From positions 2,537,001 through 2,601,000 of the forward strand of contig NZ_CP022336.1 in the NCBI RefSeq assembly GCF_002218195.1: DNA of 64,000 bases. Direction: 5' to 3'. This DNA is from Sphingorhabdus sp. SMR4y. GTDB lineage: Bacteria > Pseudomonadota > Alphaproteobacteria > Sphingomonadales > Sphingomonadaceae. Under the pieces are notes generated by a model. That model was given only the letters and a program-made list of their open reading frames with translations. It ran no database searches and was not told where the DNA came from. Below, in pieces: positions 1-64,000 of the stretch (position 1 is the first letter of the stretch; each line of letters begins with the position of its first letter). Both the position numbers and the translations under genes were made by a program.

Positions 1-458
1 TTGCCGACCATTATTTCCGGGTGAATGCCGATACTATCGCTCGCCGCGAAGAACAGCGGATGGCTCGTGAAGAATCGCGTGGCGACAATCGCTCGGATAA
101 CCGAGGCGACAATCGCGACAATGGCCAGGATGATTCCGGTGATAATGAGGGCAATGCCCAGCGCAGCCGTTCGCAGCAAAGTCGCCCGAAGCGCGATGAG
201 CGGAATGACGAGGGCGAAACCGCCGCAAATGACGCGCCCGAAGAGAAAAAGCCGGTCCGCAGCCGGCGTCCGCGCAAAGTCGAAACCGCGCCGGATCATA
301 GCGAGGCGACAGAGAAAAGCGGCGAGAGCAACGGTCTGGATGCCAGCGCCCTGCCACCGGCAATTTCGCAGGCGACCGAGGTCGAGGTGGAAAAGAAACC
401 GGCTCGCAAAAAGCGGGTGATGAAACCCAAGGCTGCCGAAAAAAGCGACGCCGCCTAG
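1..458 (+). CDS. DUF4167 domain-containing protein, C-terminal part (5' end outside window)
   Basis: The frame is open from base 3 and begins inside the sequence ADHYFRV, followed by an ARREEQR stretch. This resembles the end of the DUF4167 domain, a short alphaproteobacterial domain. The rest is a low-complexity, highly charged tail with an Asp/Asn/Gly-Arg-rich region (repeats of the type RGDNR) and a Lys/Arg-rich terminus, typical of these proteins and suggestive of RNA binding or disorder. The GTG at 21 is internal and not the true start. The function of the family is not established. The assignment rests on about 15 residues of the domain plus the tail composition. Confidence 0.65.
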   Translation, partial: ADHYFRVNADTIARREEQRMAREESRGDNRSDNRGDNRDNGQDDSGDNEGNAQRSRSQQSRPKRDERNDEGETAANDAPEEKKPVRSRRPRKVETAPDHSEATEKSGESNGLDASALPPAISQATEVEVEKKPARKKRVMKPKAAEKSDAA

Positions 459-483
459 GCGACGCCTGGCCTGATTGAATTTG

Positions 484-515
484 GACGGGCATTGCAGCGC
501 AGGCTGATGCCCGTC
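484..515. terminator. Stem-loop between convergent genes
   Basis: A perfect 9-bp inverted repeat (GACGGGCAT at 484-492, ATGCCCGTC at 507-515) with a 14-nt loop lies between the converging DUF4167 and ygfZ-like genes. There is no T-run on the plus side and only a short AT-rich stretch on the minus side. It may act as a bidirectional or factor-dependent terminator. Confidence 0.4.
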
Positions 516-524
516 TGCCCGCGG

Positions 525-1259
525 TTACAGCGCCTTTTGCAACCAGTCCGGCAGGTCGAGCGCCTGCAAATCATCGACGCGCCGATGTTCCACCGACAGG
601 TCAAGATCCGGATAGGCAACGCGCTGGCGCTTTTCGTCGGCTTGCGCAAGCGGGACCACAACCAGCCGCCGGTTCACCTTCTGCCGGTAATTCATCCGCG
701 CGGTATTTTCCTGTCCGACATAGCATCCCTTGGTGAAGCTGACACCGTTGAGCTCGGCGGCATTGCACTCCAGCCATAAAGTCTTGTCGCTGCCCAGTTC
801 TGCCAAACCTTCGGGCACGCCGAATGAAAGCCGGTGCATTCGATAGGCCAGGTCGGCAGGTTCTGAATCTCCTGTACCGGCCAGCCAGCGATGGCCCAAT
901 GCGGCCAATCGCGGATCAAGAGGCCGGTCTTCGGCACTGACGGCCCAATATACGGCAAGACTGTCGGCACGGGCGATCTCGATTTTTCGGCGCAGCCGAT
1001 AGAGTTTGAGCCGTTTGACCAAGGCGTCGGCCTGATCGTCCTCACAGTCGATAAGGATATCATCGCCGTCGGCCCACAGAAAGAAATCGAACAGGACCTT
1101 TCCCTGGGCCGTGAGCAGCGCCGCCCACTGCGGCGCGCCCGCCTGCACGCTGGCCATATCCTGCGTGACCAGCCCCTGTAGAAATGACCGGATATCTTCC
1201 GATCCATCGGTGGCTGAAAGGCGGATGATGGCGCGGTCATTAAGTCTGGTTTCGGTCAT
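525..1259 (-). CDS. ygfZ: YgfZ/GcvT family folate-binding protein
   Basis: The 244-aa protein carries the family signature KGCYVGQE at residues 177-184, with the conserved Cys at 179. YgfZ proteins bind folate and support maintenance of iron-sulfur proteins such as MiaB. The N-terminal half has the GcvT-like fold pattern (QGLVTQD near residue 28). I start at the ATG at 1259 (MTETRL), because the upstream extension to 1304 adds non-homologous residues and runs toward pyrC. The gene is divergent from pyrC, with about 50 bp between the starts. Family assignment is firm; the exact role in this organism is inferred. Confidence 0.85.
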
Positions 1260-1312
1260 GGCATTTAGGTAGGGTGTGCAGAGCCAAAAACCAAGCCTTT
1301 GCACGGAGCTAT

Positions 1313-2347
1313 ATGACCGACACGATTACCATACGCCGTCCAGACGACTGGCACGTTCACCTCCGCGATGGGGCAATGCTGCAGGCGGTTGCAGCATTTA
1401 CGGCGAAACAGTTCGGCCGGGCGATCGTGATGCCCAATCTCTCGCCGCCAGTGACCAGTGCTGCTGATGCAGCAGCCTATCGCGACAGGATCATGGCAGC
1501 CCTGCCGACCGGGTCCGATTTCACACCGCTGATGACCTGCTATCTGACCGATGACACGGATTCCGACGATATTGCCGCAGGCCATGCCGCCGGCATTTTC
1601 ACCGCCGCCAAGCTTTACCCCGCCAATGCCACGACCAACAGCGCGCATGGTGTAACCGATGTGGCGCATATCATGCCGGTACTCGAGCGGATGCAGCAGA
1701 TCGGCATGCCGCTGCTGGTCCATGGCGAAGTGACCGACGGGGACATCGACATATTCGATCGCGAAGCGGTGTTTATCGAGCGGATACTCGAAAAGCTAAT
1801 CGCAAAATTGCCTGATCTGAAACTTGTATTCGAACATATTACCACAGAGCAGGCCGTCCGGTTCGTCGATAGTGCCGGCCCCAATGTCGCCGCCACAATC
1901 ACGCCGCATCATTTGCTTATCAACCGCAACGCGATGCTGGTTGGCGGCATTCGCCCGCATGCTTATTGCCTGCCGGTGGCAAAGCGCGAGCTGCACCGGC
2001 TGGCGCTGCGCAAGGCCGCAACCTCCGGTTCACCGAAATATTTCCTCGGCACGGACAGCGCTCCGCATGAAATTCACGCCAAGGAATCGGCCTGCGGTTG
2101 TGCCGGCATTTTCAACGCGCCTTATGCGCTGGAAAGCTATGCTGCGGTGTTTGACGAAGAGGGGGCGCTTGACCGGCTGGAAGGTTTCGCATCATTGCAC
2201 GGTCCGAAATTTTACGGCTTGCCGGTCAACGAAGCCACGGTCCGTCTCGAACGGAGAGAAAATCCGGTGCCGGATGATATCCAGTCGGGCGGTTTCAAGC
2301 TCGTTCCCTTTCACGCCGGTTCCGCGCTGGAATGGCAAATTCTGTAG
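1313..2347 (+). CDS. pyrC: Dihydroorotase
   Basis: The 344-aa protein matches class II dihydroorotase in length. It catalyses the third step of de novo pyrimidine synthesis, reversible cyclisation of carbamoyl-aspartate to dihydroorotate, in the cytoplasm. The metal-binding HVH is at residues 14-16, the lysine expected to be carboxylated is K100 (AAKLYP), and the catalytic Asp lies in the LGTDSAPH segment. GGAGCT sits 3-8 nt before the ATG at 1313. It converges on rarD with 33 bp between the stops. Confidence 0.95.
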
Positions 2348-2380
2348 CGATGACGCCATCGCTCTCGGCGATTGGACGGC

Positions 2381-3304
2381 TCAGGCTGATTGCGGCTTTC
2401 GACCGGCCTTTCCGGTCAGATAGGAATCGGTCGAAAAGATTGCCAGACTGATCCAGATCAGCACGAAGCAGATGATGTGCGAAGGAGTCAGCGGCTCCTT
2501 GTAGATCAGGACACCAACCAGAAACTGGATCGTCGGTGCGAGATAGTTGAGCAACCCGATCGCACCGAGAGTCATTTTCTTGACCGCCGAAGCGAACAGC
2601 AGCAGCGGGATGGCGGTGACGACGGAGCCGCCGATCAGCAACAGGTCAATGGTCCGATCATCGCCGAGATGCAGGCTGGCTGCTGAGGATGGCATGGCAA
2701 TGGTCAGCCAGACTAGCAACAGGGTGAATGGCAGGAACAGCATGCCGGTCTCTGCGGTCAGCCCGACGATCGGACCGATGTCGGCAATCTTGCGGACGAG
2801 ACCGTAGCTGCTCCAGCTTATCGCGAGAACCAGACTGATCCAGAGCGTATCCAGCGCCTGCAGCGCCAGAACCGACACCCCGACGGTGGCGATCGCGATC
2901 GCGATCCACTTTGTCCGCGATAGCTTTTCTCCGAGAAACAGCCTGCCCAGCAGGACGCTGAGCAACGGGCTGATAAAATAGCCGAGGCTGGCGGCAAGAA
3001 TATGGTTCTCATGCACGGCCCAGACATAGATGAGCCAGTTGGCCGCAATCAGCGAGGAACTGGCCGACATGGCCCGTCGCAATTTGCGATCCGCCAGCGC
3101 GGTGATCAGGCCGGCAAGATTCTTTCGGAAATACAGAATGAGGAGCAGCAACGGCACCGACCAGACGATGCGGTGGGCGACCACTTCCAGCGCACCGACA
3201 TTCTGCAGCAGCTTGAAATAGACCGGCATCAGCCCCCAGAATATGCAGGCAGTCAGCGCCTGCATCAGGCCGATTCGACTGGAAGAGAGCGCGCTGGACA
3301 TCAT
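2381..3304 (-). CDS. rarD: EamA family transporter, RarD type
   Basis: About 307 aa with roughly ten hydrophobic segments arranged as two EamA-like halves. The opening resembles RarD proteins (LMQALTACIFWGLMPVYFK, then AHRIVWS). RarD is an inner-membrane permease of the drug/metabolite transporter superfamily; its substrate is unsettled (linked to chloramphenicol sensitivity in pseudomonads). Two adjacent ATGs at 3304 and 3301 are possible starts, and neither has a strong ribosome-binding site. A small membrane-protein gene lies upstream on the same strand. Confidence 0.85.
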   Translation of the reverse strand: MMSSALSSSRIGLMQALTACIFWGLMPVYFKLLQNVGALEVVAHRIVWSVPLLLLILYFRKNLAGLITALADRKLRRAMSASSSLIAANWLIYVWAVHENHILAASLGYFISPLLSVLLGRLFLGEKLSRTKWIAIAIATVGVSVLALQALDTLWISLVLAISWSSYGLVRKIADIGPIVGLTAETGMLFLPFTLLLVWLTIAMPSSAASLHLGDDRTIDLLLIGGSVVTAIPLLLFASAVKKMTLGAIGLLNYLAPTIQFLVGVLIYKEPLTPSHIICFVLIWISLAIFSTDSYLTGKAGRKPQSA

Positions 3305-3374
3305 CCAGCGCTTAGGCTGCGGGCTGTCACCCGGCAATCAAGAAATGCTATCGGCCGGAAAAGCCGACTGCGGA

Positions 3375-3596
3375 TCAGATGATGCCGCCGCCGATCCACA
3401 GACGCAGGGCACAGATGGCCATGACGATCATGCAGAAATTCATGCCGCTGGTGCGCGACGAGATCAGCCCGAACAGCGCGCCGATACCGGCAATGGGCAG
3501 AATCAGCCAGTTGGTCCATCCGAGCAGCGGTACCAGACCGATGAAGGAGAGAACGAGGGCTATGAGGCCGATGAAAATCGAGATCAGATTGAACAT
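3375..3596 (-). CDS. Small hypothetical membrane protein
   Basis: A 73-aa protein with two long hydrophobic segments (about residues 3-22 and 30-45) and a third shorter one (about 53-68). The ATG at 3596 fits a compact membrane protein, while the longer upstream extension of this frame is antisense to the acetyltransferase gene. It could be cotranscribed with rarD, whose start is about 70 bp downstream. I do not recognise a named family. Confidence 0.6.
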   Translation of the reverse strand: MFNLISIFIGLIALVLSFIGLVPLLGWTNWLILPIAGIGALFGLISSRTSGMNFCMIVMAICALRLWIGGGII

Positions 3597-3689
3597 AACT
3601 GTATTATAGGAGTAGTGCACCGCGATTTCAAGCATTTGCAATATGCCGGGCTCATAGTAGGCTGAAGGCTTGCGGGATGGAGGCTGGCA

Positions 3690-4241
3690 ATGGCTGTCGA
3701 TGACATCAGAGTGGAAACCGATCGGCTGATCCTGCGGCCGCCCAATGCTGAGGATTTCGAAGCCTGGGCTGCGTTTCAGAAAGATGCAGAGACAATGACC
3801 TATATCGGCGGGGTGAAAAGCCGTCCGGAATCCTGGCGTGTGCTCTGCGCCATGGTGGGGGCGTGGCGGGTTCGCGGCTATGCGATGTTCTCGGTCATTC
3901 TCAAGGAGAGCGGGCAATGGATCGGCCGGATCGGACCCTGGTATCCCGAAGGCTGGCCCGGTCGGGAAGTGGGCTGGGCGATAGCACCGGACCATGCCGG
4001 CAAAGGCTTTGCCCTGGAGGCGGCGGTGGCGAGCATGGACTATGCGGTCGACACGCTTGGCTGGACCGACATCTGTCATACGATAGACCCTGCCAACCTG
4101 GCGTCGATCCGGCTGGCAGAGCGGCTGGGTTCGACCAATCGCGGGCCGACCCGGCTGCCGGAGCCGTTTCACGACGCACGGGTTGACGACTGGGGGCAAT
4201 CGCGCGACCAGTGGGTCGAGAACAGACGAAAATTCCAGTAG
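3690..4241 (+). CDS. GNAT family N-acetyltransferase (RimJ/RimL-like)
   Basis: 183 aa with the opening ETDRLILRPP typical of RimJ/RimL-type acetyltransferases. A GWAIAPDHAGKGFALEA segment forms the acetyl-CoA pyrophosphate loop (R/Q-x-x-G-x-G/A variant). The C-terminal IDPANLASIRLAERLG motif is also family-typical. These enzymes transfer acetyl groups from acetyl-CoA to amines of proteins or small molecules; the substrate here is unknown. A GGAGG-like site precedes the ATG. The following DUF1330 gene starts 10 bp after its stop, so the two are probably cotranscribed. Confidence 0.85.
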   Translation: MAVDDIRVETDRLILRPPNAEDFEAWAAFQKDAETMTYIGGVKSRPESWRVLCAMVGAWRVRGYAMFSVILKESGQWIGRIGPWYPEGWPGREVGWAIAPDHAGKGFALEAAVASMDYAVDTLGWTDICHTIDPANLASIRLAERLGSTNRGPTRLPEPFHDARVDDWGQSRDQWVENRRKFQ

Positions 4242-4251
4242 GAGAATGACC

Positions 4252-4689
4252 ATGACAGAAGACCGCTATCTCGACCCGACACGGGAAAGTTTCGACGCAT
4301 TCAAGGCGCTGCCGCGCGACGTTCCGATCAACATGCTCAACCTGCTGCGCTTCCATGACGAGGCGCAATATCCGGCGGATCATCCCAATGCCGGCAAGGG
4401 ATGGAGCGGCGCGCGTGCCTATGAGGAATATGGCAAGACCAGCGGCCCGATATTCCAGCGGGTCGGCGGAACGGTGATCTGGCGGGGCCGGATGGAATGC
4501 ATGGTGATCGGCCCGGATGACAAGCAATGGGATTCCTCTTTCATTGCGCGCTACCCCAATAGCGGTGCCTTCATGGAAATGGTTACCGATCCCGAATATA
4601 AGAAGGCCGTGGTCAATCGCCAGGCTGCTGTGCTGACCTCGCGGCTGATCCGTTTCGGAGAGATGGAGGGGCAGGACACCTTCGGATGA
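4252..4689 (+). CDS. DUF1330 domain-containing protein
   Basis: 145 aa from the ATG at 4252. AGGAG at 4240-4244 is well placed for this start; an ATG at 4246 is too close to it. The protein contains INMLNLLRFHD and a C-terminal KAVVNRQAAVLTSRLIRFG, both characteristic of DUF1330, a ferredoxin-like alpha/beta-barrel family related to dimeric monooxygenases. Function is not known. It follows the GNAT gene directly. Confidence 0.75.
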   Translation: MTEDRYLDPTRESFDAFKALPRDVPINMLNLLRFHDEAQYPADHPNAGKGWSGARAYEEYGKTSGPIFQRVGGTVIWRGRMECMVIGPDDKQWDSSFIARYPNSGAFMEMVTDPEYKKAVVNRQAAVLTSRLIRFGEMEGQDTFG

Positions 4690-4801
4690 AATCCCGATTC
4701 AGGACAGGCGGTTAACGAAAGGTCACCGGATTAACCATTTTCCCTAACGGATTATTAATGCATTTCACCCATGTAATTCCCTAAATTCAGGAGCAAATTG
4801 C

Positions 4802-5533
4802 ATGTCTAATCTTTCCCGAACCCTATGGCTTTCTGCGGCAGCTTTCGCTTTGCCTCTGACGCTGGCTGCCTGTGGCAGCAATGAAACCAGTGAAGACGAG
4901 CTGGCGAAGCTGGACGACAATCTGACCTCTGATCCGGCGATGAATGATGCGCTGGAAGACGCGATTCTGGTCGATCCCGAGCTTACCGAACAGGCCAATC
5001 GCAATGCCATTCGCGGTGCCAATGGCGCGGCGGACGGGTCGGTGCCTCGGGGAACCGGCGAGGACGGAAGCGCGGCTGCCAAGGCGGCGCTGGGCGGCAA
5101 GATGCTGGCGGCGCCAAAACCGCGACAGATGACGTCGGACGACGAAACCCTGACCTTGGGTGACAAGGCCGAGCTGCAGGCGGCGCGCGCAAACAAGCCT
5201 GTCTGTAATGAAAAACTGACCTACGACATGGGCTGGGCGAACAAGATGCCGCCGGAATTTTCCATCTATCCGAAAGCCAATCTGCAGGAAGCGGCCGGCA
5301 AATGTGACCTTCGCGTGATCAGCTTCACCACTGCAACGCCGATCAAGAATATCGTCGATTTCTATTATACCAGAGCCAAGCAGGGCGGCTATGACGCGGA
5401 ATATCTGCTGCGCGGCAGCGAACATGTGCTCGGCGGATCAAAGCCGAACGAGAACAGCGCCTATGTGATCACCCTGAACAAGCGTTCGGGTGGTGGCACG
5501 ATTGTGGATATTGTTGCCAGCACCGGTAGCTAG
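4802..5533 (+). CDS. Putative lipoprotein
   Basis: 243 aa with a signal peptide ending in the lipobox LAAC (Cys 23), so probably lipid-anchored in the envelope. The mature part begins with an acidic, probably disordered region. It ends with a compact domain containing two Cys residues and a segment on one-step residue accumulation (PIKNIVDFYYTRAKQGGYDA), reminiscent of proteins with a DUF4893-like layout, but I do not claim a family. Spacing and the terminator just after the stop indicate a single-gene unit. Confidence 0.75.
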   Translation: MSNLSRTLWLSAAAFALPLTLAACGSNETSEDELAKLDDNLTSDPAMNDALEDAILVDPELTEQANRNAIRGANGAADGSVPRGTGEDGSAAAKAALGGKMLAAPKPRQMTSDDETLTLGDKAELQAARANKPVCNEKLTYDMGWANKMPPEFSIYPKANLQEAAGKCDLRVISFTTATPIKNIVDFYYTRAKQGGYDAEYLLRGSEHVLGGSKPNENSAYVITLNKRSGGGTIVDIVASTGS

Positions 5534-5590
5534 TTCGCGAACTTTGCACATATACGCCGGACATCGCATTTCACGTCCTCCGGCTGACAG

Positions 5591-5619
5591 AGGTGGCCCG
5601 CTCCGGCCACCTTTTTTTT
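5591..5619 (+). terminator. Intrinsic terminator of the lipoprotein gene
   Basis: An 8-bp perfect stem (AGGTGGCC at 5591-5598, GGCCACCT at 5605-5612) with a 6-nt loop is followed at once by an 8-T run. It lies 58 bp after the lipoprotein stop and 8 bp before the convergent SDR stop, so it terminates plus-strand transcription. Confidence 0.9.
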
Positions 5620-5626
5620 GCCCGTC

Positions 5627-6397
5627 CTATTCGCGGTAGCTGCCGCCGCCATCGACAGTGATATCATTGGCCGTGGTGAAGCTGCTCTGGTCGCTGGCCA
5701 GCCATAGCATAGCATTGGCAACCTCGACCGCCTGGCCGACCCGGTTGATCGGATGATTGCGGTTGAACAGTTCCACCGCTTCCTCATGCGGCCCGGGATA
5801 GGCGGCGAGATAGCGCTGGTACATCGGTGTATCGATGGCGCCGGGGTGGACGGTGTTGACCCGCACCGGATATTTTTCGGCGGCGCAGTGGAGGGCGAGC
5901 GATTTGCTCAGCGAAGTGACCGCAGCCTTGCTGGCGCAATAGGCGGCGAACTGGGCGCCGGGCCGCATGGCAAGCATCGAGCCGATATTGACAATCGCGC
6001 CATCTTCGCCGCTTTCGATGATTGCGGGCAGACCGACGCGGCAGCCGTAGAAGGTGCCCTGCAGGTTGATGTCGATGGTCCGGTTCCAGCTTTCCAGATC
6101 AACCTCGTCAACCGATCCGGGTTCGGAAATGCCGGCCACGTTGAACAGGGTGGTCATCTTGCCAAAGCGCTTTTTCGTGGCCTCGACGGCGGCCTGCCAC
6201 TGGTCGAGATCGCGGACATCCAGTTCGACTGCATCGGCGCGGTCACCCAGCGACGCCGCCAGTTCCCGGGCCTTGTCGACCTGGATATCGGCCAGCATCA
6301 CCGAGCCGCCCTCCTCGACAACGCGTTGTCCGGCGGTGCCGCCAATGCCTTCTGCGCCGCCCGAAATCAGTGCGACTTTTCCGTCCATCATGCCCAT
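5627..6397 (-). CDS. SDR family NAD(P)-dependent oxidoreductase
   Basis: 256-aa classical short-chain dehydrogenase. The Rossmann glycine motif is G13-x3-G17-I-G19. The catalytic tetrad is N111, S140, Y153 and K157 (YCASK). Aspartate-rich strand ends (D37, D60) suggest NAD preference. It is the last gene of an operon with P450, ABM and NTF2-like genes, so it probably oxidises an alcohol made by the P450 or another intermediate of the same catabolic route. The substrate cannot be read from the sequence. Confidence 0.9.
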   Translation of the reverse strand: MGMMDGKVALISGGAEGIGGTAGQRVVEEGGSVMLADIQVDKARELAASLGDRADAVELDVRDLDQWQAAVEATKKRFGKMTTLFNVAGISEPGSVDEVDLESWNRTIDINLQGTFYGCRVGLPAIIESGEDGAIVNIGSMLAMRPGAQFAAYCASKAAVTSLSKSLALHCAAEKYPVRVNTVHPGAIDTPMYQRYLAAYPGPHEEAVELFNRNHPINRVGQAVEVANAMLWLASDQSSFTTANDITVDGGGSYRE

Positions 6398-6432
6398 CGT
6401 AAATTCCTGCTTTCTGCTCTGCTGTTTCCAGC

Positions 6433-7680
6433 CTATTTCTTGTCGAACTCGATCGGCAGATTGGCCAGTCCGCGCAGCATCATATTGGGCGGATAGTTGA
6501 GCTCCGCGCCTTCCTTGATACGGATATTATCCATCCGTTTGGCAAATTGCTGGAAAGACACGGTCATCTCCTTGCGCGACAGCATATTGCCCACGCACAT
6601 GTGGATACCCTTCCCGAACGCCATATGGGTGCGGGCATTTTTGCGGTCGACCCGGAATTCGTTCGGATTTTCAAACTGTTTCGGATCGCGATTGGCTGCG
6701 TGATAGCGCATCATCACCATCGCTCCCTTGGGCAGCATTACACCGCCCAGCTCGGCATCACGATGCATGACCCGCCAGATGCCCGAGGAACCGCTCGACA
6801 TGCGCAGCACTTCCTCAACCGCATTGGGGATCAGCGACGGATCATCCTGAATCATCTTATACTGGTCCGGATTGGTTGCGAAAAGCCGCATGCCTTCGGC
6901 CAGCGCCGCCGTCGTGGTTTCATTGCCAGCGACCATCAGCTGCTGGACGATCGACAGGGACTCGGCATCGTCGAGCGGCCGCTCGCCATCGACCCGGGCA
7001 TTGACCAGATCTGACAGGATATCGCTTTTCGCTTCCTTGCGCCGTTCATCCATATTGGCTTTGAGCGCGTGCTGATATTCGACCACTTCGCGTTCGGTCT
7101 CCAGCTGCCGCTCGCGGGTCATCATTCCGGAAAGGCGATCGACAAAGGCGTTGGTCCAGCGCTTGATCGTGTGCTCGTCGGCCACGTCCAGGCCCAATTG
7201 CACGGCAATCGTGCGGACCGGCATCGGGACGGCATATTCCTCGACAAATTCGCATTCGCCCTTGTCGATAAAGCGGTCGATCAACTCGTTCGACATCTCC
7301 CGCATGCTGTCTTCCAGCTTGTTCACTTTCGGCATCGAGAAAGCGAGATTGACCAGTTTGCGGAACCGTGTGTGGACCGGCTGATCGGCGGTCAGCAGGG
7401 TATTGACCTGTGGCCAGCCCTGAGCCTGAATGGCCTGCAGTTCCTCGTCATTCGCCAGTTCTTCCTCGCTTTTTCCTCCGGAGAGCAGTGCGTTGAAATT
7501 GTTGGAGAAATCATCCAGCCGACCAACGGCTTCCGAAATCAGATCATAGTCGAGCACGACATAGGTGCCGCTGGCCTCGTCGAAAAAGACCGGATTTTCC
7601 GCGCGCTTTTCTTCATAAAAGTCAAACGGATCAACCAGAATATCGGGTTGGAAAAGAGATTTGGATACAGCTTCGTTCAT
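6433..7680 (-). CDS. Cytochrome P450
   Basis: 415-aa soluble bacterial P450. The I-helix acid-threonine pair is in AGNETT (residues 251-256), the K-helix ExxR is E290-x-x-R293, and the heme-thiolate loop FGKGIHMCVG places the ligand at C362. No redox partner is encoded beside it, so ferredoxin and reductase must come from elsewhere. It lies between the ABM and SDR genes with gaps of 17 and 35 bp, which points to one transcript. The family includes terpene and sterol hydroxylases; the substrate is unknown. Confidence 0.95.
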   Translation of the reverse strand: MNEAVSKSLFQPDILVDPFDFYEEKRAENPVFFDEASGTYVVLDYDLISEAVGRLDDFSNNFNALLSGGKSEEELANDEELQAIQAQGWPQVNTLLTADQPVHTRFRKLVNLAFSMPKVNKLEDSMREMSNELIDRFIDKGECEFVEEYAVPMPVRTIAVQLGLDVADEHTIKRWTNAFVDRLSGMMTRERQLETEREVVEYQHALKANMDERRKEAKSDILSDLVNARVDGERPLDDAESLSIVQQLMVAGNETTTAALAEGMRLFATNPDQYKMIQDDPSLIPNAVEEVLRMSSGSSGIWRVMHRDAELGGVMLPKGAMVMMRYHAANRDPKQFENPNEFRVDRKNARTHMAFGKGIHMCVGNMLSRKEMTVSFQQFAKRMDNIRIKEGAELNYPPNMMLRGLANLPIEFDKK

Positions 7681-7697
7681 GACGGATTCCTGATTAA

Positions 7698-8039
7698 CTA
7701 GTCAAACGATGGGGTGGGCTTGCCATCCGCATTGTACACAGGCCCTTCGGCATCGACCCGATATTTGGCGCTGACCGAATCGATCAGGCCGAAGCTGCCG
7801 ATATGGGCAAGCATATTGGCATAGTGGACATTCTGGAAATGCCGCGCGAGGGCTTCCTCGTCGGTCCATTCCTCGAACACTTCGATGCGCGACGGATTGT
7901 GCATGTCTGCGGCCCAGCTATAGCAGAGGCAGCCTTCCTGGCTCAGCGCGCCGTCGATAAAGGGCTGGGCTTTCTTCAGGCATTCCTCGCGGGTTGCCGG
8001 TTCCACGTCGATATGCGCAGCAATCAATATTTTGGCCAT
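7698..8039 (-). CDS. Antibiotic biosynthesis monooxygenase (ABM) domain protein
   Basis: 113 aa. The opening IAAHIDVEPATREECLKKA and the motif CLCYSWAADMHNPSRIEVFEEW are the usual ABM/YgiN-like pattern, a dimeric ferredoxin-like fold. Members are cofactor-free quinol monooxygenases or heme-degrading enzymes. The operon partner P450 and SDR suggest work on the same organic substrate, but this is inference. The ATG at 8039 lies 13 bp after the NTF2-like gene's stop. Confidence 0.8.
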   Translation of the reverse strand: MAKILIAAHIDVEPATREECLKKAQPFIDGALSQEGCLCYSWAADMHNPSRIEVFEEWTDEEALARHFQNVHYANMLAHIGSFGLIDSVSAKYRVDAEGPVYNADGKPTPSFD

Positions 8040-8052
8040 TTGTCAAACTCCC

Positions 8053-8463
8053 CTAAAGCTTGTTTCCACCCAGTTGAGCGACGACATTGAATATGCGCTT
8101 GCTGTACAGCCACTGGCCGTCGATCTTCACAAATTCATCGTCATAACGCCCGCCCGCGATGCGGGGTTCGCCCTTCTCGACCAGTATTTCGTGCGTCTGG
8201 TAGCGGCCCGATGCCGTATCGCCGGTAATCGCAAGGCTTCCCGGTATGCCGAGAAAGCTGACTGCATCAAATTGCGCCATGGCGCCATTCCACAGATTGA
8301 CGATATTCTCGCGGCCGACCACTTCGGTGCCCATCAGCGACCAGACGGCATCTTCTGTCCATAATGCGCCCCAGTCATCCGGGTCTTTTCGCAATACGGC
8401 ATCGCAATAGGCATCGTGCAATTCGCGGATCGCCAAACGGTCTTCTATCGGCCCTGAAAACAT
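8053..8463 (-). CDS. Nuclear transport factor 2 (SnoaL-like) family protein
   Basis: 136 aa with DRLAIRELHDAYCDAV at the N-terminus and WGALWTEDAVW, the standard start of SnoaL-like cone-shaped alpha+beta barrel proteins. Members are small isomerases, dehydratases or ligand binders, often in aromatic or steroid catabolic gene sets. It is the first gene of the four-gene operon. Its ribosome-binding site is part of an inverted repeat at 8474-8492. Confidence 0.8.
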   Translation of the reverse strand: MFSGPIEDRLAIRELHDAYCDAVLRKDPDDWGALWTEDAVWSLMGTEVVGRENIVNLWNGAMAQFDAVSFLGIPGSLAITGDTASGRYQTHEILVEKGEPRIAGGRYDDEFVKIDGQWLYSKRIFNVVAQLGGNKL

Positions 8464-8473
8464 GGACTGGTCC

Positions 8474-8492
8474 TCTCCTGATATTCAGGAGA
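8474..8492. promoter_or_regulatory. 8-bp inverted repeat overlapping the RBS of the P450 operon
   Basis: TCTCCTGA (8474-8481) and TCAGGAGA (8485-8492) are separated by 3 nt, a 19-bp palindrome. Read on the minus strand, the arm ending in AGGAGA is the ribosome-binding site for the gene starting at 8463. It could be an operator for a dimeric repressor or a hairpin that hides the ribosome-binding site. Confidence 0.45.
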
Positions 8493-8547
8493 CTACACGG
8501 CAAAAACGGGCCAAAAACAAGCTGCCATAAGTGCTAGCGGGGCACGA

Positions 8548-9831
8548 TTAATCGCCACCGATCCGCTCGATATCCGCTCCGACAGCCGCCAGCTTTTCTT
8601 CCAGCCGCTCATAGCCGCGATCCAGATGGTAGATACGCTGCAGGCGGGTTTCCCCTTCGGCGGCCAGTCCGGCAATGGCGAGGCTCATCGACGCACGCAA
8701 GTCGGTGGCCATGACCGGTGCGCCGGTCAGTTTCTGCACGCCTCTGACCACGGCAGTGCGCCCCTTGGTCTCGATATCCGCGCCCATCCGGTTGAGTTCG
8801 GGCACGTGCATATAGCGGTTTTCGAAAATCGTCTCGGTCAGTACGCTGGCGCCATCGGCAAGGCACAGCATCGCCATCAACTGTGCCTGCATGTCGGTGG
8901 CAAGACCAGGGTAAGGCGCGGTGGACAGGGTAAGCGGTTTCAGCTTGCCATCGGAAGAAACCTTGATGCCCTTGGCATGGACATCGATCTGCAGCCCGGC
9001 GAGGCGCAGCGCATCCAGCGTCGCTTCCATCTCGTTTGCCTTGGCGGCAAGCAGGTCGACTTCGCCGCCGGCGATACCGACCGCACAGGCATAGCTGCCT
9101 GCTTCGATCCGGTCCGACATCACCCGGTAGGTACAACCGTGCAGCCGTTCGACGCCGGTGATTGTCAGGGTCGAAGAACCAATCCCTTCAATCTCCGCGC
9201 CCATCGCGACCAGCATATTGCATAGGTCGACAATTTCCGGTTCCCGCGCGGCGTTTTTCAGGACGCTGGTGCCGTTCGCCAGTACCGCTGCCATCAGTGC
9301 ATTTTCCGTTGCCCCGACAGAGACGACCGGGAAGGTGAAATCTCCGCCCGGCAGCCCGCCATCGGGCACGCGCGCGATGACATAGCCGCTGGTCGTCTCG
9401 ATGGTCGCACCAAGCGCTTCGATCGCCTTGAGATGGAGGTCGATTGGCCGGTTGCCGATGGCGCATCCACCGGGCAGCGACACCCGGCATTCACCCGCGC
9501 GGGCCAGCAGCGGGCCCAGAACAAGGATTGAGGCCCGCATCTTGCGAACAATATCATAAGGGGCCTCGGTCGAGGTGATCCGGCCCGCCTTGAGCGTCAT
9601 CACCCGGCCGAAATCCTCCGGTCGCGCACCCTCGATAGTGGTCGAAACACCCAGCTGATTGAGCAGATGTCCGAAACTGTCGACATCGGCCAGCCGGGGG
9701 AGGTTGCGCAGGGTCACCGGTTCATCGGTCAGCAGCGCGCAGGGCAGCAGGGTCAGGGCGCTATTCTTGGCTCCCGAAATGGGAATCGTGCCAGACAGGC
9801 GATTGCCGCCGCGTATCGAGATAATATCCAT
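8548..9831 (-). CDS. murA: UDP-N-acetylglucosamine 1-carboxyvinyltransferase
   Basis: 427 aa. It adds enolpyruvate from PEP to UDP-GlcNAc, the first committed step of peptidoglycan synthesis. Substrate-binding K22 and N23 are in SGAKNSAL. The active-site Cys, target of fosfomycin, is C123 in [13 protein letters not shown]. The inside-out alpha/beta barrel pattern is complete and the length is normal. The start at 9831 gives the canonical N-terminus [10 protein letters not shown]. It is on the same strand as trpS but separated by 78 bp. Confidence 0.97.
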
Positions 9832-9909
9832 GGTCTAGCATTTACCGGAATTGGTGATGCAGGCAAGTCTATTGCGCCGGTGTCGATCCCGACGGTGCAG
9901 CAAAAGCCG

Positions 9910-10905
9910 TCAGTCTCTCAGCAAGCCAAGCGCAGTATATGCGGCTTCCACCGTTGGTCGTGCCAGAGCGGACGCTTTTTCCGATCCGTTGCGTAAAATC
10001 GCGTCAATCGCATCCGTGTCCTTGCGCAACTCCTCGAACCGCTGGCGGATTGGCGACAGCGTGCTGACAGCCAGATCGGCCAGCGCCGGTTTGAAGTCGC
10101 CAAAACCCTTGCCTGCAAATTCTGCGATAACCGCGTCCTGTGACTGGTCCGCAAGAGCGGCATAGATACCGATCAGATTTTTCGCTTCCGGTCGGTCGGC
10201 GAGATCGGCCATATTGTCGGGCAGCGGTTCCGGGTCGGTCTTTGCCTTTTTCATTTTGCGCGCGATCGTGTCGTCATCATCGCTCATGTTGATCCGGCTG
10301 AGATCGGACGGGTCCGATTTGCTCATTTTCGCGGTACCGTCGCGCAGGCTCATGATCCGCGCCGCTGTTTTGCCGATGAAGGGCTCCGGCAGAGTGAAGG
10401 TCTCGGTGCCGGTATCGCTGTTGAACTTGGTGGCAATGTCGCGGGCCAGTTCGAGATGCTGTTTCTGGTCATCGCCGACCGGCACGTGGGTGGCCTGATA
10501 GGAAAGGACGTCCGCAGCCTGCAATACCGGATAGGCAAGGAGCCCGAGCGAGGACCTTTGCTTATGCTTGCCTGATTTCTCCTTGAACTGTGTCATGCGA
10601 TCGAGCCAGCCCATCGGCGTGTTGCAGATCAGCATCCACGCCAGTTCGGCATGCGCCGGCACGCGGGCCTGGTTGAACAGAATCGACTTCTCCGGATCCA
10701 GGCCGGCAGCGACCAGCACCGCAACCATTGCGCGGCAATTGGCCGACAGTTCGGCGGGGTCATTATGCACGGTAATAGCGTGCATATCGGCGAGGAAAAA
10801 CAGGCACTCGCTCTCGTCCTGCATCTTCACCCAGTTCTTGATCGCGCCGAGATAATTGCCGAGATGGAGATTACCTGTGGGCTGGATGCCCGATACCGTC
10901 CGCAT
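9910..10905 (-). CDS. trpS: Tryptophanyl-tRNA synthetase
   Basis: 331-aa class I aminoacyl-tRNA synthetase. The HIGH-type motif is HLGN at residues 14-17 in PTGNLHLGNYLG, and KMSKS is at 193-197. It charges tRNA-Trp. The gene starts 4 bp after the murJ stop, so the two are cotranscribed (secB-murJ-trpS direction). Confidence 0.97.
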   Translation of the reverse strand: MRTVSGIQPTGNLHLGNYLGAIKNWVKMQDESECLFFLADMHAITVHNDPAELSANCRAMVAVLVAAGLDPEKSILFNQARVPAHAELAWMLICNTPMGWLDRMTQFKEKSGKHKQRSSLGLLAYPVLQAADVLSYQATHVPVGDDQKQHLELARDIATKFNSDTGTETFTLPEPFIGKTAARIMSLRDGTAKMSKSDPSDLSRINMSDDDDTIARKMKKAKTDPEPLPDNMADLADRPEAKNLIGIYAALADQSQDAVIAEFAGKGFGDFKPALADLAVSTLSPIRQRFEELRKDTDAIDAILRNGSEKASALARPTVEAAYTALGLLRD

Positions 10906-10909
10906 TGTC

Positions 10910-12499
10910 TTAACTTCCTTCGCTTGCGGCGTCTTCCGCCGCCTTCTTCTTCGTCAACATGGTGATCTTGTCGCGATCGACCGCGCCCGTCAGCCATGCG
11001 AGTGCCGCATAAACCAGTCCGCCGACGCTGACCAGAGCGGTGATCGATCCGACTCGCTGCCAGATCGTTCCGTCATAGAGGCCGTCGCCGATCGGTGCAG
11101 CATAGACCAGCACGACCGCCATCCCGGCAGCGGACAATGTGATCCGTCCGATCCGCAGCAGCAAGGTCCATTCCAGATGGAAATGTCCCCGCCGGTGGAG
11201 CATCGTGTAGAGCATTGCGCAATTGCACCAGGCGGCAACCGCGCCGGCAACGGCCAGCCCCGTGATCCCGTAGAGCGGGATCAGCAACAGGTTGAGCGTG
11301 ATGTTGACGGCCAGCGAAATGCCCGCGGTATAGACTGGTGTTCTGGTATCCTTGCGCGCGAAAAAACCGGGGATCAGCACTTTCACCAGCACATAGGCGG
11401 GCAATCCGACAACCAGCGCGGCGACAACGGCAGCGGTGGTCTGGCCATCGGCAGCGGTGAAATTGCCGCCGACATAGAAAGAGGTGACCAGCGGTCCGGC
11501 TGCAAAGAACAAGGCGATCGCGGCGGGAATGGTGAGCAGCAGGCCCAGTTCTATGGCATTGCTTTGCAGCCGCTGGGCCCCGCCCTGGTCATCCTTGGCG
11601 ATGAAACGCGACAGGGCTGGCAGAATAGCAGTGCCGAGGGCAATGCCGATGATTCCAAGCGGCAACTGATTCAGCCGGTCCGCCATCGCCAGATAAACGA
11701 ACGAGCCTTCCGGCAAGCGCCCGAGGAAGAACAGATCGACGAAGCGGCTGATCTGGTAAATGCCGGCACCAAATACGGCCGGCAGGATCAGCACGCCCAA
11801 CTCCCTCACATCGGCGTTGAACCGAGGCATTTTGAGAGGAAATCGGAATCCGGTCTTGCGCGCCCAATAGTAAAGCCAGAGCATTTGCGCCAGACCGGCG
11901 ATGGCCACGGCGATGGCCAGAAAATAGGCAGTCTGCCGGGGGTCATTGCCGTCATTGACAAGATGTGCCGCAAGCAGGGCACTGATCATGCAGATATTGA
12001 GCATGATCGGCGCTGCTGCCGCAGCCGCGAACTTGCTCAGCGAGTTCAAGATGGCCGCGAACAGGGTGGTGATGCTGATCAGCCCGAGATAGGGAAAGGT
12101 TATTCGCGCGAGCGATATCGAAAAACCGCTGGTCCTGCCGCCCCTGCCGAAATCGTCGATCAGCCAGATGATGCCCGGCATGACCAGCATCATGACCGCG
12201 GAAAAGACCAGCAGCAGCGGTACGAATACCGACAATATGTCGACGGCGAAATTCTGCGCCGCCGTCCGGTTCTCGTCCTCTTCCATCTTGCGGTTGAACA
12301 GCGGCACAAAAGCCGCCGAAAAAGCGCCTTCGGCGAACAGGCGGCGGAAAATATTGGGCAGCTGGAAAGCCAGTTGCCAGGCATCGGCCGCGGCACCGGC
12401 CCCGAGAATGCGGGCCAGCAGGATGTCGCGGACGAAGCCGAAAATGCGGCTGACCAGCGTCAGTCCCGCGATCGTCCCGGTGGATTTCAGCAGGTTCAT
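10910..12499 (-). CDS. murJ: Lipid II flippase MurJ (MviN)
   Basis: 529 aa with about 13-14 hydrophobic segments. The signature N-terminus is STGTIAGLTLVSRIFGFVRD. MurJ is the MOP-superfamily flippase that moves lipid II across the inner membrane for cell-wall assembly. The gene lies between secB (23 bp upstream) and trpS (4 bp downstream) on the minus strand. Confidence 0.95.
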   Translation of the reverse strand: MNLLKSTGTIAGLTLVSRIFGFVRDILLARILGAGAAADAWQLAFQLPNIFRRLFAEGAFSAAFVPLFNRKMEEDENRTAAQNFAVDILSVFVPLLLVFSAVMMLVMPGIIWLIDDFGRGGRTSGFSISLARITFPYLGLISITTLFAAILNSLSKFAAAAAAPIMLNICMISALLAAHLVNDGNDPRQTAYFLAIAVAIAGLAQMLWLYYWARKTGFRFPLKMPRFNADVRELGVLILPAVFGAGIYQISRFVDLFFLGRLPEGSFVYLAMADRLNQLPLGIIGIALGTAILPALSRFIAKDDQGGAQRLQSNAIELGLLLTIPAAIALFFAAGPLVTSFYVGGNFTAADGQTTAAVVAALVVGLPAYVLVKVLIPGFFARKDTRTPVYTAGISLAVNITLNLLLIPLYGITGLAVAGAVAAWCNCAMLYTMLHRRGHFHLEWTLLLRIGRITLSAAGMAVVLVYAAPIGDGLYDGTIWQRVGSITALVSVGGLVYAALAWLTGAVDRDKITMLTKKKAAEDAASEGS

Positions 12500-12522
12500 C
12501 CCCGCTATCCTAGCAAGAGTGC

Positions 12523-13065
12523 CTAGGCGTTACCAACCGGTTGCTCGCCCGCCTGCTGTGCCGCCATCTGCTCGCGCTGCTGCATGTAGAGGGCCGTGAA
12601 ATCAATCGGCTCGAGCAGCAGGGCCTGGAATCCGGCATCGCGAACGGCGTCGGAAATGATCGACCGGGCGAAGGGGAAGAGCAGCCGCGGTGCTTCGGCG
12701 AACAGGAACGGATGCGCCTGGTCTTCCGGCACGTTGCGCAGCCCGAAAAGACCGCAATAGAGCAGCTCGACTGCGAAGGCGACGCCCTCGTCCGCCTTTG
12801 CCGTGACATCGATTTTCAGCTCGACTTCATGGACCTCGTCGGAGATCTGGGAAGAGCCGATGTTGAACTGTACGTCAATCTGGGGCTGTGCGTTCCACTG
12901 ATAGACGTCCGGCGCGTTGGGGTTTTCGACCGAAAGATCCTTCACATATTGCGAAATCACACCGATTTGCGGCTGGGTATCGGCGCCATTGGCAAGCGGA
13001 TCCGGCGTGGTTACATTGCCGCTCGGTTCCATTGTGCTGCCTTCTTTTTCATTCTCATCAGCCAT
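12523..13065 (-). CDS. secB: Protein-export chaperone SecB
   Basis: 180 aa. After an acidic N-terminal tail the SecB core starts at about residue 36 (GVISQYVKDLSVENPNAP). It includes the hydrophobic-groove strand pattern and AEAPRLLFPFARSIISDAVRDAGF. SecB is a tetrameric cytosolic chaperone that keeps preproteins unfolded and delivers them to SecA. First gene of the secB-murJ-trpS run. The C-terminus is rich in Gln/Ala. Confidence 0.95.
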   Translation of the reverse strand: MADENEKEGSTMEPSGNVTTPDPLANGADTQPQIGVISQYVKDLSVENPNAPDVYQWNAQPQIDVQFNIGSSQISDEVHEVELKIDVTAKADEGVAFAVELLYCGLFGLRNVPEDQAHPFLFAEAPRLLFPFARSIISDAVRDAGFQALLLEPIDFTALYMQQREQMAAQQAGEQPVGNA

Positions 13066-13285
13066 CGGGCCTGTCCTTTCGGAAAATCAGTCAAACATGT
13101 CCTCAGGCGCATATTGCCGCGCCGTGCGCTGCGCGCCTAGCAGGGGAAAGAACCAAGGGCAATGAAAGAGTAAACCACCGGTCCGGCAGCCCGCGCCCGC
13201 ACCCCTTTTGTAAGCGCAGGTTCACAAAATGGGCGGTAGAAGCGGATGACCAACCGGGGCTAAGCGGCTTTTTCAGGAATGCTAT

Positions 13286-13314
13286 TTGAAACCGCCCCTG
13301 TTTCCGCCTATGTA
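13286..13314 (+). promoter_or_regulatory. Putative sigma70-type promoter of the Tim44-like gene
   Basis: TTGAAA (13286-13291) and TATGTA (13309-13314) are separated by exactly 17 bp. Transcription would start near 13321, only about 11-23 nt before the possible start codons, so the leader would be very short. Confidence 0.5.
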
Positions 13315-13331
13315 TAGGGTCAAAGCAAAGA

Positions 13332-14015
13332 TTGGATACCGAAGTGACCATCGAAATCATATTATTGGCAATGGTAGCGGCCTTTCTTGGCCTGCGCCTC
13401 TATTCCGTATTGGGCAAGCGCAGTGGTCATGAGCAGGAACATATGCCGCGCAATATCGAACCGCGCACCGGTGATCGCCGGCCGCTGGATGACGCCAAGC
13501 CGCATGTTCCGGATATCGTTCCCGCCCACGCAGCGGCCGGAACGCCGAACATGGTCTATGACAGCAATGCCGAAGCCGGGATGCGCGAAATCCTCAGCGC
13601 CGACCGCAATTTTGACGTTGGCCGGTTCATCGAAGGGGCGCAAGCAGCCTATGGCATGATTCTGGAAGCCTTCTGGAAGGGCGACAAGGACGAATTGAAA
13701 CTGCTGTGCGATGACGATGTTTACGAGAGCTTTGCCGAAGCCATCGACGCGCGTGAGGAACGCGGCGAAATATTGGAGAACCAGCTGGTGCGGATCGACA
13801 ATGCGCGTATTTCGGCAGCGGAATATCGTCGGCCGGTCGCCAGTATCACGGTGCAGTTCGACGCCGATATCGCTGCAGTGGTGAAAGACAAGAAGGGCAA
13901 TCTGATTGGCGGCTCGCTTTCCGATGCCGCGGAAACCCACGATGTCTGGACGTTCAGCCGCGATCTGTCGAGCGCTGATCCCAACTGGCTGCTCGACGAA
14001 ACCGATGAGGCCTGA
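13332..14015 (+). CDS. Tim44/TimA-like membrane-anchored adaptor protein
   Basis: Up to 227 aa. One N-terminal transmembrane segment (IIEIILLAMVAAFLGLRLYSV region, residues about 7-25) is followed by a linker and a Tim44-like NTF2-fold domain (from GAQAAYGMILEAFWKGD to the end). Alphaproteobacterial members are inner-membrane proteins implicated in envelope assembly. Start codon uncertain: TTG at 13332 or GTG at 13344; no ATG is available near the hydrophobic segment. It is followed by mltA after 25 bp. Confidence 0.8.
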   Translation: MDTEVTIEIILLAMVAAFLGLRLYSVLGKRSGHEQEHMPRNIEPRTGDRRPLDDAKPHVPDIVPAHAAAGTPNMVYDSNAEAGMREILSADRNFDVGRFIEGAQAAYGMILEAFWKGDKDELKLLCDDDVYESFAEAIDAREERGEILENQLVRIDNARISAAEYRRPVASITVQFDADIAAVVKDKKGNLIGGSLSDAAETHDVWTFSRDLSSADPNWLLDETDEA

Positions 14016-14040
14016 CCCCCGGTCGGCGAGCAACAGGGTC

Positions 14041-15342
14041 ATGAAAATCGGGACGCTTTGCGGAGCAATGGCTTTGGTCAGCGCCTGTTCCCTGACCATC
14101 ATCCCCGAAGGCGCAGCGCAAGGCCGTTCCGTTCAGCAGGATGGTGAATGGGTTACAGAAGCCACACCCGCTCCGGCCGCCCCGCCGCCGGCCTATCAAC
14201 AGGATTCGGCAGCAACATTTCAGCCGGTCGATCCCGCCCAGCTTGTCAAAATCGGTGATGACCAGACCCGCGCGACCGGTTCCGGTATCGCGCTCGGTCC
14301 GGACATCGCGACGCTCGGACTAACCGATGCGAAGGCGTCCTCGGCGTTGCAATCCTACCGCACCAGCTGTTCCTCTCTGGTCCGTCGCGAGGACAATAGC
14401 GGCCTGACGACGGGCAGCGACTGGCAATTGTCTTGCGCTGCCGCCCAGAACTGGCAGGACCGGGATGCAATCGGCTTTTTTACCTCCTATTTCGAAGCGG
14501 CGCAGGTCGGCGACGGCCGGGCTTTTGCGACCGGCTATTTCGAACCGCAGATCGACGGCTCGCGATTCCGGAATGCCCGCTATCCGGTGCCGATCTATCG
14601 CCGGCCCGCCAATCTGATCGATGTCGATCTCGGCCTGTTTTCCGAGGCGCTGAAAGACAAGCGGGTCCGTGGCAAGGTCGAGGGAACCAAGCTGGTGCCG
14701 TTTGAAGACCGGGCGGCGATCGATGACGGAGCCCTTGCCGGACAAGGGCTCGAGATCGCCTGGGCGCGCGACTATATCGATTTCTTCTTCCTGCAGATTC
14801 AGGGCAGCGGGCGTCTGGCGCTTCCCGGCGGGTCGGTCATGCGGATCGGCTATGCCGGACAGAATGGCCATGATTATACCGGTATCGGCAAAGTAATGCG
14901 CGAACGCGGTCTGCTCGCGGACGGCAAAACCAATATGCAAGGCATTGTCGAATGGCTGCGCGCCAATCCGCAAGAGGGCATGAAGATCATGCGCGAGAAT
15001 AAAAGCTATGTCTTTTTCCAGGAGCTGACCAGGCCAGGCCCATTGGGCGCCATGGGCCACCCCGTGGTAGCGCGGACCTCGGTCGCGGCTGACCGGATGT
15101 TCGTGCCGCTGGGCGCGCCGGTGTTCCTCGACATGGAACATGATATCGCCGACGGACTCTGGGTGGCGCAGGATAGCGGCGGTGCGATCAAGGGGCCGAA
15201 CCGCTTCGATACGTTCTGGGGCGCCGGCGAGGAAGCGGCCCGCATTGCCGGTGGCATGTCGTCTCGTGGCCAGGCGCTGATCTTCCTGCCCAAGGGAACG
15301 GTTTCCCGGCTCGTCGCGGCCCGCCGGAACCCGGGCCAGTAA
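14041..15342 (+). CDS. mltA: Murein transglycosylase A, lipoprotein
   Basis: 433 aa from the ATG at 14041. The signal peptide ends in LVSAC, with C16 as the lipidated residue. The MltA domain has GYFEPQIDGS and the C-terminal 3D-type segment with the catalytic Asp in QDSGGAIKGPNRFDTFWG. It cleaves the MurNAc-GlcNAc bond of peptidoglycan, forming 1,6-anhydro ends, at the outer membrane. An ATG at 14005 overlapping the upstream stop would place extra charged residues before the signal peptide and is less likely. Confidence 0.93.
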   Translation: MKIGTLCGAMALVSACSLTIIPEGAAQGRSVQQDGEWVTEATPAPAAPPPAYQQDSAATFQPVDPAQLVKIGDDQTRATGSGIALGPDIATLGLTDAKASSALQSYRTSCSSLVRREDNSGLTTGSDWQLSCAAAQNWQDRDAIGFFTSYFEAAQVGDGRAFATGYFEPQIDGSRFRNARYPVPIYRRPANLIDVDLGLFSEALKDKRVRGKVEGTKLVPFEDRAAIDDGALAGQGLEIAWARDYIDFFFLQIQGSGRLALPGGSVMRIGYAGQNGHDYTGIGKVMRERGLLADGKTNMQGIVEWLRANPQEGMKIMRENKSYVFFQELTRPGPLGAMGHPVVARTSVAADRMFVPLGAPVFLDMEHDIADGLWVAQDSGGAIKGPNRFDTFWGAGEEAARIAGGMSSRGQALIFLPKGTVSRLVAARRNPGQ

Positions 15343-15345
15343 TCC

Positions 15346-15906
15346 GTGTCGGACCGGCCTCTTACCGCCGGTGAAAAGGCGCTCTGGCAGAAATTTATCG
15401 AGAGTGTCGAGCCGCTGGACCAGGGCCGGGTCGAGCGCGTGGACAGTCTTCCCGTCGCCAGACGGCCGCGCGAGATATCCGGGCCGATCACCGCCGAAAG
15501 TTTCGGTGGAAAGCCGGCCAAAGCCATCCCGTTGCGTGATCAGAAGCCGGTACCGACCAAACATGGTCTCGACGGCGGCTGGGATCGTCGCCTTGCCAAA
15601 GGTATGGTGCAGCCTGACGTTACCGTCGATTTACACGGCTATAGCCTGTCGTCCGCGCATGGCAGACTCGACAGTGCGCTGGAGTTGAGCATCGCGGCCG
15701 GTCATCGCGCGATCCTGCTGATAACCGGCAAGGCCCGGAGCGACGAGGAACGGCGTCGGGAAGGTGGGCGCGGCGCGATACGCTCTGCCATTTCCGACTG
15801 GCTGGCGGCATCGCGGCATGCGGCGCATATTGCGACCGTGCGCCGGGCCCATCCCCGGCATGGTGGCGCCGGCGCGCTCTACATCATATTAAGGCGTCAC
15901 CGCTAA
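15346..15906 (+). CDS. Smr/MutS2-type domain protein
   Basis: 186 aa with GTG start at 15346, 3 bp after the mltA stop. The C-terminal Smr domain (about residues 88-186) has VDLHGYSLSSAH, LLITGKA, and the ending HPRHGGAGALYIILRR. Smr domains are nucleases that nick nucleic acids; stand-alone bacterial members act in RNA quality control or recombination. The role of this one is unknown. The mltA-Smr adjacency is seen in many alphaproteobacteria. Confidence 0.88.
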   Translation: MSDRPLTAGEKALWQKFIESVEPLDQGRVERVDSLPVARRPREISGPITAESFGGKPAKAIPLRDQKPVPTKHGLDGGWDRRLAKGMVQPDVTVDLHGYSLSSAHGRLDSALELSIAAGHRAILLITGKARSDEERRREGGRGAIRSAISDWLAASRHAAHIATVRRAHPRHGGAGALYIILRRHR

Positions 15907-15933
15907 GCGGGACGGACCGCAGTTGTCTGGCGG

Positions 15934-17061
15934 TCAGCGCAAGGCCTGCTTGACGACCAGCGAGAAAATTCTGGACAGCTGTTCCAGATCCTCAATCGCA
16001 ACCGCCTCGTCGAGCTTGTGCATCGTCGCATTGCACAGACCGAATTCGACCACCGGCATGATTTTGGCAAGAAACCGTGCATCCGAAGTCCCGCCCGAGG
16101 TGGACAGTTCCGGTTCCACACCGGTGATTTCGCGAACGGCCGCGGAAACGATATCGGAAAATTCTCCCGGCGGCGTCAGAAAGGGTTCGCCGGAAATAAC
16201 CGGTTTCAGTTCGCCACCATGACGCTCGACTATGTCCCGCACCATGGCGCTGAGACTCTCGCCGCTGTGCCGGTCGTTGAAGCGGATCGACAAGCGGCCC
16301 TCTGCCCTCGCCGGGATCACATTGTGCGCCGGATTGCCGACGTGCAGGTCGGTAAACTCGATATTGCTCGGCTGGAACCAGTCTGTGCCTTCGTCCAGTT
16401 GCAGCGAATCAATTTCGCTGAGAATCTTGCCAAGCTTGGTGATCGGATTGTCGGCGTTTTGCGGATAGGCGACATGGCCCTGCGTGCCGTTGACCGTCAC
16501 CCACATATTGACCGAGCCGCGCCGCCCGATCTTCATCATGTCGCCGAGCCGGTTAACCGACGTTGGTTCACCGACGAGGCAAAGATCGGGAGTGATGCCA
16601 CGCTCTGCCATCAGGTCCATCAGTGCCACCGTGCCGAAGCGGGCTGGACCTTCTTCGTCACCGGTGATGATCAGGCTTATTGTTCCGAGATCTTCCGGCA
16701 CACCGTGCAGCGCAGCGACAAAGGCGGCGATACTGCCTTTCATGTCGACAGCGCCGCGGCCATATAGAAGGTCGCCGCGAATTTCCGGTACGAAGGGATC
16801 GGTCTGCCAGCCCTGACCGGGTGGCACGACATCAAGATGCCCGGCATAGGCAAAGTGGCGGGATCCTGCCGGTCCTTTGCGAATGGCAAAAAGATTCTCA
16901 ACCGGACCGTCCGGCGGACCACCCGCGATGAAGCGGGTTATGTCGAATCCCAGCGGTGCAAGCATCGCTTCCATTTCATCAAAAACAGGACCGGTAGCGG
17001 GGGTGATGCTGGGCCGGGCAATCAGCCTTTTGGCCAGTTCGAGTGCTGTTGGTGCGGTCAT
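15934..17061 (-). CDS. dapE: Succinyl-diaminopimelate desuccinylase
   Basis: 375-aa M20 metallohydrolase. Zinc ligands and catalytic residues are visible as H75 and D77 (GHLDVVPPG), D106 (GRGAVDMKG), and the D135-E136-E137 cluster with catalytic E136-E137 in GDEEGP. A terminal His is in MHKLDEAV. It releases succinate from N-succinyl-LL-diaminopimelate for lysine and peptidoglycan synthesis. It is followed 10 bp upstream on the same strand by a GST gene. Convergent with the Smr gene. Confidence 0.95.
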   Translation of the reverse strand: MTAPTALELAKRLIARPSITPATGPVFDEMEAMLAPLGFDITRFIAGGPPDGPVENLFAIRKGPAGSRHFAYAGHLDVVPPGQGWQTDPFVPEIRGDLLYGRGAVDMKGSIAAFVAALHGVPEDLGTISLIITGDEEGPARFGTVALMDLMAERGITPDLCLVGEPTSVNRLGDMMKIGRRGSVNMWVTVNGTQGHVAYPQNADNPITKLGKILSEIDSLQLDEGTDWFQPSNIEFTDLHVGNPAHNVIPARAEGRLSIRFNDRHSGESLSAMVRDIVERHGGELKPVISGEPFLTPPGEFSDIVSAAVREITGVEPELSTSGGTSDARFLAKIMPVVEFGLCNATMHKLDEAVAIEDLEQLSRIFSLVVKQALR

Positions 17062-17071
17062 GTCCGGATGC

Positions 17072-17743
17072 CTAGCCTTTTGCCGCTTCGGGATTTTCCA
17101 GCCGTTCGATCACCCAAGGTTCCTCTTCGGCGGCTTCCATCCATTGCGCGGTCCACTCATGGTCCAATATGGTCTGCATATAGCTGGTGGCAAATCCTGG
17201 CAGACGGAACCCGTAAGTCTGGAAGCGCGAGACGATCGGGGCATACATGATGTCGGCGGCGCCATAGGTGCCGAACAGAAATGGTCCTCCACCACCAAAG
17301 CGCGCCCGCGCCTGTGCCCAGAGTTCGATAATCCGGGCGGCGTCCGCCTTGACTTCGTCGCTCAGATCCAGTCCTTCATAAATTTTGCGCGTGTTCATCG
17401 GGCATTGCCGACGCAGCGCCATGAAGCCTGAATGCATCTCGGCTGCCATCGAACGGGCCATGCCCCGTGCGGTTTCGTCCTTTGGCCAGAACCGGTCGCG
17501 GTGGGTCTTGTCAGCCAGCCAGTCGACGATCGCCAGACTGTCCCAGACCACCGTCTCGCCATCCCAGAGGATCGGAACCTTGCCGCCGGAAGGCGCAAAA
17601 TTCTCGCTCTCGCGGACATGGTCCCAATCGTCGCCGAACAGGGGGACGGTCAGTTCTTCAAAAGACAGGCCCGACTGTTTGCACGCCAGCCAGCCGCGCA
17701 TCGACCAGCTGGAATAGGCTTTGTTTCCGATTATCAGTTTCAT
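17072..17743 (-). CDS. Glutathione S-transferase family protein
   Basis: 223 aa from the ATG at 17743 (MKLIIGNKAYSSWSMRGWL). The thioredoxin-like N-domain carries the cis-Pro segment GGKVPILWDGETVVWDSLAI and is followed by an all-alpha C-domain. The YSSWSMR opening marks a GST subgroup common in proteobacteria. Substrate unknown. A few upstream codons to 17761 are possible but not supported. The gene precedes dapE on the minus strand. Confidence 0.88.
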   Translation of the reverse strand: MKLIIGNKAYSSWSMRGWLACKQSGLSFEELTVPLFGDDWDHVRESENFAPSGGKVPILWDGETVVWDSLAIVDWLADKTHRDRFWPKDETARGMARSMAAEMHSGFMALRRQCPMNTRKIYEGLDLSDEVKADAARIIELWAQARARFGGGGPFLFGTYGAADIMYAPIVSRFQTYGFRLPGFATSYMQTILDHEWTAQWMEAAEEEPWVIERLENPEAAKG

Positions 17744-17805
17744 AGTCTGTCCCATAACCAAATATGGCGCGCTGTGTATAGAAAAGCGTTGTCGCTGCCG
17801 GTGGA

Positions 17806-18426
17806 CTAGTCCTGCACTGCGTCGAGCACAGCCTGCCGCAGTTCGTCAATGCCCTGCTTCTTTTCCGATGATGTAAGCAACAGATCGGGATGGGCTGCAG
17901 GATGTTTTTTGGCGATGGCCGCGACCTGCTGCGCCGTGGCATCCAGTTGTTCCTGCTTCACCTTGTCCGCCTTGGTCAGGACGATCCGGTAGCTGACGGC
18001 AGCCTTGTCGAGCATTTCCATCACTTCCTCGTCAACCGGCTTGATGCCGTGCCGGGAATCGATCAGCACGAACGTGCGTTTGAGAACGGCCCGTCCGCGC
18101 AGATAGTCGTTGATCAGGAAACGCCATTTCTGCACTACTTTTGGCGGCGCCTTGGCAAAGCCGTAGCCGGGCATGTCGCAGATGCGAAAGATCAGCGGAT
18201 CGCCGATATCGAAAAAATTCAACTCCTGCGTTCGCCCGGGCGTATTTGAGGTCCGCGCCAGACCATTGCGGTTGGTCAGCGCGTTGATCAGCGATGATTT
18301 TCCCACGTTGGAACGGCCGGCAAAGGCGATTTCCGGGACTTTCGGGTCCGGCAGAAACTGCAGCTGCGGAGCGCTTTTCAGAAAGCTGATAGGGCCCGAA
18401 AAGATCTTCGGATGAAGAGGGGTCAT
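17806..18426 (-). CDS. engB: Ribosome biogenesis GTPase YihA/EngB
   Basis: 206-aa TRAFAC-class GTPase. G1/Walker A is GRSNVGKSS at residues 37-45, G2 is in TSNTPGRTQ, G3 is DMPGYG, and G4 is in LTKADK. EngB assists late assembly of the 50S subunit. Its ATG overlaps the yidC stop by 4 bp (ATGA), giving translational coupling within the rpmH-rnpA-yidD-yidC-engB series. Confidence 0.95.
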   Translation of the reverse strand: MTPLHPKIFSGPISFLKSAPQLQFLPDPKVPEIAFAGRSNVGKSSLINALTNRNGLARTSNTPGRTQELNFFDIGDPLIFRICDMPGYGFAKAPPKVVQKWRFLINDYLRGRAVLKRTFVLIDSRHGIKPVDEEVMEMLDKAAVSYRIVLTKADKVKQEQLDATAQQVAAIAKKHPAAHPDLLLTSSEKKQGIDELRQAVLDAVQD

Positions 18427-20270
18427 GCCTCCGCCTTGTCAGCGGCCGCTTTTTTCGCCTTTTCCTCGGCTTCCTTCGCCATCATTTCCTTCATCTGCGG
18501 GTGGCGCGAATAGAGCCATTTCTGCTGGGCGATGGTGAGTATGTTCGACACCGTCCAGTAGAGCTGCAGACCGGCGGCAAAGGGCGCCATGATGAACACG
18601 AGAATCCATGGCATGATGCTGAAAATCTGTTTCTGCATCGGATCCATTGGCGCCGGGTTCAGTTTGAACTGCAAGTGCATGGTGATACCCATCAGGATCG
18701 GCAAGATACCGACCGCGAGGAAGGTTGGCGGATCGAAGGGCAGCAGGCCGAACAGGTTGACCGGCGTCAACGGATCGGGGGCGCTCAGGTCCTTGATCCA
18801 CAAGGCGAACGGCTGGTGCCGCATTTCGATCGACAGCATCAGCACTTTATACAGCGCGAAGAAGATCGGGATCTGCAGGAATATGGGCAGGCAGCCGGCC
18901 AGCGGATTGACCTTCTCGTCCTTGTACAGCTTCATGATTTCCTGCTGCTGTTGCTGCTTGTCGTCCTTGTACTTTTCCTGAATCGCCTTCATTTTAGGCT
19001 GCACGGCACGCATCTGCGCCATCGAGGCGAACTGCTTCTGTGCAATCGGGAACATGACGCCGCGGACAACGAAGGTCATCAGGATGATCGCGATGCCGAA
19101 ATTGCCGACCAGCTGGAACAGCCAGTTTAGCAGATAGAAGAGTGGTTTCTCGAACCAGTAGAACCAGCCCCAGTCGATGGCGCGATCCAGATTCTTGATG
19201 CCATATTCTGCTTCATATTTTTCCAGCAGGGCGTTTTCCTTGGCACCGGCAAAAAGACGGGTAGTGGTCGTCAGCTGTTTGCCGGGAGCGATGATCTGTG
19301 CGCTCTTTTTCGCAATTTCCGCCTGGAATATATCGCCGCCGCCGGAGCGGAATTTCGCGTCGACATCGTTGATGTCTTCCGGGATCAGGGCACCCAGCCA
19401 ATATTTGTCGGTAAAGCCGAGCCAGCTGACTTCCTTGTCATAGCTATTGGTTCCGGCGACCGCAGAGGTCCCGAACAGGCCTGCAAAAAAGCCCGGCTCT
19501 TCACCGGCCAGATTCTCGTAATCCACATCATAATTTGCCGCGCCTTCATAGACGCCGACCGGACCCGAGTGGATGGTCCAGGTGCTGGCTTCATTGGCCG
19601 GGATATTGTCGAGATCCCGTTTCCGGTTGATCAGCCCGTAAGGCCGGAGCGCAATCGCATTCTCGCCGCGATTGATGATGCTCTGTTCGGTGGTGATCAG
19701 ATAGTCCGGATCGATCGACAGTTTTATTCTATAGGTCTGTCCGGTTTCGTTCGACCAGCTCAGGGTGACCGGCGTGTCCGGGGTCAAGCGGCTCTGGTCA
19801 GCCGACCAGATTGTATTGTCATCGGGGACCGCAACGCCGTCGCCGGCCCAGCCAACACGACTGAAATAGGCGTCTTTGGTGCCGGACGGTGCGAAGAGCC
19901 GGACCGGTTTGCTGTCCTTGCTCATATCAACTGTATGATCGGTCAGCGTGAGGTCATCGATGCGTCCGCCCTTGAGATTGATCGAGCCCTGAAGGCGCGG
20001 TGTTTCGATCAACACGCGGGGGCTTTCGCGCAGGACAGTGGCCAGAGGTCTGATTTTCGCAGGGGCGGTGACCGCGCTGATGTCGGCGCTGCCGGTCCCC
20101 GGAACAGTCATGTCGCCGCCGACCTGGTCATTGGCCGGTGCATCGGCCTGCTCGACGATTTCGTTCTTGTTGGCCATGTCCGGGAAAAATTGTTCCATCA
20201 GCAACGGCCAGCCGAACAGGATGATCCCCGTGAGGAGTATCGCCATGATAATATTACGCTTGTCGTCCAC
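18423..20270 (-). CDS. yidC: Membrane protein insertase YidC
   Basis: 615 aa. N-terminal TM (about residues 8-25) is followed by a large periplasmic beta-sandwich domain. The conserved 60KD core starts near residue 390 (NFGIAIILMTFVVRGVMFPI, carrying the positively charged groove residue). YidC inserts inner-membrane proteins alone or with SecYEG. The C-terminal tail is Lys/Ala/Glu-rich. The gene is in the classical order after rpmH-rnpA-yidD. Confidence 0.97.
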   Translation of the reverse strand: MDDKRNIIMAILLTGIILFGWPLLMEQFFPDMANKNEIVEQADAPANDQVGGDMTVPGTGSADISAVTAPAKIRPLATVLRESPRVLIETPRLQGSINLKGGRIDDLTLTDHTVDMSKDSKPVRLFAPSGTKDAYFSRVGWAGDGVAVPDDNTIWSADQSRLTPDTPVTLSWSNETGQTYRIKLSIDPDYLITTEQSIINRGENAIALRPYGLINRKRDLDNIPANEASTWTIHSGPVGVYEGAANYDVDYENLAGEEPGFFAGLFGTSAVAGTNSYDKEVSWLGFTDKYWLGALIPEDINDVDAKFRSGGGDIFQAEIAKKSAQIIAPGKQLTTTTRLFAGAKENALLEKYEAEYGIKNLDRAIDWGWFYWFEKPLFYLLNWLFQLVGNFGIAIILMTFVVRGVMFPIAQKQFASMAQMRAVQPKMKAIQEKYKDDKQQQQQEIMKLYKDEKVNPLAGCLPIFLQIPIFFALYKVLMLSIEMRHQPFALWIKDLSAPDPLTPVNLFGLLPFDPPTFLAVGILPILMGITMHLQFKLNPAPMDPMQKQIFSIMPWILVFIMAPFAAGLQLYWTVSNILTIAQQKWLYSRHPQMKEMMAKEAEEKAKKAAADKAEA

Positions 20271-20323
20271 TATCTCGTCCCGCTTTCGGCCAATTGTTGT
20301 AATCTGGATCGGTGTTCAGGGTA

Positions 20324-20533
20324 TCAAGGCACGGGATCATAGCCCGAGCCTCCCCAAGGATGGCAGCGCAATAGCCGTTTAGCCCCCAGCCAGCTACCCC
20401 TAATTGCACCATGTTTCTCGATCGCCTCAATCGCATAGCTGCTGCAAGTCGGTTGATAGCGGCAGGTCGGAGGCAAAATACGCGACGGGCCCCATTGCCA
20501 GCATCGCACGCAAAAGATGAAAACCGCTTTCAC
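20324..20533 (-). CDS. yidD: Membrane protein insertion efficiency factor YidD
   Basis: 69 aa from a GTG at 20533 that overlaps the rnpA stop in GTGA. The three-cysteine signature is in [18 protein letters not shown] and [17 protein letters not shown]. YidD is a small membrane-associated protein that assists YidC-dependent insertion. Length and context are standard, and the longer upstream frame is antisense overlap with rnpA and not coding. Confidence 0.93.
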
Positions 20534-20988
20534 CCGGTCTGCCCCAGCTTTTTCGCCAGAAATTTCAGGCCTTTTTCCAGGTCCGCCTTCATGATGGCAA
20601 AATCGCTCTCTTGCGCCGTTTTGCGGCCAATCATGATATGATCGACGCCGGCGATACCATGGTCCGGCAGACATTCCGCCAGCAGCGCCCGGAACCGGCG
20701 TTTCATCCGGTTGCGTGCGACAGCATTACCGATTTTCTTGGTAACCGTGATGCCATAGCGCATGTCGTCTGCCGCGATCGTGTGATCGGGACGCCGCCGA
20801 TGCGCAAGCAAGACAAAGTTGGGGGTGACGAATCGCTTGCCACGGTTGGCAGCGAGGAAATCCGCACGTTTGCGAATCACATCGATGAACTGATATGAAT
20901 CAGCGGGCGCCGAATCGGCTGAAGGATTCTTCAAATCCAGAGGATCCGGCGATGGGCGTGCTTCGGCAGGCGTAGCACGCGCGGTCAT
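20530..20988 (-). CDS. rnpA: Ribonuclease P protein component
   Basis: 152 aa, longer than the usual ~120 because of an N-terminal Pro/Ala/Ser-rich extension of about 30 residues. The RNR signature lies in [14 protein letters not shown] (residues 87-100). It binds the RNase P RNA and helps process tRNA 5' ends. It overlaps yidD by 4 bp and follows rpmH by 6 bp. Confidence 0.95.
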
Positions 20989-20994
20989 TCGCTG

Positions 20995-21129
20995 TTAGGC
21001 AGAAAGCTTCTTGCGGCCACGGCTACGGCGGGATGCCAGTACTTTACGGCCACCGACAGTGGCTTTGCGGGCGCGAAAACCATGGCGCCGCTTGCGGACC
21101 AGACGGCTTGGTTGAAATGTACGCTTCAT
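20995..21129 (-). CDS. rpmH: 50S ribosomal protein L34
   Basis: 44 aa, [18 protein letters not shown] at the start and RGRKKLSA at the end, with the typical Arg/Lys-rich composition. It is the first gene of the rpmH-rnpA-yidD-yidC-engB series. Its 5' leader contains a terminator-like hairpin (21158-21183). Confidence 0.97.
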
Positions 21130-21157
21130 CGCGATTATCCTACGTCAAAATTTCGAT

Positions 21158-21183
21158 AAAAAAGGCCGCCATAAGCTGCGGCC
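21158..21183 (-). terminator. Intrinsic terminator-like hairpin in the rpmH leader
   Basis: On the minus strand GGCCGC (21183-21178), an 8-nt loop and GCGGCC (21169-21164) form a perfect 6-bp GC stem followed by six T (21163-21158). It is 54 bp after the stop of the upstream PGPGW-like gene and 29 bp before the rpmH ATG. A sigma70-like promoter (21199-21227) lies upstream of it, so it may be an attenuator. Confidence 0.7.
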
Positions 21184-21198
21184 GATACGTTGTCGCTG

Positions 21199-21227
21199 CG
21201 ATTAGGCAGGCAGGCGCGGAAAGTCAA
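21199..21227 (-). promoter_or_regulatory. Putative promoter of the rpmH operon
   Basis: On the minus strand TTGACT (21227-21222) and TAATCG (21204-21199) are separated by 17 bp. Transcription would begin near 21192 and pass through the hairpin at 21158-21183 before rpmH. Confidence 0.5.
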
Positions 21228-21236
21228 GCGATAGCG

Positions 21237-21572
21237 CTAGACTTTCTTGTCCCGGTTGCCGGTCTTCACCTTGCCGAAAATCGGCAGTTCAAAATCGTCG
21301 GGCAGCGTCTTGTGGTGGCGCCTGCGCATCGCCCAGTCGGTCCATTTGCCATAATGGGGGAAGCGCCGCTTGAAATCGACATAGCGTTTCTTCGCCCAGC
21401 GCGAGTTCTGCAGGACCAGCGCCAGACCGATCGGAAAGACGATGATGAAACCCGGGCCGGGAATCGCGCCAATGATCGGCGAAATGATGATCAGCGTGAA
21501 ACCGATGACCGTAAGCACGAATCGCGATCCTGAAGTATATTTCCAGCGCGTGTTGGTCATTCTGTCGGTCAT
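21237..21572 (-). CDS. PGPGW-like transmembrane protein
   Basis: 111 aa from an ATG at 21572 preceded by a GGAACGGG-like site (an ATG at 21560 is the alternative). Two hydrophobic segments flank IPGPGFIIVFPIGLALVLQ, a variant of the PGPGW motif with Phe for Trp, followed by WAKKRYVDFKRRFP. These are inner-membrane proteins of unknown role. A terminator-like hairpin follows 54 bp after the stop. Confidence 0.65.
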   Translation of the reverse strand: MTDRMTNTRWKYTSGSRFVLTVIGFTLIIISPIIGAIPGPGFIIVFPIGLALVLQNSRWAKKRYVDFKRRFPHYGKWTDWAMRRRHHKTLPDDFELPIFGKVKTGNRDKKV

Positions 21573-21712
21573 CCCGTTCCACTTGGTGCTTTGCGGGCGG
21601 AGTCGCAAGTCCGCTCTGTCAACTAAAGCGCGTGAAAGAGATTATTGTTCCCGGTCCATGCATAAGAGCTGAACGAGGGCCTGATTCGATGACGATTCAG
21701 GGCGACCCGGGG

Positions 21713-22435
21713 TTAATGGACGATCTGGAACCGGGCCATGTCATTGCGCGACAGGCGCAGCTGATCGGCAAAGGGAACGCTGTTGGTCAGCGCGTAAAAT
21801 TCCTGCGCGGTGCCCCTGGGCACGCCCATTTCGGCATAATAATCCAGATATTCCGCATGGACCGGGTCATTGGCCGGATAATCATTGGCCTCGAGGCCGT
21901 CCTCGTCCATCCAGCTGTGCACAACAAATTCTGCGTCGCGATGGGCGGTCCGCCGAACACCGGCGAGAAACAGTTCGACCGCACCGGATCGCACCGAGCC
22001 ACCCGCCGGCACGTGAGTGCTGATGCCTGCGTTGCGGATCATCCGGGCCAGACGCAGATTGGCCTCTTCATCCACCGATCCGTCGCAATCGAGCATTTCG
22101 ATTCGCCGGATTGCGGGAAAATCCCCCATCATCCTGCGGAACAGGGCGGGCGTGTAGCTGTCGACCGTGCCGGTCATCTCCACCGCGTCGGCGGCAACCA
22201 CGCGAAACGGCCCATATTGGCCATAGGCGGTGCCGGCCGGTTCTGCCGGTGCATCCGGCGCCTCCAGATCATATTCGAAAATCTCGACTGTTTCGGTGAC
22301 GGTATAGCTGCTGGCGCTGAGCGCGGGCTGGGCCGGGAAGAGCAGCAGCGCGAACAGGACCAGCGCGCTGGCCAGAAAGCCGCCGCTCGCGGGGGCCGAC
22401 TCGGGCACCAGGTTGATAGAAAAAACACTGCTCAT
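21713..22435 (-). CDS. Hypothetical secreted protein with ClpP-like (COG3904-type) fold
   Basis: 240 aa with a signal-anchor at about residues 18-40 (ASALVLFALLLFPAQPALSA). The segment DCDGSVDEEANLRLARMIRNAGISTHVPAGGSVRSGAVELFLAGVRRTAH follows the pattern of COG3904-type periplasmic proteins, which resemble ClpP/crotonase folds; a Ser replaces the usual Cys-rich stretch near 'SGA'. Activity is unknown. The ATG at 22435 gives the signal peptide; an upstream ATG at 22465 is less likely. Confidence 0.55.
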   Translation of the reverse strand: MSSVFSINLVPESAPASGGFLASALVLFALLLFPAQPALSASSYTVTETVEIFEYDLEAPDAPAEPAGTAYGQYGPFRVVAADAVEMTGTVDSYTPALFRRMMGDFPAIRRIEMLDCDGSVDEEANLRLARMIRNAGISTHVPAGGSVRSGAVELFLAGVRRTAHRDAEFVVHSWMDEDGLEANDYPANDPVHAEYLDYYAEMGVPRGTAQEFYALTNSVPFADQLRLSRNDMARFQIVH

Positions 22436-22611
22436 GCCTCTACTCTGTGCCCTGGCGCTTGCCAAAAAGTGTCAGAACTTGGTTAGCTGATATTAAGCAT
22501 CCGTTTCCGGCCGTCGCCCCGCTCTTGACCGTTGCGGACATGGCGCGGTTGCGGCTCGACTCCTTCCCGCGGCATTGCCACTGTTCCCGGCATGAAATTG
22601 GAGCGGCGATA

Positions 22612-24120
22612 ATGGTGGCGCTGGTTCAGACGGTGGCCTATCTCGGACTGGAGGCGCGAGGCGTGGAAGTGCAATGCCAGGTCGCGCCCGGCCTGCCTGC
22701 GTTCAACGTGGTCGGCCTGCCGGACAAGGCAGTTGCCGAGAGTCGCGAGCGGGTCCGCGCTGCGATCGCGGCAATGGGCCTTTCGCTGCCCCCCAAACGG
22801 ATCACTGTCAATCTGTCACCCGCCGATTTGCCCAAGGCCGGTTCCCACTACGACCTGCCGATCGCGCTGGCGCTGCTCGGTGCAATGGGCATTATCGATG
22901 CGGAGACCCTGGCGAGCTATATCGTGGTCGGAGAATTGTCGCTCGACGGCCGGCTTGCCGTCACCCCCGGTGTATTGCTGGCGGCGCTTCATGCATCGGC
23001 CCAGAATCTGGGTCTGGTCTGTCCCGCCTTGCAGGGGCCGGAAGCGGCCTGGGCCGGCGATGTCGAGGTTCTGGCCCCGGAGGACCTGCTGGCGCTGCTC
23101 AACCATTTCAAGGGTCAGTCGATATTGACACCGCCGGAAACCGGAGATGCGCCGGAACCGGATTATGGTCCCGACCTGAAAGAGGTAAAGGGGCAGGAAA
23201 CGGCCAAGCGGGCGCTCGAAATTGCCGCGGCGGGAGGCCATAATCTGCTGATGAATGGTCCGCCCGGATCGGGCAAGTCGCTGCTCGCATCCTGTTTGCC
23301 GGGCATTTTGCCGCCGCTGTCTCCATCGGAAGCGCTGGAAGTGTCGATGGTGGCATCGGTCGCCGGTACGCTGGAAGGTGGCCAGATGTCGCGCCAGCGC
23401 CCGTTTCGGGCCCCGCATCACAGCGCATCGATGGCAGCGCTGGTCGGCGGTGGGCTGAAGGTCCGGCCCGGCGAGGTCAGCATGGCGCATCTCGGCGTCC
23501 TGTTCCTCGACGAATTGCCGGAATTTCAGCGAGCGGTGCTCGATTCACTGCGGCAACCGCTGGAAACCGGAGAGGTCAGCGTCGCCCGGGCCAACGCCCA
23601 TGTGACCTTCCCGGCGCGTATCCAGATGCTGGCGGCGATGAACCCTTGCCGCTGTGGGCATCTCGGCGATGCCGCGCTGGCCTGTTCGCGCGCCCCGCGA
23701 TGCGCCGCCGATTATCAGGCCAAGATATCCGGCCCGCTGCTTGACCGGATTGATCTGCATATCGAGGTGCAGGCGCTGTCTGCAGCAGATCTCACCATGC
23801 CGCCTCCGGCAGAGGGGTCGGAAATGGTGGCAGCGCGGGTTGCCCGGGCGCGGTCAATCCAGGCCCAGCGCTACGCCGATCTGGATGCGCGTACCAATAG
23901 CGAAATAGACGGTGACGCGATGAAAACCTATGCAACGCCCGACTCGCCGGGGCAGGCGCTGCTCGGGCAGGCGGCAGACGCGATGCGTCTCACCGCGCGC
24001 GGTTATACAAGAGTCTTGCGCGTATCCCGGACCATCGCCGATCTGGCGGGGGCGGACAATATCGGCCGCATCCATGTGGCAGAAGCGCTCAGCTACAGAC
24101 GGCAGGCGCCCCGGAACTGA
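22612..24120 (+). CDS. yifB: YifB family Mg-chelatase-like AAA ATPase (ComM-type)
   Basis: 502 aa from the ATG at 22612, preceded by GGAGCG. The N-terminal Lon-protease-like (ChlI) domain spans residues 1-165. The AAA domain has Walker A GPPGSGKS at 216-223 and Walker B FLDELPEF. A zinc-like MNPCRCGHLGD segment follows. ComM-type proteins are hexameric helicases that promote branch migration during natural transformation. The 5' extension to 22447 is not conserved in character and lacks a ribosome-binding site. Confidence 0.9.
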   Translation: MVALVQTVAYLGLEARGVEVQCQVAPGLPAFNVVGLPDKAVAESRERVRAAIAAMGLSLPPKRITVNLSPADLPKAGSHYDLPIALALLGAMGIIDAETLASYIVVGELSLDGRLAVTPGVLLAALHASAQNLGLVCPALQGPEAAWAGDVEVLAPEDLLALLNHFKGQSILTPPETGDAPEPDYGPDLKEVKGQETAKRALEIAAAGGHNLLMNGPPGSGKSLLASCLPGILPPLSPSEALEVSMVASVAGTLEGGQMSRQRPFRAPHHSASMAALVGGGLKVRPGEVSMAHLGVLFLDELPEFQRAVLDSLRQPLETGEVSVARANAHVTFPARIQMLAAMNPCRCGHLGDAALACSRAPRCAADYQAKISGPLLDRIDLHIEVQALSAADLTMPPPAEGSEMVAARVARARSIQAQRYADLDARTNSEIDGDAMKTYATPDSPGQALLGQAADAMRLTARGYTRVLRVSRTIADLAGADNIGRIHVAEALSYRRQAPRN

Positions 24121-24165
24121 CTATCGGACCCATTGGTGGCCAACAGCCGATGTCCGATGGGGCGG

Positions 24166-24663
24166 TCAGGCTGCCCGGTCGTCGGAGGTCAGCTCCAGCG
24201 GGATTGCCATTTCCTTCACATCGACCGTCGATTTGGCCAGATTGGGCGATTTGCTGCTACGGTGCTTGAACTTGCCGTCAACATGGCCGCCCTGCTCGAT
24301 CGTTACATTTTCATAGGTCACGTCACCGCCGATACGGGCGGTGGAAGCAATCGCCAGATCACCGGCATCGATCGATCCTTCGACCGCACCGGACAGGCTG
24401 GCATTCTGGGCAACGATGGCGCCCTTGATTTTGCTTGACGGTCCCTGGACCAGCGACAGGCATTTGACGTCGCCAATCACTTCTCCGTCGATATGCAGGT
24501 CGACCTTCGATTCGATATTGCCGGTGATCACGATCCCGTCACCAATGATCGAGAAACTGGATCCGCTGCTGCCACTGCTTCTAGCCACGGTCGGAGCCTG
24601 ACTCGTTGCGTTTCGGTGCGCTGGCGCGTTGTCGCGCGATGGCTTTGATTTTGAGAACATCAC
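24166..24663 (-). CDS. Bactofilin (polymer-forming cytoskeletal protein)
   Basis: 165 aa (ATG at 24663; a second ATG at 24660 is possible). A disordered Ser-rich N-terminus precedes a right-handed beta-helix of short repeats (IVITGNIESKVDLHIDGEVIGDV and onward). Bactofilins polymerise without nucleotide and direct local cell-wall remodelling. The start lies inside the upstream M23 peptidase gene, overlapping by 83 bp in another frame. Confidence 0.92.
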   Translation of the reverse strand: MMFSKSKPSRDNAPAHRNATSQAPTVARSSGSSGSSFSIIGDGIVITGNIESKVDLHIDGEVIGDVKCLSLVQGPSSKIKGAIVAQNASLSGAVEGSIDAGDLAIASTARIGGDVTYENVTIEQGGHVDGKFKHRSSKSPNLAKSTVDVKEMAIPLELTSDDRAA

Positions 24664-25774
24664 TATTCGCCTCTAAAAATGGTCGGGGGTTGATGGCGCG
24701 TCCGTTCAGCCGCACCTCGAAATGCAGATGCGTGCCGGTCGATCGTCCCGTGCTTCCCATAGCCCCCAGCTGTATTCCCTGTTCAATCTTCTGGCCGGCG
24801 GTCACGCCGATCTTCGACAAATGTGCATAGCGGGTCATCAGGCCATTGCCATGGGTGATTTCCACCGTCTTGCCATAGCCGGATTTCCACCCGGCATGGG
24901 TGACCTTGCCGCCGGCTGCGGCGAGGATCGGCAGGCCGCGCGGGCCCTTGAAATCAATGCCGCTGTGCAGCGCGCTGCCCCCGGTAAACGGGTCGCGGCG
25001 ATACCCATAGCTGCTCGATATCATTCCCGTGGTCGACGGTTTGCCGGACGGGATTGCGATCAGGGTCCGCTCCAATGCGTCCATCCGCTGCAGCGCCAGA
25101 TTGAGCCGCTCAAGCGTGGGGTGCAGTTGCTCGTCCTTATTGTTGAAAAAGGGAATCAGCGGACCACCCATGGCAGCCATGGAATTCTTGCTCAATTTCT
25201 CGGGGTTCAGGCCGAATTTGCGAATCGCTTCTTCGGCTTGCTCGGTGCGCTGGTTGGCGGCTCTTGTCAGGCGCCGGGCAAATTTGATCTGCCGGGCCTC
25301 AAGCTCGGCCAGCCGGGCCGCTTCGGGAAAGGCCGCGCTGATCTTCCGAGTGCTTTCCGACAATTGCCCGTCGGTCTGTTTCTCTGCCGCTGTTTCCGTT
25401 GCGTCCGCCTGTTCGCCTACAAATTGTTCGGTCATCTGATCGAGAACATCCTGCCGCTGCTTGAGATCGGCAGCGACGTCTTCGATCGACGCCTTGTAAT
25501 TGGCGACGCGGCTTTCGGTGCTGTTTACCTCGGCTTCCTTCTGGGCAAGCGCCATGCGTTCGCCGGTCACGGTAAGCTGATTGACCATCATGGCGAGCGT
25601 GATCAGGAGCCAGAATAACAGCGCCGCAGCTACAGTATAGAATATACGTTTCTGCAATTTAGCCGAAATTGTCAGAAAACGGACCTGTCCGTGTGATCGC
25701 ATGAAAAATTCGCGATCCGTAAACATATGGTCCAGCCGGGCTCTTAACCCTTGTCCGGTATTGTGTTTGTGCAT
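24581..25774 (-). CDS. M23 family metallopeptidase (LytM), membrane-anchored
   Basis: 397 aa. One TM helix at about residues 47-66 is followed by a long coiled coil (about 75-240). The C-terminal M23 domain has zinc ligands H270 and D274 (HSGID) and the H349-x-H351 motif (HLHFE). It should cleave peptidoglycan cross-links in the periplasm. Bactofilin lies directly downstream and overlaps, matching the known pairing of bactofilins with M23 peptidases that they localise. Confidence 0.92.
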   Translation of the reverse strand: MHKHNTGQGLRARLDHMFTDREFFMRSHGQVRFLTISAKLQKRIFYTVAAALLFWLLITLAMMVNQLTVTGERMALAQKEAEVNSTESRVANYKASIEDVAADLKQRQDVLDQMTEQFVGEQADATETAAEKQTDGQLSESTRKISAAFPEAARLAELEARQIKFARRLTRAANQRTEQAEEAIRKFGLNPEKLSKNSMAAMGGPLIPFFNNKDEQLHPTLERLNLALQRMDALERTLIAIPSGKPSTTGMISSSYGYRRDPFTGGSALHSGIDFKGPRGLPILAAAGGKVTHAGWKSGYGKTVEITHGNGLMTRYAHLSKIGVTAGQKIEQGIQLGAMGSTGRSTGTHLHFEVRLNGRAINPRPFLEANSDVLKIKAIARQRASAPKRNESGSDRG

Positions 25775-25833
25775 GACCCGCCGTTGTAATTCGTAATCCC
25801 CGACCGGTCGCTAGCAGAGGGTAGGGAGGCTGG

Positions 25834-25874
25834 CGACTCGCATCAGGGCGACTCGTGACGAGTCGAACGAGTCG
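25834..25874. repeat. Nested inverted repeats of CGACTCG/CGAGTCG
   Basis: CGACTCG occurs at 25834-25840 and 25849-25855, followed by its reverse complement CGAGTCG at 25859-25865 and 25868-25874. The inner pair forms a hairpin with a 3-nt loop and the outer pair extends it. It lies in the 247-bp gap between the divergent M23 gene and proA, so it may be a regulatory site for either. Confidence 0.5.
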
Positions 25875-26021
25875 TGCGATGAATTGCGTGATTGGGAATA
25901 ATTTGTCCGCCAGAATGCCGATTCGGGGTAATCGATTGTTGAGGCAGGGCAAAAATTTCTTGCCCGAACTAGTGGCGATTGTGGGTTAAATTGCCGCCGC
26001 CACCATGCTAGCAGCCCCTCT

Positions 26022-27275
26022 ATGACTGAATCTGCACAACTGATTACCGACATGGGCCGCAAGGCACGGGCCGCATTCTCACAGCTCACCGGGGTGAGCG
26101 AAGGCCAGAAATCTGCCGCCCTGAAAGCGGCGGCGCGGCAATTGCGCGCCAATCAACAGACCATATTGGCCGCCAACCAGCGCGATGTGGAAAGCGCCCG
26201 GGAACGCGAATTGACTGAAGCCATGATCGACCGGCTGATGATCGACGAAGGCCGGCTTGAAGCCATTGCGTCAGCGGTGGAGCAGGTTGCCGATCTGCCC
26301 GATCCCGTCGGACAGACCATCGATCGTACCGAACGGCCCAATGGCCTGTCGATGGAACGCGTCCGGGTCCCCTTGGGCGTTATCGGCATCATTTACGAAA
26401 GTCGCCCCAATGTGACCGCCGATGCGGCGGCCCTGACATTGCGATCCGGCAATGCCGTCATATTGCGCGGCGGTTCGGAAGCGATCCACAGCAATGGCGC
26501 TATTTTTGAAGCCATGGCGGCGGGCGTTGTCGAAGCGGGGCTTCCTGCCGACGCGATCCAGCTGGTCCAGACCACCGACCGTGCTGCGGTGGGGGCCATG
26601 CTGAAAGCCAGCGGACTGATCGACATCATCATTCCGCGCGGCGGCAAGTCGCTGGTCAAGCGGGTGCAGGATGAAGCCCGGGTGCCGGTGCTGGCGCATC
26701 TCGATGGCATCAACCACAGTTATATCGGCAAGGACGCGGATCAGGACAAAGCCATCGCCATCGCCGTCAATGCGAAAATGCGTCGCACCGGAATCTGCGG
26801 CGCGATGGAAACCTTGCTGATCGATCAGGATTATCCAGCGCCTGGCGCGCTGGTACGGGCGCTGCTGGAGGCCGGTTGCGAGTTGCGCGGCGACGACGCC
26901 ATACTCGAGCTGGACGAACGCATCGTCTCGGCCGAGGCGACGGACTGGGATACCGAATATCTTGCGCCGATCCTGTCGGTCGCGATGGTGAACGGGGTGG
27001 ATGAGGCGCTGGCCCATATCGCCGAACATGGTTCGCATCATACCGATGTCATCGTTACCGAAGATGCCGAACTGGCCGAACGGTTCATTCAGCGCGCCGA
27101 CAGCGCAATCGTGATGCACAATACATCGAGTCAGTTCGCCGACGGCGGTGAATTCGGCCTGGGTGCGGAAATCGGCATTTCGACCGGGCGGTTGCATGCG
27201 CGTGGTCCGGTGGCGCTGGAAGGTCTGACCACCTATAAATGGGTGGTGCGCGGAACCGGGCAAGTGCGGCCTTGA
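26022..27275 (+). CDS. proA: Glutamate-5-semialdehyde dehydrogenase
   Basis: 417-aa aldehyde dehydrogenase superfamily member. It reduces gamma-glutamyl phosphate to the semialdehyde in proline synthesis. The active-site Cys is C259 (RRTGICGAMETLL), and the substrate-binding EFGLGAEIGISTGRLHARGPV motif is complete. It opens a long co-directional run proA-nadD-rsfS-rlmH-envC-ctpA. The nested repeats at 25834-25874 lie about 150 bp upstream. Confidence 0.95.
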   Translation: MTESAQLITDMGRKARAAFSQLTGVSEGQKSAALKAAARQLRANQQTILAANQRDVESARERELTEAMIDRLMIDEGRLEAIASAVEQVADLPDPVGQTIDRTERPNGLSMERVRVPLGVIGIIYESRPNVTADAAALTLRSGNAVILRGGSEAIHSNGAIFEAMAAGVVEAGLPADAIQLVQTTDRAAVGAMLKASGLIDIIIPRGGKSLVKRVQDEARVPVLAHLDGINHSYIGKDADQDKAIAIAVNAKMRRTGICGAMETLLIDQDYPAPGALVRALLEAGCELRGDDAILELDERIVSAEATDWDTEYLAPILSVAMVNGVDEALAHIAEHGSHHTDVIVTEDAELAERFIQRADSAIVMHNTSSQFADGGEFGLGAEIGISTGRLHARGPVALEGLTTYKWVVRGTGQVRP

Positions 27276-27285
27276 GCCGGTCCTG

Positions 27286-27927
27286 GTGAAAACCACCGGC
27301 CTGCTTGGCGGATCGTTCAATCCCGCCCATGGCGCTCATCGTTCGATCAGTCTGTTTGCCATCGAAGAGCTGGATCTGGACGAATATTGGTGGCTGGTTT
27401 CACCGGGCAACCCGCTGAAAGAAGGGGCCAGAGACATGGCGCCACTGCATGCGCGACTGGCATCCGCCCAAAAAATGGCACGCCGCAGCAGAATCAAACC
27501 GACTGCCATCGAGCAGGATCTGGGCACGCGCTACACCTATGACACGCTGTGCAAACTGGTGCGCCGCTATCCGAAACGGCAGTTTGTGTGGATCATGGGT
27601 GCCGATAATCTGGCGCAATTCCACCGCTGGAAAGACTGGCGAAAGATCGCCCGATTATTGCCGATTGCAGTTATTTCGAGACCCGGCTATGATGATGATG
27701 CTTTTGCGGCTCCCGCAATGGCCTGGCTGCGGCGCTTCGTCCACCCCGCGAGCCAGCGTCGTAACTGGACCAACTGGAGTACGCCGGCGCTGACATTCCT
27801 GCGCTATCGTCCCGACCCACGCTCGGCCACCGCGATCCGGATGGCCCGGCCCCATTGGCATCAGCAATATGATGATCGCCGCGTTCGTGACGCGGTGACA
27901 CACCGGCTGATTGGCCCAGAAGATTAG
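27286..27927 (+). CDS. nadD: Nicotinate-nucleotide adenylyltransferase
   Basis: 213 aa with GTG start at 27286. The nucleotidyltransferase motif GGSFNPAHGAH is at residues 8-18, and the SxTxxR-type end is DPRSATAIR. It adenylates nicotinate mononucleotide in NAD synthesis. Located 10 bp after proA and 8 bp before rsfS. Confidence 0.93.
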   Translation: MKTTGLLGGSFNPAHGAHRSISLFAIEELDLDEYWWLVSPGNPLKEGARDMAPLHARLASAQKMARRSRIKPTAIEQDLGTRYTYDTLCKLVRRYPKRQFVWIMGADNLAQFHRWKDWRKIARLLPIAVISRPGYDDDAFAAPAMAWLRRFVHPASQRRNWTNWSTPALTFLRYRPDPRSATAIRMARPHWHQQYDDRRVRDAVTHRLIGPED

Positions 27928-27935
27928 GATTTAAG

Positions 27936-28343
27936 GTGACGAAACCGAAGGTAAAAGCTCTGAAATCTGCTACTTCCAAGGAAGGAAAGGCCGAATCAGA
28001 CGCGCTCCACGCGCTTGTCATGAAATCGCTCGACGATGATCAGGCACAGGATATTGTTTCCATAGCGCTGGCCGGCAAAAGCAATATCGCCGATCATATG
28101 GTGATCGCGGAAGGGCGTTCGACGAGGCAGGTCGCCGCGATCGCTCAGAAACTGGCCGAGCGCGTCAAAAAAGCCGGTGGTACCGCCCGAATCGAAGGTC
28201 TCGCCAATGCCGACTGGGTATTGATCGATGCGGGTGATGTGATCGTGCATCTGTTCCGGCCGGAAGTTCGCAGCTTCTACAATCTGGAGCGGATGTGGGC
28301 CGTTGATGAGGAAGGCGATGCGGCAGAAGTCGCCGAAGCCTGA
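27936..28343 (+). CDS. rsfS: Ribosome silencing factor RsfS
   Basis: 135 aa, GTG start at 27936. The RsfS core has DIVSIALAGKSNIADHMVIAEG and DWVLIDAGDVIVHLFRPEVRSFYNLERMW. It binds L14 and blocks subunit joining in starvation. A charged N-terminal extension of about 25 residues precedes the core. It lies between nadD and rlmH as in most alphaproteobacteria. Confidence 0.95.
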   Translation: MTKPKVKALKSATSKEGKAESDALHALVMKSLDDDQAQDIVSIALAGKSNIADHMVIAEGRSTRQVAAIAQKLAERVKKAGGTARIEGLANADWVLIDAGDVIVHLFRPEVRSFYNLERMWAVDEEGDAAEVAEA

Positions 28344-28355
28344 TATCGCCGGGCG

Positions 28356-28778
28356 ATGAGGCTGCATATCGTCGCCCGCGGCAAAATCGGCCGCAGTCCG
28401 GAAGCGGAGCTTGTTGACCGCTATGTAAAACGCATCGGCTGGGACGTGAAGATCAGCGAGCTGCCCGACCAGGGTGGCAAGATGCCGAAGCTGCAGGGTG
28501 TAACCAGAATCATCGCCATGGACGAGACCGGTGAAAACTGGACCTCGAAAAAATTCGCCAATCTGCTTTCGGCCTGGCGCGATGACGGCGCGCGCGAAGC
28601 GCGGTTCCTGATTGGTGCTGCCGATGGCCTGAGCGCTGATGAACGCGCCAGTGCAGATCATTTCTTTTCCTTCGGCAAAGCGACCTGGCCGCATATGATG
28701 GCGCGGGCGATGCTCGCCGAACAGCTGTTCCGGGCGACTTCGATCATTGCCGGCCATCCCTATCACCGGGAAGGATGA
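28356..28778 (+). CDS. rlmH: 23S rRNA (pseudouridine1915-N3)-methyltransferase
   Basis: 140-aa SPOUT methyltransferase. The knot segment includes FLIGAADGLS and the SAM-binding C-terminus MMARAMLAEQLFRATSIIAGHPYHR. It methylates pseudouridine 1915 in helix 69 of 23S rRNA. Located 12 bp after rsfS and 4 bp before the envC-like gene. Confidence 0.95.
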   Translation: MRLHIVARGKIGRSPEAELVDRYVKRIGWDVKISELPDQGGKMPKLQGVTRIIAMDETGENWTSKKFANLLSAWRDDGAREARFLIGAADGLSADERASADHFFSFGKATWPHMMARAMLAEQLFRATSIIAGHPYHREG

Positions 28779-28782
28779 GCAA

Positions 28783-29979
28783 ATGATCCGTTCCGCGCTT
28801 GCCCTGATCGCCTTTCTTGGCCTTGCCACGACCGGTGCAGCGCTGCTTTCTGCGCAGTCTCCCGGGCCGAGCCTTTCCGAACAGCAACGCAGCCTGCTGA
28901 CCGCGCGCGAACAATCCGAACGCGCCCGCCAGCGCAGCGAGGCCTTGCGCCGGCAGGCCGAAGCGGCGAGCAATGATGCCGACCGGATTGCCGCCGAAGC
29001 AGCAGCGCTCGCGGCCCGCATCCAGTCCGCTGAAGCCGATATCAAGGCCGCCCGCACCCGTATCGCCATTGTCGCCAAACTTCAGCAGCGCCAGCGGGCC
29101 CGTCTGGCGGAAAAGCAGGGACCAATGATCCGGCTGACGGCCGCGCTGCAGATGATGACCCGCAAGCCGACCGCGCTGGCTCTGGTGGAACCGCGTTCGC
29201 TCGACGAGCTTATCTACATGCGTTCGATCCTGTCTGCGGTGATGCCCGAAATAGAGCGGCGTACCGCCAGCCTTCGCGACGAGGTCAGGCAGGGTGAGGA
29301 GCTTCGCCAGCAGGCGGCCCGCGCGCTTGCCTCGCTGGACGAAAGCCAGCGTCGGCTGCGCGATAGGCGTCAGCAATTGGCCAGTCTCGAGGCCAGCGAA
29401 AGGATCGAGGCCCGGCGCTTTTCCGACGATGCGGGGATCGAGCAGGACCAGGCCCTCGCGCTTGGCGAGGAAGCGCGCGACATATTGGATCTGATGGACC
29501 GGATACGCGAAAGCGGAGCGGTGCGTGAATCACTGGCAGATCTCGAGGGACCCTTGCTGCGGCCCGGTCAGGGGCAGGAGTCTCCGGCTGACCGGCCTTC
29601 GCGGGAGGGTGAAGTTGCCAGTGCCTATCGCTTGCCGGTAATCGGTGAAGTTGTCACCGGCCTCGGCGAGATATCCGACAGCGGTTACCGTTCGCGCGGG
29701 CTTACCATTGCCGTCGACCCAGGCGCGCAGATCGTTGCGCCGGCTGCCGGACGGGTGGCTTATGCGGGTCGTTACCGGGGTTATGGCAACATATTGATCA
29801 TCGAACATGCTGCAGGCTGGACGAGTCTGATCACCAATATGGCGACGGGCAGTGTCGCGGTCGGCGACCGGGTGGTGCAAGGGGCTCCGGTCGGGCGGTC
29901 CGGAGCCGATGATCCCGCAGTCACCATCGAGTTGCGCCGCAATGGCAGGCCGATCGATATTGCCGCCCTGATCGGCTGA
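28783..29979 (+). CDS. envC: EnvC-like murein hydrolase activator (degenerate LytM domain)
   Basis: 398 aa from the ATG at 28783. Signal peptide (about residues 1-21), a long coiled coil (about 25-240) and a C-terminal M23 fold. Zinc ligands seem absent: the usual HxxxD is replaced in SRGLTIAVDPG, and HxH is replaced in AVTIELRRNG. This is the pattern of EnvC-type proteins, which activate amidases at the septum instead of cutting peptidoglycan. It precedes ctpA, a common pairing. Confidence 0.88.
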   Translation: MIRSALALIAFLGLATTGAALLSAQSPGPSLSEQQRSLLTAREQSERARQRSEALRRQAEAASNDADRIAAEAAALAARIQSAEADIKAARTRIAIVAKLQQRQRARLAEKQGPMIRLTAALQMMTRKPTALALVEPRSLDELIYMRSILSAVMPEIERRTASLRDEVRQGEELRQQAARALASLDESQRRLRDRRQQLASLEASERIEARRFSDDAGIEQDQALALGEEARDILDLMDRIRESGAVRESLADLEGPLLRPGQGQESPADRPSREGEVASAYRLPVIGEVVTGLGEISDSGYRSRGLTIAVDPGAQIVAPAAGRVAYAGRYRGYGNILIIEHAAGWTSLITNMATGSVAVGDRVVQGAPVGRSGADDPAVTIELRRNGRPIDIAALIG

Positions 29980-30106
29980 AAACCGGGGAAAAGACGCGAA
30001 AATTGTCGTTGGTCGAAGGCTCGCGTCATTATTGGTTAAGCTGCTTTGCTTTACAGACGATTCCAGCCTATATTTGGTGCCGATTTATACCGACAGGACA
30101 TTATTG

Positions 30107-31471
30107 ATGAAAAAGCCCGTTTTGCAAGCCGCCGCTCTTGTGCTGACCGTCGCGCTTTTGCCCGCGACAACGTCGGCAATTTCCGCCGTTGACGCCAATA
30201 CCTACCGGGAAATGGAACAGTTCATGAGCGTCTTTGAACGGGTGCGGAATGACTATGTCGATCAGGTCGATGACGCCGATCTTATCAAGGGCGCTATTGA
30301 AGGCATGCTGGCCAGCCTAGATCCGCACAGCAGCTTTCTCGGAGCGCGTGACTTTGAAAATCTGCGGACACAGACCGACGGCAATTACGGCGGCCTCGGT
30401 CTTTCGGTGACTCTGGAAGACGGCGCGGTAAAAGTCATTGCTCCGTTTAAGGACACGCCGGCCGACAAGGCAGGCGTCAAAGCGGGCGACTATATCACTC
30501 ATATCGATGGCGAACTGATCTACGGCGGCACGCTGGATGAGGCGGTCGAGGAAATGCGTGGCAAGCCTGGTGATCCGATCACCATCACGATCGTCCGCCC
30601 TGGCCGCGACAAGCCATTCGATGTGTCGATGAAACGCGCGATTATCGATCTCAAGCCGGTTACCTGGGAGGTCAGGGACGAAATCGGCGTGATCAGCATC
30701 AACAGTTTCTCCAATGAAACCGGTGCCGATGTCGCCGCAGCAATTGCCGGTATCGACCAGTCTCTCGGCAAGAAGCCGCTGGGCTATGTGCTGGATCTGC
30801 GTTCCAATCCGGGCGGCTTGCTTGATGAAGCCGTGTCGGTTTCCGACGTTTTCCTGTCGCGCGGCGAAATCGTGTCCCAACGCGGTCGCGAAAAATCCGA
30901 TATCGAACGCTATTTCGCCAAGAGCGGTGATGCCGCTGGCGGGCTGCCGGTCATTGTCCTGATCGATGCCGGTTCGGCTTCGGCATCCGAAATTGTCGCC
31001 GGCGCCCTGCAGGATCATCACCGCGCGCTGGTCATGGGCGAGCGCAGTTTCGGCAAGGGTTCGGTGCAGACCTTGCTGCCGCTTTCCAATGACAGTGCGC
31101 TGCGCCTGACCACGGCGCGCTATTACACGCCTTCGGGCAAGTCCGTGCAGGAAGGTGGTATCGAACCGGATATCAATGTGCCGCAATTGTCCGATCCTGA
31201 CTACAAGACCCGGCCGCGGTTCCGCGAATCCGATCTGCGCCGTCATCTCGTCAACGAAATCAAGCTGAAAGACGAGGTGCTCGAGGAAGACAGCAAGGAT
31301 GATCCCCGCTTCACCCAAACGGCCGAAGAGTTGAAAGAGCAGGGTGTGGAGGATTTTCAACTGCATTATGCCTTGCAGACCATTGGTCGCCTCGGACCCG
31401 ACGGATTGAAAATGGCGATAAACAAGGCCGCCAAAAAGACTGGCAAGAAAACCCTGGTCGCGAAAAACTAG
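30107..31471 (+). CDS. ctpA: S41 family carboxy-terminal processing peptidase
   Basis: 454 aa from the ATG at 30107 with signal peptide. PDZ domain at about residues 95-165 (FKDTPADKAGVKAGDYITHIDG). Catalytic Ser292 (GSASASE), Lys317 and Gln321 (FGKGSVQ) match the 25- and 4-residue spacing of the CtpB family. These serine proteases cut periplasmic proteins near the C-terminus, including cell-wall hydrolases. It follows the envC-like gene. Confidence 0.95.
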   Translation: MKKPVLQAAALVLTVALLPATTSAISAVDANTYREMEQFMSVFERVRNDYVDQVDDADLIKGAIEGMLASLDPHSSFLGARDFENLRTQTDGNYGGLGLSVTLEDGAVKVIAPFKDTPADKAGVKAGDYITHIDGELIYGGTLDEAVEEMRGKPGDPITITIVRPGRDKPFDVSMKRAIIDLKPVTWEVRDEIGVISINSFSNETGADVAAAIAGIDQSLGKKPLGYVLDLRSNPGGLLDEAVSVSDVFLSRGEIVSQRGREKSDIERYFAKSGDAAGGLPVIVLIDAGSASASEIVAGALQDHHRALVMGERSFGKGSVQTLLPLSNDSALRLTTARYYTPSGKSVQEGGIEPDINVPQLSDPDYKTRPRFRESDLRRHLVNEIKLKDEVLEEDSKDDPRFTQTAEELKEQGVEDFQLHYALQTIGRLGPDGLKMAINKAAKKTGKKTLVAKN

Positions 31472-31480
31472 GGCCACCCG

Positions 31481-31966
31481 ATGGCATTTGTCCGCAACGC
31501 TGCCTGGCTGGCCCTTTTGCTTCCGACGGCATTGCTCGGCGGCGCGCTGATCGGCCAATATGGCTTTGATCTCTATCCGTGCGAAATGTGCATGTGGCAA
31601 AGATGGCCGCATCTCGTCGCGATCGTTCTCGCTGTCATTGCGCTGATGTTGCGCGCCAGGCCTGCATCCACAATGCTGGTGCTGGCCGCTGCGCTGGCGA
31701 TATTGACAAGCGGCCTGATCGGCGGGTTCCACGCCGGTGTCGAATATGGCTGGTGGGAAGGGCTGACTTCCTGTGCGACCAATGTCCCGGCTGGCGGCGA
31801 TATGCTCGATTCGATCATGAGCGCACCGCTTGTGCGTTGCGATGTCGCGCCCTGGTCACTGTTCGGCATTTCCCTCGCCGGTTTTAATTTTCTCTTGTCA
31901 GCGAGCGGTGCCATTCTCATCTTGGTCATGCTTGCCAAGCGGCGAAAGGATACCGGCCATGTCTGA
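31481..31966 (+). CDS. dsbB: Disulfide bond formation protein B
   Basis: 161 aa with four hydrophobic segments. The two Cys pairs of DsbB are C34-x2-C37 (YPCEMCMWQRWPH) and C98/C120 in the second periplasmic loop. It re-oxidises DsbA using quinone. It overlaps coq7 by 8 bp, a plausible functional link through the quinone pool. Confidence 0.9.
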   Translation: MAFVRNAAWLALLLPTALLGGALIGQYGFDLYPCEMCMWQRWPHLVAIVLAVIALMLRARPASTMLVLAAALAILTSGLIGGFHAGVEYGWWEGLTSCATNVPAGGDMLDSIMSAPLVRCDVAPWSLFGISLAGFNFLLSASGAILILVMLAKRRKDTGHV

Positions 31967-32498
31967 GACAAAATTGGGACAAACCAGAGCGGATATCGCA
32001 TCAATGATCCGGGTCAACCAGGCCGGGGAATATGGTGCGGCGCAAATCTACAAGGGACAGCTGGCGGTGATGGGCGACCATGCGCCGCAGAGCAGCGAGA
32101 TCCATCACATGGCGGAACAGGAGCAGCGCCATCTCGATGCTTTTGACCAGATGATAGCAGAGCGTGGCGTACGGCCCACAATCTTGCAGCCTTTTTGGAA
32201 AATGGCCGGCTATGCGCTGGGCGCGACAACGGCAGCAATGGGCCCTCGCGCGGCGATGGCCTGCACGGCGGCGGTAGAAACCGAGATAGACCAGCATTAT
32301 CAGGAGCAGCTCGGTGCACTTGAAGCCGAAAGCGAACCCGAGCTGACCCGTATGATTGCGGAGTTTCGCGAAGAGGAATTGGAGCATAAGGCAACGGCTA
32401 TTGCATCGGGCGCGGAAGAGACGCCCGGCTATCCGGTGTTGAGCGCGGCGATCCGGCTGGGATGCCGGGTTGCTATCGGATTGTCGAAACGAATCTAG
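31959..32498 (+). CDS. coq7: Demethoxyubiquinone hydroxylase Coq7
   Basis: 179 aa from the ATG at 31959. Di-iron ligand motifs are visible: E24 (NQAGEYGAAQ), E55-x2-H58 (EQRH), E in VETEIDQHYQ and ExxH in EEELEHKAT. It hydroxylates 5-demethoxyubiquinol in ubiquinone synthesis. Alphaproteobacteria use Coq7 in place of UbiF. It overlaps dsbB by 8 bp. Confidence 0.95.
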   Translation: MSETKLGQTRADIASMIRVNQAGEYGAAQIYKGQLAVMGDHAPQSSEIHHMAEQEQRHLDAFDQMIAERGVRPTILQPFWKMAGYALGATTAAMGPRAAMACTAAVETEIDQHYQEQLGALEAESEPELTRMIAEFREEELEHKATAIASGAEETPGYPVLSAAIRLGCRVAIGLSKRI

Positions 32499-32552
32499 GG
32501 AAGCGTGGGCCGCTTCAGCACCGGTTCAGGCCGGTGTGCACAAAGGAACGAT

Positions 32553-33176
32553 ATGATGAATAAAATTTTGATCTCCGCCGCCGCCCTGTCAGCCGCCAGC
32601 CTGCTGGCTTTTCCGGCGCAGGCTCAGGATCAGGCCGGTGACCGGGTCAATCAGCTGGTCATCTATGGCGACGATCCCTGCCCCCAGAGCAGCGAAGACG
32701 AGATTGTCGTCTGTGCGCGCAAGGACGAGGGGGAACGGTATCGCATTCCCGAAACCCTGAGAAGCGGCAGCCTGGGCGATGCCAAGAACCAGGCGTGGTC
32801 GGAACGCGTCAAATCCTATGAATATGTCGGAGCCGCAGGGACCAGCAGCTGTTCGCCAACCGGTGCAGGAGGCTTCACGGGATGTACCCAGCAATTGCTG
32901 CGTCAGGCCTATGCCGAAAAGGGCATTGATGACACGGTCAACTGGGGGCAATTGATCGAGGAAGAACGCCAGAAACGCCTGTCGCGGATCGACTCTGAAG
33001 CGGAAGCGGTCGAGGAGCGGCTGCTCGAAATCGAAGCGCAGCGGGAAGCGCGGGAAGCCGCAGCCGAAGCTGCGCGCGAGCGGCTGGATGCGAAAGATGC
33101 AGAAGCCTTGAATGCCACCAGCGATCTTGCCGTGCCACCCGGGGCGGATGAAACGCCTGATCCGGATGGTGAGTGA
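32553..33176 (+). CDS. Hypothetical secreted protein with acidic/helical tail
   Basis: 207 aa, signal peptide about residues 1-24 (LLAFPAQAQ). The motif DPCPQSSEDEIVVCARKDEGERYRIPE has two Cys and looks conserved in sphingomonads. A Cys-containing central part is followed by a Glu/Arg/Ala-rich coiled-coil (about residues 130-190). Either of two ATGs (32553 or 32556) may be used, with AAGGAA upstream. It is preceded by a small stem (32519-32536). Function unknown. Confidence 0.7.
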   Translation: MMNKILISAAALSAASLLAFPAQAQDQAGDRVNQLVIYGDDPCPQSSEDEIVVCARKDEGERYRIPETLRSGSLGDAKNQAWSERVKSYEYVGAAGTSSCSPTGAGGFTGCTQQLLRQAYAEKGIDDTVNWGQLIEEERQKRLSRIDSEAEAVEERLLEIEAQREAREAAAEAARERLDAKDAEALNATSDLAVPPGADETPDPDGE

Positions 33177-34934
33177 CTAGCCGGCCTTTTGGGCATCAAT
33201 CCAGCGGTTGACCTGCGCTTCAAGCATATCCAGCGGCACCGCGCCCTGCCCGAGCACGACATCGTGAAAGGCGCGCAGATCGAACTTGTCGCCCAGTTCG
33301 CTGGTCGCTTTCGCGCGTAATTCGCGGATCTTCAGCTCGCCCATTTTATAGGCCAGAGCCTGTCCCGGCCAGCTGATGTAGCGGTTCACCTCCGCTTCGA
33401 TATTGGCCTCGCTGAGCGCGGTATTGTCGGTCATGAAATCGATCGCCCGCTGCTTGCTCCAGCCCTTGCTGTGGATGCCGGTATCGACGACCAGTCGGCA
33501 GGCGCGCCACATTTCGTAAGACAGCCGTCCCATATTCTTGGCCGGTGTGTCGTAAAGATCCATCTCGATGCCGAGCCGTTCCGAGTAAAGCCCCCAGCCT
33601 TCGACAAAAGCGGTGAAAAACGCCCCATATTTGCGGAAATCGGGCATGTCCAGTTCCTGCTGCAAGGCAATCTGCTGATGATGGCCGGGCACCGCTTCAT
33701 GCACGCTCAGCGCCGGAATTTCCCAGAACGGCCGCTGGTCCAGTTTGGATGTGTTGACATAATAATAGCCGGCGATGCCCACTTCGGGTGACCCCGGGTT
33801 ATAATAAGCTGTGGTTGTGCCTTCGGCTGTCTCGGCGGGGATTTCCTTGATACCGTAAGGCAGGCGCGCCAGCTTGCCGATGATTGACGGCATTTTGCCA
33901 TCGATGATCTTGGTCACGCGGGCGACCTTTTCCATCAGCTCTTCCGGCGTCTTGGCATAATATCGCGGATCAGTGCGGAGATGCTCGATAAACGCCTCGC
34001 GGCTTTCGTAACCCGCTTCCTTGGCGACCTCCACCATTTCAGCCCGGATCCGCGCCACTTCGCTCAGTCCGATATTGTGGATTTCATCGGCTGACTTGTC
34101 CGTGGTCGTCATCTGCCGAATGCGGAAATCATAATATTCCGCGCCACCGGGTTGCGCCGAAACGCCCGGTGCCCTGGCGCAATTCGGGGCATAGTCTTTG
34201 ACGTACCAGTCGAGATGCTTCTTCACCGCCGGGTTGATCACCGTGGTGATGGTTCCGGCAGCTTCCGCGGCCAGACTGTCGAACGTTGCTTCATCTATCG
34301 TCTCGGGCCGCTTGCGCGTGAAGGGCTGGTAGAAACGGGATTGTGTGACATCATCGGTGAGCAGACCGGAAATACTGGTTTCATAACCGACCATGGAAAC
34401 GCATGGCTGGACATAGCCGCCGGCGAGTGCCTTGCTGGCGACGGCGATCGACTGGTCATTGACCCGCGCATATTGTTTGAGCCGGTTGATATAGGTCTGA
34501 TAATCCTGCGCGTTACGGAACGGCAGATTGTTCTGCATGCTGGCAAAGCTCTGATGCCAGCCGCCGCGATTGGTGAAGTTGATGGTGCGCTGGCCATAGC
34601 TGTTCGCTTCGATCTGCTCGGCGAGCGATCGGCGCAAGATGCCATAGTTGGTCTTGTCATCCTCGCTCAGTGTCGCCGTGTCGATTGCGTCGAGTTGTGC
34701 GAGCCAGGCCTTGGCCTTGGCCACGCGCTTGTCCTCGGCCTCGAGACTGGCGTCACTGACCCGGCCAACCGGATCATCGACCCCGAGCGAGGAGGCAAAT
34801 TCGGGATATTGTTCCAGCTGATAGGCCCAATAGGCCTTTACAACATCCTTCAATCCGGGATCCTGCTGGGCGATAGCCGGCGGTGCGAAAGCCACAGTCG
34901 CCGCCGTTCCCATGGCCAATATCATCTTGCGCAT
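33177..34934 (-). CDS. DUF885 family secreted zinc-dependent hydrolase/peptidase
   Basis: 585 aa from an ATG at 34934, chosen because AGGGGAAGAAG lies just upstream. Signal peptide (MILAMGTAATVAFAPPAIAQ). The HExxGHH-like motif SVHEAVPGHHQQ and EGWG (AFVEGWGLYSERLG) mark the DUF885 metalloproteins. They are probably secreted peptidases; substrate unknown. The longer frame to 35285 has no signal and no good start. Confidence 0.9.
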   Translation of the reverse strand: MRKMILAMGTAATVAFAPPAIAQQDPGLKDVVKAYWAYQLEQYPEFASSLGVDDPVGRVSDASLEAEDKRVAKAKAWLAQLDAIDTATLSEDDKTNYGILRRSLAEQIEANSYGQRTINFTNRGGWHQSFASMQNNLPFRNAQDYQTYINRLKQYARVNDQSIAVASKALAGGYVQPCVSMVGYETSISGLLTDDVTQSRFYQPFTRKRPETIDEATFDSLAAEAAGTITTVINPAVKKHLDWYVKDYAPNCARAPGVSAQPGGAEYYDFRIRQMTTTDKSADEIHNIGLSEVARIRAEMVEVAKEAGYESREAFIEHLRTDPRYYAKTPEELMEKVARVTKIIDGKMPSIIGKLARLPYGIKEIPAETAEGTTTAYYNPGSPEVGIAGYYYVNTSKLDQRPFWEIPALSVHEAVPGHHQQIALQQELDMPDFRKYGAFFTAFVEGWGLYSERLGIEMDLYDTPAKNMGRLSYEMWRACRLVVDTGIHSKGWSKQRAIDFMTDNTALSEANIEAEVNRYISWPGQALAYKMGELKIRELRAKATSELGDKFDLRAFHDVVLGQGAVPLDMLEAQVNRWIDAQKAG

Positions 34935-35049
34935 CTTCTTCCCCTTCATATAGTCGCCAGAACTGACGGAGATTGTTATTTTCAAAAAAGCAGAGACTAA
35001 TCGGTCGCGTGGGCACAGGCAACTTCTTCTGCCCGATGGATTTGACCGG

Positions 35050-35496
35050 ATGCTAGGAATATTGGCGATCATCCTGATGCTGGCCGTAATCGCCGCTGTT
35101 CTGCGTGGCCAGGACCAGTGGGCGGAAATATCCTGGTCGGTCTGGGCCCATATGGCCTCTATCAGTCTTGCCCTGCTGCTTACACCCGTTATGCTGTGGC
35201 GGTCGCGCGGAGACCGGCTGCACAGGCGGCTGGGATGGGTATGGTCCGTGGCCATGCTGTTCACCGCATTGATCAGCTTTGACATTCGCCAGATTGAGGC
35301 TGGCGGCTTTAGCTATATCCATTTGCTCTCGGTGGCGACTTTGTTGCTGGTGCCGCTGCTGATATGGCAAGCGCGGCGCCACAATGTTTCCGGTCACCGT
35401 TCGGCGGTGCGCGGATTGATTGCCGGCGCTCTTCTGGTCGCCGGCTTTTTCACCTTTCCCTTCAACCGATTGCTGGGTGGCTGGCTGTTCGGCTGA
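35050..35496 (+). CDS. DUF2306 family membrane protein
   Basis: 148 aa with four hydrophobic segments. The HRRLGWVW signature and HxxxxGL-type HRSAVRGLIAGAL are typical of DUF2306 proteins. Function unknown. Its 3' end overlaps the convergent PH-domain gene by 35 bp (35462-35496), so the two transcripts are complementary there. Confidence 0.7.
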   Translation: MLGILAIILMLAVIAAVLRGQDQWAEISWSVWAHMASISLALLLTPVMLWRSRGDRLHRRLGWVWSVAMLFTALISFDIRQIEAGGFSYIHLLSVATLLLVPLLIWQARRHNVSGHRSAVRGLIAGALLVAGFFTFPFNRLLGGWLFG

Positions 35497-36988
35497 GCAA
35501 CTGGCGACGCAGATCGCTCGCTTGATCCAGACCAATAGCCCGTATTGTCAAGGGTGCGATCGCGGATCCGCCGGCGATACCGATGATGATGGTGGCGAGA
35601 TCCAGGGGATGATCCCATGGCGTCTGGCTGACATCGACAGTCTGGATCTTGCTGAGCGGTAACAGGGTCAGTCTGCGGCGCCACCAGCCGGACCGGACGA
35701 AGAGCTGGCCGTCGCTCAAAACATATTGGTGTTGCCGCCAGCTGAGAATCAGCACCAGGCTGACGGGACCGGCGAGCAGCAGCACTAAGTAAAAGCCAGA
35801 GTGGAACAGGGTTCCGCTTGTCATGGCAATCGCTGCCAGCAGCAGCACCGCCAGTAGCGCGCGGCGCCACCAGAGAGCAGAGTTGACCTGATGAAATGGG
35901 ACGGTTCCTCCAGGTGAACGGATCGCGCACTGGTCCAGAACTGCGTCGATCTCCGCGCGGGTCGCGCAGGGGGCGGCGCTATGGTCCGATTCACCGCTGG
36001 CGTCACCGGCGAGTGACTTGAACTTCAGATGATACCAGCCAAAGCGCTGGCGCACCGGCCCAGTCTGGATGATCGCTGCCTGGACCCGGTGAATCGGCAT
36101 GACCATGTCGGTCAGGGTAAAAAGGCCGCGGCGCCGGCGAAAGCCGGGTTGCCCGCTATCGACCCGGTCCAGGCGGAAGCCATATTCGCGGATGAATGTG
36201 CGGATGATCCCGCTGACAAAGCCGATAATGACCAGCGAAAAAATGGCGCCCAGAACACCAGCGATCCGCATCCAGAAACTCAGACCGTCGATGATCTCCT
36301 GATTGGACAAAGCATCGAACCAGTTGCGCGGATCGAAAAAATAATCGGGGAGCAGGAAATCCAGATTCTGCGCGAGGGCACCCAGAATGGCGAGCAGCAC
36401 GAACGAGAAGTTGAACAGTCCCGCGATAAAAATACGGCGGTTGTCCATTGCGAACAACGGGGGGGCTTCGTCGGTGACAAGCTGTTCGATCGAGCGTGGC
36501 GAGGCCGCGCTCCGCCTGGCCTTGTAATCCCTTATCGTGTCGCGAAGCTCTTCTGCATCGGACCGTGTCAGGGCCTCCAGCTGGCCATCTTCGCCGCCGC
36601 CCGCGCCGGTTTCCAGCGCTACCGTCGCAAGGCGGAGCAGGCGATGGGGCAGCTTCTGTTCCAGACTGACATCCTGGATGCGGTCAAAGGGGATCGAGCG
36701 GTTGTTGCGGTTAAGCAGGCCGCTCCTGATCCGGATTTCGCGGTCTGTGACCTGATAGGTGAAGCGCGACCAGATCAGCGCGGTCACCCCGACGACGAGC
36801 GCGACCAGCGCCAGTGCCGCGAGCATCGTATAGGCGATATTCTGGTCGAACAGGCTGAAGTGGAGCACGGCAATCGCGACGATATTCCGCCCAATCATCG
36901 ACAGGGATTTCAATATGATACTGAGCGGATGCAGGTGCCGGAAGGGTGCGCTGTCCTGCACTGTCGATGTTTCTGGGGCCCCGGTCAT
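35462..36988 (-). CDS. Bacterial PH-domain membrane protein, YdbT-like
   Basis: 508 aa. Several hydrophobic segments flank three bPH2-type repeats (domain starts near residues 55, 255 and 420 with patterns such as RFTYQVTDREIRIRSGLLNRN and QYVLSDGQLFVRSGWWRRRL). YdbT-type proteins occur with YdbS; their role is not established. ATG overlaps the stop of the small YdbS-like gene upstream (ATGA), indicating one operon and likely a complex. Confidence 0.85.
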   Translation of the reverse strand: MTGAPETSTVQDSAPFRHLHPLSIILKSLSMIGRNIVAIAVLHFSLFDQNIAYTMLAALALVALVVGVTALIWSRFTYQVTDREIRIRSGLLNRNNRSIPFDRIQDVSLEQKLPHRLLRLATVALETGAGGGEDGQLEALTRSDAEELRDTIRDYKARRSAASPRSIEQLVTDEAPPLFAMDNRRIFIAGLFNFSFVLLAILGALAQNLDFLLPDYFFDPRNWFDALSNQEIIDGLSFWMRIAGVLGAIFSLVIIGFVSGIIRTFIREYGFRLDRVDSGQPGFRRRRGLFTLTDMVMPIHRVQAAIIQTGPVRQRFGWYHLKFKSLAGDASGESDHSAAPCATRAEIDAVLDQCAIRSPGGTVPFHQVNSALWWRRALLAVLLLAAIAMTSGTLFHSGFYLVLLLAGPVSLVLILSWRQHQYVLSDGQLFVRSGWWRRRLTLLPLSKIQTVDVSQTPWDHPLDLATIIIGIAGGSAIAPLTIRAIGLDQASDLRRQLLSRTASHPAIG

Positions 36989-37530
36989 ATCATGTCTTGG
37001 CGGATATGGCCCTTGATTGTTTCGCGCATGGATTCTGCGTCGGCGGTGGCCAGGCCGGGCAGGGTGACAATGCTGTTATGCGTTCCCGCCGTATGGACGA
37101 TCAGGGTCGACAGGTCGAAGAGGCGTTGCAGCGGACCTTGCGCGACATCGATATGCTGGATCCGGTTGAACGGGACGATGGTGTCGGTGCGCCAGAGATA
37201 GCCGCGGAGCACCCGCAATTGCGCGTCGCCCATGTCATAGCCCCACCGGCGGTAGATGCGGTGGGGCAGGACCGAGATCATCAGAAAGGCAAGGGCGGCT
37301 GTGGGGACGAGGACCATTCCGGCCTGTATCTCATGGTGCATATAGAGCAGCGTTTCGGCGACCGATGCGAGGATCAGCAGGATCAGCGCCCGCAGGATCA
37401 TCTGGATCCGGAGCAGGCTCTTGTGTGGCGGATGAAGCGGCGTCAGGCCCTGGTTATAGCTGGGCGACAGGGCGGGTTCCGGCGCGGTGGCAGGATCGGA
37501 ATTGGAAGATTTGGAAGCATGTTCGGCCAT
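36985..37530 (-). CDS. Bacterial PH-domain membrane protein, YdbS-like
   Basis: 181 aa with two hydrophobic segments (about 58-77 and 80-98) and one bPH2 domain with the WGYDMGDAQLRVLRGYLWRTDTIVPFNRIQHIDV motif. It is coupled to the YdbT-like gene by a 4-bp overlap, the usual pair layout. The N-terminal 40 residues are disordered and Ser/Asn/Pro-rich. Function unknown; membrane association inferred. Confidence 0.85.
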   Translation of the reverse strand: MAEHASKSSNSDPATAPEPALSPSYNQGLTPLHPPHKSLLRIQMILRALILLILASVAETLLYMHHEIQAGMVLVPTAALAFLMISVLPHRIYRRWGYDMGDAQLRVLRGYLWRTDTIVPFNRIQHIDVAQGPLQRLFDLSTLIVHTAGTHNSIVTLPGLATADAESMRETIKGHIRQDMI

Positions 37531-37599
37531 CTGACTGCTATGGCCGAACTGTGTTACCGAAGCAAGACAGATGATGCGTGCCGCAGCGCCCGCTTCTCG

Positions 37600-38604
37600 C
37601 TATCGGGCCAGCGCGGTTTCGGCCTGCTCGATCAGGGATTTGATAATTTCGGCCACCGATTCTTCCGCCTTCACCATGCCGACGGACTGTCCGGCCATGA
37701 CACTTCCATGCTCAATATCGCCATCAATGACCGCTTTTCTGAGCGCTCCTGCCCAAAAATGTTCAATTTGTAGCTGTGCTTCTCCCATTTCGATCTCGCC
37801 GGAATCCAACAATTTGGCGACTTCGATCTGTTTGCGGGTAAATTCCTCGGTCCCCTTGTTCTTGAGCGCGCGGACCGGGATGACCGGCAGGCGCGGATCG
37901 ACCTGGACGCTGGTGATCGCATCGCGGGCATTGCCGCGGATAAAAGCCTTCTTGAAATCGGGATGGGCGATCGATTCATGGGCGCAGACGAAGCGAGTGC
38001 CGAGCTGGACACCGCTGGCGCCCATTTCTAGATAGGCGGCAATCATTTCGCCGGTGCCGATGCCACCGGCAACGAACACGGGAAGCTGGTCGGCGATTTC
38101 GGGCAATATTTCTTGCGCCAGAACAGAGGTGGACACCGGCCCGATATGGCCGCCCGCTTCCATGCCCTCGATGACGATGGCGTCGACGCCGGAGCGGATG
38201 AACTTCTTGGCCAGCGCCATGGCGGGAGCAAAGCAGATGATCTTCGCGCCGGTTTCCTTGATCGCTTCCAGGCTGCCCTTGGGCGGCAGACCGCCCGCCA
38301 GAACGACATGGCTGACCTGATGCTTGCCGCAGATGCCGATCAATTCCATCAGGTCGGGATGCATGGTGATCAGATTGACGCCGAACGGTTTGTCGGTGCG
38401 CTTCTTCGTCTCGGCAATTTCCGTGTCGAGCAATTCCGGCGTCATCGCGCCGCAGGCAATCACGCCAAAGCCCCCGGCGTTGGAAATCGCGCTGACCAGA
38501 TTACGCTCGGATACCCAGGACATCGCCCCGCACATGATCGCCGTGTCGCAGCCGAGAAAATCGGTGCCGCGCTGCATGAGAGACTGAAGGGTGGATTGGG
38601 TCAT
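37600..38604 (-). CDS. NAD(P)H-dependent flavin oxidoreductase (nitronate monooxygenase type)
   Basis: 334 aa TIM-barrel. FMN-binding segments include GCDTAIMCGAMSWVSE, VIEGMEAGGHIGP, PVFVAGGIGTGEMIAAYLEMGASGVQLGTRF. The active-site His is in EAGGHIG. Family members oxidise alkyl nitronates or reduce enoyl/quinone substrates. Its ATG is at 38604, next to the 87-bp palindrome downstream of lysC. Confidence 0.88.
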   Translation of the reverse strand: MTQSTLQSLMQRGTDFLGCDTAIMCGAMSWVSERNLVSAISNAGGFGVIACGAMTPELLDTEIAETKKRTDKPFGVNLITMHPDLMELIGICGKHQVSHVVLAGGLPPKGSLEAIKETGAKIICFAPAMALAKKFIRSGVDAIVIEGMEAGGHIGPVSTSVLAQEILPEIADQLPVFVAGGIGTGEMIAAYLEMGASGVQLGTRFVCAHESIAHPDFKKAFIRGNARDAITSVQVDPRLPVIPVRALKNKGTEEFTRKQIEVAKLLDSGEIEMGEAQLQIEHFWAGALRKAVIDGDIEHGSVMAGQSVGMVKAEESVAEIIKSLIEQAETALAR

Positions 38605-38621
38605 TGCATTTCTTTCTAAAG

Positions 38622-38708
38622 CTCTCTTCCCTTCAGGGGAGAGAGTCGGGAGAGAGGTAAGGTCACGTGACTTCCCCTCCCTTGATCCCTCCCCTGAAGG
38701 GGAGAGAG
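38622..38708. repeat. 87-bp interrupted palindrome (two hairpins around GTCACGTGAC)
   Basis: A hairpin at 38622-38645 (arms CTCTCTTCCC and GGGGAGAGAG, loop TTCA) and a second one at 38686-38707 (loop TGAA) are inverted copies of each other, matching at 20 of 22 positions. Between them is the perfect 10-bp palindrome GTCACGTGAC (38662-38671). It is between lysC and the nitronate monooxygenase gene and may be a repeat element or a terminator. Confidence 0.75.
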
Positions 38709-38712
38709 AATA

Positions 38713-39981
38713 TCAGGCCGCGTCTTCTGCATCCAGACCATAAGCGGTGTGGAGCACGCGTAGCGCCAGTTCGGTATAATCTTCCTCGATCAGCACGCTG
38801 ACCTTGATTTCCGAGGTGGTGATCGCCTGGATGTTGACGCCGCGCTCGGCCAGTGCCTTGAACATGGTGGCGGCGATGCCGGCATGGCTCTTCATGCCGA
38901 CACCGACGACCGAAATCTTGGCGACATTGGTGTCGGGAATCAGCCGGTTGAAACCGATTTTTTCCTTTGCGCCTTCCAGCACCTGCATCGCCCGGTCGAG
39001 ATCGACGCTCGGCACGGTGAAGGTCACGTCGGTTTCGCCTTTTTCGCGGCCGACATTCTGGATGATCATGTCGACGTTGATCGCCGCGTCGGCGAGCGGT
39101 GCAAAAATATCCGCCACCGCACCCGGCTTGTCGGGCACGCGCGTCAGGGTGATTTTGGCTTCATTCTTGTCATGGGCGATGCCGGTGATCAGCTGCCGTT
39201 CCATATCTTCTATCTCCATTTCGTCTTCGCTGACGATCATCGTGCCGGGCAGGTCGTCGGCGGTATGATTGGTATTTTCATCGGTAAAGGAGGAAAGCAC
39301 CTGAATGCGCACGCCTTCCTTCATCGCCAGTCCTACCGAGCGGGTCTGCAATACTTTCGCGCCGACGCTGGCCAGTTCGAGCATTTCCTCGAAGGTCACC
39401 TTGTTCAGCTTTCGCGCCCGCGTCACGATCCGCGGGTCGGTGGTGTAGACGCCATCGACATCGGTGTAGATGTCGCAGCGATCGGCCTTGACCGCCGCAG
39501 CGATGGCCACAGCACTGGTATCGGAACCACCGCGTCCCAGCGTGGTAATCCGTCCGTCGTCGCTGACGCCCTGAAAGCCGGGAATGATGGCAATCTCCCC
39601 TGCGGCCATGGATGCCGCGAGCTTGTCGGCGTCGATTTCTTCGATCCGCGCCTTGCTGTGCGCCTCTATGGTGCGAACCGGCATTTGCCAGCCGAGCCAG
39701 CTGCGCGCCTTGGCGCCCAGCGACTGCAGGGCGATAGCCAGCAGGCCCGAGGTGACTTGCTCGCCAGAGGACACCACCACGTCATATTCCGCAGGGTCAT
39801 AGAGGGAGCTGGCTTCGCGGCAAAAATTCACCAGCCGGTCGGTATCGCCAGCCATGGCGGAGACCACCACGGCGACTTCGTGGCCGGCGTCGGACTGTTG
39901 TTTGACGATCTGCGCCACCCGGCGGATACGTTCGATTCCGGCCATCGAGGTGCCGCCGAATTTCATCACTATGCGTGCCAT
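38713..39981 (-). CDS. lysC: Aspartate kinase
   Basis: 422 aa from the ATG at 39981. KFGGTSM motif at residues 6-12 in the kinase domain, then two ACT domains (from about residue 270) that bind lysine/threonine for feedback control. It phosphorylates aspartate, feeding lysine, methionine and threonine synthesis; dapE is in the same window. Divergent from ubiG with 68 bp between the starts. Confidence 0.95.
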   Translation of the reverse strand: MARIVMKFGGTSMAGIERIRRVAQIVKQQSDAGHEVAVVVSAMAGDTDRLVNFCREASSLYDPAEYDVVVSSGEQVTSGLLAIALQSLGAKARSWLGWQMPVRTIEAHSKARIEEIDADKLAASMAAGEIAIIPGFQGVSDDGRITTLGRGGSDTSAVAIAAAVKADRCDIYTDVDGVYTTDPRIVTRARKLNKVTFEEMLELASVGAKVLQTRSVGLAMKEGVRIQVLSSFTDENTNHTADDLPGTMIVSEDEMEIEDMERQLITGIAHDKNEAKITLTRVPDKPGAVADIFAPLADAAINVDMIIQNVGREKGETDVTFTVPSVDLDRAMQVLEGAKEKIGFNRLIPDTNVAKISVVGVGMKSHAGIAATMFKALAERGVNIQAITTSEIKVSVLIEEDYTELALRVLHTAYGLDAEDAA

Positions 39982-40049
39982 GCTGCTGTCGCTAAAACTT
40001 TCGATAAAAAGGGCCTGAACAGGATTGAAAAGCCTGATAAAGAGGCGAC

Positions 40050-40778
40050 ATGACAAAGGCAAGTAGCACGATCAAGCCCGAAGAAGCCGCGCATTTTGGC
40101 GGGCTGGCCGCAGACTGGTGGGACCCGAAGGGCCGTTCGGCCATGTTGCACCGGCTGAATCCGGTACGGCTTGCCTATATTCGCGACGCGATAGACCTGC
40201 ATTTCCATTGTGATTCCAGCCTGCTCCGCCCGCTTTCCGGCAAATCGGCACTGGATGTCGGTTGCGGTGCCGGCCTGCTATGCGAACCGCTGGCCCGGCT
40301 GGGTGCGCGGGTCACCGGACTTGATGCGGCTGCCGAAAATATCGCGGTGGCCAAGGCGCATGCCGAGCCGCAGGGGCTGGATATCGACTACCGCAACGAG
40401 GCTGTCGAAGATTTTGGCGGGACAGATTTTGATCTGGTGACTTCGCTGGAGGTGATCGAGCATGTCGATGACCCGCAGGCTTTCGTCAATGGTCTGGCGG
40501 CTTCGCTGGCAGATGACGGCCTGATGATCCTTTCGACACCCAATCGCACCGCGCTGTCGAACCTGCTGCTGGTCGAACTGGCCGAACGGACCGGACAAAT
40601 CCCGCGCGGGACCCATCATCACGAGCAGTTCATCACGCCGGACGAGCTGGAGAAGCTGCTGAGCAATGCCGGTCTCGACGTCGTGGATACCAGCGGCCTG
40701 TCCTATAGTCCGTCCAAGGGTTTCGCGCTGTCCGACAATCTGGCGCTCAATTATCTGATGACCGTCGTAAAAGCCTGA
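40050..40778 (+). CDS. ubiG: Ubiquinone biosynthesis O-methyltransferase
   Basis: 242 aa. Class I SAM methyltransferase fold with motif I LDVGCGAGLLCEPLARLG. The UbiG marker WWDPKG (FGGLAADWWDP) is at the start. It performs the two O-methylations of ubiquinone synthesis. The ATG of the next GNAT gene overlaps its stop by one base (TGATG). Confidence 0.95.
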   Translation: MTKASSTIKPEEAAHFGGLAADWWDPKGRSAMLHRLNPVRLAYIRDAIDLHFHCDSSLLRPLSGKSALDVGCGAGLLCEPLARLGARVTGLDAAAENIAVAKAHAEPQGLDIDYRNEAVEDFGGTDFDLVTSLEVIEHVDDPQAFVNGLAASLADDGLMILSTPNRTALSNLLLVELAERTGQIPRGTHHHEQFITPDELEKLLSNAGLDVVDTSGLSYSPSKGFALSDNLALNYLMTVVKA

Positions 40779-41218
40779 TGACCAGATTCCGGCCCTATTT
40801 GCGGTCGGACAAACAGGCCTGTCTTGCGCTGTTCGACGGTAATGTGCCGGAATTTTTCGACGCGACCGAGCGCGACGAATTTGCCGCGTTTCTCGACAGG
40901 CCGGGCGAGGCATATTTCGTCATCGAGCAAGAGGACGCGGTCATCGGCTGCGGCGGCTTCGCCAGGGAAGTCCGAGGGCAGGCCCGTTTCACCTGGGGCA
41001 TGGTGGACCGAAACCATCATGGTGACGGTCTGGGGCGGTTGCTGGCCGAACATAGATTGCGCGCGATTGTTGCGGCGGGCGCATATTCGGAGGTTGAATT
41101 GTTCACCACGCCAAAAATTGCGCCGTTCTTTGCCCGATTCGGTTTTGTCCAGATCGATGTGGAGAAAGACGGCTTCGCACCCGGCATGGACAGGGTGCAG
41201 ATGATCAAGACGCTTTAG
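40778..41218 (+). CDS. GNAT family N-acetyltransferase
   Basis: 146 aa with FVIEQEDAVIGCGGF and WGMVDRNHHGDGLGRLLAEHRLR (acetyl-CoA loop). The terminal part FFARFGFV is typical of GNATs. Substrate not predictable. Translationally coupled to ubiG by a 1-bp overlap. Convergent with the GST gene. Confidence 0.85.
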   Translation: MTRFRPYLRSDKQACLALFDGNVPEFFDATERDEFAAFLDRPGEAYFVIEQEDAVIGCGGFAREVRGQARFTWGMVDRNHHGDGLGRLLAEHRLRAIVAAGAYSEVELFTTPKIAPFFARFGFVQIDVEKDGFAPGMDRVQMIKTL

Positions 41219-41238
41219 CACTCGCCTTGCGCGACGCG

Positions 41239-41910
41239 CTAGAAATCGACCTTTTCATAATGGGCCGGCGGTGCGATCACTTCCATCCGTTCGGACAGCA
41301 AGGGCCGGAAGGAGGGGCGCGACTTGAACATGCTGTACCAGGCCTTGGTTTGCTCGTGGCCGGTCCAGTCGATCGTCCCGAGATAATCGGCAACCGAAAT
41401 CTGGGCGGCAGCTGCCAGATCGGCAAGGCTCATAGTGGCGCCCGCCAGCCAGCTGCGGTGGTCGATCAGATAATCGACATAATCGAGATGCGAATTCGCG
41501 CGACGCATCGCCTCACGCAAGATCTTGGCATCGGGCGGTTCGCGCCGGACCAGTCTCTTGTGCATCCGCTCGTGCAGCATCGGCGCGGTAACGTCGCCGT
41601 AAAATTGCTCGTCGAACCAGGCGACCAGACGGCGGATCTCGGCCCGGTTTACCGCCGTGCCGTTGATCATCGGAGCCTTTTCGACCGTTTCCTCGATATA
41701 TTCGCAAATGGCGACGCTATCGACCAGATGGATGTCGCGTTCGCTATGTTTCATTACCGGGGTCCGGCCGGTCGGGTTCATCGCCAGAAATTCGTCGCGC
41801 TGATCCCATGGCGATTCGCGAACCAGCTCGTAGCCGACCGACTTCTCGCCCAGCAGCAAGCGGACTTTGCGCGAAAACGGACAAAGAGGGAATTGGTACA
41901 ACTGCCACAT
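41239..41910 (-). CDS. Glutathione S-transferase family protein (CPFS type)
   Basis: 223 aa. The N-terminal motif CPFSRKV places a redox-active Cys at residue 10, unlike the Tyr/Ser-type enzyme at 17072. GRTPVMKHSERDIHLVDSVAICEYIEE follows the glutathione-binding pattern, and the C-terminus is all-alpha. Probable glutathione-dependent reductase or transferase. Followed by a gap of 210 bp, which I find without coding sequence. Confidence 0.85.
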   Translation of the reverse strand: MWQLYQFPLCPFSRKVRLLLGEKSVGYELVRESPWDQRDEFLAMNPTGRTPVMKHSERDIHLVDSVAICEYIEETVEKAPMINGTAVNRAEIRRLVAWFDEQFYGDVTAPMLHERMHKRLVRREPPDAKILREAMRRANSHLDYVDYLIDHRSWLAGATMSLADLAAAAQISVADYLGTIDWTGHEQTKAWYSMFKSRPSFRPLLSERMEVIAPPAHYEKVDF

Positions 41911-42087
41911 GATATTGGTGTTAGGCCCGAATAGAGTTTTGGGGAAGAGCTTTGATGCAGGTTTCCCACAATGTCCTGCAGGGAAAGCTACGCACGGTCA
42001 GTCGGTCCGTTCCGTCCGGCCTTCTATTATTCCAATCATGGATTGCGATTGGCGAAGGCGCGCAGTGACTGCCGTGGTCCGTTGTCC

Positions 42088-42120
42088 GCCACCCCGCCAA
42101 AACCGCAGCCGCGGGGCGGC
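42088..42120 (-). terminator. GC-rich stem-loop after the VOC gene
   Basis: GCCACCCCGC (42088-42097) and GCGGGGCGGC (42111-42120) form a 10-bp stem with one mismatch and a 13-nt loop, at the stop of the VOC gene. No T-run follows, so termination would be weak or factor-dependent. Confidence 0.35.
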
Positions 42121-42456
42121 CTAGTCCGGCTGATAGATGGCCAGCCGGTTGCCCGCCGGATCCACGCATTCAAACCGCCGTCCGCCGGGGAAGGCGAAAA
42201 TCTCTCTGACGATTTCGCCGTCCGCCGCTTTCACCTGCGCAAGCGACGCTTCGAGATCATCGCTCTCGAATGTCGGCATCGGAGCGACCGGTTCGGTGCC
42301 TGCGGCCAGCCCGATATCGACCGGCCCGCCTTCGACCGCAGCATAGCCCGGGCCATAATCGGTGAAGGCCAAGCCAAAGGCCTTTTCGTAGAAGGCCTTG
42401 CTGGCGGGCAGGTCGCCGGCCTTCATTTCGAGATAGTTCGGGGTGATTTTGGGCAT
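42121..42456 (-). CDS. VOC family (glyoxalase-like) protein
   Basis: 111 aa with the vicinal-oxygen-chelate fold pattern (MKAGDLPASKAFYEKAFGL, then FECVDPAGNRLAIYQPD). Such small VOC proteins are bound-metal enzymes or bleomycin-resistance-like binders. The function is unassigned. The upstream 140 bp (42457-42596) hold no recognised gene. Confidence 0.8.
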   Translation of the reverse strand: MPKITPNYLEMKAGDLPASKAFYEKAFGLAFTDYGPGYAAVEGGPVDIGLAAGTEPVAPMPTFESDDLEASLAQVKAADGEIVREIFAFPGGRRFECVDPAGNRLAIYQPD

Positions 42457-42596
42457 GGTTTTTCCTTCTCCATTCGCATGGGCGGCACAGATATGCAGCT
42501 AGAAACGGCTAGCACACCTAATGCAGAAATTATATTTCTGCGTTTTGTCATCCGGAGAAGGATAGGACGGTGCAGGGAGCATGATAAGAACGTAAT

Positions 42597-42983
42597 CTAA
42601 GTGGCCCCAAGGCACGCTCTCGGGCCAATGCGAAAATAACTTTTATCGTTGTCATTCGTATATTTTAGTATTTCGACATTGTCTCCGATTGAGCAATCGA
42701 CGATCAACTTGCTTGTCCCCTTTAATTGCACGTGACTGCCGTCATCCATCTTTACTTTCAATAAAGTCACGTAAGTGGGGACTTCTGTGACCGATGGCTG
42801 CCAGATTTTCACCAAAGTTCCCGAGACAAATTCAGGTGGATTTTTTGTCGCTGCCCAGAATCCCGTCGCATGGATATAATAGAGTATAGCGAAAATAGCC
42901 CCGAGGCCTGACACGAGCAAGAACAGGCCCCGCTCGCGTTTGACTTTCCAGATCCAATAAGCCCGTTGAATTTTCCAACTCAC
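42597..42983 (-). CDS. Hypothetical membrane-anchored protein downstream of gltB
   Basis: 128 aa if it starts at the GTG at 42983, 4 bp beyond the gltB stop. A TM segment (about residues 20-37, LFLLVSGLGAIFAILYYI) is followed by a beta-rich domain. The gene is visibly AT-richer than gltB. A start further upstream would run into gltB. Close spacing suggests cotranscription with gltB. Family not recognised. Confidence 0.55.
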   Translation of the reverse strand: MSWKIQRAYWIWKVKRERGLFLLVSGLGAIFAILYYIHATGFWAATKNPPEFVSGTLVKIWQPSVTEVPTYVTLLKVKMDDGSHVQLKGTSKLIVDCSIGDNVEILKYTNDNDKSYFRIGPRACLGAT

Positions 42984-42987
42984 AAAT

Positions 42988-47510
<4,523 letters not shown>

Positions 47511-47514
<4 letters not shown>

Positions 47515-48215
47515 TCGTCTTCATCCTGCAGGCGCGCATCGGTGTCTTGCGTAAGCGGAGGCGGAAGATGGGTGGTCGCTTCCTCGACCTTTTTCATGAT
47601 CGCCGGCATCGCCTGCATCATCTCGGGCACAAAGCCCATCATCGACTGCATCATTTCCGGATCGACAAAGACCATCATATAATCGCGGGCAAAAGCGCCA
47701 CCGGTTTCGGTCGCGAAAAAGGCGTTCATCTCGGCAAGTTGGTCTGCCGTGAATTTCCGGGCATAGATATTGGCGAGACTTTTGCGCAGTGCCGGCTCCA
47801 TGCTGGTCATCAGGTCGACCATTTCATTGGTCATGACCCGGGTCGATATCTGCATCCGCTCCCGAAAATGCGGGTCTCTCTCCAGCATCATGTCATTGAT
47901 CGACGCATCGCCCAGTTCATCGAGCTCGGGATCATCAATGCCCATGTCCTTCATTGTCTCTGCCATCGACCGGTCCAAACTCTGGTTGATGATGCTGTCC
48001 ATCATCTCATCCATCGTGCCCTTCATCATCCGCTCGTAGGTACCGAGCGGGAAGAGATAGTCGACCGTGACCTTGGCAGCGGCGAGCCGGGCGGGGTCTG
48101 TCGCCAGCTGCTCGGCATCGTCAGCCGGGACGGTCTTGTCCTGAGCTATCGCCGGACCGGACAATACCAGCGCCAGGGGTGCGGCAACAGTTGCGAAAAT
48201 CATTTTCATGTTCAT
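47511..48215 (-). CDS. DUF2059 domain-containing secreted protein
   Basis: 234 aa. Signal peptide (residues about 1-24, LALVLSGPAIAQ). The C-terminal DUF2059 helical domain is recognisable in ARKFTADQLAEMNAFFATETGGAFARDYMMVFVDPEMM. The middle is Met-rich. It lies between gltD and gltB and overlaps gltB by 4 bp, which is not the usual glutamate synthase arrangement. Role unknown. Confidence 0.8.
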
Positions 48216-48229
48216 GCTCCGTTTGCGGT

Positions 48230-49684
48230 CTAGGCCGCTACCTTATCCGCCAGCTTCTTCTCTTTCAGAAACCGGTGCATATGTTCGGTGACATCACGGC
48301 CGTCCCGGATGCCCCAGACGACCAAGCTGGCACCGCGGACGATATCGCCGGCGGCAAAGACGCCTTCGAGATTGGTCATCATTGATTTGTGATCGACGCG
48401 CAACGTGCCCCAGCGGGTGACGGAGAGGTCCGGCGAACCAAACAGGCGAGGCAGGTCTTCTGCATCAAAGCCGAGCGCCTTGATCACCAGATCGGCCTCG
48501 ACGGTAAAATCGCTGTCCGGTTCGACTTCCGGCGACCGGCGGCCGCTGGCATCGGGCGCGCCAAGACGCATCCTGTTCGCCTTGACCGCTGTGACATGGT
48601 CGGTGCCCTCGACCGCTTTTGGGGCGGACAGCCAGACGAATTCGACGCCCTCTTCCTCGGCATTGCGCACTTCATTTTGTGAACCGGGCATATTGGCGCG
48701 GTCGCGGCGGTAGAGGCATTTGACCGATTTCGCTCCCTGCCGGATCGAGGTGCGGACGCAATCCATCGCAGTGTCGCCGCCGCCGATGACGACAACATTC
48801 TTGCCCTTGGCATCAAAACGGCCATTGTCGAAATCGGGAACGGTGTCGCCAAAGCTCTTGCGGTTGGAGGCGATCAGGAACTCGAGCGCTTCCTCGACTC
48901 CCGGCGCCCCCACTCCCGGCATCTGGATATCGCGCGCCTTGTAGACGCCGGTCGCGATCAGGATCGCGTCATGTTTCTCGCGCAATTCTTCCAGCGTGGC
49001 ATCGCGGCCGACTTCGAAATTCTCGTGGAAGTGGATGCCGCCGTCCTTCAGCCGCTGCACCCGCCGCATGATCACATGCTTTTCCAGCTTGAAGCCCGGG
49101 ATTCCGTAAGTCAGCAGCCCGCCGGCGCGGTCGTGCCGGTCGTAGACATGGACCTCATAGCCGGCGACGCGCAGATATTCCGCCGCGGTCAGGCCGGCCG
49201 GTCCGGCACCGATGATGCCGACCGACTGGCCCTGGGGGCGACCCGGCTGCAGCGGTTCGATCCAGCCTTCTTCCCAGGCAGTGTCGGTGATATATTTCTC
49301 CACCGAGCCGATGGTGACGGCGCCATGGCCGGAGAACTCGATCACGCAATTGCCTTCGCACAGACGGTCCTGCGGACAGATGCGGCCGCAGATTTCCGGC
49401 ATGGTCGATGTCAGATTGGACATTTCATAGGCTTCGCGCAGCCGCCCCTCGGCGGTCAGCCGCAGCCAGTCGGGGATATGATTGTGCAGCGGGCAGTGGA
49501 CAGAGCAATAGGGCACGCCGCATTGCGAGCAACGGGCGGCCTGTTCTGCGGCCTTGTCCGGCGCATAGCGGTCGGCAATTTCCCGGAAATCTTCCGCTCG
49601 CAGATCGGGTTCGCGCTTTTCGGGATAGGCCTGACCCTCCTCGACAAATTTCAGCATTTCCAATTTCTGCGGGCTTTTTGCCAT
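48230..49684 (-). CDS. gltD: Glutamate synthase small subunit
   Basis: 484 aa from the ATG at 49684. Cys residues C52, C55, C60, C64 and C99, C103, C109, C113 bind two [4Fe-4S] clusters. FAD motif GAGPAGLTAAEYL and NADPH motif GGGDTAMDC follow. It passes electrons from NADPH to GltB. It is the first gene of gltD-DUF2059-gltB. Confidence 0.95.
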   Translation of the reverse strand: MAKSPQKLEMLKFVEEGQAYPEKREPDLRAEDFREIADRYAPDKAAEQAARCSQCGVPYCSVHCPLHNHIPDWLRLTAEGRLREAYEMSNLTSTMPEICGRICPQDRLCEGNCVIEFSGHGAVTIGSVEKYITDTAWEEGWIEPLQPGRPQGQSVGIIGAGPAGLTAAEYLRVAGYEVHVYDRHDRAGGLLTYGIPGFKLEKHVIMRRVQRLKDGGIHFHENFEVGRDATLEELREKHDAILIATGVYKARDIQMPGVGAPGVEEALEFLIASNRKSFGDTVPDFDNGRFDAKGKNVVVIGGGDTAMDCVRTSIRQGAKSVKCLYRRDRANMPGSQNEVRNAEEEGVEFVWLSAPKAVEGTDHVTAVKANRMRLGAPDASGRRSPEVEPDSDFTVEADLVIKALGFDAEDLPRLFGSPDLSVTRWGTLRVDHKSMMTNLEGVFAAGDIVRGASLVVWGIRDGRDVTEHMHRFLKEKKLADKVAA

Positions 49685-49790
49685 GCCAGATACTCGTTTT
49701 CCGTATTTTTGATGATCAGAACAGCCCGTCCCCCGGGATGTTTCTGTTGGACTAGCCAAAAAAACGGCGGGAGTCACGCGCAAATTGTCA

Positions 49791-49823
49791 TATAGGACAG
49801 TATATATGTCATAATATCCTATA
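49791..49823. promoter_or_regulatory. Inverted repeat upstream of gltD and uppP
   Basis: TATAGGA (49791-49797) and TCCTATA (49817-49823) are a perfect 7-bp inverted repeat 19 nt apart, enclosing GACA...TGTC. The site is AT-rich, 107-139 bp upstream of gltD and 128-160 bp upstream of uppP, and may be an operator. No protein is identified. Confidence 0.35.
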
Positions 49824-49950
49824 AGCTCTTCGGGCTGAGGCGGAAAAATATTTCTGATTAGACAAATGGTATCGTTACGGACCTATATTTTCCTCACGAC
49901 AAGCAGATTTTGAAAAGCTATTGAACGGCAAACCAAAATACAGGCTGTTC

Positions 49951-50745
49951 ATGACCTTCATCCAAATGCTGCTTCTCGCAATCGTGCAGGGCGTTACCGA
50001 ATTTCTCCCGATATCCTCATCCGGCCATCTGATCCTGCTGCCGGTCTTCACCGGCTATGCCGACCAGGGGCCGATGATCGACATTGCCGTCCATGTCGGC
50101 TCGCTGCTCGCAATCATCACCTATTTCTTCAAGGATGTCTGGTCACTGGGGCGCGGCGGGCTGGCCACCATCGGCATCGGCCAGGCGCCAGCCGAGAAAA
50201 GATTGTTCTGGTGGATCATACTCGGCACGATTCCGGCTGTCATCGTCGGCCTGTTCCTCAAGACCGGGGGCTATCTGGACGGGTTCCGCAGCACCACGCT
50301 GGTTGCCGTCAATCTGATCGTCTACGGCGTGCTGCTGGGCATCGCCGACCGCTTCGGGCGGCAGGTCAAATCGTTCGAGCAACTGACGCTGAAGGACGGT
50401 ATCATCGTCGGCCTGGCGCAGGCTCTGGCGCTGGTGCCGGGCACCAGCCGTTCCGGCGTGACCATGACCGCGGCCCGTTTCCTCGGCTATACGCGGGTCG
50501 AGGCGGCGCGCTTTTCCTTCCTGCTGTCGATACCGGCGGTGGCCGGTGCCGGGGTGCTGATCATTCCCGACCTGATGGGGGCGAGTACCGCATTGCTCAA
50601 GGAAGCGCTGATCACCGGCGCGCTGACCTTTCTGGCGGCGCTGGCGACCATGACCTTTCTGATGCGTTTCCTGCGCAAGGCCTCGATGATGGTCTTTGTC
50701 GTCTACCGGGTGGCCATGGGTATCGCGCTGCTCGCGCTCTTCTAG
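49951..50745 (+). CDS. uppP: Undecaprenyl-diphosphate phosphatase
   Basis: 264 aa from the ATG at 49951. About eight hydrophobic segments. Catalytic motifs EFLPISSSGH and PGTSRSGVTM are both present. It recycles the lipid carrier for cell-wall synthesis and confers bacitracin resistance. The longer N-terminus from 49921 would add a Lys-rich tail and needs a TTG start. Confidence 0.95.
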   Translation: MTFIQMLLLAIVQGVTEFLPISSSGHLILLPVFTGYADQGPMIDIAVHVGSLLAIITYFFKDVWSLGRGGLATIGIGQAPAEKRLFWWIILGTIPAVIVGLFLKTGGYLDGFRSTTLVAVNLIVYGVLLGIADRFGRQVKSFEQLTLKDGIIVGLAQALALVPGTSRSGVTMTAARFLGYTRVEAARFSFLLSIPAVAGAGVLIIPDLMGASTALLKEALITGALTFLAALATMTFLMRFLRKASMMVFVVYRVAMGIALLALF

Positions 50746-50767
50746 GTCCGTTCTTGTTCGACCGCGT

Positions 50768-51703
50768 CTAGCTGGCCTTGGCGCGGGCGCCAAAGCGGCC
50801 GTGTGCGGTATATTTTTCCATCCAGCCATTGGCTACGGCGGCAAGCGGGGTCGGGGCGACGCCGAAACTGTCCAGTCCCCTGGCGCCGGCCGAAACGACA
50901 TTGTCCTTCTGCAGCATCTTATACTGGTCGGTGGTGATCGGCGAGGCCGGCAGCATCGCCACTATTCTGGCGGCGGCATCCGGCACCTCGACAAAGGTCC
51001 GTTCGCGGCCGGTCATCTCGGCGATCCGCCGGTTGAGATCGCCCATGCTGATCACTTCCGGACCGCCCAGCTCGAAGGTCTGGCCGGCAAAATCTTCCGG
51101 ATGGCTCAGCGCCTCGGCCGCTGCGTCGGCAACATCGGCGACAAAGACCGGCTGGAATTTGGTCTCGCTGCCGATGACCGGAATGATCGGCAGCATCTGG
51201 ATCATCGCGGCAAAGCGGTTGATGAACTGGTCTTCCCGGCCAAAGACAATGGACGGGCGGAACAGGATTGCGCCGGGAAAAGCTTCGAGAACCGCTGCTT
51301 CGCCGTCGCCCTTGCTCTTGCCATAGCGCGAGGGCGATTGCGTGTCGGCGCCGATCGCCGACATGTGCAGCAGGGTCCGGCAACCTGCGCGGGTTGCGGC
51401 TTGCGCAACATTGCGCGCGCCTGCGACATGGACGGCCTCGAAATTGCCGTTCAATATGCCGACCAGATTGACCACGCCGTCACAGCCATGGACCGCACGG
51501 GCAACGCTGTCGGCCTTGGTCACGTCGGCGCTGACAAACTGCGTCTGGCCGAGATTGCCCAGCGGCTTGATATGCATCGCATTTTTGACATTGCGTTCGG
51601 CCACGCGCAGCCGCGCGCCGCGCTCCAGCAGCGCCTGCGCGACATAGCGGCCGAGAAATCCGCCGCCGCCAAAAATGCAAATCAATTGTCCGTCAAGATC
51701 CAT
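50768..51703 (-). CDS. Complex I NDUFA9-like NAD(P)-binding protein
   Basis: 311 aa from the ATG at 51703. Atypical SDR with Rossmann motif FGGGGFLGR near residue 12. The sequence resembles bacterial NDUFA9/complex I accessory proteins, with the usual VFGREDQFINRFA segment. No YxxxK is evident at a standard place; RYGKSKG may supply it. Exact role uncertain. Confidence 0.85.
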   Translation of the reverse strand: MDLDGQLICIFGGGGFLGRYVAQALLERGARLRVAERNVKNAMHIKPLGNLGQTQFVSADVTKADSVARAVHGCDGVVNLVGILNGNFEAVHVAGARNVAQAATRAGCRTLLHMSAIGADTQSPSRYGKSKGDGEAAVLEAFPGAILFRPSIVFGREDQFINRFAAMIQMLPIIPVIGSETKFQPVFVADVADAAAEALSHPEDFAGQTFELGGPEVISMGDLNRRIAEMTGRERTFVEVPDAAARIVAMLPASPITTDQYKMLQKDNVVSAGARGLDSFGVAPTPLAAVANGWMEKYTAHGRFGARAKAS

Positions 51704-51960
51704 GTCCGTCTTCCACTCATGTCCTGGTTTCCAAATGCCTCTGCCCCAGCCGGGCGGGTGACGCAACAGGCGATTCCCGATCCATGATAGCATAATTTTC
51801 TCCGCCGCACTGCCCGCAACCGCCCCCGTTGCGCCGGGCCGGCGGCACGGCGACCGCCGGCTTTGCATTTTTGCCGATATGAATCATTGACAGCAGAACC
51901 ATCAAGCGGCTAATCGCCCGCCTCTATCAGGTGGTATCACAACGTTCACCGCCTGCATGG

Positions 51961-52047
51961 GCCCAGATGGCGGAATTGGTAGACGCGCATGCTTCAGGTG
52001 CATGTATTCGCAAGGATGTGGAGGTTCGAGTCCTCTTCTGGGCACCA
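51961..52047 (+). tRNA. tRNA-Leu (anticodon CAG)
   Basis: Acceptor stem GCCCAGA with TCTGGGC, discriminator A and encoded CCA. D-loop GGCGGAATTGGTAGACGCG, anticodon stem-loop CATGC-TTCAGGT-GCATG reading CAG, long variable arm and GGTTCGAGTCC T-arm fit class II leucine tRNA, 87 nt. Integrase remnants follow, so it may have been an integration target. Confidence 0.97.
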
Positions 52048-52639
52048 GATATACGTTCGCAAGTGTTCGTAGAGCATCATAACTCTTTAAAAATAAGCCA
52101 TGATATGAATTTCTATGTTCACAAGTGATCGTTGCTGATTGTCAGTATTCGCTGCTTTTGGGGGCCACTTTTCAACTCTGATAGCAGCGCCTTAGGGCGA
52201 CTTGAGCAGCTTGAGAGAATCTAGCTCATCGGACCACCACTGCATCATATCCGCCCGTTCATCCCAGTAGGCCGTGCGATTATATAAGCCCCTTATGGCG
52301 ATCGATGCTGACAGGGGATGAATATCGGTGCCTCGTGCCCTTCACTGTATTTGCCGGGCCAAAGCCCAATGTGGGTCGCGAAGAATGCTGGCTCGATGTA
52401 AATGAAGCGTCTGCTTCTGCGTACCCAGGTGAACGGCACGATTATCCAATGACCTCCATTGCTAACTTCCACTCTGGCCTCAAAGAGAGACATTTGAAAC
52501 ACGATGCGTGTCGCTCCAGTTGCGAACCTTGACCTTTGCTCGATCTGGTGTCCGCTTCGCACCCCAATCTATGACGAAAATACACAGATTCTTAGTCTTT
52601 GAAAGCGGACACTCTTCGGGGCCATTCCGGCCAAGGAGA
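52048..52639. other. Accessory DNA without a convincing gene
   Basis: 592 bp between tRNA-Leu and the recombinase pseudogene, visibly less GC-rich than the rest. It includes the P4-type integrase C-terminal remnant (52192-52290, minus). An 89-codon minus-strand frame at 52293-52562 has no recognised family, and the rest is not interpretable. It looks like decayed mobile DNA. Confidence 0.6.
52192..52290 (-). pseudogene. Remnant of P4-type tyrosine integrase C-terminus
   Basis: 32 codons before a TAA on the minus strand encode GLYNRTAYWDERADMMQWW followed by SDELDSLKLLKSP. The pattern YNR...YWDER...MMQWW is characteristic of the C-terminal helix of P4-family phage/island integrases. The rest of the gene is absent or unreadable upstream. 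It is 145 bp from tRNA-Leu. Confidence 0.7.
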
Positions 52640-52645
52640 ATGAAG

Positions 52646-53278
52646 ATGACGTATTCACAATATGATCCTGCGGCCCAAAGCCGCGTGCCTTGGAACTTTG
52701 GTGCCAAGATCTGACCCAAGCGCCCGTTCAATCAGAAACAGATTTGGGCGATCCGGTTCTTTCTTGATCGCGAAAAGCGCGTTCGAGATCGAGCACTCTT
52801 TGATCTTGCAATCGATAGCAAGCTGAGAGGATGTGATCTCGTCGAGCTGAAAATCGGCGACCTGGTGAGCGGCCCTGATATTCGGAGGCGTGCAGCGATC
52901 ACCCTGCGCAAGACGGGGAGGCCGGTTCAGTTTGAAATTGCATCAGACGGCCGAGACAGTTTGTTCGCGTGGCTCGAACTGCGAGGTGGCTCTATTGAGA
53001 ACTATGTTTTCCCCAGTCGGATCGATCATTCGCGCCATCTCAGCACGCGCCAATATGCCCGGCTAGTTGATGAGGGGGTGGAAGCAATAGGTCTGCGACC
53101 AGAGGAATATGATACCCACTCGCTTCGAAGAACCAAGGCGTCGATCATCTACAAGGCGACGGGCAATATCCGTGCAATCCAGATTTTGCTGGGCCATTCG
53201 AAGATCGAGAACACCGTCCGATACCTCGGCGTCGACATTGAGGATGCCCTTACCTTGGCGGAGAAGACTGAAATCTGA
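52646..53278 (+). pseudogene. Small tyrosine recombinase/integrase with in-frame TGA
   Basis: From the ATG at 52646, with AAGGAGA 7 nt upstream, 22 codons (including RVPWNFGAKI) run to a TGA at 52712-52714. The same frame then continues for 187 codons from PKRPFNQKQIWAIRFFLD to EDALTLAEKTEI. Catalytic Arg (SKLRGCDLV), H-x-x-R (HSLRRTK), GH (LLGHS) and Tyr (VRYLG) are all there. One G-to-T change (GGA to TGA) explains the break. Short ~200-aa recombinases of this kind are frequent in sphingomonads. Confidence 0.8.
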
Positions 53279-53282
53279 AGCT

Positions 53283-53317
53283 AGAGCGGTTGCCCAGAGG
53301 GTCTGGGCGACCGTTCT
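53283..53317. repeat. 16-bp stem hairpin after the recombinase pseudogene
   Basis: Arms at 53283-53298 (AGAGCGGTTGCCCAGA) and 53302-53317 pair over 16 bp with two G-U wobbles around a 3-nt loop, starting 5 bp after the recombinase stop. No T-run follows. Possibly a repeat element or terminator. Confidence 0.6.
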
Positions 53318-53442
53318 CAGACCATATGGAATTCACAATCTACGGCAACGATTGGGGTGATTTGCGGACTGTGTGCTTTTGTGCTCCGAAGCGGAAAGGG
53401 GCGACCACAATTAATGCCTCAATAACTAATCGATCGTTCATG

Positions 53443-53472
53443 TTGCACCTGCGAACAAAAAAACGCTAGACT
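53443..53472 (+). promoter_or_regulatory. Putative promoter of nasT-nasS
   Basis: TTGCAC (53443-53448) and TAGACT (53467-53472) are separated by 18 bp, about 33 nt before the nasT start codon. No sigma54 or NtrC site was recognised nearby. Confidence 0.45.
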
Positions 53473-53504
53473 GCCTGAATTCACTTCCGCAATCGGAGTC
53501 GCAA

Positions 53505-54086
53505 TTGCGTATCGCTGTTATTGATGAAAACCCCGTTCGCGCGGCAATAATAGAAGACGGGCTTGCCGAAGTGGGCGAGCGCGATGTTTTTGTGATTTCG
53601 GAGCGTTCGGGAATGGCGCGCGCGATTGAAGCGATTGACCCCGATGTCATTCTGATCGACCTGGGCAATCCATCCCGCGATATGCTGGAGGAATATTTTG
53701 CTGTCAGTCGCGCGGTTTCGCGACCGATCGCCATGTTTGTCGAGCAATCGGATGAAGAGACGATTGCCGCAGCGATTGATGCAGGGGTTTCTGCCTATAT
53801 TGTCGATGGACTTTCACAGCGCCGGATGAAACCGATTCTTGATTTGGCGGTCAGGCGGTTTCAGGCCTTCTCACGGCTGCAAAGCGAATTGAAAGAGGCA
53901 CGCGATGCGCTGTCCGATCGCACGATAATTGACAATGCCAAAAGGCTTCTGATCCAGAAGCGCAAGATAAGCGAACCGGAAGCCCACAAACTGCTGCGCA
54001 ATCATGCCATGAACAGCAACAAACGCATGGCGGAAGTCGCAGAGGCTATCGTCACGGCCGAGAAACTATTGGGAGGCGGGCTGTGA
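53505..54086 (+). CDS. nasT: ANTAR-domain antiterminator NasT
   Basis: 193 aa with TTG start at 53505 and GGAG 7 nt upstream. Receiver-like domain (1-120) has D7, E8 and D52 but D101 where a phospho-receiver has its conserved Lys (AYIVDG). ANTAR RNA-binding helices occupy about 130-189 (AKRLLIQKRKISEPEAHKLLRNHAM). NasT binds a leader RNA and prevents termination. NasS holds it inactive without nitrate. The GTGA overlap with nasS couples their translation. Confidence 0.92.
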   Translation: MRIAVIDENPVRAAIIEDGLAEVGERDVFVISERSGMARAIEAIDPDVILIDLGNPSRDMLEEYFAVSRAVSRPIAMFVEQSDEETIAAAIDAGVSAYIVDGLSQRRMKPILDLAVRRFQAFSRLQSELKEARDALSDRTIIDNAKRLLIQKRKISEPEAHKLLRNHAMNSNKRMAEVAEAIVTAEKLLGGGL

Positions 54087-55300
54087 GCATCGATCAAATG
54101 AATATCGGGTTTCTGCCACTGGTCGATGCGGCGTTGCCGATTTTGGCCCGGGAACACGGCTTTGCCGAAGAACAGGGACTGCAACTCAATCTCATTCGGG
54201 ACGTCAGCTGGGCTTCGGTGCTGGACAGGCTGCTCTATGGCCACACCGATGCAGCGCATTTGCTCGCGCCGCTTGCGATCGCGACCACGCTGGGCCGCGG
54301 CCGTCCGGCAAAGGCTCTGGCTGTTCCGTTTGTCCTGGGCCTGAACGGCAACGCAATTACCATGTCCCATGCTCTGGCCGACAAGGTCGCGCCCGTCGGC
54401 AGGCTCGGCGATCCGGTGTCGGTCGGAGAGAAGCTGAAGGCCGAGATCACTGCTCGCGCGGGGACAGGAAAACGCCTTCGATTCGGTGTTGTTCACCGTT
54501 ATTCCGGCCACAGTTACAAGCTGCGATACTGGCTGGCACAATGCGGTATCGCGCCTGACACCGATGTCGATATCGTGACAATCGCACCGCCGTTCGCTGC
54601 TGACGCACTGGCCAATGCCGAGGTGGACGGAATTTGTGTGGGCGAACCGTGGAATAGCGTTGCCGTGGAACGCGGCGTCGGCCGGATCGTACTGGTTACG
54701 GCGCAAATCTGGCGGCGCGGGGTTGAAAAGGTGCTTGCCATGCCTGCCGGGAAGCTTGACGATCATCGCGACAAGATTGAACGCCTGGTTCGGGCGTTGC
54801 ATTTGGCAGCCAAGCATTTTGTCGATCCGGAAAATTGGGATGCCAACGCCGAAATATTGGCCCGCAAGGACTATCTGGATGGTTCGGCAAAGCTGATAAA
54901 CCGGGCTATTTCAGACCGTATCATGCTCACCGCCGGCGCGCCGCCGACGGATGTTCCGGATTTCATGTTCCAGTATCGGGAGGCGGCGAACTTCCCTTGG
55001 AAAAGCCAGGCGGCGTGGCTCTATTCCCAAATGCTGCGATGGGATCATCTTCCCTATGATGCGAAGGATCAACTGCGCGCCGAACAGGTTTTTCGGCCCA
55101 ATGTCTATCGCTCGGCGCTGCAGGGACTCGACACTCCGATGCCCGGTGCCAATGCCAAATTGGAAGGCAGCGTGACCGGAAGCTTGCCGGTCGGTTCGAC
55201 TCAGGGGCGGTTGACGCTGGGGGCCAATCCGTTTTTCGATGGCCGTGTCTTTGATCCAATGGAAGTTGAAGACTATCTGGAATCATTGCCTAATTCCTAG
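54083..55300 (+). CDS. nasS: Nitrate sensor NasS (NrtA/CmpA-like cytoplasmic protein)
   Basis: 405 aa with GTG start overlapping the nasT stop. It is a nitrate-binding-type solute-binding protein (NIGFLPLVDAALPILAREHG, HRYSGHSYKLRYWLAQCGI, GICVGEPWN). No signal peptide or lipobox, so cytoplasmic. NasS sequesters NasT and releases it on nitrate or nitrite binding. Related in fold to the transporter protein NrtA at 55555. Confidence 0.93.
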   Translation: MSIDQMNIGFLPLVDAALPILAREHGFAEEQGLQLNLIRDVSWASVLDRLLYGHTDAAHLLAPLAIATTLGRGRPAKALAVPFVLGLNGNAITMSHALADKVAPVGRLGDPVSVGEKLKAEITARAGTGKRLRFGVVHRYSGHSYKLRYWLAQCGIAPDTDVDIVTIAPPFAADALANAEVDGICVGEPWNSVAVERGVGRIVLVTAQIWRRGVEKVLAMPAGKLDDHRDKIERLVRALHLAAKHFVDPENWDANAEILARKDYLDGSAKLINRAISDRIMLTAGAPPTDVPDFMFQYREAANFPWKSQAAWLYSQMLRWDHLPYDAKDQLRAEQVFRPNVYRSALQGLDTPMPGANAKLEGSVTGSLPVGSTQGRLTLGANPFFDGRVFDPMEVEDYLESLPNS

Positions 55301-55321
55301 ATTTTGCTGCAACGCAATATT

Positions 55322-55355
55322 TTGACTTGCCTTTTTCAGCCCGCTGATGTTATTT
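55322..55355 (+). promoter_or_regulatory. Candidate promoter of the nrt-nir-nas leader
   Basis: TTGACT at 55322-55327 and TGTTAT at 55348-55353 (20-bp spacing), or TTGCCT at 55327-55332 with TTATTT at 55350-55355 (17 bp). Either would start transcription just upstream of the leader hairpins. Spacing is imperfect and both are weak calls. Confidence 0.3.
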
Positions 55356-55393
55356 GATTCGGGTCGGGGAAATCCTCGGCATCATATTTACCG

Positions 55394-55434
55394 GTTTGTC
55401 CAATGGCGGGCAAGCGCATGGTAGAACGATCTAC
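55394..55434 (+). promoter_or_regulatory. Two-hairpin ANTAR (NasT) target in leader RNA
   Basis: Hairpin 1 (55394-55415) has an 8-bp stem GTTTGTCC/GGGCAAGC with two G-U pairs and hexaloop AATGGC. Hairpin 2 (55421-55434) has stem GTAG/CTAC and hexaloop AACGAT. Both loops have A at position 1 and G at position 4, as in ANTAR-bound leaders, separated by 5 nt. An intrinsic terminator follows 20 nt later. Confidence 0.8.
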
Positions 55435-55453
55435 AATCGAATAGGCAATGTCG

Positions 55454-55498
55454 CCGCCCAAGCCAGTCTGAAGGACTGCTGCTTGAGGCGGTTTTTTT
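55454..55498 (+). terminator. Leader terminator upstream of nrtA
   Basis: CCGCC-CAAGC-CAGTC pairs with GACTG-CT-GCTTG-A-GGCGG (three 5-bp blocks with small bulges, loop TGAAG) and seven T follow at 55492-55498. It stands 57 bp before the nrtA ATG, so transcripts must read through it to reach the nitrate genes. Confidence 0.9.
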
Positions 55499-55554
55499 GT
55501 GTGTTTTTTTCGTTCCACCCTTGCGTTGCCCGACAATGAAAAAGGGATTGAGCA

Positions 55555-56967
55555 ATGAAATCGAACCGCCGCAATTTTCTTCTCATGGCTGTCTGCGCAG
55601 TGTCATTGACCGCATGCGGAAGCGAAGGTGACAGTTCGTCAAATAGCGGCAAGTCAGTGAAGCCTTCAACCATAGACGGTGCGATTGAAAAGCCGTCCCT
55701 GAAACTCGGCTTCATCAAGCTCACCGATATGGCGCCGCTGGCTATCGCCAAGGAGAAGGGCTTTTTCGCCGAAGAAGGGCTGAACGTTACTCTTGAACCG
55801 CAAGCGAACTGGAAGGTGCTGCTTGACGGTGTGATCGGCGGGCAGCTTGACGGCGCGCATATGCTGGCCGGGCAGCCACTGGCGGCAACGATCGGCTACG
55901 GGACAAAAGCGGATTTGATCGCCCCGCTCTCGCTCGACCTCAATGGCAATGCGATCACCCTGTCAAACAAGGTCTGGGCCCAGATCGAGCCGGGGCTGAA
56001 GAAAAATGCCGACGGGAAGCCGCAGCATCCGATCAGCGCTTCTGTCCTGAAGCCGGTCATCGCGAGCTACAAGGAGCAGGGAAAGCAGTTCAAAATGGGA
56101 ATGGTCTTCCCGGTTTCCACGCATAATTACGAATTGCGCTACTGGCTTGCAGCGGGCGGGATCGAGCCGGGCTATTATACAGCGGGAGACGTGGCCGGAA
56201 CAGTCGGCGCGGAGGCGGCCTTGTCCGTGACGCCGCCACCGCAAATGCCGGCAACGATGGAGGCGGGCACGATTGATGGCTATTGCGTCGGCGAACCCTG
56301 GAACCAGGCAGCGGTACAGAAGAAGATCGGCGTACCGGTCATTACCGATGATGAAATCTGGAAAAAGAACCCCGAGAAAGTCCTCGGACTGCGCGAGGAC
56401 TTCGCAGAAAAATATCCTGCAACCACCGCCGCCATATTGCGCGCAATAATCAAGGCACAGCAATGGCTGGATGTGGATGGCGGCAAGAACCGTGCAGAAG
56501 CGGTGAAGATTCTGGCGCGCCCCAACTATGTCGGAGCGGACGAAGCCGTGATCGGCGCTTCAATGACCGGTCAGTTTACGTTTCAGCCTGGCGACACGAG
56601 GCCGGCACCCGACTTCAATATCTTCTTCAACGACTATGCCGGCTACCCCTTCTACTCCGACGCGATCTGGTATCTCACCCAGATGCGGCGTTGGGGACAG
56701 ATTGCTGAAGACCAGACGGATCAATGGTATTTTGACACCGCGAAAGCGGTCTATCGACCGGACCTGTATCTCGCGGCGGCCAGAAAGCTGGCAGATGAAG
56801 GCGTGATTCCCGCCGACAGCATACCGGAAACCGACGGTTTCAAGGACCAGCAATCAGGCTTCATCGATAACATCGTCTACGACGGCAAGTCGCCCAATGC
56901 CTATCTCGCCAAATTTCCCATCGGATTGAAGGCCGGTCAGAAAGTGACCGCTGCCGGCGTTAACTAA
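55555..56967 (+). CDS. nrtA: Nitrate ABC transporter substrate-binding lipoprotein NrtA
   Basis: 470 aa. RRNFLL at residues 5-10 is a twin-Arg-like start and LTAC places the lipidated Cys at C21. The periplasmic domain (GFIKLTDMAPLAIAKEKGFF, RYWLAAGGIEPG, DGYCVGEPWNQAAV) is NrtA/CmpA-type. It delivers nitrate to NrtB/NrtCD. AAGGG 9 nt before the ATG. It follows the NasT leader. Confidence 0.93.
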   Translation: MKSNRRNFLLMAVCAVSLTACGSEGDSSSNSGKSVKPSTIDGAIEKPSLKLGFIKLTDMAPLAIAKEKGFFAEEGLNVTLEPQANWKVLLDGVIGGQLDGAHMLAGQPLAATIGYGTKADLIAPLSLDLNGNAITLSNKVWAQIEPGLKKNADGKPQHPISASVLKPVIASYKEQGKQFKMGMVFPVSTHNYELRYWLAAGGIEPGYYTAGDVAGTVGAEAALSVTPPPQMPATMEAGTIDGYCVGEPWNQAAVQKKIGVPVITDDEIWKKNPEKVLGLREDFAEKYPATTAAILRAIIKAQQWLDVDGGKNRAEAVKILARPNYVGADEAVIGASMTGQFTFQPGDTRPAPDFNIFFNDYAGYPFYSDAIWYLTQMRRWGQIAEDQTDQWYFDTAKAVYRPDLYLAAARKLADEGVIPADSIPETDGFKDQQSGFIDNIVYDGKSPNAYLAKFPIGLKAGQKVTAAGVN

Positions 56968-56995
56968 GCTGCTGATGAACAAAGGAAACAAAGAC

Positions 56996-58063
56996 ATGGC
57001 TACCGTCATTGCAGATAAGGTCCATAGCGATAATGGCGGGAATTCTCCTGCAAAAGGGGCAGTTGGCAGTATCGATGCTGCCGTTGATCCGGTTGCTACG
57101 GCAAAGCGGTCCCTCAAGGCTGCAAAAAGCTGGCCGCTTGACCCGAAGAAAATCCTGGTTTGGCTGAAAGGCCTCGCGGCTCCGACAATAGGGATATTGG
57201 CCTTTCTCGCCTTGTGGGCTGCGCTCGCACCCCAGGTGGATACATCGCTCGGCAGCCTTCCAGGGCCGGTTGAAGTCTCCGCTCAAGGCGTTGCGCTTTT
57301 TGACGAATGGTCCGCTGCGCAAGATCAGAAAGCGGAATTTTATGCGGCTCAGGATGCCCGCAATGAAGCTGCAATCGCCAGCGGCAGCGCCACCCGGAAT
57401 TTTGAATATAGTGGTCCCCCGACATTTCTCGACCAGATATGGACTTCTCTGGCGACGGTTGCGCTCGGGTTTTTTCTGGCCACCATCATTGCTGTGCCGC
57501 TCGGCCTGATCTGCGGTCTGTCAAAGACGTTCAACGCCGCGATCAATCCGATCGTGCAGATAATGAAGCCGGTCAGCCCGCTCGCCTGGCTCCCCATTGT
57601 GACGATGGTGATTTCGGCAACGATGACCGATCCCGATCCGAGCCTGCCAAAGAGCTTCGTGATTTCCGCAATTGTCGTGATGCTTTGCTCGCTCTGGTCG
57701 ACGCTGATCAATACGGCGATAGGCGCAGCGTCGATCGACAAGGATTTGCTCAATGTCGGCAAGGTGCTTCGCCTCGGCTGGTTCGCCAAGCTGACCCGTC
57801 TGGTGCTGCCCTCGGCGCTCCCCTATATTTTTACCGGCATGCGTCTGTCCCTGGGGGTGGGCTGGATGGTTCTGATCGCCGCGGAAATGCTCGCGCAAAA
57901 TCCAGGACTCGGAAAATTTGTCTGGGATGAGTTCCAGAATGGCTCGAGTCAGTCATTGGCCCGAATAATGTTCGCCGTAATCGTGATCGGTCTGATCGGC
58001 TTCCTGCTCGACCGGATCATGATGCTGCTACAAAATTTCGCCAGTCGCAATCGTACGGTTTGA
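56996..58063 (+). CDS. nrtB: Nitrate ABC transporter permease NrtB
   Basis: 355 aa from the ATG at 56996, preceded by AAAGGAAAC; an in-frame ATG at 56975 lacks a site. After a cytoplasmic N-terminal part and a first TM (about 48-66), a charged stretch of about 60 residues precedes the BPD-transp-1 domain (TSLATVALGFFLATIIAVPLGL, then EAA-loop ADLLNVGKVLRLG type). Located 28 bp after nrtA and 10 bp before nrtCD. Confidence 0.9.
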   Translation: MATVIADKVHSDNGGNSPAKGAVGSIDAAVDPVATAKRSLKAAKSWPLDPKKILVWLKGLAAPTIGILAFLALWAALAPQVDTSLGSLPGPVEVSAQGVALFDEWSAAQDQKAEFYAAQDARNEAAIASGSATRNFEYSGPPTFLDQIWTSLATVALGFFLATIIAVPLGLICGLSKTFNAAINPIVQIMKPVSPLAWLPIVTMVISATMTDPDPSLPKSFVISAIVVMLCSLWSTLINTAIGAASIDKDLLNVGKVLRLGWFAKLTRLVLPSALPYIFTGMRLSLGVGWMVLIAAEMLAQNPGLGKFVWDEFQNGSSQSLARIMFAVIVIGLIGFLLDRIMMLLQNFASRNRTV

Positions 58064-58073
58064 GGGGAAAACC

Positions 58074-59801
58074 ATGACCAATCCTCTACCCGTCCTGTCT
58101 TTGAAAAACGTCAGCAAATCCTTTGTCGACGGATCGGGAACGCAAACCGATGTGCTCGACAAAATCAACCTCGATGTCGCCGACGGCGAATTTATCGCCA
58201 TTCTCGGTTTTTCCGGCGCCGGCAAGACCACATTGATAAACTGCATTGCCGGTCTGACCGAAGCCAATGAAGGTGAAGTGCTGGTCAAAGGCGAGCCTTG
58301 TAAAGGCCCGAGCAAGGATCGCGGCCTCGTCTTCCAAAGCTATTCGCTTTTCCCGTGGTTGAGCGTTCAGGCCAATGTCGCATTGGCTGTAGATGCCGTT
58401 CATCAGGATAAATCAAAGGAAGAACGCGCGGCGCTGGTAAAGCAGAAGATCGAACTGGTAGGGCTGGACCATGCCATGGACCGCAAGCCGGCTCAGCTAT
58501 CGGGAGGCATGCGGCAGCGCGTCGCGGTCGCCCGGGCACTGGCGATGGAACCTGAAATCTTGCTGATGGACGAACCCTTGTCGGCGCTCGATGCACTGAC
58601 CCGGGCGAAATTGCAGGACGAGATCGAGCGCATCCGCAAACATGAGAAACGGACCATCGTTCTGGTCACAAATGATGTCGATGAAGCTTTGCTGCTTGCC
58701 GACCGGGTCGCAATATTGACCCCCGCCCCTTCGGCAACCATTGGCAAGATATTCGATGTAAAAATAGATCGCCCCCGGGAACGCGAAGCGATGAACGACG
58801 ATGCGGCGTATAAAACGCTTCGCAACACGATTGTCGGTTATCTTGATATATTGAGCCACGATCAGAAAGCCATTGCATCGGATTTCGCCAACCTGCCGGA
58901 TATCAAGCCCCTCGACCTTTCAGGCGCGCAAGAAGTCGAGAGAACGAACTTGCCGCAGGCCTATCTCGACGCGGCACAAAGTCCGATCACGACCCGCTAT
59001 CTCGAATTTTTCAAACTGAAGAAAATCTATCCAACGCCCAAAGGCCCGCTCACGGTTGTCGAGGACGTAAATCTCCTTATGGACAAGGGCGAATTTATTT
59101 CCCTGATCGGCCACTCGGGTTGTGGCAAATCCACGGTGCTCACCATGGCCGCCGGACTGAACGAGATCAGCGACGGCGGGATCATTCTGGATGGCCGCGA
59201 AATTGATGTCGCCGGCCCCGACAAGGCTGTGGTGTTCCAGGCGCCTTCGCTGATGCCCTGGCTGACAGCCAGGCAGAATGTCGCGCTCGGAGTGGAGAGG
59301 GTTTATCCACATACGTCGCGGTCGGAACGCAAGGATATCATAGAATATTATCTCGATCGTGTCGGTCTCGGTGATGCTATGGATAAGATGGCCGCGGATA
59401 TGTCGAACGGCATGCGGCAGCGGGTCGGCATCGCCCGCGCCTTTGCCCTGTCACCCAAATTACTATTGCTCGACGAGCCGTTTGGCATGCTGGACAGCCT
59501 GACCCGCTGGGATCTTCAGGACGTCCTGATCGAGGTCTGGAACCGCACGAAAGTAACGGCCATCATGGTCACTCATGACGTGGACGAGGCGATATTGCTC
59601 GCCGACCGCGTGGTGATGATGACCAATGGCCCGCAGGCCACCATCGGCAAGATACTCGATGTCGATCTGCCGCGACCCCGCGACCGCAAAGCGCTGCTCG
59701 AACATCCGAAATTCTATGCCTACCGGCAGGAAGTCCTGCAGTTCCTCGCCGAATATGAACATGGAAATCCGAACAAGAGCGCGCAGCAAGAAGCGGCCTG
59801 A
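58074..59801 (+). CDS. Fused nitrate ABC transporter ATP-binding protein (NrtCD type)
   Basis: 575 aa containing two ABC ATPase domains. NBD1 (residues 7-215): Walker A GFSGAGKT at 45-52, signature LSGGM at 142-146, Walker B to E167, but Asn200 at the H-loop (VTNDVDEAL). NBD2 (about 310-535): Walker A GHSGCGKS at 346-353, signature MSNGM at 443-447, H501. It would serve as both ATPase subunits with NrtB. It lies between nrtB and the porin. Confidence 0.88.
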   Translation: MTNPLPVLSLKNVSKSFVDGSGTQTDVLDKINLDVADGEFIAILGFSGAGKTTLINCIAGLTEANEGEVLVKGEPCKGPSKDRGLVFQSYSLFPWLSVQANVALAVDAVHQDKSKEERAALVKQKIELVGLDHAMDRKPAQLSGGMRQRVAVARALAMEPEILLMDEPLSALDALTRAKLQDEIERIRKHEKRTIVLVTNDVDEALLLADRVAILTPAPSATIGKIFDVKIDRPREREAMNDDAAYKTLRNTIVGYLDILSHDQKAIASDFANLPDIKPLDLSGAQEVERTNLPQAYLDAAQSPITTRYLEFFKLKKIYPTPKGPLTVVEDVNLLMDKGEFISLIGHSGCGKSTVLTMAAGLNEISDGGIILDGREIDVAGPDKAVVFQAPSLMPWLTARQNVALGVERVYPHTSRSERKDIIEYYLDRVGLGDAMDKMAADMSNGMRQRVGIARAFALSPKLLLLDEPFGMLDSLTRWDLQDVLIEVWNRTKVTAIMVTHDVDEAILLADRVVMMTNGPQATIGKILDVDLPRPRDRKALLEHPKFYAYRQEVLQFLAEYEHGNPNKSAQQEAA

Positions 59802-59848
59802 ACAGAGAGGATGCCCGGCAAGAGAGTAGCTCTTAAACGGGGAAGAAA

Positions 59849-61081
59849 ATGAAAAAAAGAAATATAATTTCATATGCAGCATTGGCGGGAGCCGCACTGG
59901 CGACACCTTCCTTTGCGCAGGCCAAGACGGGCGATCCGGTCATCATTGCCGAAGGCTTGACACTGGACCCGATATTCGACGCTCGGCTCGCCTATGAGCA
60001 TGTTGACCAGCCGCTATCGAGTGCGGACTCCCTGACAATGCGGACACGGGCCGGACTGGAATTGGCCAGTGATATCGGGCTGTCCTTTCTGGTTGAAAGT
60101 GAAGCGACGCTGGGAATCATCAACGACTATAACGACACCAATATTGGCAACGGCGTCGAACCGTATTCCGTCGTGGCCGACCCTGAAAATATCGAACTGA
60201 ACCGCATTCAACTGCAGTTCGCCAAAAAGGACAAGGGTAGCCTTACCGTAGGGCGCCAGAGGATTAATATTGACGACCAGCGTTTTGTCGGCAGCGTAGG
60301 CTGGCGGCAGAATGAGCAGACATTTGATGCTGTCAGTGGATCTCTGACAGCATTGAAGCCACTGACGCTGGAAGCCACTTACGCGATTTCCCAGCGGACC
60401 ATTTTCGGTGCGGATGCCGGTGTGCGTGAAGACTTTGACGGGGATTTTATCTTTCTGGGCGCAGGCGCAAAACTTGGTCCGCTCAATCTGAAAAGCTTTG
60501 CCTATTTGCTCGACTTTGACGCAGGTCAGCCGGTTTCCCTGAGTTCCAGCGCCACTTATGGTTTGCGTGCAACGGCAAAGCTTCCGGTCGCCGAGGGTTT
60601 TGCGTTGGACCTGGCCGGCAGCTATGCCGTGCAGAAGGACTATAAAGCCAACCCCGCCGACTACTCCGTCGACTATATCGCCGGTTCTGTTGGCACGTCC
60701 TATTCCGGTTTCAGCTTGAAGCTGGGGTATGAACGGCTGGGCAGCGATGGCGCGGGCAACCGTTTCCAGACCCCGCTTGCGACGCTGCACAAGTTCAACG
60801 GTTGGGCCGACGTCTTTCTCAGCACACCACCGGCGGGTCTGGAAGACAAATATGTCAGCGTGGCCAAGAAGTTCAATCTGCTCGGCGGCGTCACCGCGAG
60901 CGCAGCCTATCATGATTTTAGCAGCGATGCGGGAAGTATCGACTACGGCACGGAATTTGATGCAGCGCTCAATTTCAAGATCAACGTTGTCAGCGTCGGC
61001 CTGAAATACGCCAATTACAATGCGGACGGCTTTGCCGTCGATACCGAGAAATTCTGGCTGCGGCTGGGATATCGTTTCTAA
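59849..61081 (+). CDS. Outer-membrane porin-like protein (alginate export family type)
   Basis: 410 aa. Signal peptide (about 1-25, cleavage after PSFAQA). The rest is beta-strand-rich with alternating hydrophobic residues and ends in WLRLGYRF with a C-terminal Phe, standard for outer-membrane barrels. Its place between the nitrate transporter and nirB suggests it admits nitrate or nitrite through the outer membrane. Substrate is inferred. Confidence 0.75.
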   Translation: MKKRNIISYAALAGAALATPSFAQAKTGDPVIIAEGLTLDPIFDARLAYEHVDQPLSSADSLTMRTRAGLELASDIGLSFLVESEATLGIINDYNDTNIGNGVEPYSVVADPENIELNRIQLQFAKKDKGSLTVGRQRINIDDQRFVGSVGWRQNEQTFDAVSGSLTALKPLTLEATYAISQRTIFGADAGVREDFDGDFIFLGAGAKLGPLNLKSFAYLLDFDAGQPVSLSSSATYGLRATAKLPVAEGFALDLAGSYAVQKDYKANPADYSVDYIAGSVGTSYSGFSLKLGYERLGSDGAGNRFQTPLATLHKFNGWADVFLSTPPAGLEDKYVSVAKKFNLLGGVTASAAYHDFSSDAGSIDYGTEFDAALNFKINVVSVGLKYANYNADGFAVDTEKFWLRLGYRF

Positions 61082-61097
61082 CAACTGGAATTTGTCA

Positions 61098-63605
61098 ATG
61101 AACGCACCGGTTACTTTGAAAGACAAGCAGGGACATGCTTCCCCTGATGAGCGCGAACGGCTTGTCGTCATCGGCAATGGCATGGCAGGCTGCCGCGCAG
61201 TGGAGGAAATTCTCGCCCGCGACGCGGACCGCTACGCCATCACCATTTTCGGTGCGGAACCGCGGGTCAACTATGACCGGATCATGCTGTCCCCGGTTCT
61301 GGCAGGCGACAAGAGCTTTGAAGAAATCATCATCAATGATCAAAGCTGGTATGATGATAATGGTATAGAACTGGTCAGCGGCGATGCGATCATCGCGATC
61401 AAGCGCGACGCGAAGGAGGTGGTCAGTGCCTCGGGCCGGGTGACCCCTTATGATCGTCTGCTGATCGCGACGGGATCCGATCCGTTCATCATTCCGGTGC
61501 CGGGCCACAAGCTGCCGGGAGTTATCACCTTTCGCGATCTGGACGATGTCGACAAGATGCTGACGGCGGCAGAAGCTGGCGGCCATGCCGTCGTGATCGG
61601 GGGCGGCCTGCTGGGACTGGAAGCGGCGCACGGCCTCTCCCTGCGCGGGATGCAGGTCACCGTATTGCATCTGATGCCGACGCTGATGGAGCGGCAACTG
61701 GATGAAGCGGCAGGTTTCCTGTTGCGCAACGAACTCGAACGGCGCGGTCAAACCATCATTACCCAGGCCGATACCGCCGAGATAACCGGGAATAGCCATG
61801 TCACCGGGGTGAAACTTAAGGACGGTACCGAAATCAGCGCAGATCTTGTCGTCATGGCGGTCGGGATCAAGCCATCAGTCAATCTCGCCAAACAGGCGGA
61901 ACTGGAAGTCGAGCGCGGCATCGTCGTCGATGACGATATGGTAACCAGCGATCCGGCGATACTGGCGGTCGGAGAATGCGTTCAGCATCGCGGCGCCTGC
62001 TACGGACTGGTGGCGCCGCTCTGGGAAATGTGCCGCGCCCTGGCAGATTTCATGACCAGCACTCCTAGCGGATATGCCGGTTCGGTCACCGCGACCAAGC
62101 TGAAGGTCTCCGGAATCGATCTATTCTCGGCCGGTGATTTTTCCGGCGGCGACGACGCCGAAGACATAGTCATGCGTGACGCTTCCCGCGGGATTTACAA
62201 ACGGGTGGTGGTGAAGGGAGACAAGCTGATTGGAGCCGTTCTGTACGGAGATACGGCAGATGGCAGCTGGTATTTCGATCTTCTGAAACGCGAGGAAGAC
62301 ATATCGGATATTCGCGAAGCGCTGATTTTCGGTCAGGCTTTTGCTTCGGGAGGGGCCACGCTGGACCCTGACAGCGCCGTTGCAGCATTGTCCCCCGACG
62401 CAGAAATCTGCGGCTGCAACGGCGTTACCAAGGGACAGGTGGTCGCATGCATCGATGCTGGTGCCAATGACCTCGACAGCGTTCGCGCCAGTTGCAAGGC
62501 ATCCGCCAGCTGCGGTTCCTGCACCGGCCTGGTTGAAGGCCTGCTGAGTATCTCGCTGGGCGAAGACTATGGAGGCGCCCGAACGGTCACGCCGATGTGC
62601 CAATGCACCAGCTTCACCCACGAAGATGTCCGGCGCAACATTCTCGAAAAAGAGCTGAAATCCATTCCGCAGGTGATGCAGGAGCTGCACTGGACGACGC
62701 CGGACGGCTGCGCTTCCTGCCGTCCTGCACTCAACTATTATCTGCTGTGCGCCTGGCCCACGGAGCATGAGGAAGACCCGCAAAGCCGGTTTGTCAACGA
62801 ACGGATGCATGCCAATATCCAGAAAGACGGCACCTACTCGGTGGTTCCCAGAATGTGGGGCGGGATAACCACGCCGAACGAGCTGCGGGCGATTGCCGAC
62901 GCGGCCGACAAATATGAAGCGCGGCTGGTGAAGGTCACCGGCGGCCAGCGGCTCGATATTTTCGGCATCAAGAAAGAAGATTTACCGGCGATCTGGGCGG
63001 ATCTCAACGCCGCTGGCATGGTGTCCGGCCATGCTTATGGCAAGGCGCTGCGCACGGTGAAAACCTGCGTCGGCAGCGAATGGTGCCGCTTTGGCACGCA
63101 GGATTCAACAGGTCTGGGCATCAAGGCCGAACAGATGACCTGGGGCAGCTGGATGCCGCATAAATTCAAGATCGCCGTATCGGGCTGTCCGCGCAATTGT
63201 GCGGAGGCATCAATCAAGGACCTCGGCATAATCTGTGTCGACAGCGGCTATGAACTGAGCGTTGGCGGCAATGGCGGGATTCACCTGCGTGGCACCGATT
63301 TCCTGTGCAAGGTCGAGACCGAAGAGGCTGCGCTGGAATATATCGCGGCCTTCATCCAGCTCTACCGCGAAGAAGCGCGCTATCTCGACCGGACGGCACC
63401 CTGGGTGGAGAGGGTCGGCATGGACTATATCAAGGGTCGTATCGTGGAAGACGAGGCAGGTCGCAAGGAATTGCAGAAACGATTTCTGTTCGCCCAGTCG
63501 GTGCATCAGAAGGATCCCTGGGCGGAACGTGTCGGGGGCGCGGAAAGCCACTTGCACAAGCATATTGCTGAAATCCGGCCCTTTACTGTGCTGGAGCCGG
63601 CATGA
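61098..63605 (+). CDS. nirB: Nitrite reductase (NADH) large subunit
   Basis: 835 aa from the ATG at 61098. FAD/NAD domains (VVIGNGMAGCRAVEE; VVIGGGLLGLEAAHGL), then [2Fe-2S] BFD-type Cys (from C438, CGCNG; CGSC). The siroheme/[4Fe-4S] Cys C657, C663, C697 and C701 (C-x5-C, C-x3-C) are intact. Cytoplasmic six-electron reduction of nitrite to ammonium. The nirD ATG overlaps its stop. Confidence 0.96.
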   Translation: MNAPVTLKDKQGHASPDERERLVVIGNGMAGCRAVEEILARDADRYAITIFGAEPRVNYDRIMLSPVLAGDKSFEEIIINDQSWYDDNGIELVSGDAIIAIKRDAKEVVSASGRVTPYDRLLIATGSDPFIIPVPGHKLPGVITFRDLDDVDKMLTAAEAGGHAVVIGGGLLGLEAAHGLSLRGMQVTVLHLMPTLMERQLDEAAGFLLRNELERRGQTIITQADTAEITGNSHVTGVKLKDGTEISADLVVMAVGIKPSVNLAKQAELEVERGIVVDDDMVTSDPAILAVGECVQHRGACYGLVAPLWEMCRALADFMTSTPSGYAGSVTATKLKVSGIDLFSAGDFSGGDDAEDIVMRDASRGIYKRVVVKGDKLIGAVLYGDTADGSWYFDLLKREEDISDIREALIFGQAFASGGATLDPDSAVAALSPDAEICGCNGVTKGQVVACIDAGANDLDSVRASCKASASCGSCTGLVEGLLSISLGEDYGGARTVTPMCQCTSFTHEDVRRNILEKELKSIPQVMQELHWTTPDGCASCRPALNYYLLCAWPTEHEEDPQSRFVNERMHANIQKDGTYSVVPRMWGGITTPNELRAIADAADKYEARLVKVTGGQRLDIFGIKKEDLPAIWADLNAAGMVSGHAYGKALRTVKTCVGSEWCRFGTQDSTGLGIKAEQMTWGSWMPHKFKIAVSGCPRNCAEASIKDLGIICVDSGYELSVGGNGGIHLRGTDFLCKVETEEAALEYIAAFIQLYREEARYLDRTAPWVERVGMDYIKGRIVEDEAGRKELQKRFLFAQSVHQKDPWAERVGGAESHLHKHIAEIRPFTVLEPA

Positions 63606-63946
63606 TGGTGGATGCAAAATGGATCGATATCGGACCGGTCGAGCAATTGCCTGCGCTCGGCGCGCGAACCCTGCCGGTACAAGGTGGTCAGGAGATTGTA
63701 ATATTCCGCACTGCCACCGGCGGCATATATGCACTCGCCAACAAATGCCCGCACAAGGGCGGGCCGCTGAGCCAGGGCATGGTTCACGACACGAGTGTTA
63801 CCTGCCCCTTGCACAACTGGCGCATTTCCCTGCTGACAGGCGAGGCGTTGGGTGAAGACAAGGGATGCGTTCCGGTCATTCCGGTAAAAATTGACGCCGG
63901 GCGGATTTACATCGACCGAACAGCCGCTTTGGCCGGGGCCGTGTGA
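63602..63946 (+). CDS. nirD: Nitrite reductase (NADH) small subunit
   Basis: 114 aa, ATGA overlap with nirB. Rieske-type fold with the full ligand set C49-P-H51 and C68-x2-H71 (CPHKGGPL; CPLHNW). Accessory subunit of NirB. The next gene starts with a GTG overlapping its stop (GTGTGA). Confidence 0.93.
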   Translation: MMVDAKWIDIGPVEQLPALGARTLPVQGGQEIVIFRTATGGIYALANKCPHKGGPLSQGMVHDTSVTCPLHNWRISLLTGEALGEDKGCVPVIPVKIDAGRIYIDRTAALAGAV

Positions 63947-64000
63947 CAAAGATTTGCACCACTTGCCCCTATTGCGGCGTTGGTTGCGGTATCAAGGCCG
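63943..64000 (+). CDS. nasA: Assimilatory nitrate reductase catalytic subunit, N-terminus (3' end outside window)
   Basis: Only the first 19 codons are present, starting with GTG at 63943. VTKICTTCPYCGVGCGIKA has the C-x2-C-x3-C pattern of the [4Fe-4S] site that opens molybdopterin oxidoreductases. Context behind nirBD identifies it as the assimilatory nitrate reductase. The remaining gene is cut by the window end. Confidence 0.85.
   Translation, partial: MTKICTTCPYCGVGCGIKA

What the first reader, a model, noticed from the sequence alone, without database searches (positions are those of the whole stretch)
55301..55554. NasT-type antitermination leader before the nitrate operon
Upstream of nrtA, two consecutive hairpins each present a six-base loop with A at 1 and G at 4 (AATGGC, AACGAT), 5 nt apart. 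20 nt later a strong terminator with T7 blocks the operon. nasT (ANTAR RNA binder) and nasS sit immediately upstream. This reconstructs a complete nitrate-responsive RNA switch: NasS releases NasT, which binds the hairpins and disrupts termination. The terminator is close enough for NasT binding to affect it. I did not find an obvious alternative antiterminator pairing.
Basis: partly seen in the sequence, partly recalled or inferred. Interest (0 to 1): 0.8.

Follow-up and report, generated by a model that had tools for sequence, protein, structure and literature searches.

The report
Nitrate-operon RNA switch, long-spaced hairpins

Summary
The leader is real and looks like a NasT (ANTAR-type) antitermination leader of a Sphingorhabdus-like sphingomonad. 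P1 (loop AATGGC), terminator, nasT and nasS are confirmed. The conserved second hairpin was missed: GGC-AATGTC-GCC, 55444-55455, loop A1/G4, whose 3' arm begins the terminator. So the 'missing' antiterminator pairing exists and excludes the full terminator, as in Enterococcus eut and Klebsiella nasF leaders. Such loops overlap the terminator in 81 of 87 family leaders, P1 covaries, and a covariance model hits strongly in exactly the 9 of 32 genus genomes carrying NasS, once in this genome, and in 80 of 80 named NasS loci. The unexpected part is spacing: the P1-P2 linker is 28 nt here, median 32 nt in the family, against 1-12 nt in 15 of 17 other alphaproteobacterial leaders. In print, a 20-nt extension abolishes EutV antitermination. 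NasT length is unchanged. A long-linker variant of a known kind; binding and antitermination are untested.

The parts
53505..54086 (+). nasT: ANTAR-domain antiterminator (193 aa, response-regulator-like N-terminus)
   Evidence: Pfam ANTAR 9.1e-18, above cut-off; Response_reg match below its cut-off; PDB relatives 6wsh response regulator, 1s8n putative antiterminator, 4akk nitrate regulatory protein, 1qo0 AmiR
54083..55300 (+). nasS: NMT1-like, probable nitrate/nitrite sensor; start overlaps the nasT stop
   Evidence: Pfam NMT1_2 2e-61; no obvious signal peptide by eye
55304..55317 (+). TTGCTGC-N3-GCAA inverted repeat upstream of the likely promoter
   Evidence: strict pattern found in 48 of 91 family leaders; function unknown
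55327..55356 (+). putative promoter TTGCCT...TATTTG
   Evidence: inspection and genus alignment; inferred
55387..55425 (+). P1 outer stem UUUACC (55387-55392) / GGUAGA (55420-55425)
   Evidence: RNAalifold on genus, 87.5% of cells paired, nearly invariant; MFE
55394..55415 (+). P1, first ANTAR hexaloop hairpin, loop AATGGC 55402-55407
   Evidence: covariation; A1/G4 enrichment
   Evidence: 4 of 8 distinct genus leaders; per-pair counts
55427..55439 (+). small linker hairpin CGAT-CTACA-ATCG
   Evidence: 81% of cells paired in genus, no covariation; in MFE of nascent leader
55444..55455 (+). P2, conserved second ANTAR hairpin / antiterminator, loop AATGTC 55447-55452
   Evidence: 3' arm 55453-55455 is the start of the terminator 5' arm
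55453..55498 (+). intrinsic terminator hairpin plus T7
55555..56967 (+). nrtA-like nitrate-binding protein, first gene of the controlled operon
   Evidence: Pfam NMT1_2 2.2e-95; lipobox-like start by eye
56975..63946 (+). permease, double ABC ATPase, porin-like protein, NirB, NirD; nitrate reductase-like and CobA-like genes follow outside the window
   Evidence: the last two named by inspection of translations

Best explanation
The leader is a NasT-responsive attenuator. RNA polymerase starts in the nasS-nrtA gap (inferred). As the leader emerges, P1 folds, then the small P2 hairpin GGC-AATGTC-GCC can fold before the terminator's 3' arm exists (predicted). Without nitrate, NasS holds NasT; when the 3' arm appears, the far stronger terminator takes the GCC of P2 and transcription stops. 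With nitrate or nitrite, NasS lets go of NasT (shown in Paracoccus, inferred here); NasT binds the A1/G4 hexaloops, holds P2, so shortens the terminator stem by its first three pairs next to the T run, and the nrt-nir-nas operon is read through. The linker between P1 and P2 is about 30 nt in this family, so either its own folding (P1 outer stem, small linker hairpin) brings the loops together, or this NasT tolerates or uses a wide spacing. Shown here: anatomy, conservation, covariation of P1, co-occurrence with NasS/NasT. Inferred: promoter, binding, readthrough, nitrate response.
For: P1 and the terminator appear in unconstrained RNAalifold folds of both alignments. P1+P2 cells with two-sided changes: 91 vs 39.4 in shuffles, covariation score 0.337 vs 0.137, on 52 leaders selected for an A1/G4 P1, and 159 vs 71.6 on 81 distinct model matches (fitted to the model). 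In a scan that fixed only loop size and overlap with the terminator 5' arm, 81 of 87 leaders with a detected terminator have a hexaloop with A1/G4 (recounted). The P2 5' arm and loop lie outside the terminator, yet GG and A1, G4 are invariant in 52 of 52 rows. Covariance model R1: own genome one strong hit, E 1.5e-8, next 2.4; genus, E<1e-4 in 9 of 9 genomes with NasS and 0 of 23 without, best there 0.077 (8 genus leaders are among the 45 training rows); 80 of 80 named loci, downstream of nasS, of which 79 were also scanned for P2 and 57 of those do not share a tested 60-base stretch with the 96 leaders. P2 is in the MFE of transcripts ending 55460, 55470, 55480 and 55486 and lost at 55492. 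Passages read: PMC3795266 (NasT released by nitrate, binds the nasA leader), PMC3369931, PMC8934654; main text of PMC3369936 read in its first part.
Against: No expression or binding data for this organism. P2 is only 3 bp here, not more stable than shuffles (z -1.3, 25 of 200 as good), absent from the MFE of the transcript ending at 55456, and its core pairs almost never vary, so covariation does not prove its stem. The 28-nt linker breaks the spacing found to matter for EutV. Within the genus alone pair changes do not exceed shuffles. The MFE of the whole 254-nt leader prefers a long-range pairing of the P1 region with bases after the terminator. The outer-pair count around P1 does not exceed control (10.0 vs 10.7). 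5 of 96 family leaders gave no P2; 23 of 82 best upstream hexaloops lack A1+G4.
Confidence: 0.87

Rival explanations
1. The reader's hairpin (AACGAT loop) works as a third or substitute NasT site: it lies 9 nt before the conserved P2, the usual ANTAR spacing, so in this species it, not P1, could act together with P2.
For: A1/G4 hexaloop, 4 bp, linker 9 nt to P2 in G000, G012, G016, G003. A third A1/G4 hairpin, though placed upstream of P1, is seen in 12 of 91 family leaders.
Against: Stem lost in 4 of 8 distinct genus leaders, which still have nasS and the P1-P2 pair; its 5' arm competes with the P1 outer stem; alone it folds with a 4-base loop.
Confidence: 0.08
2. P1 alone is the NasT site and the conserved P2 letters merely serve terminator or polymerase contacts.
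For: In Paracoccus, mutation of hairpin HI severely reduced expression with nitrate while mutation of HII had little effect and raised the ammonium level two-fold (PMC5424462, passages); P2 stem lacks covariation support.
Against: P2 5' arm and loop lie outside the terminator and are conserved with A1/G4; a like element recurs in other alphaproteobacterial families with other terminator sequences (that scan required A1/G4 in P2).
Confidence: 0.08
3. An ordinary constitutive terminator or attenuator between nasS and nrtA, with hairpins unrelated to NasT.
For: Strong terminator alone; no Rfam family other than a tRNA reaches its gathering score in the window.
Against: Strong model hits track NasS presence exactly in the 32 genus genomes; A1/G4 enrichment and covariation.
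Confidence: 0.04

Closest known systems
Enterococcus faecalis eut leaders bound by EutV (Ramesh 2012 PMC3369931; Walters 2022 PMC8934654; passages read)
   Same: Two hexaloop hairpins with A1/G4; P2 overlaps the terminator stem; ANTAR protein with receiver-type N-terminus.
   Different: Linker 5-12 nt in eut, and 14 nt or a 20-nt extension impairs or abolishes activity; here 28 nt, with the linker predicted to fold. Signal is nitrate through a partner protein, not phosphorylation (inferred).
Klebsiella oxytoca nasF leader bound by NasR (PMC3369936, first part read)
   Same: Nitrate assimilation operon, P1 and P2 with A1/G4, P2 distal arm in the terminator stem.
   Different: Sensor and ANTAR domain are one protein there; here NasS and NasT are separate.
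Paracoccus denitrificans NasS-NasT / nasA leader (PMC3795266, PMC5424462; passages read)
   Same: nasT-nasS directly upstream of the assimilation operon; a leader hairpin needed; NasT binds the leader RNA.
   Different: Loop motifs were not spelled out in the passages I read; hairpins are given as 137 and 91 bp before nasA.
Bradyrhizobium diazoefficiens NasT targets (PMC6759348, PMC4724949; passages read)
   Same: NasT acts on leaders of nitrogen genes, hairpins predicted in some.
   Different: Several scattered targets; here one strong site in the genome.

Membership tests
ANTAR-target RNA (dual hexaloop leader) | P1 hairpin with six-base loop, A at 1 and G at 4 | tested here: met
   AATGGC at 55402-55407
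ANTAR-target RNA (dual hexaloop leader) | P2 hairpin with six-base loop, A at 1 and G at 4 | tested here: met
   AATGTC at 55447-55452, stem of 3 bp (the minimum used by Ramesh 2012)
ANTAR-target RNA (dual hexaloop leader) | P2 3' arm overlaps the terminator 5' arm | tested here: met
   55453-55455 belong to both
ANTAR-target RNA (dual hexaloop leader) | Linker of 5-12 nt (eut, PMC3369931) or 2-25 nt (actinobacterial curation, PMC8164766) | tested here: not met
   28 nt from inner P1 stem to P2; 67 of 74 measured family leaders above 25 nt, 89 examined. A published range, not shown to define the family; hence filed as a variant
ANTAR-target RNA (dual hexaloop leader) | ANTAR protein encoded in the genome | tested here: met
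   one ANTAR match in this genome, inside nasT
ANTAR-target RNA (dual hexaloop leader) | Bound by the ANTAR protein and relieves termination | not testable with these tools
   needs experiment
NasS-NasT two-component nitrate regulator | nasT with ANTAR domain and nasS of the NMT1/NrtA type, adjacent | tested here: met
NasS-NasT two-component nitrate regulator | Nitrate-dependent release of NasT by NasS | not testable with these tools
   shown in Paracoccus (PMC3795266, passages)
Rfam-described RNA family | Match at or above a gathering score | tested here: not met
   only a tRNA in the window; best lower match in 55250-55600 is isrK, 11.2 bits vs 50

The most novel reading that the evidence does not exclude
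Sphingomonadaceae NasT leaders are a distinct ANTAR architecture in which P1 and P2 are mostly 26-42 nt apart and the linker itself folds (P1 outer stem or bridging hairpin) to set the geometry, or in which NasT is recruited at P1 and passed on to P2 over a distance that EutV cannot bridge; the protein has not lengthened to compensate.
Probability: 0.4. Interest if true: 0.6.

Novelty: new variant of a known kind. Interest (0 to 1): 0.45.

Why it matters
How an ANTAR dimer uses two hexaloops is still debated (simultaneous binding in PMC3369936, contact with each loop in turn in PMC8934654), and spacing is an important experimental argument. A bacterial family that keeps both loops and the same protein length but lengthens the spacing several-fold is a natural test of that argument.

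Tried and rejected
Rfam scans gave nothing usable. The P2-plus-terminator pattern with one mismatch is useless genome-wide (91 forward and 78 reverse matches); replaced by model R1.

The idea that the P1 outer stem is a family-wide feature: the number of outer pairs is not above control (10.0 vs 10.7), though the fold is more stable than the control mean in 48 of 59 leaders, and with only the linker shuffled mean z is -1.09, below 0 in 48 of 59. Kept as suggestive only. The unpaired fraction of the linker is barely lower than control (0.48 vs 0.51).

Automatic long spacings outside the family (35-48 nt loop to loop) were partly wrong picks: G718, G524, G451 and G653 have a nearer hexaloop hairpin with G at 1 and G at 4; G513 and G694 have none at a linker up to 15 nt. 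G467 was dropped from the 18 of 35 regions with a P2 call because its candidate has no P1 and does not resemble the others. The Fisher p-value ignores relatedness and is not used as evidence.

NasT coiled-coil lengthening as compensation: rejected, NasT is 190-193 aa in long- and short-linker genomes (of 36 rows, 6 picked NasS by mistake and were ignored, and one was cut at 185). The upstream repeat TTGCTGC-N3-GCAA was sought genome-wide (11 sites); no common gene theme by eye.

Full report
What was claimed.

Genes. nasT (53505-54086) carries an ANTAR domain, nasS (54083-55300) and the ORF at 55555-56967 are NMT1/NrtA-type proteins, followed by permease, ABC ATPase, porin-like protein, NirB and NirD. 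Beyond the window a molybdopterin-type nitrate reductase and a CobA-like methyltransferase follow, named by inspection of translations only. NasT holds the only ANTAR match in this 3.48-Mb genome. The named record with the contig length of genus genome G003 is Sphingorhabdus sp. 109, so the window is from a Sphingorhabdus-like member of Sphingomonadaceae.

Relatives. NasS was found in 9 of 32 genus genomes, and 129 of 397 family genomes had a match to the protein. I took the stretch downstream of nasS from 96 genomes of these two searches (9 genus, 87 others). The genus alignment (8 distinct leaders) and a 52-leader alignment (selected from 59 with an A1/G4 P1) were used for pair counts.

The conserved second hairpin. 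A script that fixed only loop size, at least 3 bp and overlap with the terminator's 5' arm found a terminator in 87 of 96 leaders, a hexaloop hairpin there in 82, and A1 with G4 in 81 (recounted). In the other six a different terminator arm had been picked; the later pattern, which requires the letters, finds P2 in those six too and in 91 of 96 overall. In the window it is GGC-AATGTC-GCC at 55444-55455. Its 5' arm and loop are not part of the terminator, yet GG, A1 and G4 are invariant in 52 of 52 rows and C and A2 nearly so. Its last three bases open the terminator stem, so P2 and the full terminator cannot coexist. With P2 forced, a terminator stem shortened next to the T run remains, 4.2 kcal/mol less stable overall (-41.0 vs -45.2).

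P1. Choosing the best six-base-loop hairpin 20-60 nt upstream of P2 without regard to letters gives A1+G4 in 59 of 82 (89 distinct leaders examined), against 210 of 2804 in dinucleotide shuffles; loops of 5, 7 and 8 bases give 6 of 53, 7 of 52 and 1 of 78. RNAalifold finds P1 and the terminator unaided. P1 plus P2 cells with two-sided changes: 91 against 39.4 shuffled, and every slid version is lower. On 81 distinct matches collected by the model the figures are 159 against 71.6 (that alignment is fitted to the model). Almost all of this is P1; P2 core pairs hardly vary. Within the genus alone, changes are too few to test.

It keeps four pairs in 4 of 8 distinct genus leaders (per-pair counts). 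Its 5' arm is better explained as part of the 3' arm of a P1 outer stem, 87.5% of cells paired in the genus but almost invariant.

Model search. R1 (45 leaders, P1 and P2 only) scores 54.3 bits in the window, one strong hit in the genome at E 1.5e-8 with the next at 2.4, and E below 1e-4 in 9 of 32 genus genomes, the same 9 that carry NasS, with nothing better than 0.077 in the other 23. Of 80 named loci from another collection (the best 80 of 320 relatives), 80 have a forward hit downstream of nasS. A letter-based script found P2 with a terminator in 79 of 80 (not L202); 57 of the 79 do not share a tested 60-base stretch with the 96 leaders, and among these 57, 51 have an upstream hexaloop hairpin, 39 of them with A1+G4.

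Order of folding. MFE folds of growing transcripts have P1, a small linker hairpin and P2 for ends 55460, 55470, 55480 and 55486; P2 is not formed at 55456 and is gone at 55492 when the terminator 3' arm is nearly complete. This is a prediction of stability, not a kinetic measurement. The whole 254-nt leader instead prefers a long-range pairing around the terminator.

Spacing. NasS-type matches were found in 74 of 289 class genomes, drawn evenly; of these I took 35 downstream regions. The family's best such hairpin lies at a median of 32 nt, 67 of 74 above 25 nt, 15 of 89 unmeasured. In the window it is 28 nt. A few family members are short or intermediate (G068 9 nt, G140 15, G118 17). eut leaders have 5-12 nt and lose function when the linker is lengthened (PMC3369931, PMC8934654, passages), and an actinobacterial curation used 2-25 nt (PMC8164766, passages). 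NasT length is 190-193 aa in both groups.

Literature. Five searches listed 20, 20, 20, 20 and 6 of the papers found; I saw none on NasT leaders of sphingomonads or on long-linker ANTAR leaders among those titles and abstract starts. A Sphingobium genome paper names a NasT gene without regulation in the passages I saw (PMC9281055). Only open-licence papers are covered, and the 2012 supplementary tables of predicted sites could not be read here, so some of these leaders may be listed there.

Conclusion. The finding is very probably a genuine NasT leader, known in kind, with the second hairpin corrected and a long linker, common in the family, as the new element.

Noticed in passing
window 55304-55317 and about half of the family leaders, 106-145 nt upstream of P2: A conserved inverted repeat TGCTGC-N3-GCAA(AAA) just upstream of the likely promoter, strict pattern in 48 of 91 leaders; possibly a regulator's DNA site. 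It resembles the recalled PhaR motif CTGC-N3/4-GCAG, which no call tested.
   Followed up: partly
window 55396-55429 with 55510-55543: Imperfect 34-nt inverted repeat (71%) enclosing the terminator, preferred by the full-leader MFE; the GAACGA/TCGTTC core is invariant in the 7 genus leaders aligned but absent in G019.
   Followed up: partly
G137, G405, G200, G396, G168, G423, G365, G268, G122, G281, G064, G019: A third A1/G4 hexaloop hairpin 70-90 nt upstream of P2 in 12 of 91 leaders, and a G1/G4 one in 4 more, giving triple-hexaloop leaders.
   Followed up: partly
window 51961-52044 and 52865-53278: A tRNA gene followed by an ORF that looks by eye like the C-terminal part of a tyrosine recombinase, just before nasT; with NasS in only 9 of 32 genus genomes this suggests the nas cluster sits in an island.
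   Followed up: no
window 59849-61081: A porin-like protein (weak Pfam Alginate_exp match) inside the nitrate operon, possibly an outer-membrane nitrate channel.
   Followed up: no
G072 (L097), downstream of nasS: Two A1/G4 hairpins but no terminator or P2 found by the scripts: possibly a degraded or differently working leader.
   Followed up: no
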